IMG/VR virus record: IMGVR_UViG_3300037485_002045
Location: 1-31,964 of that record
Length of the DNA: 31,964 nt
Source: a virus
Direction: 5' to 3' (one strand)
Positions 1 through 31,964 of the stretch are shown here, in pieces (positions within the stretch are counted from its first letter, which is position 1; each line of letters begins with the position of its first letter). Under the pieces are notes generated by a model, which was not told the DNA's origin, searched no databases, and saw only the letters and a list, made by a program, of their open reading frames with translations. The position numbers and the translations under genes are program-made.

Positions 1-366
1 AAGCTGTCCGGCGCTAACCTGTCCGACGCTTACCTGTCCGGCGCTAAGCTGGTCTGCGCTAACCTGTCCGAGGCTAACCTGTCCGACGCTGACCTGTCCG
101 GCGCTAAGCTGTCCGGCGCTAAGCTGTCCGGCGCTAACCTGTCCGACGCTGACCTGTCCGACGCTAAGCTGTCCGGCGCTAAGCTGTTCTGCGCTAACCT
201 GTCCGGCGCTGACCTGTCCGACGCTAACCTGTCCGACGCTTACCTGTTCTGCGCTACCCTGTCCGGCGCTGACCTGTCCGACGCTGACCTGTCCGACGCT
301 TACCTGTCCGGCGCTGACCTGTCCGGCGCTAAGCTGTCCGGCGCTGACCTGTCCGAGGCTAAGCTG
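1..366 (+). repeat. 15-bp tandem coding repeats (pentapeptide array)
   Basis: About 24 imperfect units of 15 bases, consensus (A/G)A(C/G)CTGTCCGGCGCT, each encode one pentapeptide. The array starts at base 1 and is therefore truncated at the window edge. Reading stays in frame 1 throughout, and most variation is at the first, fourth and fifth codons of the unit, as expected for a coding beta-helix array. Confidence 0.9.
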
Positions 367-693
367 GCACCGATCCGCGACGACATCTGGGCGGTCTTGT
401 CATCCGCACCGCGAGAGGTTCCCGCACTCATCGATGCAATCAAAGGGGGGCGCATTAGCGGGTCAACATACGTTGGCGCGTGTTGCTGCCTCGTCGGGAC
501 GCTCGCCAATGCCGCGCATTGCGAACCCGACGAAATCCCCTCGCTCGCGCCCAACGCTAGCCGCCCCGCCGAGAGATTCTTCCTAGCGATCCGCCCAAGC
601 GACACCCCGGAAACCAGCCAGTTCTCTGCGCTCGCGTGCCAATGGGCCGAGGAGTGGATTGGGCGCATGCAGGATGCATTTTCACCCAAATAA
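1..693 (+). CDS. Pentapeptide-repeat protein, 3' fragment (no start in window)
   Basis: The frame is open from base 1 and ends at a TAA at 691-693, so this is the C-terminal 230 residues of a longer protein. About the first 122 residues are perfect pentapeptide repeats of the A(N/D/K)LS(G/D) type, which fold as a right-handed quadrilateral beta-helix. A globular C-terminal domain of about 108 residues follows, with motifs such as [36 protein letters not shown] and [10 protein letters not shown]. From memory, this domain is common at the end of phage pentapeptide proteins, where its function is unknown. The matching N-terminal half appears to be the open-ended gene starting at 30922, which suggests one gene cut by the contig ends. 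A simple join of the two window ends is out of frame by one base, so some repeat units must be missing. Confidence 0.85.
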
Positions 694-698
694 CAACC

Positions 699-914
699 AT
701 GAAAAACGAAACCAACGCCGAGACATCCATGGTCATAGCCTGCTTTGCTAAAGCCCTACTCCCGATCTTCACCGAGCGGGCTAACAGCACTGCCTACGGA
801 GACGCGCTGCGCGAGCTGAAGGGCAGGGGGCGTAACTCTAGGGAGTTCATCGCAGACCTTCAGAGGATCGCCGCCCAACAACGAGAGAAGGCCGACGCTG
901 CCTCATCCGACTAA
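699..914 (+). CDS. Small hypothetical protein (71 aa)
   Basis: Begins six bases after the pentapeptide gene stop with ATG AAA AAC GAA ACC. The open frame extends upstream to an ATG at 636, but that region lies inside the pentapeptide gene, so 699 is preferred. The protein has an N-terminal hydrophobic helix (MVIACFAKALLPIFTE, roughly residues 11-26) and a charged, helical, Arg/Lys/Glu-rich C-terminal half ending in an acidic tail. There is no Shine-Dalgarno sequence; the start follows AACAACC. I do not recognise a family. Position and direction place it in the accessory early-type cluster that ends at the terminator at 2926-2961. Confidence 0.6.
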   Translation: MKNETNAETSMVIACFAKALLPIFTERANSTAYGDALRELKGRGRNSREFIADLQRIAAQQREKADAASSD

Positions 915-948
915 CGCGTAACAACTAAAACAAATAGAATACAAAGAT

Positions 949-1173
949 ATGACGACTAACGCTGAGACTAACATCGACTGGAAGGCCCGCTACTTCAAAC
1001 TCAAGGAGGCCGTAGAAGATCTGGCATACTACGCCACTAACGAACCAAACACCATGTGCCTTGTACCCACCGAGGGGGCGTGGGATAACTTGGAGAAGGT
1101 AGCCAGCCACTACGCCGCCGAGCATCCGGTCAATGTATTGCCGCACTACTCCGAACCGGACAACGAAGATTGA
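949..1173 (+). CDS. Small acidic hypothetical protein (74 aa)
   Basis: Starts at ATG 949 after an A-rich leader (925-948) of the family shared by neighbouring genes. The N-terminus (TNAETNIDWKARYFKLKEAV) echoes the NETNAETS start of the preceding gene, which hints at a shared leader peptide or at duplication of gene starts. The protein is mixed helical with aromatic residues (DLAYYATNEP) and an acidic C-terminus (SEPDNED). No catalytic motif, signal peptide or membrane segment is visible, and I do not recognise it. Confidence 0.6.
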   Translation: MTTNAETNIDWKARYFKLKEAVEDLAYYATNEPNTMCLVPTEGAWDNLEKVASHYAAEHPVNVLPHYSEPDNED

Positions 1174-1177
1174 TTTC

Positions 1178-1222
1178 GTATACAACCTAACAACCAAAAC
1201 AAAATAGAAGACAAACAATATG
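1178..1222 (+). promoter_or_regulatory. A-rich SD-less leader, conserved copy 1
   Basis: The leader of the gene at 1220 contains GTATACAACCTAAC (1178-1191) followed by A/C-rich sequence. It ends in AATAGAAGACAAACAATATG (1203-1222), which is identical over 20 bases to 1652-1671 in front of the next gene. Related versions precede ATG 949 (AATAGAATACAAAGATATG) and ATG 2577 (AGTAGAGACACAAAGACAATG). The strand is G-poor with no AGGAGG, so translation is probably SD-independent. Whether the recurring part is a promoter/transcription start, an RNA-binding site or an initiation enhancer cannot be decided from sequence. Confidence 0.5.
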
Positions 1223-1630
1223 ATCAAAGAACTAACAGACCTCGACCAACTGGCCAACGTGGCCAACCTCGTTACTCCAAACCTGCTCGACGAGATAGCG
1301 GAACTGGGGCCGGACTTCCAGATGCCGGACAACCTGAGTGTCAAAGGCGCTGCGGCCTACGTTGCCATCGTCCGCCAGCTCATCGAGATGGGCCTGACCG
1401 AAGCCAACGGGCGCGTGTTCTACTCGCCTAAGGAGTGGCACCGCGAGCGCGGTGAGAACTACGGCCTCGGATCCGAGCTGGTCATCTGCCACAGCGGCCC
1501 TATCGGGCGGGCCTTCTCGTACGATCAAGAGGACTACAAGTCCATTGATAAGATGGTCGCCGCGCTTGATCCTCTGGAGCTTTACACAGAACAAGGAACC
1601 AGCTGGTATAGCGCGGTGTTTCCTAGCTGA
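1220..1630 (+). CDS. Hypothetical protein (136 aa)
   Basis: ATG 1220 directly follows the conserved A-rich leader, which fixes the start. The acidic soluble protein has a Leu/Asp-rich N-terminal helix region (ELTDLDQLANVANLV), a middle segment KGAAAYVAIVRQLIEMGL, and a C-terminal part with several aromatic residues (FSYDQEDYKSIDKMVAAL). No known motif was recognised. It lies in the run of short genes between the pentapeptide gene and the terminator at 2926-2961; such phage genes are often early host-interaction factors, but that is inference from position only. Confidence 0.65.
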   Translation: MIKELTDLDQLANVANLVTPNLLDEIAELGPDFQMPDNLSVKGAAAYVAIVRQLIEMGLTEANGRVFYSPKEWHRERGENYGLGSELVICHSGPIGRAFSYDQEDYKSIDKMVAALDPLELYTEQGTSWYSAVFPS

Positions 1631-1651
1631 TTAACTAATCTTAAATTCAAC

Positions 1652-1671
1652 AATAGAAGACAAACAATATG
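1652..1671 (+). promoter_or_regulatory. A-rich SD-less leader, conserved copy 2
   Basis: AATAGAAGACAAACAATATG immediately in front of and including the ATG of the gene at 1669. It is identical to 1203-1222 in front of ATG 1220. The conservation ends at the start codon, so it is a leader element and not a duplicated gene. Confidence 0.5.
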
Positions 1672-1908
1672 ACAAAGACCCAAGCAATTAAGGACGCCCG
1701 CGATAGTGTAACTGAACTATACCTATTTGGGGACGGCTACAAGCATAACGCATATGACCATAGTCTCGGCATGTGGCGCGAGTCACTGGCACAGCCGCTT
1801 GCGGCAGCGCGCGCTTCCCGCTCACAGTCTCTTATCGACGACGCTCGCAGAGCGCGCGGCCTTGAGGCTGTACAGTACGACGGCGGCAAGTGGACTGACT
1901 ATGTTTAA
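1669..1908 (+). CDS. Small hypothetical protein (79 aa)
   Basis: ATG 1669 follows the conserved leader element, which supports the start; the stop is TAA at 1906-1908. Residues 1-20 form an amphipathic helix (KTQAIKDARDSVTELYLF). A Tyr/His-rich turn (YKHNAYDHSLGMW) and an Arg/Ala-rich helical C-terminus follow. No family was recognised and no membrane or metal-binding motif is evident. An overlapping frame starting at 1727 is treated as a shadow. Confidence 0.6.
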   Translation: MTKTQAIKDARDSVTELYLFGDGYKHNAYDHSLGMWRESLAQPLAAARASRSQSLIDDARRARGLEAVQYDGGKWTDYV

Positions 1909-1911
1909 ATG

Positions 1912-1928
1912 ATACAGAGCATCTGTAT
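1912..1928. repeat. Short palindrome, 7-bp arms
   Basis: ATACAGA (1912-1918) and TCTGTAT (1922-1928) are perfect inverted repeats separated by GCA. The element lies four bases after the stop of the gene at 1669 and upstream of the leader of the gene at 1990. There is no U-tract, so it is not a classic terminator. It could be an operator half-site pair or an mRNA-processing hairpin. Confidence 0.35.
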
Positions 1929-1950
1929 ATCAAACCAAAACAAATAAAGA

Positions 1951-1985
1951 GTATACAACCGTTCACTGATAGCATACAACCTAAC
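1951..1985 (+). promoter_or_regulatory. Leader with repeated ATACAACC motif
   Basis: GTATACAACC (1951-1960) and CATACAACCTAAC (1973-1985) occur 22 bases apart just before ATG 1990. The same motif, GTATACAACCTAAC, is found at 1178-1191 before ATG 1220, and a weaker form (ATACAACCC) lies after the stop of the gene at 2577. Repetition only in front of starts suggests a regulatory role such as a promoter or transcription start region. Confidence 0.4.
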
Positions 1986-1989
1986 TGAC

Positions 1990-2298
1990 ATGAGCACCAA
2001 CACCTATCCAAACACCAACACCAACATGAACCCAAGCAAGAACGACAGCACCGCCGAGGTGTATACCGGCGCTACCCTTATCAGCTTGCGCCGTGAGCCT
2101 GCCCGCTCCGGCTCGATCATCACCGCCTACGTCAACGGCATCAGCCTGCGCTGCTCGTCCGCCCCGCTGCGGGCCGAGGCGTTGCGCGACACGTTCGTCG
2201 AGTCCATCCTAGTCGCCGCCGGATGCGATCCGGAGGAACCGACCTCCCATCCTGTGTTTAAGCAGGTTCACGACTTCCTCAGCGCGGCCATCCTGTAA
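1990..2298 (+). CDS. Hypothetical protein (102 aa) with Asn/Thr-rich N-terminus
   Basis: ATG 1990 follows the ATACAACCTAAC leader. The first 20 residues are low complexity (NTYPNTNTNMNPSKND); a compact mixed alpha/beta domain follows (GATLISLRREPARSGSI, YVNGISLRC, ALRDTFVESILVAAGC). An internal ATG at codon 13 (the M of NMNPSK) is an alternative start that removes most of the Asn/Thr-rich stretch. No family recognised. Confidence 0.6.
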   Translation: MSTNTYPNTNTNMNPSKNDSTAEVYTGATLISLRREPARSGSIITAYVNGISLRCSSAPLRAEALRDTFVESILVAAGCDPEEPTSHPVFKQVHDFLSAAIL

Positions 2299-2335
2299 GC
2301 GCCTACTCCTACAGCTCTAAATAAAACAAGCCACT

Positions 2336-2536
2336 ATGCCTAAGCCAAAGACAAAGCTCACATTGCACACCATTCCGGATTCCGGTAGCGATGCAGGTTG
2401 CGACCATATCGCCTCGGCGGATTGCCCGTGCCGTCCGAGCTACAACGACACTCGCCGATATCCTGTATATAGCCACCGGATGGTCGATCAGGTAGCCGAT
2501 CGGTGGAAGCTCAAGTTCACAGGCAAGCCCGCCTAA
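2336..2536 (+). CDS. Small Cys/His-containing hypothetical protein (66 aa)
   Basis: ATG 2336 follows AATAAAACAAGCCACT, with no SD. The protein is basic at its N-terminus (PKPKTKLTLH) and contains a cluster CDHIASADCPC near residues 22-32, a possible metal-binding knuckle; downstream it has Tyr/Arg-rich sequence. The cysteine spacing is too sparse to name a zinc-finger family. It is part of the + strand small-gene run. Confidence 0.55.
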   Translation: MPKPKTKLTLHTIPDSGSDAGCDHIASADCPCRPSYNDTRRYPVYSHRMVDQVADRWKLKFTGKPA

Positions 2537-2576
2537 CTAATTCATACAGACCTTTAACAGTAGAGACACAAAGACA

Positions 2577-2768
2577 ATGCAAGACCCGCAAGACCCGCAA
2601 GACAACGTAGACCCGATCGAGCAAGAGCGCGCCGAGCGCAGCAGCAAGTTCCTTAAGTTCGCAGAGCGCGGCCACCTGATGCGGTGGTTCGGCGAGCGAA
2701 GCAACGGAGAGCTTGCCGCACTGAAGCGTGCGTTTGAGAAGTCCCGCTCTACTAAGTCCAAAGCCTGA
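2577..2768 (+). CDS. Small charged hypothetical protein (63 aa)
   Basis: ATG 2577 follows a variant of the conserved A-rich leader. The gene opens with three tandem copies of a 9-bp unit, CAAGACCCG (last copy partial), giving a QDPQDPQD N-terminus. The rest is a highly charged helix with RAERSSKFLKFAERG and a Lys/Ser-rich tail. It is probably soluble and may bind nucleic acid, but there is no recognised domain. Confidence 0.55.
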   Translation: MQDPQDPQDNVDPIEQERAERSSKFLKFAERGHLMRWFGERSNGELAALKRAFEKSRSTKSKA

Positions 2769-2806
2769 TACAACCCAAATACAAACTAAACTAAACTAAT
2801 ATTATT

Positions 2807-2896
2807 ATGCTTCTTATTCCTGCCTGCTTCCTATTCTTCTTCGCGCCTATTGCAATGGCGGCTTACTATATTATCCGCGACATAGCTGAGCGTTGA
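2807..2896 (+). CDS. Putative 29-residue membrane peptide
   Basis: A short frame begins with ATG at 2807 after an A-rich leader (ACAAACTAAACTAAACTAAT) like those of its neighbours and ends with TGA at 2894-2896. It encodes MLLIPACFLFFFAPIAMAA, then a polar tail YYIIRDIAER. This is one hydrophobic segment of about 20 residues with a charged C-terminus, typical of a single-pass membrane peptide. It is the last gene before the bidirectional terminator. Function unknown; a small holin-like or membrane-associated regulator is possible but unproven. A second 29-residue peptide of the same design occurs at 20066. Confidence 0.5.
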   Translation: MLLIPACFLFFFAPIAMAAYYIIRDIAER

Positions 2897-2925
2897 TAGT
2901 TTATCTTAACCACTAACGCTAATAC

Positions 2926-2961
2926 AAAAGGCCAGTTACTTTATAGGTAACTGGCCTTTTT
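2926..2961. terminator. Strong bidirectional intrinsic terminator
   Basis: Perfect 14-bp inverted repeat AAAAGGCCAGTTAC (2926-2939) / GTAACTGGCCTTTT (2947-2960) with a 7-base loop. It is flanked by A-tracts on the left and T-tracts on the right, so it can terminate transcripts from both strands. It sits exactly between the convergent ends of the + strand small-gene run and the - strand virion operon ending at 2983. Confidence 0.92.
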
Positions 2962-2982
2962 GTTTGGTTATCTATTGCCTAC

Positions 2983-5900
2983 TTACTTCTCTCCAGCCAC
3001 GCTGATCACCGGCGGCATCGCCCGCAGCGCGTTGCGGATGTAGGTCAGGCGCTCCTGCAAGTCCTGCTCCTTGCTCGAGCGCAGGCTGTTGGCGATGCCA
3101 ATCGCATCCTGCTTGTCGATCGTCCAGCGTTGGTTCTTCCCGACCAGCGCGTAGCGCAGGGCGTTCTTGCTGAACTGACCGCGCTTCGCGTTGTGGGCCA
3201 GCTGAGCGCGGCTGAGGCCTAAGCTCTGCATTGCTCCGGCAAACGAGGCAGCCTGCGACTGGATCCGGTTTGAAGCATCCTGCGCGGAGTTTAGGGCGTC
3301 GGCGACATCCTCCTCTGAGGCGTAGCGTCCGGACATGACCGGATAGCGCAGCTGGCTAACCGCGTTGGCTTGGCGTGCAAGGTTCCGGAATCCGGATACG
3401 GCAACGTCTTCCTTCTTGCGGATGGCGATGCGCGCTCCGGTCAGTTCGCCGACGACGATGTCGAAGGCTTGATCCTCTCCGGTGCGGAACATCTGCGTGA
3501 CCTTGCCGACCACCGACGGAGTGAGGGTCTTACCTAACACATGAGCGGTGAGCTTGTAGACCTGCTCATGCAGCGGCTCGCCGGACACCGCGATCGGATT
3601 GCCGAAGTCATCCGTGTTGGTGATCGCGTTGAGCACCCCACCGGTCGCGATCTGCGTTCCGATCAGGTTGTTCTTCACGTAGTCAACGAGGCGCTCCGGA
3701 TTGACGCCGTCTCCGGCTCGGAGATCCTCAATGATCAGCGCGACAGGGTCGGTGAAGATCGAGTGCGGCATGATCGAGGACATGTCGATGATGTGGAGAT
3801 CCCCGCCGACCGAGCGGATGAACAGCTGGTGGGCTTGCTGCCAGAGTGGCAGGCCTTTGCGCACCGCCGAGCGTTCCGCGACGGTGAGCTCACGGGTCTC
3901 GCCGCCTTCCTTTTCCTTGTCCTCCTCGTCGCCGAAGCCCAAGCCCGCTTTCGCTGCACCGATGAGACCGTAGAGACCGGTGTAGGCCAGCGCCGCAGCC
4001 ATCGATCCTACGCTGATAACAGCGGTCGCCGAGCTGATCCGACGCCAGCCACGCCGGATCAGTACCGGATTCTTCGACTTGATCTCCTCGACGCCTTGGC
4101 GGTAGTTGCCAATCGTTGTACGAATGACCTCGGTCTTCCAACGTGCGAACGGGAAGATGAGCTTCGTGATCATGCTCTGGTTAAGAGCCCGCACCATGTC
4201 CCACTGCTGCGAGTGGGTCGGCATCGTGCGCTTCGTGATGTTGGCAGCCTCGCGCTTGAGTTCCATCATGCGGTCGACGTCGCCGGAGGCAACACGCGGG
4301 TCGTCCTTGTAGGCTTCGATGAGCGTGTCGAGTTCGTGCTTGAAGACTTGGATCTTCACCGCGTCGTCGATCACGCCGTTGAGGCCTTGCAAGAAGTCCA
4401 GCGCTTTGCCGCCGCTAATCTGGAGCCTCTTCATGAGGGTCTTCGTGTGCTCCTCGGCAAGAGCCGAGTCACCTTCGACCGCGGCGGTGATGAGGTCGTC
4501 GACGATGTTCAGGTCGGACTCGCTGTGGCCGGAGAGGAACTCCTGCATGAGCTTGCGCGTTGAGCTGTCGGCAATGACCTGTAGCTCGGTAAGCTCCGCG
4601 ACCTCCGCGACCATCTCGCCGGTAGTCCCTTTCTTTCCGAGGAAGTTGGCAATCGATGCGAGCTTGTACGAGTAGCTCGAGTGCTTGTTGATCGGAGAGA
4701 TGCCGACCGACGAGAGCAGCGCCACTTGGTTGGAGAAGGCGTTACGCGTGTAGAAGCCGACCGAACCTAAGGTCTTCGCGACGATCGACCAGCCGACAAA
4801 CTTGCCGAAGCCACTCATCAATCCTTCAACGGCTTCCTGCGTATTGCTCAGGACGAAGCGTCCGTTGTATCCGGTAGCCGCTTGGATGGCTCGGGCAACC
4901 TCAGTATCCACGAAGATACCGGCGATCGGAGCAAAGGCCGGATTGCCCTTGCCGCCGAAGATCGGAACGGTACCGGCAGCCTGAGTCCGGCTTCCGATAC
5001 CGGAGTCCAGAAGGGAGGAACCCATCACCTCGAGGAACTTGGAGTTCGCTGCAAGAGTGCCGACATTCCGATAAGTGGTGAGCAGGTTGACGAGCGGGTC
5101 ATCGACCTCACCCATCAGCGCGCGCAGGCGTGCGTCGAGTTCTCCTTTTGGCATGAAGCGGGCGAGATCCTTCTTGATCGAGCCGGAGGTCTGGATGGTG
5201 CCGCGGATCGATTGCTGCTCAAGATACTCGAGCATGCCGTCGAGGCGTTTGACAACCTCCTCGTGCACCTCATCGTTGGAGATCGTGTCGCCTTTCTCAA
5301 GGGCCTCGGCGCGGATGGCCTCCTCGAAGGCTTCCGCCGCAGTTGCGCGCATCGCGTCGAAGTCGTAGGTGCGACCGTTGAAGGTCTGCTTGCCTGAGCC
5401 CTTCGTTCTTGCCGCCGCAACCCAGCCCTTCGTGGTGAAGAACTGGTAGGTGCGGGTGATGTAAACGCCGGTCGCCTCGTCGTAGCCCAAACGTGCGCTG
5501 AACTGGTCGATCTCCGCACGGAAGTCCGTGATCAAGTCGGAGAGCTGAACGTGTCCGGCGTCGGCAAGAGCCTGCCGAGCGGCAACCGATTTGGCCTCAG
5601 CGGCGGTGTTGTGCTCCTTGCGTGCGTCGCGCATCAATCGCTTGCGCTCGCCTTCGACGGCGGAGTCGAACTCGAAGGTCGTCATCGTGTCCGCGTTGAG
5701 TCCTTCCGCAAAGGCGTCGACCTGCTTCTCAAGCTCCTTCATCGTTGCTTTGCTGATAGGCGCGGAGCTGTCTCCGATCGCGTCGCGGATGGTTTGAAGC
5801 GGAACGTCGGCAGCGATGGCGAGTTTGCCGAGCTTGCTGAAGTTCGTGTAGAACCTGTTCGCCATCAGCTCCATGCGCGAGCGCGTGCCGGTCAGGTCGT

Positions 5901-8900
5901 TGAAGATCTCGCGCGCGCCTTTCGGCAGGTCGATGAAGTTGTCGAATCGCTTGCGCACGCGATCCATGAACCGCTTGCCTTCCGCTCCGTTCTGCGAGCT
6001 GACCTGCAGCTCAAACTCGCTCTGCTCCGAGCCTTCGGTAATCGCGGCGTAGAACTCTGCATGGTGCGACATGACCGGATCCGGTGCCGGAGTCTGCTCG
6101 GCGAAGCCGCCGTTCATAATCTTCTTGTAGGCCCGCTCCGCAGTGGACATGCGCGCGGCAAGGCCGGCTGTAGGCTTTTGCGCGAAGAACTTCTTGAGGC
6201 GCGCGATGTACCGCTTAAGTCCTTCGACGAAGCGCTGCATCATTGTTGGGTTCTTTTTAAGGAACAGCAGATGGGACTCGGAAGTGCTGCCGCTGGCAGA
6301 ACGCTCAAGCTGCATGCGCCACGCTTCGGCAGCGAGCTGGCGGTCGGTCAATGCCCCGCTTGCGCGGTCGCGTGCGAGCGCCTTCTGGCGTGCCTCGTAG
6401 TCCGGATAGGCTACAGAATAGTAGTGGTCGGCGGCAGCGTCGAGTCCGGCCTCGCCGATCTCCGCTGCGTAGGCGTCGTAATCCTGTGCCGACATTACCG
6501 TAGCAGAGGCAGCGTGCGCCACCTCGTGCCCGACGAGCGTCGTCATGTAGGCCTGCGCGTTGTCGGCGGTCAGGCCTTCAAGCGAGTTAGACAGCAGGCG
6601 CTTGTTGAAGTAGATGACATCCGGCGTGTCCTCGCTGTAGGCAAGAGTGCCGGACATCTCCGGCCTCTCGACCATTCGCATGCCTTCCGGAAGGGCCTGC
6701 TTCAGGAATGGTACAGGATCGGTATTAAGGGTAACGGTTTCCGGTTCGCCGGTTACCGCGTAGCTCATGCTCATGTTGTCCCCGTACACAGCGCCCTTTA
6801 CGAATACTGTGTTACCAATCTGGAACGCCTCTGTCCCGCCTACTACCTGCCGGTCGGTTCCGCGCTCATAGTAATACGAGTGCCGGTCAGGATTAAAGCC
6901 AACCTGAGTCCATGACTCTAGATCAGCAGGCATGCTCTGGTCAGCGACCCACTCGCCACGGATGGTGATGTGCGGATCCTTCCCGCTACCTCTTGCAATC
7001 TTCTCCGAGATCTTTTCGTTGGTGACAAACTTCGGGTTGCGGATCTTAGTGGCTGGGCGGTATAGAGTACCTTCTTTAGATACCTGCGTCGTAACCACGC
7101 CGATTCCTGCGCTAGTCATAGACGGCACATCCTGCCGGATGGTTACCTTTTCGCCGTCTTTAGGGCCTCCAGACTTTGCAAGATCCTCGGTGGTTTTGAT
7201 ATGTTTAGCGCGCTGAGCCTTATCTACTGTACTAAGTACTAGTTCTTGTGATGGCAGGTCTGCCATTGACTTTGGCACACTTACCCTTTTAGAAGGGAAG
7301 TGTTCGTTTACTGCGCGGGCCAAAACCTCACGAGGAATAGCTTCACCGGCGGCGCGTCTATCAAGCAGGTCTCGAACAACCGGAGAGTATACTCGCCTAC
7401 CTTCGACGGCAGTGCTAGGAGTATTGGCATAGCGGGCCATGATCCGGCTGTACTCCGCTTCAGCGCCGCTGGTCATCGCATACCGGATGTCGTCACTCGC
7501 CGGATTAAAGCGTTGGCTCAGGGGGATGACTTTGCCGCTAGAGTCACGAGTGACGGGGTCTGAGGACTTGATCCTCGACGGGTCATAGATCCCGAACTCA
7601 TACGCGCCGGACGGTAGGAGTTCCTTGGAGCCATGTACTCCATGCTTAATGAAAAGCTCGCGGGTCTGTTTCTTACCCAACAGTTTAACAAAGGTGCCAA
7701 CTGGCCCACGCCCATCCCTAAGACTCGACACACCCGTGCGCGGCATGTCAGCGTACGAATCGTATCCCGCCTCGATGGCTGCGGCGTCCAGTCTCCGAGT
7801 AACTTCCCCCCAGTGGGTCTGGTCTCTAGATAGTATGTCTATGATGAAAGCATCTTCAGACAACAGTATATCGTGAACCGGCCCGCGCTTTCCGTAGACA
7901 TATTGTGTCATGTCCTTGTCGTCCAGCAGATATATAGCGGGGCCTAGGGCGGCCATACCATTCTCATTCTGCCCGACTCTTCTGAAATCAAAACCACTAA
8001 GGCTGTCGGGGTTCTGCGCGGTGTATAGGTTTCTAATAAACCCAGCAACCCTTGCAGCAGTATTGACCAACCGCTGCACCAGACCCATGTCTCCGGATTC
8101 AACAGCAGCGAGATACTTACTGTCCATCTCCGGCGTCACCGGAGGCTGCGCGCCATCCGCAGCCGGAACCGTGATCGCCGAATAAAGGGTTCCGGTTTCC
8201 GGATCGACTTCCGGCAGATCGTTGAAGTCGATCTCTTCCTCGAGGGACTCCTCGCCGGAGAACCGTGCCTCGGACTCGACCTCCGACCGGACGGTATCAA
8301 GCATCGACTCGATCTGCGAGGCCTTAGACAAAAGAGATGTGGTCAGCTTGTTCTGTGTATCCGGCAAAGCTATAGCAGCAGCCTGCATCCGGCTTAACAC
8401 GCTCTCGATACCGGCGAGCTTCTCGGCGGACTCCGGCGCGAACAAGCTGCGGACTTCATCGTAGTCAGACGAGTCGAGATCCTCGATGCGGTCGGCCATC
8501 TCGCTGATCATCGCGAGCGTCTCGTTGGCGCTGAACGCAGCGATCGGATCCAGCTCGACCGTAGCGGCACCGGCTTCGGCTTCGGCGGCAGGCACTTCAG
8601 CTTCCGTTGCAGCAGCTGCAGCAGCAGGCTCGCCGTAGATAGCCATCATCGCGGCGTTGCCTTCTGCTTTGGTCAGGACTCCGGACTTGACGGCAGCCGC
8701 GACACGATCCTCGATGCGCTTGCGGAAGACCGGCTTCTCGTAGGACTTCGACTGCGGCTCAGTGATGACGTTCAGGCTAACGAGGTTCGCGATGTGGTGC
8801 TTCTTGACCACTCCGGCAACCGCGGCTTCGGCCTCTTGCTCGCTGATCAACTTGTCGCTAAGTAGGCGCAGTACTTTGGCCTCGAGCGCCGCGTTAGGCT

Positions 8901-11900
8901 TCGAAGATGCCGCGATATCGGCTTCCTGTTCAGGAGACAGGATACCGGAAACGGCTGGCTTCGCCGCAACCTCCGGCTCAGCAGCGACGTCTGGATTCTC
9001 CTCGATGTCCAATCCGAGATCCTGCTGCGTCAGTTCCTGCGGTTCGGCTTTGACGCCTCCGGCAATCTTGCCCAACGCGGCGCGGATGTTGCGGCTAAGC
9101 ACTGCGGCATTTTGCAACGAAGCATCCGCGACCGGCTCGACGCTAAGCTCGCGGTTGAGGAACATGACAAGTTCCGGCGAGAGCTTCGTCTTCTGGACAT
9201 CCTTGTCGCCACGAATGTCACCGACGGTCTTGTCGAGTTCCGCTGCCACTGCCCGCAACTCAGCATTGTCATAGTAGCTAGCGGCCTGCGCGTCACCGGT
9301 CTGGTTGGTCCAGCCGTTCTCGGCCATGCCGAAGAAAGGATACCACTTACCGGACTGCGGGCCTCTGGCTTGGGCCTCAGCCTGAGCCTTGCTCTTTGGC
9401 TTAGGAGCGCTGTGCAGGTAGAACGGAACCGCAACGCCGTTGATCCGGCGGACCGTGATCATCCGGCCATTGACGTTGACGACTTGCGCCTCGCCGGTGA
9501 CCGGCTTGTTGACCTTCTCCTTCGAGTCCCACTTGCTAGTCGTGAACGGAATTGCCACCGGACCGGTAGGCTGCATGAAGGCAAGCTCCTCCTGTTTCGG
9601 CATAGCCGTCCTGCCAGCAGCGGCAGGCTTGCCGGTCTCGAGATCGACGCCAAAGTAGCGGGCGGCCTGCTGCATCCTTGCAGGATCGCTGATCGTCACA
9701 TCGCTGATGTGGGGGTTAGCGGGGTCTGGAGACCCGATCATTCTGGCTCCGGCGACGACGATTGACTCTACCCTCCCGCTCTTCTTGTTCCGGATAACGG
9801 ATACAGGATTGACTCCTTCTGCTTTAGCAGGAAACGCGAAACGAAACTTGCCGTCACTGCTGCGGGTGTACGGCGTACCGGCAGGAATGCCGTCGACCTC
9901 TGTGTTGAGTACCGGCAGGGTCTTCGACTTCGGGTTGACGTTGACTTTACGCGCGCTCTGCATGCGGCTGCCGAGGCGGATAGCCTTAATTCCTTCGATG
10001 GCTTTGGTCGGCTTGAAGACCACGTTCTGGCCATCCTCGTCGAGCTCGATCTTACCGGCGGTGTCTTTGTAGAAGACCCGTCGGCCCACAAGATCGTTGA
10101 GCAGCAGGCTTACCGGAGCAAGGGCGCGCGTGTCGCCTAAGTTCAGGTCTCCGTCCACGAGTGTTCCGTTCGGCTCGTGGTCGACAACTCCTGCAGCTAC
10201 GGACACCGCATTGGCCTTCGCGGCGTCGGCGTTGGCACCTGCAGCTACGGCTACTTTGCTCGAGTCGCTGATCTTCTGTGCAAGGGTTTCCGCCGTTGCC
10301 GGACTTCCGGTCTTGCTCATCCGCTCCGCCACGCTATCAAGCAACGAGTCGCGGCTGCGTAAAGCTGCGGACTTGTCAACGTCGCTCAGGCGGGCAGCGC
10401 CTAAGACGGAGGCACCGGTTCCGGCGATAGCGCCCATCAAACCGGCGGTAAAGATCTGCGAGGCCCGCTGCGCAAAAGGCGTCTTACGGTCAAGGGCGGC
10501 ATCTTCGATCTTCAGCTGGAACGCTTGATCGACGCTTTCTTCGATTCCTTCGCTGATTGAACCGCCGCTGACGCTCTTGAAGAAGCGGACAGTTCCGGCG
10601 GTAAGCTCTTTGCGCAGGGCAGTTTGGAACGCCTTGTCGGTTACTTTCTTCGAGCTTCCGACCACGCTCTGGTAGACAGAGCGCAGCTGGCGGTAGCTCA
10701 TGTCCTCTAGACGCAGCAGGCGCTGGCCTGTCTTTGCAACGCCGGAGACGACATCGTCGGCGACTGCAGCGGTGATGCGTCCGGTAGCGAGATCTTCAAG
10801 TCCGCCAGCACCGAAGTAGCTCATGCCTGCCGTAATGACAGCGGTCATCGTGCCGATAGCGATAGCCGCAGGAATGGCCTGCCGGTTCTTTTCGGCGTGC
10901 GACATGTCCTCCGGCAGCTGCGAGTAGATCGAGCCATAGGAGGCAGCGGTGCTGCGGGCAAATGACGAGACCGCAATCGGAGCTGTGCGGGCGAGGCGGC
11001 TGCTCTGTTTGGCTGCGGTCTCTCCGGCTTCGCCTGTAACGCCGGAGGCACCGGCAGGGCCAGCTTTGGCAATTGCACCGGCTTCGGCTTTGGCAATTGC
11101 ACCGGCTTCGGCTTTGGCAATGTGCTTACCTACAACGGACTCTCCGACCTCGCGGATAGCCGCACCAATCTCAGCTTCACCGGCAGCTGCGGCAGCGACT
11201 TTGGCAATGCCGGACTCCGTAGACTCCATAGCGGCGCGGCCTGCAATTCCGAGTGCGGTGCGGAGGGTGAGTCGCTTTGCCACCGCGTCAGCCGTCACCG
11301 TTGCTGCGCGTTTGATCGCGGTTCCAGCTCCGCCGGTCGCAACGGTCAAGCCGATATCGGCGACCAGCTGCGGAACCATGTAAAGGAGGTCGCGGCCTAA
11401 GCCAAACTCGTCACCAAAAATACGGGCATACTCGCGCCGCTGCTCGTCGTCCTTCTGGATGGCGAGCATTGCTTTGGCCGCGCTCTCCGAGCCGAGCATC
11501 GCCGCAGCGGCAACAGGAATCTGGGCAATCGCATTGAACGACGCCATGCCGAGTCCTTCCATCGTGTTCTGGAACTTGCTGTAGTTCTCCGGATTGTTGA
11601 AGTACTCTTTTACGAAAGTCTTATCGTCTTTCCCTTCGGCCTTCGCATTGCTGAAAAGATCGGCTCCGTCGCCGACGTTCGCGATGATCAGATTCTTAAG
11701 ATCCGGCACTTGGTTCTCAAAGGTCAACTCGCGCCGCGCTGCTGCAATGGCGGTCTGCTCCTCCGTAAGGCCTTTGGCCGCTACCGCTGCGTTGAACGCT
11801 TCATCGCGGATAACCACCTCATTGGCGAGAACCGGCAGGCCAAAGGAGTCCATAGCGATACCGGTCTCCGGCTTGTCGGCGTCGTACGTCGGTCCCACAT

Positions 11901-13020
11901 CTGTGGTAAGACGGTCGTCTACCATGCGGTCAATCTGCTCCGAGGTGAAGCGGGTGCGCAGCGCCTTATGGTTGCGCATCCTGTCTTTGACGGAGTCAAG
12001 GTCTCCGGCTGTGGCGGATCTTGCGTCCGGAGTGGCGGCATTCTTGCCCAAGTATTCCCCGACGTTGTGTCCGATTGGATTGATGACGGAGTCGATCTTT
12101 GTAAGCACCCCGCCGGTAACCTTTTCGTCAACGCCCTTTGCGAAATTGTAGGCTCCGCCGAACATGTCGACGCCGAGGTCGACAACTCCGCCGATGAACT
12201 CTCCGGTCTTGCGGAACGCCGCGTCCCCGATACTCTCGTTGGCGTTCCGGTCGGCCTGCGACTTCCACGTACGAGCGCCGTCGTACTCGTCCTTCAAGGC
12301 CTCGTCGCTGGCAAGCTCCTGCTCGAAGAAGCGGTTGAACTCGTCACGCACCTGTAGGTCGTTCCGCGTGGCGCTGCCGATTTTGGAGGATGACTCGAGC
12401 ATCGGCACAATGTCCGACGAACGAATAGCTCCGGTAGCAAGCAAAGTGTCGAAACTGCTGCGAAGCACGCCGTCGTCAACTCCGAAGCCCATGCGCACCT
12501 GACGCTTGCCATCCTTGTCCTCGAAAGCCACAGCGCTAAGCTCGCCGCGATCAACAGCGGAAACCTTTGCCTTCTGCAAGAGTTCCTTGTTTGCAGTAAG
12601 GGCATTGACGGACTCTTCAAGCTCGACGGCGGATTCCGGATAGGCTTGCTTGCGTGCCAGATAGGTTCGCAGCAGCGAGGCGTTTGCAGCGGCCTCCTCC
12701 GGATTATCAAACTCAGCGGAGTCGGACAGGTCGTAGTAGTCCTTGATGAAACGGGCGTCGCTGTCAGTTGACTGGCGTACGTTGAGCGTGTTGTCGAGGA
12801 ACTTGGTCTGGTCCTCCTCGCTCGCGTCATCGCTGATCAGCTTTAGCTTGCGGGCCTTTCCGGCAATGCCGGTAATAAGACCTTGCTCAACATCGGAAGT
12901 ATACTCTCCTGCTTTATAATAGGTGCCGCGCACATAGTCGGCATAACCTTTGAGCTGGTCTTCCGGAGTACCGGTATTTTTTAACGACCAATCGGAGAAC
13001 TTCTTAACGTCGGCAGGCAT
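2983..13020 (-). CDS. Giant polyvalent / internal virion protein (3,345 aa)
   Basis: A single 10-kb gene. The start ATG at 13020 is the first in frame; its upstream region lacks an SD. By resemblance, the N-terminal ~1,000 residues are helical with hydrophobic Gly/Ala segments near residues 547, 724 and 860 and a small tandem repeat (KAEAGAIA) near 640. Residues ~1675-1840 resemble an ADP-ribosyltransferase-like module typical of phage polyvalent proteins (GPAIYLLDD, YEFGIYDPSRIKS, then IPLSQRFNP..DDIRY). Residues ~2020-2075 resemble a large-polyvalent-protein domain (SWTQVGFNPDRHSYYYERG). A zinc-metallopeptidase HEVAH motif is at 2165-2169. A C-terminal helical module with a membrane-like stretch near residue 3000 ends the protein. 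Such proteins are packaged and ejected with phage DNA to process host targets. Transcription probably runs from the - strand promoter region near 15000 and stops at the terminator at 2926-2961. Confidence 0.88.
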   Translation of the reverse strand: MPADVKKFSDWSLKNTGTPEDQLKGYADYVRGTYYKAGEYTSDVEQGLITGIAGKARKLKLISDDASEEDQTKFLDNTLNVRQSTDSDARFIKDYYDLSDSAEFDNPEEAAANASLLRTYLARKQAYPESAVELEESVNALTANKELLQKAKVSAVDRGELSAVAFEDKDGKRQVRMGFGVDDGVLRSSFDTLLATGAIRSSDIVPMLESSSKIGSATRNDLQVRDEFNRFFEQELASDEALKDEYDGARTWKSQADRNANESIGDAAFRKTGEFIGGVVDLGVDMFGGAYNFAKGVDEKVTGGVLTKIDSVINPIGHNVGEYLGKNAATPDARSATAGDLDSVKDRMRNHKALRTRFTSEQIDRMVDDRLTTDVGPTYDADKPETGIAMDSFGLPVLANEVVIRDEAFNAAVAAKGLTEEQTAIAAARRELTFENQVPDLKNLIIANVGDGADLFSNAKAEGKDDKTFVKEYFNNPENYSKFQNTMEGLGMASFNAIAQIPVAAAAMLGSESAAKAMLAIQKDDEQRREYARIFGDEFGLGRDLLYMVPQLVADIGLTVATGGAGTAIKRAATVTADAVAKRLTLRTALGIAGRAAMESTESGIAKVAAAAAGEAEIGAAIREVGESVVGKHIAKAEAGAIAKAEAGAIAKAGPAGASGVTGEAGETAAKQSSRLARTAPIAVSSFARSTAASYGSIYSQLPEDMSHAEKNRQAIPAAIAIGTMTAVITAGMSYFGAGGLEDLATGRITAAVADDVVSGVAKTGQRLLRLEDMSYRQLRSVYQSVVGSSKKVTDKAFQTALRKELTAGTVRFFKSVSGGSISEGIEESVDQAFQLKIEDAALDRKTPFAQRASQIFTAGLMGAIAGTGASVLGAARLSDVDKSAALRSRDSLLDSVAERMSKTGSPATAETLAQKISDSSKVAVAAGANADAAKANAVSVAAGVVDHEPNGTLVDGDLNLGDTRALAPVSLLLNDLVGRRVFYKDTAGKIELDEDGQNVVFKPTKAIEGIKAIRLGSRMQSARKVNVNPKSKTLPVLNTEVDGIPAGTPYTRSSDGKFRFAFPAKAEGVNPVSVIRNKKSGRVESIVVAGARMIGSPDPANPHISDVTISDPARMQQAARYFGVDLETGKPAAAGRTAMPKQEELAFMQPTGPVAIPFTTSKWDSKEKVNKPVTGEAQVVNVNGRMITVRRINGVAVPFYLHSAPKPKSKAQAEAQARGPQSGKWYPFFGMAENGWTNQTGDAQAASYYDNAELRAVAAELDKTVGDIRGDKDVQKTKLSPELVMFLNRELSVEPVADASLQNAAVLSRNIRAALGKIAGGVKAEPQELTQQDLGLDIEENPDVAAEPEVAAKPAVSGILSPEQEADIAASSKPNAALEAKVLRLLSDKLISEQEAEAAVAGVVKKHHIANLVSLNVITEPQSKSYEKPVFRKRIEDRVAAAVKSGVLTKAEGNAAMMAIYGEPAAAAAATEAEVPAAEAEAGAATVELDPIAAFSANETLAMISEMADRIEDLDSSDYDEVRSLFAPESAEKLAGIESVLSRMQAAAIALPDTQNKLTTSLLSKASQIESMLDTVRSEVESEARFSGEESLEEEIDFNDLPEVDPETGTLYSAITVPAADGAQPPVTPEMDSKYLAAVESGDMGLVQRLVNTAARVAGFIRNLYTAQNPDSLSGFDFRRVGQNENGMAALGPAIYLLDDKDMTQYVYGKRGPVHDILLSEDAFIIDILSRDQTHWGEVTRRLDAAAIEAGYDSYADMPRTGVSSLRDGRGPVGTFVKLLGKKQTRELFIKHGVHGSKELLPSGAYEFGIYDPSRIKSSDPVTRDSSGKVIPLSQRFNPASDDIRYAMTSGAEAEYSRIMARYANTPSTAVEGRRVYSPVVRDLLDRRAAGEAIPREVLARAVNEHFPSKRVSVPKSMADLPSQELVLSTVDKAQRAKHIKTTEDLAKSGGPKDGEKVTIRQDVPSMTSAGIGVVTTQVSKEGTLYRPATKIRNPKFVTNEKISEKIARGSGKDPHITIRGEWVADQSMPADLESWTQVGFNPDRHSYYYERGTDRQVVGGTEAFQIGNTVFVKGAVYGDNMSMSYAVTGEPETVTLNTDPVPFLKQALPEGMRMVERPEMSGTLAYSEDTPDVIYFNKRLLSNSLEGLTADNAQAYMTTLVGHEVAHAASATVMSAQDYDAYAAEIGEAGLDAAADHYYSVAYPDYEARQKALARDRASGALTDRQLAAEAWRMQLERSASGSTSESHLLFLKKNPTMMQRFVEGLKRYIARLKKFFAQKPTAGLAARMSTAERAYKKIMNGGFAEQTPAPDPVMSHHAEFYAAITEGSEQSEFELQVSSQNGAEGKRFMDRVRKRFDNFIDLPKGAREIFNDLTGTRSRMELMANRFYTNFSKLGKLAIAADVPLQTIRDAIGDSSAPISKATMKELEKQVDAFAEGLNADTMTTFEFDSAVEGERKRLMRDARKEHNTAAEAKSVAARQALADAGHVQLSDLITDFRAEIDQFSARLGYDEATGVYITRTYQFFTTKGWVAAARTKGSGKQTFNGRTYDFDAMRATAAEAFEEAIRAEALEKGDTISNDEVHEEVVKRLDGMLEYLEQQSIRGTIQTSGSIKKDLARFMPKGELDARLRALMGEVDDPLVNLLTTYRNVGTLAANSKFLEVMGSSLLDSGIGSRTQAAGTVPIFGGKGNPAFAPIAGIFVDTEVARAIQAATGYNGRFVLSNTQEAVEGLMSGFGKFVGWSIVAKTLGSVGFYTRNAFSNQVALLSSVGISPINKHSSYSYKLASIANFLGKKGTTGEMVAEVAELTELQVIADSSTRKLMQEFLSGHSESDLNIVDDLITAAVEGDSALAEEHTKTLMKRLQISGGKALDFLQGLNGVIDDAVKIQVFKHELDTLIEAYKDDPRVASGDVDRMMELKREAANITKRTMPTHSQQWDMVRALNQSMITKLIFPFARWKTEVIRTTIGNYRQGVEEIKSKNPVLIRRGWRRISSATAVISVGSMAAALAYTGLYGLIGAAKAGLGFGDEEDKEKEGGETRELTVAERSAVRKGLPLWQQAHQLFIRSVGGDLHIIDMSSIMPHSIFTDPVALIIEDLRAGDGVNPERLVDYVKNNLIGTQIATGGVLNAITNTDDFGNPIAVSGEPLHEQVYKLTAHVLGKTLTPSVVGKVTQMFRTGEDQAFDIVVGELTGARIAIRKKEDVAVSGFRNLARQANAVSQLRYPVMSGRYASEEDVADALNSAQDASNRIQSQAASFAGAMQSLGLSRAQLAHNAKRGQFSKNALRYALVGKNQRWTIDKQDAIGIANSLRSSKEQDLQERLTYIRNALRAMPPVISVAGEK

Positions 13021-13130
13021 AGTGGGGCTTTTGTTGCGCTATACTTATTCAGCGCGCCCGCCATTGATTGGCCGACCACCTGAACCGGCATAGCGGTTAT
13101 TGTGGGGTTATACTGGAAACTTTATTGGGT

Positions 13131-14135
13131 CTACTCGTCCTCTTCAAATAGCGAGGATACTGCTACAGAAGGATTAGATACAGTTGACTTAGCTGCAAAG
13201 TGACGCGAAGCGACCTCGGATGCAACCTTAAACTTATCCGCATCGGTCTTACTTTTGCGGAATAGGGCCTTCTCCTCCTCCGTGCCGTACTGCATAACGG
13301 TGCGGTTGGTGGCGAGGCTGCCCTTTGGACTCTTGAACTCGAGCCTGCCTTCGGACAGCGGATCATTAGGATCGGTGAACTCGACGCTGCCTAATGCGTC
13401 GAACACGCGGTTCATCTCCGCGTCGCGGCGAATCTCCGCCTTGTCTTGCTCTTTGGTCGTGTATGCCGCTTGCGCCGCGCGCTGCCTCTGTTTATTCAGA
13501 CTCTTGCTGAAAGCGTAAGGGTCGACGTTTGCGTTGATGTCCGAAGGATTGAACGGCTTACCGGCCTTATTGGACTCCTCCACGAGATCCTCGAGGATTG
13601 CCCCGCTCTGCAGCGCGTTGGCAACGGTGAACTTTGCCTCCTGCGGCTTCTTGATGATGCCGGTCTTGGAGGCGTCGTACGCGAGAGCGGCAGGCTTGTT
13701 GATAGACAGCAGTCCGGCGTTGCGCACACCCCACTGAGCGTGAGCGACAGCCTTGTCCTCTGCCGACATGTTCGGGTCGGAGATGATCGCGTCGAGCTCA
13801 CGCGTAATCGGCGCAAGGCTTTCCATGTTGGAGCGCTCGCGGGCTGCATCCTCGCGGCTCTTCTGCAAGGAGAAAAGGGAGCTTTTGAATTGCAGGTCGC
13901 GCAGCTGAGCGCCTTGGCGTGACTGGATGTCATCGTCCACCGGCTTGCGCGAAGCGCCGTAGGCGTTGTCAATGCCTGCTGAGAACTCGCTGGACAGCCT
14001 CTGCTTCTGACTCTCAGACAAGCGCGAGTTTGAAAAGACGTCCTGAAAGAACTGTTTCTTGAGGGGCACGAAATCCCTCTCAAACGTCATTGGATCAAGC
14101 TCGTCGTCATCCGCTATCAGGTCAGGGTAGGCCAT
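13131..14135 (-). CDS. Putative virion-associated protein (334 aa)
   Basis: ATG at 14135 lies nine bases after the stop of the gene upstream on the same strand. The protein is soluble, charged and strongly alpha-helical with coiled-coil character (FSLQKSREDAARERSNMES, NKQRQRAAQAAYTTKEQD), lacks cysteines, and shows no membrane segment. Its position between another Ala-rich virion-like gene and the giant polyvalent gene suggests an internal virion or ejection-apparatus component, analogous in place to podovirus internal core proteins. No sequence family is recognised, so this role is inferred from context. Confidence 0.6.
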   Translation of the reverse strand: MAYPDLIADDDELDPMTFERDFVPLKKQFFQDVFSNSRLSESQKQRLSSEFSAGIDNAYGASRKPVDDDIQSRQGAQLRDLQFKSSLFSLQKSREDAARERSNMESLAPITRELDAIISDPNMSAEDKAVAHAQWGVRNAGLLSINKPAALAYDASKTGIIKKPQEAKFTVANALQSGAILEDLVEESNKAGKPFNPSDINANVDPYAFSKSLNKQRQRAAQAAYTTKEQDKAEIRRDAEMNRVFDALGSVEFTDPNDPLSEGRLEFKSPKGSLATNRTVMQYGTEEEKALFRKSKTDADKFKVASEVASRHFAAKSTVSNPSVAVSSLFEEDE

Positions 14136-14144
14136 ACAAGTACT

Positions 14145-14987
14145 TTAGATTTTCCAGCGGGAACCCATTGTCTTCTCGTTGAAGAACGGCTTCGGGCCTT
14201 CGCCTCGGTAGTAGGCTTCCATTCCGGTCTTGTAGCCTCGGCGCAGGTACTCGTCCGCCGGTAGGCCATTGATCGTTCCTTTCGAGCGTTTCGGGGGCAG
14301 TGGGGAGCCTGCTGTAGGAGTAGCGACAGGAGTAGCGACAGGAGTAGCTACAGGAGTAGCAGGAGCAGGTGCGGCAGCCTTCTTAGTCGCCGCGTCGATC
14401 GGGCTAGTAAACTTAGCGATGGTCGAAGGGCTAACTCCGGCGAGGCGGGCAACGGATGCTCCGATTCGGGCTGCATCTCCTAGAACTTCGGCATTGGGCA
14501 TAGCGCTCTTAAGCGCAGGAGCTGCCGTAGTGGAGCTAGAAGCCTTCGCCGGTGCCGCGGTAGCCGAAGCAGGTGCGGACGCCGTAGACGCAGCCACAGG
14601 AGCTTTAATGCCCTCGCGCTGGAAGAAGCTCGAAAGAGCCTTCTTGTCGAGGTCAAGCGCACCGGCACGCTTAAGGGTCTCCTCGTCGAGCGCTCCGCCG
14701 TTCTTGCGCAGGTCGTCGGCAAAGGCTTGCCGATCCTGAAGCAGCCTGCCGGTAGCAGCAGCCACCTGATCAGGCACGTAACCGGCGGCAGTCGCGGTCT
14801 TCGCGCGGCCTATTCTCTGGAGGGCTGCCGTCTCTTCACGGCGGGCTTCGAAGCTCGGGATGCGGGGACCGTCCTCGTAGCGGGTAATCCCGCGCGGCTT
14901 GTTCACTTCGTCGAGATAGGCCTTCTGGCTGCGGGCGGCGTTGCGAGCTTCGCGCCGACTACTGAACATAGGAACTTCGTTTGCCAT
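14145..14987 (-). CDS. Putative virion protein with Ala/Pro/Thr linker (280 aa)
   Basis: First gene of the leftward virion operon; ATG at 14987, with a TATAAT-like box 16-21 bases upstream. Residues 1-110 are helical and basic (SSRREARNAARSQKAYLDEV). Residues ~125-240 form a low-complexity Ala/Ser/Thr/Pro linker including three PVAT repeats from a 12-bp tandem repeat near 14317-14360. The C-terminus is a short conserved-looking block (INGLPADEYLRRGYKTGMEA). The flexible linker joining two small domains fits a structural or ejected protein; there is no named family. Confidence 0.6.
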   Translation of the reverse strand: MANEVPMFSSRREARNAARSQKAYLDEVNKPRGITRYEDGPRIPSFEARREETAALQRIGRAKTATAAGYVPDQVAAATGRLLQDRQAFADDLRKNGGALDEETLKRAGALDLDKKALSSFFQREGIKAPVAASTASAPASATAAPAKASSSTTAAPALKSAMPNAEVLGDAARIGASVARLAGVSPSTIAKFTSPIDAATKKAAAPAPATPVATPVATPVATPTAGSPLPPKRSKGTINGLPADEYLRRGYKTGMEAYYRGEGPKPFFNEKTMGSRWKI

Positions 14988-15002
14988 AGGACTATGCGGA
15001 AG

Positions 15003-15030
15003 ATTATAGAAAATAGATCAGGAGCACAAG
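15003..15030 (-). promoter_or_regulatory. Candidate leftward promoter of the virion operon
   Basis: On the - strand a perfect TATAAT lies at 15003-15008, with a weak CTTGTG -35-like hexamer at 15025-15030 (16-base spacing). The predicted transcription start falls a few bases before ATG 14987, giving a very short leader. The good -10 and poor -35 suggest dependence on an activator or a non-standard sigma factor. Confidence 0.4.
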
Positions 15031-15049
15031 AAAAAATTGATAGGCATAG

Positions 15050-15065
15050 CCGGTCATGTGACCGG
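15050..15065. repeat. Operator-like palindrome CCGGTCA-TG-TGACCGG
   Basis: Perfect 7-bp arms with a 2-base centre, 20 bases upstream of the leftward -35 position. Its 7+2+7 architecture matches that of the palindrome at 15118-15133, though the sequence differs. Confidence 0.45.
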
Positions 15066-15117
15066 TTCGGGCAAACCCACACCGGCGGGCCGCCGATGGC
15101 CGGAGGCCTGCTGTAAA

Positions 15118-15133
15118 TCAAACGACCGTTTGA
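15118..15133. repeat. Operator-like palindrome TCAAACG-AC-CGTTTGA
   Basis: Perfect 7-bp arms with a 2-base centre. The right arm overlaps the TTGAAC hexamer (15130-15135) of a candidate rightward promoter, so a bound dimeric regulator could block that promoter. Confidence 0.45.
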
Positions 15134-15157
15134 ACCTCTTCAGGAAGAGTATATAAA
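15130..15157 (+). promoter_or_regulatory. Candidate rightward promoter
   Basis: TTGAAC (15130-15135), a 16-base spacer and TATAAA (15152-15157) form a sigma-70-like promoter. The predicted start near 15164 lies just before the long palindrome at 15172, so any transcript would begin with a very stable hairpin. It could serve the gene at 15505 or make a short regulatory or replication-priming RNA. Confidence 0.45.
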
Positions 15158-15171
15158 GTTTTCTCCTAATA

Positions 15172-15242
15172 GGTAATTCAGTGTAATACAGTAATTCAGT
15201 TTCAATTTTACGAACTGAATTACTGAATTACACTGAATTACC
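15172..15242. repeat. Long AT-rich palindrome with internal iterons
   Basis: Left arm 15172-15201 and right arm 15213-15242 are 30 bases each and match at 29 of 30 positions (mismatch A/T at the 17th base), with an 11-base loop. Within each arm the word TAATTCAG or TAATACAG recurs three times at about 8-10 base spacing. It is far longer than a typical terminator, with no U-tract. Candidate roles are replication origin (cruciform or iterons) or an RNA regulatory hairpin. Confidence 0.8.
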
Positions 15243-15311
15243 GCCTTTCCAGAAACTTTTCAGATTTGTGGGGGACCTACGAAGTGTCATCCGAGCGGAT
15301 TTTCTGGCCTG

Positions 15312-15382
15312 CCCACCTTTCCCATTCCCACATTTACCCACACAAACCCACAAAAAATCCCACACAATCCCACATCCAAAAT
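15312..15382 (+). other. G-less strand with five phased CCCACA boxes
   Basis: Seventy-one consecutive bases contain no G. CCCACA begins at 15327, 15337, 15347, 15359 and 15369, spacings of 10, 10, 12 and 10 bases, close to one helical turn each. The 9-mers ending in these boxes resemble weak DnaA boxes (TTACCCACA at 15334 differs from TTATCCACA at one base). Phased protein-binding boxes beside an AT-rich palindrome are typical of replication origins. Confidence 0.5.
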
Positions 15383-15416
15383 GGCGGCGCTGGCCGGAGG
15401 CAGATCTGCAAAAAGA

Positions 15417-15503
15417 ATCCGGTATCCGGTATCCGGTACGCACCTCCGGCATCCGGTAGCTATTTGGGCTTGCAGGATACAGGATACCGGAATAGGATAC
15501 CGG
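15417..15503. repeat. ATCCGGT direct and inverted repeats before a start codon
   Basis: Three perfect tandem ATCCGGT units (15417-15437) and further copies near 15460 are followed by two inverted copies, GGATACCGG at 15482-15490 and 15495-15503. CCGGTATCC at 15419 and 15426 can pair perfectly with either. The last copy ends one base before the GTG start at 15505, so the hairpin could occlude that start. Confidence 0.55.
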
Positions 15504-15504
15504 T

Positions 15505-15795
15505 GTGGCTGTGAAAATCAAGCGCCTGCCGAGCGGCAAGATCCAAGTCCGTGGCGAAACCTACGACGGCTTCAACAAGCCGAAGCGTGCGCCTGCCGGT
15601 GACGAGAAGAAGTACGTCGTGCTAGCAAAGGACGGCGACAAGATCCGCAAAGTCAAGTTTGGCCAGCGCGGCTACGAGGACTACTTGCAGCACAAGGATG
15701 CCGGTCGGCGCGCCAACTTCAAGAGCCGCATGAACTGCGACACGGCGAATGACAAGACGACAGCCCGCTATTGGGCTTGCCACTTCAACTGGTAG
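15505..15795 (+). CDS. Small basic conserved viral protein (DUF5754/DUF5872-like)
   Basis: A 96-residue, Lys/Arg-rich protein; the start is GTG at 15505, or possibly the nearby in-frame GTG at 15511. The pattern is IKRLPSGKIQVRGETYDGFN, YVVLAKDGDKIRKVKFGQRG, YEDYLQHKD, then a C-terminal TARYWACHFNW. I recognise this layout (a basic N-terminus, the motif VKFGQ+GYEDY, a Lys/Arg-rich middle, and a Trp-rich end) from small proteins found in many phages and giant viruses; the exact family name is from memory. Function is unknown; the basic charge suggests DNA or virion association. It is the only + strand gene inside the virion block and overlaps the lysozyme gene tail to tail by 11 bases. Confidence 0.7.
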   Translation: MAVKIKRLPSGKIQVRGETYDGFNKPKRAPAGDEKKYVVLAKDGDKIRKVKFGQRGYEDYLQHKDAGRRANFKSRMNCDTANDKTTARYWACHFNW

Positions 15796-16381
15796 GGCGG
15801 GCCTTCTCCATCTTCAGGAGGGCTGCCTCGACGGCGGAGCTGAAGTCCAGCAGAGGTTCGGCTGCTTTCTTAGGCGCGGCTGCCGGTGCGACCTTTGGCT
15901 TCTCGGCGGCAATGGTAGCAGACAGCTCTTCCATCCGCTTTGCTACGCCAGACTTCGCCGCAGCTGCTTTGCGGTACTCCTCGCTGTCGAGGAACTCTTT
16001 GGCAGCGCCGCTGAAGTCCCCGCCTTTTAGCTTGGCAATGGTATTAGGTGATCCAGTGATATCGCCGCGGTAGGCCCCGCTTACGAGATGGGACTGGAGC
16101 TCCGGCGAGAACGCGCTAAAGGTATCCTCTCCGACGAGCTTGCTCACGAGTCCGATCTTCTTTTCGATGTCCGCTTTGGCCAGCGACTCCGCAGTTGCTT
16201 TATCAATGGTCTTATTGTAGAACTGGCTCTTCTGGTAGGCCTCATCCGATCCGTCGCCGATGAGCGTGCCGACGCCGACCGTCCACTTCTTCTTGTTATT
16301 GTCGCGGTACGGCTTGTCCTTAAATCCTTCGTACTTACTAATAAGGTTAAAGGCGTACGAGGCTAAGTTAGGATCAGGCAT
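15785..16381 (-). CDS. Phage lysozyme (T4-type glycoside hydrolase 24-like endolysin)
   Basis: The 198-residue protein begins MPDPNLASYAFNLISKYEGF. KYEGF carries the catalytic Glu. The spacing Glu-x8-Asp, then ...KWTVGVGT, matches the lysozyme E/D/T triad that cleaves N-acetylmuramic acid-N-acetylglucosamine bonds. Ala/Pro/Lys-rich sequence (AEKPKVAPAAAPKKAAEP) forms a C-terminal tail. The frame is open to a GTG at 16432, which would add 17 residues with a hydrophobic start. I prefer ATG 16381 because the domain begins there. An AAGGAGGG followed by a GGTATT/AATACC hairpin lies upstream of it. The gene follows the large terminase gene closely. No export signal is seen with the ATG start, so release would need a holin or the protein may be virion-borne. 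Confidence 0.85.
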   Translation of the reverse strand: MPDPNLASYAFNLISKYEGFKDKPYRDNNKKKWTVGVGTLIGDGSDEAYQKSQFYNKTIDKATAESLAKADIEKKIGLVSKLVGEDTFSAFSPELQSHLVSGAYRGDITGSPNTIAKLKGGDFSGAAKEFLDSEEYRKAAAAKSGVAKRMEELSATIAAEKPKVAPAAAPKKAAEPLLDFSSAVEAALLKMEKARPTS

Positions 16382-16435
16382 AAGACTGCCGGTATTATTA
16401 AAAAATACCCTCCTTATAGCAAGCAAAAACACTGG

Positions 16436-18256
16436 CTAGTCGTAGATCATCTGGCTGTGCGTCGAGCGGCCTACGACATCGAGATCCCGCATCGTGCGCG
16501 GCATCCTCTGGCCGAAGATGCCGAGCTCTTGATTCTTAGGCGGGTCGACCGCGACTAAGCCGTGGCGCTGGCGGGCCAGCTCCAGCGTGATGAACGCGGC
16601 GTCGGCCATGTCCGGCGAGGATCCGGTTCGCTTCTTCAGCTCGCTCTTCGGCTCGACGCGCACCCGCAACGTGCCGGACTTGATCATCTCGTAGTTCCGG
16701 CTCGTCATTTCCTTTGCGAGATCCGAGGTGATGCCTTTGATCTGCTTCGTGCGCAGGAACTCTTTTCCGACGAACCACAGCTCGCTGACGCGGTTGGAGT
16801 AAAGCTCCTCGCCGGTTAGTCTGCTGTTCATGCTGACCCGCTTGTCGGAGGCCTTCCCGCCGAACTGCACCCGCAGGAACTCGTCCGACCACTCTCCGGC
16901 TAGAACGTCGCAGAGCGGCGAACCGGCACCGGTGGCGTCGATTGCCAGATCCTGCGGAGCGATGCCTAAGCTGATACACTTCTCACGGATCTGGTGGACA
17001 ATCTGGTAGGATCGCGGGATTGCTTTGTTGGTCGCGTCGTCGTTGAGAAAGAAGCAGTCCTCGTACTGCATCACGTACTGGCCGGTCAGGTCGTAGCCGA
17101 TGCGCGCGGTGTACATGGCGGTTCGGTCTCCGCCGTTGGTGAACGCCGGATCGACCCCGCCGATCATGCGGGTGGTTCCTTTGAACTCCACCTTCAGCGT
17201 GGAGCCGGAGCTGATGATCTCGGCGTCGTTGTAGACGCCTTGATCCTCGTCGCCGGTAAAGAAGACCGCCCGCACCATTCGCATGTACGCGCGGCTCTTC
17301 TCGCCTAGGAGCGCCTTGTCCTCTTCGATCTTCTCCGTCGTCGGCAAGAACGGGTAGATGGTCTCACCGGCAAGCACGTTCGGGCTGCGCTCGCCGTCGA
17401 GCCGGATGTACTTGCCGCCCCATTTTGTAAGCCACTCGTCGTCGGTCTCCGGCTGCACCGACTCCCAGCCGTTGGCCGGAGTCGACCACGTGCCGAACGC
17501 ATCGAAAGGACTCGCAGGGTTGGACAGACCTTTGAACTCGAACTTCGGGTTCTTGGAAAGGTTGCTCAGAGCCGCGTGCATGATAGCCTCGCTGAGTTCG
17601 CCAAGCTCGTCACCAATTAGAATGACATGTTTCTGTTTAAGACCGATGAACTTGCCGATGGCCTCGCGGGTACGGCTGCGCTCAGCCGCGATGAGCGACA
17701 GACCTGCTCTGTCGAAGGTCTGGCCCTTCTCGTCGATGTAGTTGGCCGACCCGATCGAGTCGCGGATGTTGACCGGCGCGCCTTCGATGACCGACAGCAA
17801 CGAGATGACCGAACCCCAAATACGCTTGCGGGCCTCGCGCAACGATGTCGAGGTCATCAGGACGAGCGTGTCGCGCGGACGGGCCAGCCAGCTGATGATG
17901 CCGTAACCGGCTAGAGTATGCGATTTTCCGGAGCTAGCCGCGCCCCCTACGGCTAAGTACTTGTTGTTGATGCACTCGTGGATAATCTGCTCCGCCCAAG
18001 GATGCTTCAAGAACATGTGCTCCGGCAAGTCGTCGCGATTCCAGAGCTCGTCGGCGACGCGCCAGAAGTAATACTCGCGAGCCTTCGGGTGAGCGTGATT
18101 CGCAAATCCCCACAGCAGCGCCGTTAGCGCATTGGTAACCGGTATCGGGTATCCTCCGACATCCATCATGTTGGTCTTAGGATCTATCCTCGGCTCCAGC
18201 ACCATTGCGGCTGAGTTCTTCGGCGTCTTATCTGGAGTCTTCTTAGGTCGGCCCAT
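16436..18256 (-). CDS. terL: Terminase large subunit (packaging ATPase-nuclease)
   Basis: A 606-residue packaging motor, within the usual size range. The N-terminal ATPase has Walker A GGAASSGKSHT (~residues 103-113), a TSTS adenine/C-motif-like stretch and a Walker B-type VILIGDELGEL (~215-225). The RNase H-like nuclease has acidic residues in GGVDPAFTNGGDRT (~366-379), LAIDATGAG (~440) and SPDMADAA (~560). It cuts concatemeric DNA and pumps it into proheads at the portal. ATG 18256 is preceded by a good promoter (18278-18306) and no SD. The probable small subunit is divergently transcribed, an unusual split of the pair across strands. Confidence 0.93.
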   Translation of the reverse strand: MGRPKKTPDKTPKNSAAMVLEPRIDPKTNMMDVGGYPIPVTNALTALLWGFANHAHPKAREYYFWRVADELWNRDDLPEHMFLKHPWAEQIIHECINNKYLAVGGAASSGKSHTLAGYGIISWLARPRDTLVLMTSTSLREARKRIWGSVISLLSVIEGAPVNIRDSIGSANYIDEKGQTFDRAGLSLIAAERSRTREAIGKFIGLKQKHVILIGDELGELSEAIMHAALSNLSKNPKFEFKGLSNPASPFDAFGTWSTPANGWESVQPETDDEWLTKWGGKYIRLDGERSPNVLAGETIYPFLPTTEKIEEDKALLGEKSRAYMRMVRAVFFTGDEDQGVYNDAEIISSGSTLKVEFKGTTRMIGGVDPAFTNGGDRTAMYTARIGYDLTGQYVMQYEDCFFLNDDATNKAIPRSYQIVHQIREKCISLGIAPQDLAIDATGAGSPLCDVLAGEWSDEFLRVQFGGKASDKRVSMNSRLTGEELYSNRVSELWFVGKEFLRTKQIKGITSDLAKEMTSRNYEMIKSGTLRVRVEPKSELKKRTGSSPDMADAAFITLELARQRHGLVAVDPPKNQELGIFGQRMPRTMRDLDVVGRSTHSQMIYD

Positions 18257-18277
18257 AGTGGTGCTAGTACGTCACGC

Positions 18278-18306
18278 ATAGTATCTAGCACGAATTTGTT
18301 TGACAA
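18278..18306 (-). promoter_or_regulatory. Promoter for the large terminase gene
   Basis: On the - strand TTGTCA (18301-18306), exactly 17 bases, then TACTAT (18278-18283) form a good sigma-70-type promoter. Transcription would start near 18271, about 15 bases before ATG 18256. The -35 box overlaps the TTG that could otherwise start the divergent gene, which argues for the downstream GTG there. Confidence 0.55.
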
Positions 18307-18335
18307 CGCTTAAATTTATTGCTGCTCTAGCATCT

Positions 18336-18992
18336 GTGGCCGCCAAACGGAAAAAGAAATCTACCTTAGCCAAGCAGCGCGAGAAGGAGGCTGAGGAGCG
18401 TATTCAACGTCGGCGATCGTCTACCGAGAAGCGCCAGCGGTGCCTCGACCTATTCGAGTCCGGAGTGACCGTCGTGTCGCGCATAGCGGACGAGGTCGGC
18501 GTCACGCGGCAAACGGCGAGCCGCTGGCTGCAGGAAGCCGGACTCACGGCAAAGAAAGCACCGGCGCAGGACTCGGAGGATGTCTTCTCTGAAATAGAGA
18601 TCACCGACGAGTTTGCCGACCGACTTGAGGCCGAGACCGACAGCATCATCACCGACCCCTACTTGAAGGCGCGGGACGATGAGCAGCAGGCTTTGCTTGA
18701 GGTCGCGCAGAACCAGTCGTCTCCGGCTGACAAGTATCAGGCCTACGTCGCGACGAGCGCGATCCGAATGCTGCGCGACAACCTGCCGAACGTGCGCGGT
18801 CCTCGAACCATCCGCGAGCTTTCCGAACTTGACCAGCTCATCCGCCGCAGCTTGGGCCTTAACCCGAAAGGCAACAGCTCCGGCTCCGCCGGAACCCTTA
18901 CCATTGACATCAACGTGCTCAACAACACGAAGGCGGATATGAGCAAGAACCGCACGATTGACGCCCAGCCGTACGAGGACGACGATGAGTGA
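18336..18992 (+). CDS. Probable terminase small subunit / HTH DNA-binding protein
   Basis: A 218-residue protein starting at GTG 18336 (VAAKRKKKSTLAKQ); a TTG at 18300 would add 12 residues but lies within the divergent promoter. A very basic coiled-coil N-terminus precedes a clear helix-turn-helix, VVSRIADEVGVTRQTASRWLQ. An acidic middle, a helical region (YQAYVATSAIRMLRDNLP) and an acidic tail follow. The helix-turn-helix plus oligomerisation-type helices next to terL fit a small terminase that recognises the packaging site. A transcription regulator of the same fold cannot be excluded. The end overlaps the next gene by eight bases (ATGAGTGA). Confidence 0.7.
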   Translation: MAAKRKKKSTLAKQREKEAEERIQRRRSSTEKRQRCLDLFESGVTVVSRIADEVGVTRQTASRWLQEAGLTAKKAPAQDSEDVFSEIEITDEFADRLEAETDSIITDPYLKARDDEQQALLEVAQNQSSPADKYQAYVATSAIRMLRDNLPNVRGPRTIRELSELDQLIRRSLGLNPKGNSSGSAGTLTIDINVLNNTKADMSKNRTIDAQPYEDDDE

Positions 18993-19482
18993 GCCAACGG
19001 TCGTCTTAGGAATTGACAACGGCATCTCCGGTGGCCTTACCGCTATCGCGGTGTCCAACGGCGACATCCTCCTGCGCGAGACGATGCCGCTAACAGAAGT
19101 GTCCGGCAAGTCCGAGCCGTGTGTTCGCGGCCTGCTGCGCCTGCTCGACGAGCTGAACCGAGAGCGCCTTGTCATTGCGATTGAGGAGCCGCTGCGGCAC
19201 GCGAAAAGCTCACCGGCAATCCGCTCAATGGCGCTGTGCTTTGGCAAGATCGTCGGCATGGCGGAGACCAAAGGCATTGCGGTCGAACGCATCGCTGTGC
19301 GCGACTGGCAGAAGAGTATGCTCGGAGTGGTACCGGCAAAGATGACAAAGGTGTTTGCGCTGCGCGCCGCCAACAAGCTCTGGCCGGACGAGCAATGGCT
19401 CGCCACCAAACGATCCCGCGTCGCCCATGACGGGTTAGTAGACGCAGCCCTAATCGCAGAATTTCACCGTAGAACGCTATGA
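18985..19482 (+). CDS. ruvC: RuvC-like Holliday junction resolvase
   Basis: A 165-residue RNase H-fold endonuclease. Start ATG 18985 overlaps the preceding stop, implying translational coupling; an upstream in-frame ATG at 18958 is rejected because the fold begins at VVLGIDNGISGG. The catalytic acids expected of RuvC are visible: Asp in GIDNG, Glu in VIAIEEP, and a C-terminal His/Asp pair in HDGLVDAALIAE. The segment AVRDWQKSMLG corresponds to the RuvC substrate-binding region. It would resolve branched replication or recombination intermediates, useful before packaging by the adjacent terminase. Confidence 0.85.
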   Translation: MSEPTVVLGIDNGISGGLTAIAVSNGDILLRETMPLTEVSGKSEPCVRGLLRLLDELNRERLVIAIEEPLRHAKSSPAIRSMALCFGKIVGMAETKGIAVERIAVRDWQKSMLGVVPAKMTKVFALRAANKLWPDEQWLATKRSRVAHDGLVDAALIAEFHRRTL

Positions 19483-19715
19483 GCTTCGACATCGCAGACC
19501 GCCTGAGCGCCATCCTTGAAGACATTCTCAACCGGAAGTTTCGCATTCCATGGACAGAGCGTCCGGCGGACTGGCTACCGGATGCCGGATACTCTTCGTT
19601 CCTCAGCCTCCTACAGGAAGAGTTCGACATCCAGCCGGACGAGATCCGCGATATTGAGACCCTAACCTTTGAAGAGCTGGCCGACGAGATCGAACGGATT
19701 CTCAGTAATTCGTAG
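19479..19715 (+). CDS. Small acidic protein (78 aa), faintly ACP-like
   Basis: ATG 19479 overlaps the RuvC stop by four bases (ATGA), so it is coupled to it. The protein is acidic and helical. The second half, SFLSLLQEEFDIQPDEIRD then TFEELADEIERIL, resembles the helix II to helix IV pattern of acyl-carrier-like proteins, but the diagnostic Asp-Ser-Leu phosphopantetheine site is not clearly present. It may simply share the four-helix pattern. Function unknown. Confidence 0.6.
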   Translation: MSFDIADRLSAILEDILNRKFRIPWTERPADWLPDAGYSSFLSLLQEEFDIQPDEIRDIETLTFEELADEIERILSNS

Positions 19716-19781
19716 GCCCTTGAACTTTTTCTGAAATTTATCTTGCCCGTCCGTCAGCCTTCCGTTAGGACAGTTGGCGTT

Positions 19782-20045
19782 ATGCAAGACGAAACAGCAG
19801 AGAGTAATTAGCTAGTTCACGCTGTCGGAGACGACCAGTACCACGAGCTAGATTGTTTGGACGAGGCATTCGAGTGCGCCGAGATCATCACGGAGAACTC
19901 CGGTGTGACCACCGAGATCTACGTACTGATCGCCGAGGCCCGCGTAAAGGAAGAGTCGCCGGAGGATCAACTCGACGAGTTGCTCTATCAGCTCCATGAG
20001 GAAGGCCGCTGCGAGCTGGCTAACCTTATTGAGAGCTTCCGTTAG
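19782..20045 (+). CDS. Small acidic protein interrupted by in-frame TAG at codon 10
   Basis: The frame opening at ATG 19782 (MQDETAESN) meets TAG at 19809-19811 and then continues open, in the same frame and with natural-looking sequence (LVHAVGDDQYHELDCLDEAF), to TAG-free coding up to the stop at 20045. The product is acidic and helical (LDELLYQLHEEGRCELANLI). Either translation starts at TTG 19857 (62 residues), or the TAG is read through or suppressed to give 87-88 residues, or it is a nonsense mutation or sequencing error. Other genes here end in TAG (terL, 19715), so a genome-wide recoding is not supported. Confidence 0.5.
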
Positions 20046-20051
20046 GATTAA

Positions 20052-20100
20052 GCCACCAGTACGAGATGACTATCCAATTTTTGCTAGCCGTACTGGTGGC
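20052..20100 (+). repeat. 12-bp inverted repeat enclosing a start codon
   Basis: GCCACCAGTACG (20052-20063) and CGTACTGGTGGC (20089-20100) are perfect inverted repeats around a 25-base loop that contains ATG 20066. There is no following U-tract. In mRNA it would hold the start region of the 29-codon membrane peptide in a loop, which suggests control of initiation. Confidence 0.6.
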
Positions 20101-20155
20101 CATAATTCTGTTAGGCGCGCTCTGCTCGCCGTACGACAAGGACGACGACCAGTAA
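20066..20155 (+). CDS. Putative 29-residue membrane peptide
   Basis: ATG 20066 to TAA 20153-20155 encodes MTIQFLLAVLVAIILLGAL followed by a charged tail CSPYDKDDDQ. This is a single strong transmembrane helix with an acidic end. The downstream gene starts 19 bases later. The LGALC stretch is only a poor lipobox. Its design parallels the peptide at 2807 (also 29 codons). It may be a membrane-anchored regulator, a small holin-type peptide or an inhibitor; sequence alone cannot decide. The start codon lies in the loop of a 12-bp-stem hairpin. Confidence 0.55.
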   Translation: MTIQFLLAVLVAIILLGALCSPYDKDDDQ

Positions 20156-20174
20156 ATCTCTAAACCGATAAACG

Positions 20175-20531
20175 ATGACTATTAGAAAAGACGATCCGAA
20201 AGGCGCTGCCGGTGCGCTCAAGTGCCCGCTGCACTTGCTGCCGCCTAATCCTATGCAGGACATCGCATGGGTGCTCCGAGGAGGGGCTGACAAGTACGGC
20301 GAGTTCAACTGGCTGCACAACAATGTCTGCGCCAGCACTTATGTAGGAGCCATCAAGCGCCATCTGGACAGCTGGTGGAGTGGCGAACTCATCGATCCTG
20401 AATCCGGTATCTCGCATCTGGCACACGTTGCCGCGAGCGCGATGATCGTTCTGGACGCGCAGAACTTCGGTACTCTGAATCTCAACATACCGTATAAGAC
20501 TGAGGAGCCGTCAAACGAGGACAACCTATAA
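20175..20531 (+). CDS. MazG-like dATP/dGTP pyrophosphohydrolase-type protein (DUF5664-like)
   Basis: 118 residues. The N-terminal pattern KCPLHLLPPNPMQDIAWVL, then GADKYGEFNW, then GAIKRHLDSWWSGELID and HLAHVAASAMIVLDAQ matches the phage DUF5664 / dATP-dGTP diphosphohydrolase family: an all-alpha MazG relative that binds metal through Glu/Asp residues and converts dNTPs to dNMPs. Such enzymes tune nucleotide pools, and relatives (MazZ) take part in 2-aminoadenine genome synthesis. No PurZ-like gene is visible here, so ordinary pool control is more likely. ATG 20175 follows TAAACCGATAAACG, with no SD. The stop overlaps the next start (TAATG). Confidence 0.75.
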   Translation: MTIRKDDPKGAAGALKCPLHLLPPNPMQDIAWVLRGGADKYGEFNWLHNNVCASTYVGAIKRHLDSWWSGELIDPESGISHLAHVAASAMIVLDAQNFGTLNLNIPYKTEEPSNEDNL

Positions 20532-20824
20532 TGGACGCCTACGCTGTTATCAACATGGATACCGAAGAGCTGCACGCGGTGTTTGGCAGCGCTGCCGGAG
20601 CCGCCGCGTATATCGAGGATACCAGAATACAACAACTTGAAAATGCCTCTGAGTCTAGGGATATTTTAGAAAGTTGGCACGAGCGCCGTTACGCTGTTAT
20701 CCAGCAGTGCAAGAAATCACCGGACGCAAAAGGTATTCTATACTATTGGCTCCTTCACAATAAGAAGCCACAAACGCCAGCGATTAGTAACCTTTACATT
20801 AAGACAGTAGACCTTCACCTATGA
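20531..20824 (+). CDS. Hypothetical protein (97 aa)
   Basis: Starts within the previous stop (TAATG at 20529) and ends overlapping the next start (ATGA at 20821), so it is embedded in a translationally coupled run. Begins MDAYAVINMDTEELHAVFG, a beta-strand-like opening seen in small phage proteins. It contains a helix with EDTRIQQLENASESRD and a basic C-terminal third. Base composition drops in GC in its second half compared with the neighbours. No family recognised. Confidence 0.6.
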   Translation: MDAYAVINMDTEELHAVFGSAAGAAAYIEDTRIQQLENASESRDILESWHERRYAVIQQCKKSPDAKGILYYWLLHNKKPQTPAISNLYIKTVDLHL

Positions 20825-21186
20825 ATGATAGCCCGTTAAACTTATCTCGCGTTGCTATTACGGTAACTGAGAAGTATGTCCAGTATACTTGCGCCGACGA
20901 CTCAGTCGAAGACTGGCTTACGCGCGAAGACCGCACGCGGCTATGGCACGAGTTCCTCAACGTCGGGCAGTACATGCGCTATCTCCATGCGGAGATCGTC
21001 TACGGCGAGAGCCGAGCCGGTATGACATCCGCCAACTTCCACTTCAGCGACCGCAAAGCCGCAGCGGCTGCTTATGATAAGATTATGTTTGACGCAGTAG
21101 AGTTAATCAGAATCCGGATTCAGGAATCCGGTGAGGCTAACTGGATCGACATACAGGATTACGATTACGATACCACTAACCTCTAA
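20821..21186 (+). CDS. Hypothetical protein (121 aa)
   Basis: ATG 20821 overlaps the previous TGA by four bases. Soluble acidic protein with VAITVTEKYVQYTCADD, a central TREDRTRLWHEFLNVGQ helix, and an Asp/Tyr-rich C-terminus (DIQDYDYDTTNL). No motif identifies a function. Its place between the pyrophosphohydrolase and the helicase suggests an accessory replication or regulatory role, by context only. Confidence 0.6.
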   Translation: MNDSPLNLSRVAITVTEKYVQYTCADDSVEDWLTREDRTRLWHEFLNVGQYMRYLHAEIVYGESRAGMTSANFHFSDRKAAAAAYDKIMFDAVELIRIRIQESGEANWIDIQDYDYDTTNL

Positions 21187-21191
21187 TAGCT

Positions 21192-21482
21192 ATGGAAGGA
21201 TTTGGAGCAGGAAAAGGATCATTGCCACGCGCTGTCGACGGCGAGACCTTCCGTGATCGGTTCAGCAGCATCGACTTCTCGTCACTACGCAAACAGGAAA
21301 CTATGGAACCGGAAGGACAAGCAGGAGTGGAGAAGCCAGAGGATGTAGCGAAGCTGCGCCTGCGCATGCTGGCCCACTGGTGTGAGAAGCGCGCCTCCGG
21401 CGAACATGATACCGCAACCACAGTGACGATGTTGCGCAAGAAGGTGGAGGAACTCGCCAAAGCAATTAGTCGTGTCAGATAA
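21192..21482 (+). CDS. Hypothetical helical protein (96 aa)
   Basis: Five bases after the previous stop. An N-terminal flexible Gly-rich stretch (EGFGAGKGSLPRAVDGE) is followed by a charged helical C-terminus with coiled-coil features (MLRKKVEELAKAISRVR) and a KLRLRMLAHWCEKRASG segment. It could be a small accessory partner of the downstream helicase, but no family is recognised. Confidence 0.55.
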   Translation: MEGFGAGKGSLPRAVDGETFRDRFSSIDFSSLRKQETMEPEGQAGVEKPEDVAKLRLRMLAHWCEKRASGEHDTATTVTMLRKKVEELAKAISRVR

Positions 21483-21666
21483 TAGGCAAGTAATACTTGA
21501 CGCAATGAAGGCTGAGTTCTTCAAGCGTGCGAGTAAGGAGCCTCGTTATGTTAGCGATGAGTACTCCTATCTACTGGATCAGTTACAGGAAGCCATAATC
21601 TATTTACAAGAAGACTTAATAAATAACAATGAAGACACTATTTCCGAAGCAACAGGAGTCAGTTGA
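21472..21666 (+). CDS. Small helical protein (64 aa) overlapping the helicase start
   Basis: The frame starts at GTG 21472 inside the end of the preceding gene (or at ATG 21505) and runs 38 bases into the helicase gene. The product is acidic and helical (SYLLDQLQEAIIYLQEDLI) and looks like a natural small protein, not a shadow. Overlap on both sides is consistent with translational coupling in this compact operon. Function unknown. Confidence 0.5.
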   Translation: MSDNRQVILDAMKAEFFKRASKEPRYVSDEYSYLLDQLQEAIIYLQEDLINNNEDTISEATGVS

Positions 21667-23965
21667 CTTCCTGTGCGCCGCGCTCAACAAGCACAACGGC
21701 GCGCTGGACTCCAGCCTGACCGGTACCGGCAAGACGGTCGTGGCGTGCGCGGTGGCGCGGCAGATGAAGGTACCGGTTGCGGTCATCTGTCCGAAGATCG
21801 TTATGCCCCACTGGCGGCGTGAGCTTGCCGAGTTCGGCATCGAGCCTGTCTTTGTTCTCAACTACGAGAAGCTCAAACGCGGAACAGAGCATCTGGTTAA
21901 GGTTACCAAGAAGATGTTCCGCTGGCAGCTACCGGCGGACACGCTGCTGATATTTGACGAGGTACACAACTGTTTGCCAGAAGGCACCCGAGTGGCCACC
22001 CCGACAGGGCATACTCCTATTGAGCTTCTTAAGGTAGGTGATTTTGTGGAAACGCCAGCCGGACCGAGGCGAGTAACCGGTCATGTATTCACAGGATCAA
22101 AATCTTTTTGCATTGTGCACCATCAAGGTGGCGTAATAGTCTCTTCGCATGACCACAAAATACTCACCCAAGAAGGATGGACCGAAGCGGTTCAAATCAC
22201 CGAACGGCACTGTTTGGTCTTGCCAGATGTGCGGGATTCCGGTCTGCAACAAGAACTCGAAGATGTGCCGACCCTGCGCACACCAAAGCCGTCGGGTGCT
22301 AGCAAAGAAGACCTGCGAATGGTGCGGGGAGGACTATTTCAGGACTCCCTCCAAATTGGCGACGACCTCGTGCTGCTCACGGAGTTGCGCACAGAGTCTT
22401 CGTGGGTCGACGCTGACTTCCGAAGAACGTCAACAGCGTCGAGACATAATGAGTCATACGCTGCGTACGCACCCGAGCTGGACGCAAAGATGGGAGGATA
22501 TGAGAGGGGAGGGGAACCCTATGAAGTCTCAGGAAGTTCGGGAGAAGGTATCGGCAGCTCTAAGGGGAGTTCCGCGCGAGCACCTGAACGGCGGGAATGG
22601 TACGGGGTTAACCAAGCCTCAGCGCCTTTTGATGGAAGCCTTACCGCAGGAGTGGACCCCAGAGTATGTAGTATGGGGGAGGGGGGCCGTGAAGGTGTGG
22701 CCGTTGATGATCGTAGACTTAGCTATCCAAGAGAGGAAGTGGGCTATAGAAGTGGACGGGGCATCCCACAACTCGATAAAAGTGCGGGAGAGGGATTCTC
22801 GGAAGGATCAATTACTGGCAGATGCTGGGTGGAGCGTATTTCGGGTGACGAACAAAAAGATATTGGAGGATCTAGACCAAGCCCTCTTAGATATTCAAAA
22901 GTTCTTCGAGTCGAAATAAGTGAAGACATGCTCCCGTGCTACGATATATCGGTCGATGAAGTACCTTGCTTCTTTGCCGAAGGCGTACTAGTGCATAATT
23001 GCAAAGGGGCATGGACACAAAATGCCCAGATGCTCATCGCCGCAAAGCAGGCCGGTCTCAAGTGCCTGTTGCTCTCCGCCACTGCCTGCCAAGACCCGAC
23101 GGAGATGCGGGCTATCGGTTACGTGTTAGGCCTACACAATCTCAACCGACCGGACGCCGACAGGCAGAGCTGGTTCGGTTGGATGATGAAGTTAGGCTGC
23201 AAGAAAGATCCTTGGAACAACTGGAAGGCAGGCCCGCTGTCGCGCTTGAAGGAACTCAACGCGCAGATGTACAAACAGAACGCCGTCAAGCTGACACCGG
23301 CTGACTTGCCGTCCGCGTTCGCCGACAACCACATCATCACCGAACCGTTGGAGTTCGGATCGCTAAAGGACATCGCCGCTTTCTACAAGACCCACGGCGT
23401 GACTCCGGAAATCATCGAGGCCGCGATGGAAGGCATGTCGCCGGAGCCCCATATCCTCGTTGAGATCCTCCGCGCACGCCAACTCGCCGAGGCGGCGAAG
23501 GTGCCGGATATCGCGAACATGATACAGGATGCGTGTGCCGAAGGCTACAGCGTGGTCGTGTTCGTGAACTTCATCGACACCGTAAAGGCGCTGCACGCCA
23601 GCTTTCCGGACGCGTCTATCATCGTCGGCGGCCAGAACGCGGACAACCGTGAGGAGCATGTCCAACGGTTCCAACGCAACGAGACGAACGTCATCATTGC
23701 CAACATCGCCGCCGGAGGAGTCGGCGTTAGCCTGCACGATACTGACGGTTCGTACCCTCGGATGAGCCTGATTTCCCCGACTTTCAACGTCAAAGACTAC
23801 ATTCAGACGTTAGGCCGCATCCACCGCAACGGGGCCAAAAGCCCTGCTACACAAAGGATTCTGGTCGCGTCTAACACCATCGAGGAAAAAATAATCGCTG
23901 CCCTTGAAAAAAAACGCTTGTCAATGGACACGCTTCACGCGCAGTCTCCTGCAGCTAACAGTTAA
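21629..23965 (+). CDS. SNF2-type superfamily 2 helicase containing an intein
   Basis: A 778-residue precursor; removing the 343-residue intein leaves a 435-residue helicase. Motif I LTGTGKTVVA (~residue 31), a SNF2-like VICPKIVMPHWRREL, motif II DEVH (~110-113), then in the C-terminal half motif III-like LLLSATA, motif V NVIIANIAAGGVGVSL and motif VI QTLGRIHRNG. It should be an ATP-driven DNA translocase in phage replication or recombination. The intein is inserted directly after DEVHN, at the Walker B site. ATG 21629 is preceded by AATAAATAACA, with no SD. A RecB-like nuclease gene follows 12 bases after the stop, so the two may act together in recombination. Confidence 0.9.
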   Translation: MKTLFPKQQESVDFLCAALNKHNGALDSSLTGTGKTVVACAVARQMKVPVAVICPKIVMPHWRRELAEFGIEPVFVLNYEKLKRGTEHLVKVTKKMFRWQLPADTLLIFDEVHNCLPEGTRVATPTGHTPIELLKVGDFVETPAGPRRVTGHVFTGSKSFCIVHHQGGVIVSSHDHKILTQEGWTEAVQITERHCLVLPDVRDSGLQQELEDVPTLRTPKPSGASKEDLRMVRGGLFQDSLQIGDDLVLLTELRTESSWVDADFRRTSTASRHNESYAAYAPELDAKMGGYERGGEPYEVSGSSGEGIGSSKGSSARAPERREWYGVNQASAPFDGSLTAGVDPRVCSMGEGGREGVAVDDRRLSYPREEVGYRSGRGIPQLDKSAGEGFSEGSITGRCWVERISGDEQKDIGGSRPSPLRYSKVLRVEISEDMLPCYDISVDEVPCFFAEGVLVHNCKGAWTQNAQMLIAAKQAGLKCLLLSATACQDPTEMRAIGYVLGLHNLNRPDADRQSWFGWMMKLGCKKDPWNNWKAGPLSRLKELNAQMYKQNAVKLTPADLPSAFADNHIITEPLEFGSLKDIAAFYKTHGVTPEIIEAAMEGMSPEPHILVEILRARQLAEAAKVPDIANMIQDACAEGYSVVVFVNFIDTVKALHASFPDASIIVGGQNADNREEHVQRFQRNETNVIIANIAAGGVGVSLHDTDGSYPRMSLISPTFNVKDYIQTLGRIHRNGAKSPATQRILVASNTIEEKIIAALEKKRLSMDTLHAQSPAANS
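21971..22999 (+). mobile_element. Intein in the helicase (343 aa), carrying a nested endonuclease gene
   Basis: Residues 115-457 of the precursor. Block A is CLPEGTRVATPTGH with Cys1; block B is SSHDHKILTQEGW; block F and G are CYDISVDEVPCFF and EGVLVHN, followed by Cys+1. Cys1, a block B histidine, penultimate His and terminal Asn are all present, so splicing should work as in class 1 inteins. Between blocks B and F the intein frame gives a long hydrophilic Gly/Arg/Ser-rich stretch with no LAGLIDADG or HNH motif. In the +1 frame over the same bases lies a complete homing endonuclease (22149-22919). Insertion next to the DEVH box makes clean loss difficult. Confidence 0.9.
22149..22919 (+). 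CDS. Nested Vsr-like (EDxHD-type) homing endonuclease in +1 frame of the intein
   Basis: 256 residues read from ATG 22149, which overlaps the first His codon of intein block B, to TAA 22917-22919 just before block F. Tandem stops TAA TAG (22134-22139) precede it in this frame, so it needs its own initiation. Domains: two zinc-knuckle regions (CQMCGIPVC..CRPC and CEWCGEDYF..CCSRSC); a NUMOD3-like stretch (GEGNPMKSQEVREKVSAAL); and a Vsr/DUF559-like nuclease with TKPQRLLMEAL, MIVDLAI, AIEVDGASH, RKDQLL and GWSVFRVTNKK. The acidic and His residues fit the EDxHD homing nuclease family. It probably cuts intein-less helicase alleles to drive intein spread. My rough estimate for 257 stop-free codons in a random frame is about 5 in a million, so both frames are under constraint. 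Confidence 0.88.
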   Translation: MTTKYSPKKDGPKRFKSPNGTVWSCQMCGIPVCNKNSKMCRPCAHQSRRVLAKKTCEWCGEDYFRTPSKLATTSCCSRSCAQSLRGSTLTSEERQQRRDIMSHTLRTHPSWTQRWEDMRGEGNPMKSQEVREKVSAALRGVPREHLNGGNGTGLTKPQRLLMEALPQEWTPEYVVWGRGAVKVWPLMIVDLAIQERKWAIEVDGASHNSIKVRERDSRKDQLLADAGWSVFRVTNKKILEDLDQALLDIQKFFESK

Positions 23966-23977
23966 TCAACAGAAACG

Positions 23978-25111
23978 ATGAACAACGAAACCGCAGAAGA
24001 GAGGCCACATGCCGAGTTCTCCCCGTCCGGCATCAAGTACCTGAGCAAGTGCTCCGGCTTCAAGGGCCGCGACGGAACTTCCGAGGCTGCCGAGAAGGGC
24101 AACCGCATCCACGCGGCGCTCGAGACCGGAGACATCTCCGCGCTACAGAGCGAGGAGGAGGTCAGCATCCATGACCGCTGCAAGGCTGACCTTGACGCGG
24201 AACTTATGCAGCTTTTGGAGAACACCGGAGTGGAGCCTATCATCCACATGGAAGAGCGCCTTCAGATTCAGCTCGACCATACCCGCACCTTCGGTACTGC
24301 CGACGTCGTAGCTGTTTCCGGTAACTCCTGTTTGTTGTTAGACTTCAAGACCGGCGTGTCGAAGATCGACTGCCCGCCGCAGAACTTTCAGGCAACGGCC
24401 TACGCTATCGGAGTCTTCCAGAAGTTTCCGGAAGTCGACGTCATCAAAGCGGTCTTCAGCATTCCGGTGCGCGGCGAACTTCTTTCCGGATTCTACAACC
24501 GCAGCGAGCTGGCGACCTACACCGCTGAACTCTCACAGATCATCTGCCGCGCTGAGCGTGTCCGGCCACTCTGGTACACCGGCGAGCAGGACATTGATAA
24601 CCTCAATCCTAGCACCGACTGCCGCTTCTGCATGTTCGAGGATCGCTGTCCGGCATTGGGCGCGGTCGCCATCGACGTCGCTACCCGCTATAAGCCTGAG
24701 CTGCTGCCGGACGGGCCTATCCATTCGAGCGACATTGAAGATCCGGCTACGCTCGAGAAGCTCTACGTCGTCGCCAAGATCGTCGAGGAGTGGGCCAGCG
24801 GCATCAAGCACAAGGCAGTGCGTCTTGCAATGGAAGGCACTGAGTTTGAAACCCTCCGGCTGCGCTCGATGGGTTCCCTCAAGAAGACCGAGGACAAGAA
24901 CAGCCTCGCGCAACTTGCAATGCAGCACGGCCTTACGCTGCAGGACGTCATCGAGGCAGCTGACCTGACGGTTACGCAGCTCTCCAAAGCGATCCACGAC
25001 CGCGCGCCGAAAGGCAAGAAGACTCATGAGGTCGAATCATTCGAGTCGTCCGCCGTCGACTTGGGCATCGTCACTATCGGCAACAAGCGTTTCACGCTAA
25101 CCGCCAACTGA
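23978..25111 (+). CDS. RecB/Cas4-like PD-(D/E)XK nuclease (DUF2800-like)
   Basis: 377 residues. SPSGIKYLSKCSGFKG, EKGNRIHAALE, then the nuclease core GTADVVAV...LLLDFKTG (Asp and Asp-Phe-Lys) and the QATAYAIGVF motif typical of RecB-family nucleases. A C-x2-C-x5-C cluster (CRFCMFEDRC), together with an upstream Cys in KCSGF, fits the iron-sulfur site of Cas4/AddB-type enzymes. Likely a DNA end-processing exonuclease in phage recombination, acting near the SNF2 helicase. ATG 23978 lies 12 bases after the helicase stop, with the A-rich CAACAGAAACG leader and no SD. A long antisense frame here is a shadow. Confidence 0.87.
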   Translation: MNNETAEERPHAEFSPSGIKYLSKCSGFKGRDGTSEAAEKGNRIHAALETGDISALQSEEEVSIHDRCKADLDAELMQLLENTGVEPIIHMEERLQIQLDHTRTFGTADVVAVSGNSCLLLDFKTGVSKIDCPPQNFQATAYAIGVFQKFPEVDVIKAVFSIPVRGELLSGFYNRSELATYTAELSQIICRAERVRPLWYTGEQDIDNLNPSTDCRFCMFEDRCPALGAVAIDVATRYKPELLPDGPIHSSDIEDPATLEKLYVVAKIVEEWASGIKHKAVRLAMEGTEFETLRLRSMGSLKKTEDKNSLAQLAMQHGLTLQDVIEAADLTVTQLSKAIHDRAPKGKKTHEVESFESSAVDLGIVTIGNKRFTLTAN

Positions 25112-25208
25112 ACAATCTCTGCTTAACAATAAGCAAGAAGGGCAAACGGATCTAGTCCTTCCTAAGGCGCAAGCCAAAGATCCAAATCGCTAACCTGAAA
25201 TCCGAAGT

Positions 25209-25862
25209 ATGAGCAAAGCAACAGTACCCGCAGTAGCCGAATCCCACGAACTTGCCCCACAGCGGCAGGATTCCGGATTCTCCATGTCCGACATTGAGAT
25301 CCCCAAGCTCAACGTCATCCAGAAAATGTCGCAGATCGACGGGCCTGTCGGCTCGGTGGTCATCGACAAGGATGCCGTCCTGCTTGAGGCCGAAGCCAAG
25401 ATTCCGGTCATCGTAATCGCGGCGAAGAAGCGCTTCAAGGAAGACGTTCTGTTCGGCAGCGATACGATTCCTCGTATCGTCAGCACTCAAGCGGAGGCCG
25501 ACGTCCTTGCTGAAGAGAGCGAGTACGGCATCATGGAGTTCGCCGAAATCGTCCTGCTGATCCCCCAGCCAGCCGGAGCCGACGACGAGTTGTTCCCGTA
25601 TCCAATCGGCGACAACAACTACCAGATCGCACGCATCACGGTGCAGAAGGACGCGTACCGCCTGACCTACAAGCGCTTGTTCACGTTCCAGACGTTCAAT
25701 CCGGACGTCAACCTTGCTGCCCGCCTGTGGCAGTTCGGAACGGAGCTTATGAGCAATGGCAAGTATAGCTGGTACGTGCCGACGCTGAGCATCACGAAGG
25801 ACGAAGCTTCCCCTGAAGCTCTCGCCTTTGCCGCCCGCCTTGGAAACGGAGGTGGCAAGTGA
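25209..25862 (+). CDS. Conserved phage replication-module protein, possibly ssDNA-binding
   Basis: 217 residues. A flexible N-terminus (~25 residues) precedes IEIPKLNVIQKMSQIDGPVG and VVIDKDAVLLEAE, then KIPVIVIAAKKRFKED and a C-terminal acidic/aromatic domain (YRLTYKRLFTFQTFNPD). From memory, this pattern occurs in proteins next to RecB-like nucleases and polymerases in many phages, where a single-strand DNA-binding role has been suggested. The beta-rich sequence fits an OB-type fold but no catalytic residues are seen. The stop overlaps the next start (GTGA). Confidence 0.6.
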   Translation: MSKATVPAVAESHELAPQRQDSGFSMSDIEIPKLNVIQKMSQIDGPVGSVVIDKDAVLLEAEAKIPVIVIAAKKRFKEDVLFGSDTIPRIVSTQAEADVLAEESEYGIMEFAEIVLLIPQPAGADDELFPYPIGDNNYQIARITVQKDAYRLTYKRLFTFQTFNPDVNLAARLWQFGTELMSNGKYSWYVPTLSITKDEASPEALAFAARLGNGGGK

Positions 25863-26110
25863 GTCTCGCTGCAGTTATCGACCGTCCGGAGCGTGTGCTC
25901 GGAATCCTTAGCACCCAAGCAAAGGAACTCGCTGATGTGATCGCCAACATCGACCAGACCATCATTGAGCACAATGAGGCCGCCGGTCACCTGACGACGC
26001 AGAAGCTCGGTCTCATGTTGGTGGCTCAGGCCATCGAGAACGACATGGATCGTATTCGCAGCAAGCCAGTTCCGGAAGAGGAGCAGCTTGAGCTGAAGTT
26101 CGACGCCTAA
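25859..26110 (+). CDS. Small coiled-coil protein (83 aa)
   Basis: GTG 25859 overlaps the preceding TGA by four bases. The product is almost entirely helical (VLGILSTQAKELADVIANI, LMLVAQAIENDMDRI) with an acidic end containing ELKF. No family recognised. Being coupled to the preceding gene, it is likely a partner of that protein. An intrinsic terminator follows at 26123-26169. Confidence 0.6.
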   Translation: MSLAAVIDRPERVLGILSTQAKELADVIANIDQTIIEHNEAAGHLTTQKLGLMLVAQAIENDMDRIRSKPVPEEEQLELKFDA

Positions 26111-26122
26111 TTAGGCAACCCC

Positions 26123-26169
26123 ACCCTGCTCGCCGGTTTTTGTATCGGGCTGGCGAGCAGGGTTCTTTT
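26123..26169 (+). terminator. Intrinsic terminator / attenuator before the polymerase gene
   Basis: ACCCTGCTCGCC (26123-26134) and GGCGAGCAGGGT (26152-26163) form a perfect 12-bp GC-rich stem with a 17-base loop, followed by TTCTTTT. It lies between the coiled-coil gene and the polymerase start at 26193, so it would reduce read-through into the polymerase and primase genes unless antitermination or a further promoter is used. Confidence 0.85.
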
Positions 26170-26192
26170 ACGCCCAAAATAAAATCTGAACC

Positions 26193-28433
26193 ATGATTAC
26201 CTACGCTTTAGACTTTGAATCCTATTACGATGACGAGTGCTCGATTACGACCGCAGGCCCGCGCGGCTACTTCTCGCATCCTTCCTTTGACGCCTACATG
26301 GTGACCGTCGTCGGCGATGACGGGTTTGTCTACGCCGGACATCCAAAAAATTTCAACTGGCCGATGCTGGCCGGACACCGCGTGCTGATGCACAACGCAT
26401 CCTTTGACGAGAGCCTCTACCTGTACGGCGTCGAAGCCGGATGGTATCCTAAAGTCGAGTTCGGAGAAGTGCATTGCACCGCCGACATGTGCGCCGCCCT
26501 CGGCAAGCCGCGCAGCCTGAAGAACGCAACCGCTGAAGTGTTCGGCCTCGAGGTTCTCAAGACCACGCGGGACAACATGAAAGGCAAGCGTTGGGAGTCG
26601 ATGTCGGAAGAGTTCCGCAAGGAGGTCACCGAATACGCGATCAAGGACTCCGAGCTTTGCTTGCGCCTCTGGCAGGAGCTCTCCGACGGCTGGTCGGACT
26701 TCGAGCGAGCAGTCAGCGCGACGAACCGCCGGATCGGCCAGCGTGGCGTCCCGATGGATCAGAACCTGCTGCACAACAATTTGGGCAAGATCAAGAAAGC
26801 CCTTTACGACGCGGAGCAGGCCATCCCTTGGATTGGCGAGTATACTCCACTCTCGCGCAAAGCGTTCAACGCGCAGTGCCGCAAGGAAGGCATCACGCCT
26901 CCGGTGTCTCTTGCTCAGGACAGTGAGGAGGCCGACAAGTGGTTCGCCGAGCACCAGAAGGCCTGCCCGTGGGCTCGCGCGGTGCAGAGCTACCGCCGGA
27001 TCAATGCCTTCATGCGCAAGCTCGAGTCCTTTGCGGCAGGAACAATGCCGGACGGTCGCTTCTACGGCGGCTTCATGTACTTCGGAGCCAACCCTACCGG
27101 TCGCTTTAGTGGCAGCGGCGGCAACCTGAACCTGCAGAACCTTCCGCGCGGCGAGATGTTCGGCGTGGACTTCCGCAGCATGATCCGACCGAAGGACGGC
27201 TACAAGCTCATCATTGCCGACTTGTCGCAGATCGAAGTGCGCACGCTGTGCTGGTGGGCACAGGACAAGGAAGCCCTCGAGGAGATACGCAAGTCGCCGG
27301 ATATCTATCATGCGTTCGGCGTGCTGCTCGGCTTGCACGATCCGGCCAACGGCCCGCTCAAAGAGTATAGCTCCGACCTCCGGTCACAGGTAAAGATGCT
27401 GACCTTAGGCTGCGGGTTCGCGATGGGGCCTAATGGCTTTGCCGCGAAGGAGGGCATACCTCTCGAGGAGGCCGAGCGCAACGTCGGCCTGTACCGGCGG
27501 AGGATGAAGAAGATTGTGAAGTTGTGGTCGAAGCTCGACGAGGACTGCCGCATGGCCCACGCGCTTGAGCAGCCTCTGACAGTCACGCTGCCGTCCGGCA
27601 GGACAATGGACTACGGCATGCTTAAGCGGATGCGTAACCGGCACGGCTATTTCGAGTACATCGGCAAGATGGTGCGCAACGGAGCCCGCCGCGACTTCCG
27701 CATATGGAAAGGCCTACAAGCTGAAAACTGCTTGGCCGGAGATACCCTTGTATTATCCGACTCCGGATGGAAGCCTATTGTAGCTGTCACTGAGTCGGAC
27801 AAGCTGTGGGACGGGGAAGAGTGGGTATCCCATAGGGGCCTTATCAGCAATGGTCTCCAGCCCGTCATCGAGTGCCACGGAGTTATCTGCACTCCGGATC
27901 ACGAGTTCCTAGACGGCGGGGAGTGGAAATTAGCCCAACAATTAGCCTGTCAGAATCTTTCTGGTAAGGTCTTATTGCCGAATGGAACCCTCAAAGATTG
28001 CGGGGGACATACTGGATCTAGCTCAGTCGAACGGGGTAAAAGATTCAACTCTGAGGTACCGCATAGCCTCAGGATGGCCGATAGGGCTAGCCGCGACAAT
28101 TCCTGCGAACGCCGCGAACCGGTATACGACATTAGGGATTGTGGAAAAAGGAGCCGGTTCGTAGTTATGGGGCATGCCGGTGAGATCCTTATCGCCCACA
28201 ACTGCTCCCAAGCCCTAGCCAGAGACATCTTCGCCGACATTATGGTGCGCGTAGAGGATGCCGGATACCGGATCGTTATGCACGTGCACGATGAACTCAT
28301 CGTCGAGGTCGCGGAGGATGCGGCCGAAAAGGCGCTCACCGACATTCAACGAATCATGGCCACGCCTCCGGAATGGATTCCGGATATCCCCCTATCGAGC
28401 GACGCCCACATCGAAGACTACTATTCTAAATAA
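26193..28433 (+). CDS. polA: Family A DNA polymerase with 3'-5' exonuclease and intein
   Basis: A 746-residue precursor; 588 after removal of the 158-residue intein. The proofreading exonuclease is intact: LDFESYY (Asp-x-Glu), HNASFDESLY and YAIKDSELCLRLW. Polymerase motif A is ADLSQIEVR; motif B is RSQVKMLTLGCGFAMG; motif C is HVHDELIVEV after the intein. Aligning motif B with E. coli Pol I puts Leu at the position of Phe762, a variant linked in viral metagenomic studies to a temperate or slow-replicating lifestyle. The intein lies between QAEN and CSQALARD, between motifs B and C. It should replicate the phage genome with the downstream primase-helicase. There is no SD before ATG 26193. Confidence 0.92.
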   Translation: MITYALDFESYYDDECSITTAGPRGYFSHPSFDAYMVTVVGDDGFVYAGHPKNFNWPMLAGHRVLMHNASFDESLYLYGVEAGWYPKVEFGEVHCTADMCAALGKPRSLKNATAEVFGLEVLKTTRDNMKGKRWESMSEEFRKEVTEYAIKDSELCLRLWQELSDGWSDFERAVSATNRRIGQRGVPMDQNLLHNNLGKIKKALYDAEQAIPWIGEYTPLSRKAFNAQCRKEGITPPVSLAQDSEEADKWFAEHQKACPWARAVQSYRRINAFMRKLESFAAGTMPDGRFYGGFMYFGANPTGRFSGSGGNLNLQNLPRGEMFGVDFRSMIRPKDGYKLIIADLSQIEVRTLCWWAQDKEALEEIRKSPDIYHAFGVLLGLHDPANGPLKEYSSDLRSQVKMLTLGCGFAMGPNGFAAKEGIPLEEAERNVGLYRRRMKKIVKLWSKLDEDCRMAHALEQPLTVTLPSGRTMDYGMLKRMRNRHGYFEYIGKMVRNGARRDFRIWKGLQAENCLAGDTLVLSDSGWKPIVAVTESDKLWDGEEWVSHRGLISNGLQPVIECHGVICTPDHEFLDGGEWKLAQQLACQNLSGKVLLPNGTLKDCGGHTGSSSVERGKRFNSEVPHSLRMADRASRDNSCERREPVYDIRDCGKRSRFVVMGHAGEILIAHNCSQALARDIFADIMVRVEDAGYRIVMHVHDELIVEVAEDAAEKALTDIQRIMATPPEWIPDIPLSSDAHIEDYYSK
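27729..28202 (+). mobile_element. Mini-intein in the DNA polymerase (158 aa)
   Basis: Precursor residues 513-670. It begins CLAGDTLVLSDSGWKPI (block A, Cys1), has block B as CTPDHEFLDGGEW (TxDH), and ends PVYDIRDCGKRSRFVV (block F), then EILIAHN followed by Cys+1. All class 1 splicing residues are present. There is no in-frame endonuclease. A second frame, +1 relative to it, encodes a 60-residue helix-turn-helix protein (27982-28164). Confidence 0.9.
27982..28164 (+). CDS. Nested 60-aa HTH protein in the +1 frame of the polymerase intein
   Basis: ATG 27982 to TAG 28162-28164, lying between intein block B and the end of block F. It includes LAQSNGVKDSTLRYRIASGW then PIGLAATIPANAANR. I recognise this as the helix-turn-helix that accompanies phage homing endonucleases (pattern: hydrophobic-x-NG-x-x-STLR-x-RI-x-x-GW, then a Pro-containing end). 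No nuclease domain is attached, so it is either a decayed endonuclease remnant or a stand-alone DNA-binding protein. Sixty open codons alone could arise by chance (about 5% by rough estimate), so the call rests on sequence resemblance and on sharing the register of the helicase-intein nested gene. Confidence 0.6.
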   Translation: MEPSKIAGDILDLAQSNGVKDSTLRYRIASGWPIGLAATIPANAANRYTTLGIVEKGAGS

Positions 28434-28444
28434 GACCTGCCTCT

Positions 28445-30601
28445 ATGAAATACCGATACATTACCAACCTCCGCTCGTCCGCAGTCACTCTATCGAACGA
28501 CCTCTCCACCTTCCAGCGCAACGTGCCTTCCTTCAACTCGAAGGCCGACTACCGCGCGTGGTGCGCCGACGCGACAACAAACCACTGCTTCTACTCGATG
28601 GCGGAAGGAGACAACCCGACAATCCGCGTCAACGAAGACAACCCGATCAATAAGCTCTACGGCTTTGTCGCCGACTACGACGCCCATGTGGATTGGGACG
28701 ATATTGACAACCATCTCAAAATCAAAGGCGACGGCGCTCCAGCTCCTACGTGGCGCACCAAAACCCAATCCGGCTACGCCAGACTTATTTGGGAGTTCGA
28801 GGAACCTATTCCGGTGGCGCCGGAGCTTGCCTCCGCCTTCCTCAAGCGGCTCGGCGACTCGTTCCGCGCGTCAATGCTGCTGGCCGGATTCGACCACTGC
28901 AGCCACAAACCGGCACAGACGTATGAATTAGGCAGCGAGTGGACGCGCATCGGGGATCCTGTACCCTCTATCGCCATCCGCACGACGCTCCTGAAGACGG
29001 CAAACGACACGCCGATCCGGACAGATGATACCAATATCCCAATCGAGGATATCGCCGCCGCCGTCGAGGAGCGGTTTGCCGGACGCTGGAAAGGCGAGTT
29101 CGCTGTCGGCGCTCGAGGCCCGCTGTTCTGGGTTGACGACAACATCGACCGCGACGGCTGTCAGGTTCGCGAGGACGGGATGGTCTGCTACAGCGACCGT
29201 GCCGGAAAGGGCTTCGTCAGCTGGCGCGAAATCTTAGGCAAGAAGTTCATCGACCAGTACGAGGACAAGAAGCTGAGCGGCCTGATCGACCATTACTGGT
29301 TCAATGGTAAGGCATTCTACAAGCTGCTCAACGGCGGGCCGGTGACGATCCCGAAGGAGCAGCTCATCCTTGAACTGCGCAAAGCAGGCTTCTCTCCGAA
29401 ACCGAAGAAGGGCCAGCCGCTCTCGGAAATCGAGAACGCCGTCTTGTCAATCTCCAACGACTGCCGCGTCGACGAAGTGGCTCCGGTCATCTTCTCCGAC
29501 CAGCGCGTCGTGGCGTTCAATAGCTGCCGTATTCTCAACAACTGCAAGAACGGAGCGGTTCAACCGGCGGCGGACGGCGATCCTATCTACTGGCCGTGGA
29601 TCGAGTCCTTCGTCATGCCCTTCTTTGCGCCGGACATTGATGGCAATTCGACACTCCCGTATTTCCTAGCGTGGTATCAGCGCCTGTATCTTGCGGTGCT
29701 CAACCACCGTCTGGATCAAGGCCAACTGTTAATCCTGTTGGGCCCTACCGGATTCGGGAAAACGCTGTTGACCAATCAGATTGTGGCAAAGTCAGTAGGC
29801 GGATTTGGCGACGCGTCGGCCTACCTATCCGGCGAGACCGCGTTCAACCGCGACCTGTGTGGGAGTGCCGCATGGGTGGTGGATGACCAGACCGCCGCAG
29901 CAACGTACGCCGACCAGCGTAAGTTCGTCGAGCTTACCAAGCGCTGCGTTGCCAACCCACGATTGGAGTACCATGCGAAGTACGCCGACGCGGTGTCGCT
30001 GCCGTGGAGCGGTCGGGTGATGATGTCCCTCAATCTGGACGCCAACTCGCTTGCCGCGCTGCCGACTCTCGACAGCAGCAACCGCGATAAAGTCATCGCG
30101 TTGAGCATCAACAAAAAGCACAAGGTCAAGTTCGGCTCAAACACGGAGAACGAAGCCCGCATCGACGCGGAGCTGCCGTACTTCCTGCGCTGGCTACACG
30201 ATTGGAAGGCTCCGGCGAGCATCCTCGACAGCAGCCGATTCGGGGTGAAAACCTACATCGATCCGTTCATCGAAGCCGCCGCCTACGACAACAGCAGCCG
30301 CAGCGCGATCGCCGAAATGGTTGAGTTCTTCGCGAAGAAGGTGCGCGAGTACTCCGCTGCTCCGGTTTGGCGCGGAACGCTCACTGAGTTTCAGGTGGCG
30401 TTGCACGAATGCAACGGGGGCCGCAGTGTCGGAAATAGCTCGAATCTGGAGTTCATCCGGCGCGGCATGACGGTTCTGGAAGAGGTTTGCCTGCACAATA
30501 AGGTAGTCCGACCGGTCCGCAGCCGAGGCCAAGGAGGCGGGAAAGTTTGGGAAATCGATCTGGATGTGCGATTTGATATTGACGACGGCGCTGATTTCTA
30601 A
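28445..30601 (+). CDS. PrimPol-type primase fused to a P-loop helicase
   Basis: 718 residues. N-terminal archaeo-eukaryotic-type primase signature: YGFVADYDAH, with Asp-Tyr-Asp as metal ligands (~residues 71-80), QSGYARLIWEFEEP and KPAQTYELGSEWTRIG. A C-terminal D5/SF3-like helicase has Walker A LLGPTGFGKTLLTNQ (~436-450) and a Walker B-like AAWVVDDQ, then a sensor-like MMSLNLDANS. Together it would prime and unwind the genome for the neighbouring polymerase. ATG 28445 follows the polymerase stop by 11 bases, so the two are transcribed together. Separate domains for RNA and DNA synthesis cannot be distinguished from sequence. Confidence 0.87.
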   Translation: MKYRYITNLRSSAVTLSNDLSTFQRNVPSFNSKADYRAWCADATTNHCFYSMAEGDNPTIRVNEDNPINKLYGFVADYDAHVDWDDIDNHLKIKGDGAPAPTWRTKTQSGYARLIWEFEEPIPVAPELASAFLKRLGDSFRASMLLAGFDHCSHKPAQTYELGSEWTRIGDPVPSIAIRTTLLKTANDTPIRTDDTNIPIEDIAAAVEERFAGRWKGEFAVGARGPLFWVDDNIDRDGCQVREDGMVCYSDRAGKGFVSWREILGKKFIDQYEDKKLSGLIDHYWFNGKAFYKLLNGGPVTIPKEQLILELRKAGFSPKPKKGQPLSEIENAVLSISNDCRVDEVAPVIFSDQRVVAFNSCRILNNCKNGAVQPAADGDPIYWPWIESFVMPFFAPDIDGNSTLPYFLAWYQRLYLAVLNHRLDQGQLLILLGPTGFGKTLLTNQIVAKSVGGFGDASAYLSGETAFNRDLCGSAAWVVDDQTAAATYADQRKFVELTKRCVANPRLEYHAKYADAVSLPWSGRVMMSLNLDANSLAALPTLDSSNRDKVIALSINKKHKVKFGSNTENEARIDAELPYFLRWLHDWKAPASILDSSRFGVKTYIDPFIEAAAYDNSSRSAIAEMVEFFAKKVREYSAAPVWRGTLTEFQVALHECNGGRSVGNSSNLEFIRRGMTVLEEVCLHNKVVRPVRSRGQGGGKVWEIDLDVRFDIDDGADF

Positions 30602-30602
30602 T

Positions 30603-30917
30603 ATGAACGGCTCGAAACCAACCACGAACATGAGCAAGAAACCAACCACGAACATGAGCAAGAAGCCAACAACACCGAAACAGACTCCTCAATTCTGGAT
30701 CATTGACACCGACGGCAATAGCGCGTCCGGCCCGCATGCGAGTATGAAGGCAGCCGAGGCCGCCATTGTGGCGAACGCGCGAGACCTATGGATGGACTCC
30801 TGCGACTGCATCCGGTCTGATAACGACGTTAGGTGGTGCCTGCCGCTGCACATCGTCGAGGTGCGGCGCACAGTGATTCCTGACATCACAGCCACCATCA
30901 AACTCGTAGACGCCTGA
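30603..30917 (+). CDS. Hypothetical protein (104 aa) with tandem-repeat start region
   Basis: ATG 30603 lies one base after the primase stop. The N-terminus is NGSKPTTNMSKKPTTNMSKK, from two perfect 24-bp repeats, giving three in-frame ATGs (30603, 30630, 30654), any of which could start the protein. The folded part begins QFWIIDTDGNSASGPHASMK; a C-terminal region of about 40 residues follows. A longer frame upstream (from 30564) lies within the primase gene and is rejected. Function unknown. Confidence 0.6.
   Translation: MNGSKPTTNMSKKPTTNMSKKPTTPKQTPQFWIIDTDGNSASGPHASMKAAEAAIVANARDLWMDSCDCIRSDNDVRWCLPLHIVEVRRTVIPDITATIKLVDA
30614..30661 (+). repeat. 24-bp tandem repeat, two perfect copies
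   Basis: Copies at 30614-30637 and 30638-30661, followed by a partial degenerate third. Each carries an in-frame ATG and encodes the same eight residues. Copy number could change by slippage, altering the number of available start codons. Confidence 0.85.
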
Positions 30918-30921
30918 ACCG

Positions 30922-31964
30922 ATGACACGAGAACAAATCGAACAACTCTGGCGCGAAGCCAACAACAAGGCCGAGGACTTCCAGCCCGACGCGCCCACCC
31001 AGAAACTGATTGACCAGTTTGTGGCTCAGTATCAGGCGGCAGGATTAAAGAAGCCAACATTATCTAGCGACCAACCAACACCGGAGACGGATGAGCTATG
31101 GCAAAAGCACGGGCGACTATCGCAGGCGCTTGCGGCTCAGTCACTGGCGCTATGCGAGAGACTAGAGCGCGAGCGCGACGAGGCACTAGGGTATCTCGAC
31201 GAAAGTAAAACGATGGTTCAAATTAAAAACCGCTACACCGGTGCCGTGATCTTTGAGGTCAGAGCTGCTAGATGCAGAGAAGCAATCGAAACCGCCGTTA
31301 AGGATGGTTTTGATCTGAGTGAGGTTGATTTCGTTGGGTTTGATCTGCGCGGTGCCAGCCTGCGCAACGCCCGACTTGCCCACGCTGACCTCACTAACGC
31401 CGACCTGCGCGGCGCTGTCCTGAGCGGTGCCGACCTGAGCGAAGCCTGTCTGGAAATAGCCGATTTGATCGGTGCTGAACTGTTTAACGCTAACTTGTCC
31501 GGCGCTGACCTGAGCGGCGCTGACCTGTCCGGCGCCAGCCTGTTTGGTGCTGACCTGTCCGGCGCTGACCTGTCCGGCGCTAACCTTCCCGGCGCTAACC
31601 TTCCCCGCGCCTACCTGTCCCGAGCTAACCTGTCCAATGCCGACCTGCGCAGGACTGACTTGTCCCACGCCAGCCTGTCCCGAGCTAACCTGTCCAACGC
31701 CGACCTGCGCAGGACTAACTTGTCCAGCACCAGCCTGTTCAAGGCTAACCTATCCGGGGCTAACCTGTCCGACGCTAACCTGTCCGGCGCTGAACTATCC
31801 GGCGCTGACCTGTCCGGCGCTAACCTGTCTAGGGCTGACCTGTCCCGAGCTAACCTGTCCAATGCCGACCTGCGCAGGACTGACTTGTCCCACGCCAGCC
31901 TGTCCCGAGCTAACCTGTCCAACGCCGACCTGCGCAGGACTAACTTGTCCAGCACCAGCCTGTT
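30922..31964 (+). CDS. Pentapeptide-repeat protein, 5' part (runs off window end)
   Basis: The frame is open from ATG 30922 without a stop to the last base (347 codons so far). Residues 1-97 form a helical, charged N-terminus (MTREQIEQLWREANN..RLERERDEALGYL). Residues 98-140 (MVQIKNRYTGAVIFEVRA then CREAIETAVKDGFDLSEV) are the usual capping domain in front of phage pentapeptide arrays. From ~31340 on, over 40 A(D/N)L(S/R)xA-type repeats follow. The matching C-terminal domain is at 1-693. Function of these phage proteins is unknown; some beta-helix proteins mimic DNA or bind partners. An internal ATG at 31213 is an alternative start only if the helical N-terminus belongs to another gene, but no stop separates them. 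Confidence 0.85.
   Translation, partial: MTREQIEQLWREANNKAEDFQPDAPTQKLIDQFVAQYQAAGLKKPTLSSDQPTPETDELWQKHGRLSQALAAQSLALCERLERERDEALGYLDESKTMVQIKNRYTGAVIFEVRAARCREAIETAVKDGFDLSEVDFVGFDLRGASLRNARLAHADLTNADLRGAVLSGADLSEACLEIADLIGAELFNANLSGADLSGADLSGASLFGADLSGADLSGANLPGANLPRAYLSRANLSNADLRRTDLSHASLSRANLSNADLRRTNLSSTSLFKANLSGANLSDANLSGAELSGADLSGANLSRADLSRANLSNADLRRTDLSHASLSRANLSNADLRRTNLSSTSL
31613..31964 (+). repeat. 127-bp perfect direct repeat at the window end
   Basis: Bases 31613-31739 recur exactly as 31838-31964, 225 bases (15 pentapeptide units) apart, and the second copy ends exactly at the last base. A length of 127 equals a common maximum k-mer of short-read assemblers, so the end looks like an unresolved assembly-graph node. 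The underlying duplication of repeat units may still be real. Confidence 0.9.

Follow-up and report, generated by a model that had tools for sequence, protein, structure and literature searches.

How can one stretch of phage DNA hold an intein in one frame and a complete nuclease gene in another? This question is raised by a virus record of 31,964 bases (IMGVR_UViG_3300037485_002045; the whole stretch is called the window below), in which a helicase gene contains an intein and the intein in turn contains a nested nuclease open reading frame. In-frame fusion is the textbook arrangement for an intein endonuclease, and split-intein loci are the known exception. We interpret the locus as a mobile intein whose homing endonuclease is a gene of its own, overlapping the intein in the +1 frame; splicing, cutting of the empty site and initiation within the intein are presumed. 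We assign this reading a probability of roughly 0.87. It is based on the following computational results: both frames are open, the layout is conserved, selection is frame specific, the intein motifs and folds as well as the nuclease residues and fold are present, and Vibrio relatives carry a homing footprint. In mechanistic terms the helicase frame would be translated throughout, with the N-terminal and C-terminal parts of the intein joined by a long disordered linker, and the intein would splice itself out to leave an intact helicase. A second initiation inside the intein on the same message would yield a free Vsr-like nuclease, which would cut intein-free helicase alleles, whereupon the element could be copied in by repair. 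On this reading the linker is protected only against stop codons, and the ends of the overlap are dual coding.

The intein and the nested nuclease

The features of the locus are collected in Table 1. Reading the sequence and its open reading frames again, we found the coordinates given in the initial annotation to be right, as were the intein of 343 residues, the +1 nuclease frame of 256 residues and the two stops upstream of it.

Table 1. Features of the helicase gene, its intein and the nested nuclease gene in the window
Feature	Position	Strand	Remarks
Host ORF, SF2-type phage DNA helicase, 778 aa including the intein	21629–23965	+	ResIII, Helicase_C; phrog_62, phrog_16 DNA helicase
Helicase Walker A, TGTGKT	21719–21736	+	
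Helicase Walker B region, DEVHN	21956–21970	+	
Intein, 343 residues, between DEVHN and CKGAW	21971–22999	+	Intein_splicing, Hint_2, intein_Cterm matches
N-terminal splicing part	21971–22175	+	Block A CLPEGTRV; block B region SHDHKILTQEGW from 22145; predicted HINT fold, pLDDT >90
Tandem stops TAA TAG in the nuclease frame, just 5′ of the ATG	22134–22139	+	
Nuclease ORF, +1 frame, 256 aa	22149–22919	+	C-terminal Vsr-like/EDxHD domain; DUF559, MTES_1575 matches; profile and structure searches
5′ overlap	22149–22232	+	Nuclease start and remainder of intein block B on common bases
Nuclease Cys pairs CQMC; CEWC; CSRSC	22221–22232; 22314–22325; 22374–22388	+	
Nuclease linker motifs NPM and GGNG		+	
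Nuclease catalytic-domain motifs EVDGASH; GWSVFR	22749–22769; 22827–22844	+	
3′ overlap	22895–22919	+	Intein strand SKVLRVEI and nuclease C-terminus IQKFFESK-stop; strand assigned by inspection
C-terminal splicing part	22937–22999	+	Block F CYDISVDEV from 22937; block G GVLVHN, 22982–22999
C-extein, second helicase half	23000–23965	+	Helicase_C

The intein begins with Cys1 (21971–21973) and ends with Asn (22997–22999), and the +1 residue is Cys (23000). With Ser59-x-x-His62, CYDISV and VHN the remaining splicing motifs are in place as well. Family, profile and structure searches all recovered the intein parts, confirming the assignment of blocks A, B, F and G, of Cys1, of the His-Asn pair and of Cys+1. 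In the predicted model of the intein the two ends adopt a HINT fold with pLDDT >90, for which the best structural matches are the gp41-1 intein (6qaz) and MchDnaB-1; the linker (about residues 98–280) has a pLDDT of about 45, and because of this linker the pTM of the model is only 0.50. We also considered a group I or II intron, which is rejected because the host frame is open through the insert and because an Rfam search of positions 21000–24500 with E up to 0.1 gave no match and hence no catalytic intron RNA.

For the nuclease the profile matches included 3hrl (E 5e-12) and 3r3p, that is I-Bth0305I (E 0.006), and the predicted structure (pLDDT 85.8) again had I-Bth0305I (3r3p) as its best match with an E of 5e-4. 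The residues D190, E201, D203, H207 and D216 are invariant across 54 nucleases, and the catalytic fold together with these conserved acidic and His residues marks the window nuclease as EDxHD/Vsr-like. The protein had been annotated as a Vsr-like/NUMOD3 nuclease; family, profile and structure searches uphold the first part of this label, and Pfam did not recover NUMOD3. A PHROGs match to residues 116–149 is named HNH endonuclease.

The tandem stops exclude read-in from upstream in the nuclease frame. The nuclease ATG had been placed over the block B histidine codon. It does lie within the block B region, on the codon of His60 (22148–22150), but according to the intein alignment the invariant block B histidine is His62 (22154–22156). 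A second contig of the same phage (IMGVR_UViG_3300037488_001341) is 99.94% identical to the window and base for base the same in the nuclease region. This contig, together with the lack of in-frame relatives (see below), rules out a frameshift introduced by a sequencing error.

Two other observations were made in the window. The gene of a family A DNA polymerase (26193–28433) has a second, mini-intein-like insert of 158 residues at 27729–28202 (QAEN / CLAGDT...LIAHN / CSQAL), and in this insert the six-frame listing contains no long nested open reading frame on the same strand. On the minus strand positions 2983–13020 encode a protein of 3,345 residues with no strong Pfam family and a weak match to the mycobacteriophage L5 gp82 family.

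Nesting, stop codons and selection in the relatives

With the nuclease as query, tblastn matched 40 phage records. Seven of these were inspected (CP-T1, 159E43-1b, MR14, K391, 1.088.O, phi673 and 104E43.1), and in all seven the nuclease is nested at +1 under an annotated helicase whose own frame has the intein ends CF-AGT and VHN-C. Under the nuclease match each of the 40 records annotates only a helicase, another host-gene name or a hypothetical protein; mobile inteins of this kind may therefore be wrongly tallied as endonuclease-free.

We scanned viral and genome contigs with alignments of the nuclease and re-detected the hits uniformly with a profile, which led to 152 distinct nuclease loci. 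One nuclease alignment found five loci in the genome contigs, and a single nuclease protein gave no match there. At 134 of these loci the nuclease lies nested in the +1 frame of a host gene whose own frame is free of stops, and at none of the 152 is it in the +2 register or fused in frame with the intein. As the searches relied on the nuclease alone, they were not biased towards open host frames. These counts bear directly on two ways in which the initial annotation could have failed, namely homologues with the nuclease in frame, which would have meant a frameshift or an error, and a lack of conservation of the +1 frame among relatives; the former were not found, and the +1 frame is conserved in 134 of the 152. 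The nested arrangement is carried by phages of Vibrio, Pseudomonas and Corynebacterium, by many viral contigs and by assemblies of Thermodesulfobacteriota, Alphaproteobacteria and Lachnospiraceae. The host genes include SF2 helicases, a giant SNF2/N6-methylase, a clamp loader of the DnaX type and RecQ-like and UvrD-like helicases. Block A and the C-terminal splice motif are both kept in 119 of the 134 nested loci.

Among the 18 other loci five (L051, L086, L102, L105 and L192) have a split intein whose two halves flank the nuclease. One further locus (L213) has the nested layout with one host-frame stop, which may come from faulty sequencing or mark a form intermediate between the nested and the split state. 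At the rest the nuclease appears to be free-standing, in four cases (L016, L021, L096 and L210) just 5′ of an intein-less helicase gene; in L016 the reading frame of the helicase 3′ of the nuclease is broken (4480–4620) precisely at the DE/HH intein site.

The openness of the host frame was judged by shuffling synonymous codons within each nuclease, which preserves the protein and the codon counts. For the 134 nested loci about 1,258 stops are expected in the host frame and 0 are found, while the third frame has 2,142 stops (1,981 expected). In the 18 non-nested controls the frame corresponding to the host frame contains 378 stops compared with 407 expected. The same holds for the window alone, with 0 host-frame stops versus 8.6 expected (0 of 200 shuffles) and 22 third-frame stops versus 16.6 expected. 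These shuffles rule out a host frame that is open by chance, and the proposal that a single stretch encodes both a stop-free intein frame and a separate enzyme stands. One could still imagine that a free-standing endonuclease inserted into the helicase, leaving it split or dead, with the host frame only accidentally open, as the host-frame stops of the five split inteins might suggest. For the nested class this is contradicted by the missing stops, and the retention of both splice motifs in most nested loci and the excess constraint on an intein strand (see below) argue against it too, so that we find it scarcely credible.

Selection differs between the two frames. In the two closest pairs of loci the differences within the nested region fall on nuclease codon positions 1/2/3 as 6/1/35 (L005/L006) and 4/3/20 (L003/L008); outside the nested region the corresponding numbers for the host codon positions are 64/36/251 and 27/3/122. 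A dN/dS-like ratio was computed for both frames, a comparison suggested with the initial annotation; in these pairs the nuclease frame has values of 0.07 and 0.14 and the host frame values of 2.86 and 2.85. In nine more distant pairs the ratio ranges from 0.29 to 0.76 for the nuclease frame and from 1.12 to 2.26 for the host frame. Strong purifying selection thus acts on the nuclease frame in the close pairs, and not on the host frame. We therefore take most of the host frame in the overlap as a linker which is held open and otherwise unconstrained, in agreement with the intein model and its well-predicted ends and poorly predicted linker. To this extent the in-frame sequence is indeed the hydrophilic filler it was first said to be; both ends of the overlap, however, carry intein elements, namely block B and the strand before block F.

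Intein endonucleases often decay, and mini-inteins without a nuclease occur at the same site in Vibrio phages. The nuclease might accordingly be a decaying passenger, a frameshifted relic of an ordinary in-frame intein endonuclease. Yet none of the 152 loci has the nuclease in frame, the five catalytic residues are invariant, the ratios of 0.07–0.14 in the closest pairs are low and a second contig has the identical sequence; we consider such a relic most improbable.

In the +1 register a host-frame stop arises only where a nuclease codon ends in T and the next one begins with AA, AG or GA. A T in third position can always be replaced by C without altering the amino acid, so such stops can be removed while the nuclease protein stays as it is. 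In the other register 63 of 72 nucleases would necessarily have a TGA, since they contain a Met with Ile, Met, Thr, Asn or Lys as the next residue. The amino acid changes needed in the other register are a suggestive reason for the constancy of +1, which common descent from a single origin explains equally well. Hydrophobicity as the cause was rejected, the mean hydropathy being −0.92 in the host frame and −0.88 in the third frame.

Dual coding and initiation of the nuclease

In 122 nested loci the nuclease motif GWxVxRF overlies a host-frame intein strand, RVESVEI, which is kept beyond what synonymous resampling of the nuclease yields; in one column, for example, Glu reaches 67% compared with 17% expected. 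The mean number of strand matches is 5.38 of 7 in the nested loci (null 3.16; above the null in 118 of 122) and 5.60 in the five split loci (null 3.33), and it is 3.00 in 12 non-nested, mostly free-standing loci (null 2.94). As the pattern was derived from the nested loci themselves, the argument is carried by the null and by the free-standing loci and not by the raw score. The loci are moreover related, which makes the per-column probabilities too strong even though the effect sizes are large, and the free-standing contrast is the better control. It also replaces a third-frame version of the test, which is no independent control because the wobble bases are in common.

The strand segment precedes block F, the predicted intein model has a strand there, and the nuclease-less mini-intein of K389 reads RVKSARY at this position. 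The window itself matches the strand consensus at GWSVFR at only 4 of 7 positions. In its small clade the equivalent strand is by inspection likely SKVLRVEI, beneath the last nuclease codons. At its ends the overlap is truly dual coding.

For the initiation of the nuclease we compared the best nuclease start of each locus with equal numbers of +1-frame starts elsewhere in the host gene. The Shine–Dalgarno-like pairing is −6.07 kcal/mol at the best nuclease start and −4.19 kcal/mol in this background (stronger in 99 of 132 loci, p about 3e-9), and the GAGGT ahead of the nuclease ATG in CP-T1, MR14 and other Vibrio loci is a textbook ribosome-binding site. The window's own nuclease start has a value of +0.5 kcal/mol, with no good Shine–Dalgarno sequence at the usual place and an AAGGTGG about 17 bases upstream. 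This weak start and the overlap of the two frames without a gap would suit programmed ribosomal frameshifting from the helicase frame to +1, by which a fusion of N-extein, N-terminal intein part and nuclease would be made with no separate initiation. In the relatives, however, the ribosome-binding sites exceed the matched background, a correctly placed start codon is nearly always found, and the same nuclease is plainly a gene of its own in the fractured and free-standing loci. Frameshifting is therefore unlikely in our opinion, and we favour a separate initiation of the nuclease within the intein.

Homing and comparison with known systems

In the Vibrio phages the intein is more alike than its flanks. 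Comparing 1.088.O with K391 we find 94.4% identity for the intein and 78% and 80% for the exteins; with 1.027.O the values for 1.088.O are 95.8% for the intein and 78% and 76% for the exteins, and in a third pair they are 97.4% and 93% and 82%. Vibrio phage 1.285.O has an intein-free helicase with a clean empty site, 81% identical to the spliced 1.088.O gene. The combination of an intein more similar than its surroundings with intein-free alleles points to homing, a footprint that comes from the Vibrio relatives and not from the window's own allele. K389 has a mini-intein without nuclease at the same helicase site. A mini-intein is also found at the helicase Walker B site of the Vibrio phages PS65A.1 and 13VV501A (L091 and L093), whose helicases have a second insert with intein-like ends at Walker A (GGGK/GAGK, CHRKGT...TVTHN, TVVA).

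Canonical large inteins such as PI-SceI have a LAGLIDADG or HNH domain fused in frame. The window intein resembles them in being mobile, in having blocks A, B, F and G and in placing the endonuclease between B and F; it differs in that the endonuclease is a separate gene in another frame and stays outside the spliced polypeptide. The nuclease shares with I-Bth0305I and other EDxHD homing endonucleases a C-terminal Vsr-like catalytic domain preceded by putative DNA-binding modules. I-Bth0305I is annotated as a mobile intron protein, whereas the window nuclease is nested in an intein and has N-terminal Cys-pair modules.

In phage methylases Arsenault (2025; PMC11855218) describes ShiLan, out-of-frame HNH genes without splicing domains. 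ShiLan likewise consists of an out-of-frame endonuclease in a stop-free insertion of a phage gene with a mobile distribution, but it has no intein splicing motifs, the insertion is thought to be retained in the protein, and the nuclease is HNH rather than EDxHD; by the definition given there the window, with its splicing domain and EDxHD nuclease, is not of the ShiLan type (PMC11855218). The same paper cites Gosselin et al. 2025 (bioRxiv 10.1101/2025.01.02.630785) and Gorbalenya 1998 for overlapping frames in actinophages, and the actinobacteriophage inteins of 'non-canonical architecture' of the former may be a related arrangement. The initial remark that the arrangement was not known to have been described for inteins thus has to be narrowed in view of close prior art (split inteins and ShiLan, PMC11855218): our literature search found no description of a contiguous intein with splicing motifs that harbours an endonuclease out of frame, and the Gosselin preprint may overlap.

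The nested loci form a third arrangement beside the in-frame and the split one, with 134 distinct loci in which the host protein is whole and the endonuclease has its own gene. They also show two naturally overlapping genes, one of which has its frame guarded almost only against stops, apart from a short segment that is selected in both frames.

A further comparison is with the fractured genes, in which, as Dassa et al. reportedly found in 2009, a Vsr-like homing endonuclease gene lies between the two parts of a split intein; gp41-1, the best structural match of the window intein, is reportedly an intein from that work. Both have an I-Bth0305I-type endonuclease in the middle of a phage intein, and five of the relatives presented here have the fractured arrangement, their host genes being split by stops. 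In the window, on the other hand, the host open reading frame is unbroken by any stop, and one contiguous intein has both frames open between its halves. In a quick nuclease tree (n = 100, midpoint root only, L192 not labelled as split) four related split loci form one clade with a support of 100, grouping with nested loci, the free-standing loci are scattered, and the window pairs with L010 (support 99). A concrete route between whole and split inteins is offered by a nuclease that keeps its register whether or not the host frame has stops, and the fractured state may have arisen from the nested one. On balance we think it rather probable that a widespread class of inteins exists which carries an overlapping +1 homing endonuclease gene, has a nuclease motif and a splicing strand encoded by the same bases and both selected, is largely invisible to annotation and represents the unbroken counterpart, possibly the source, of the fractured genes.
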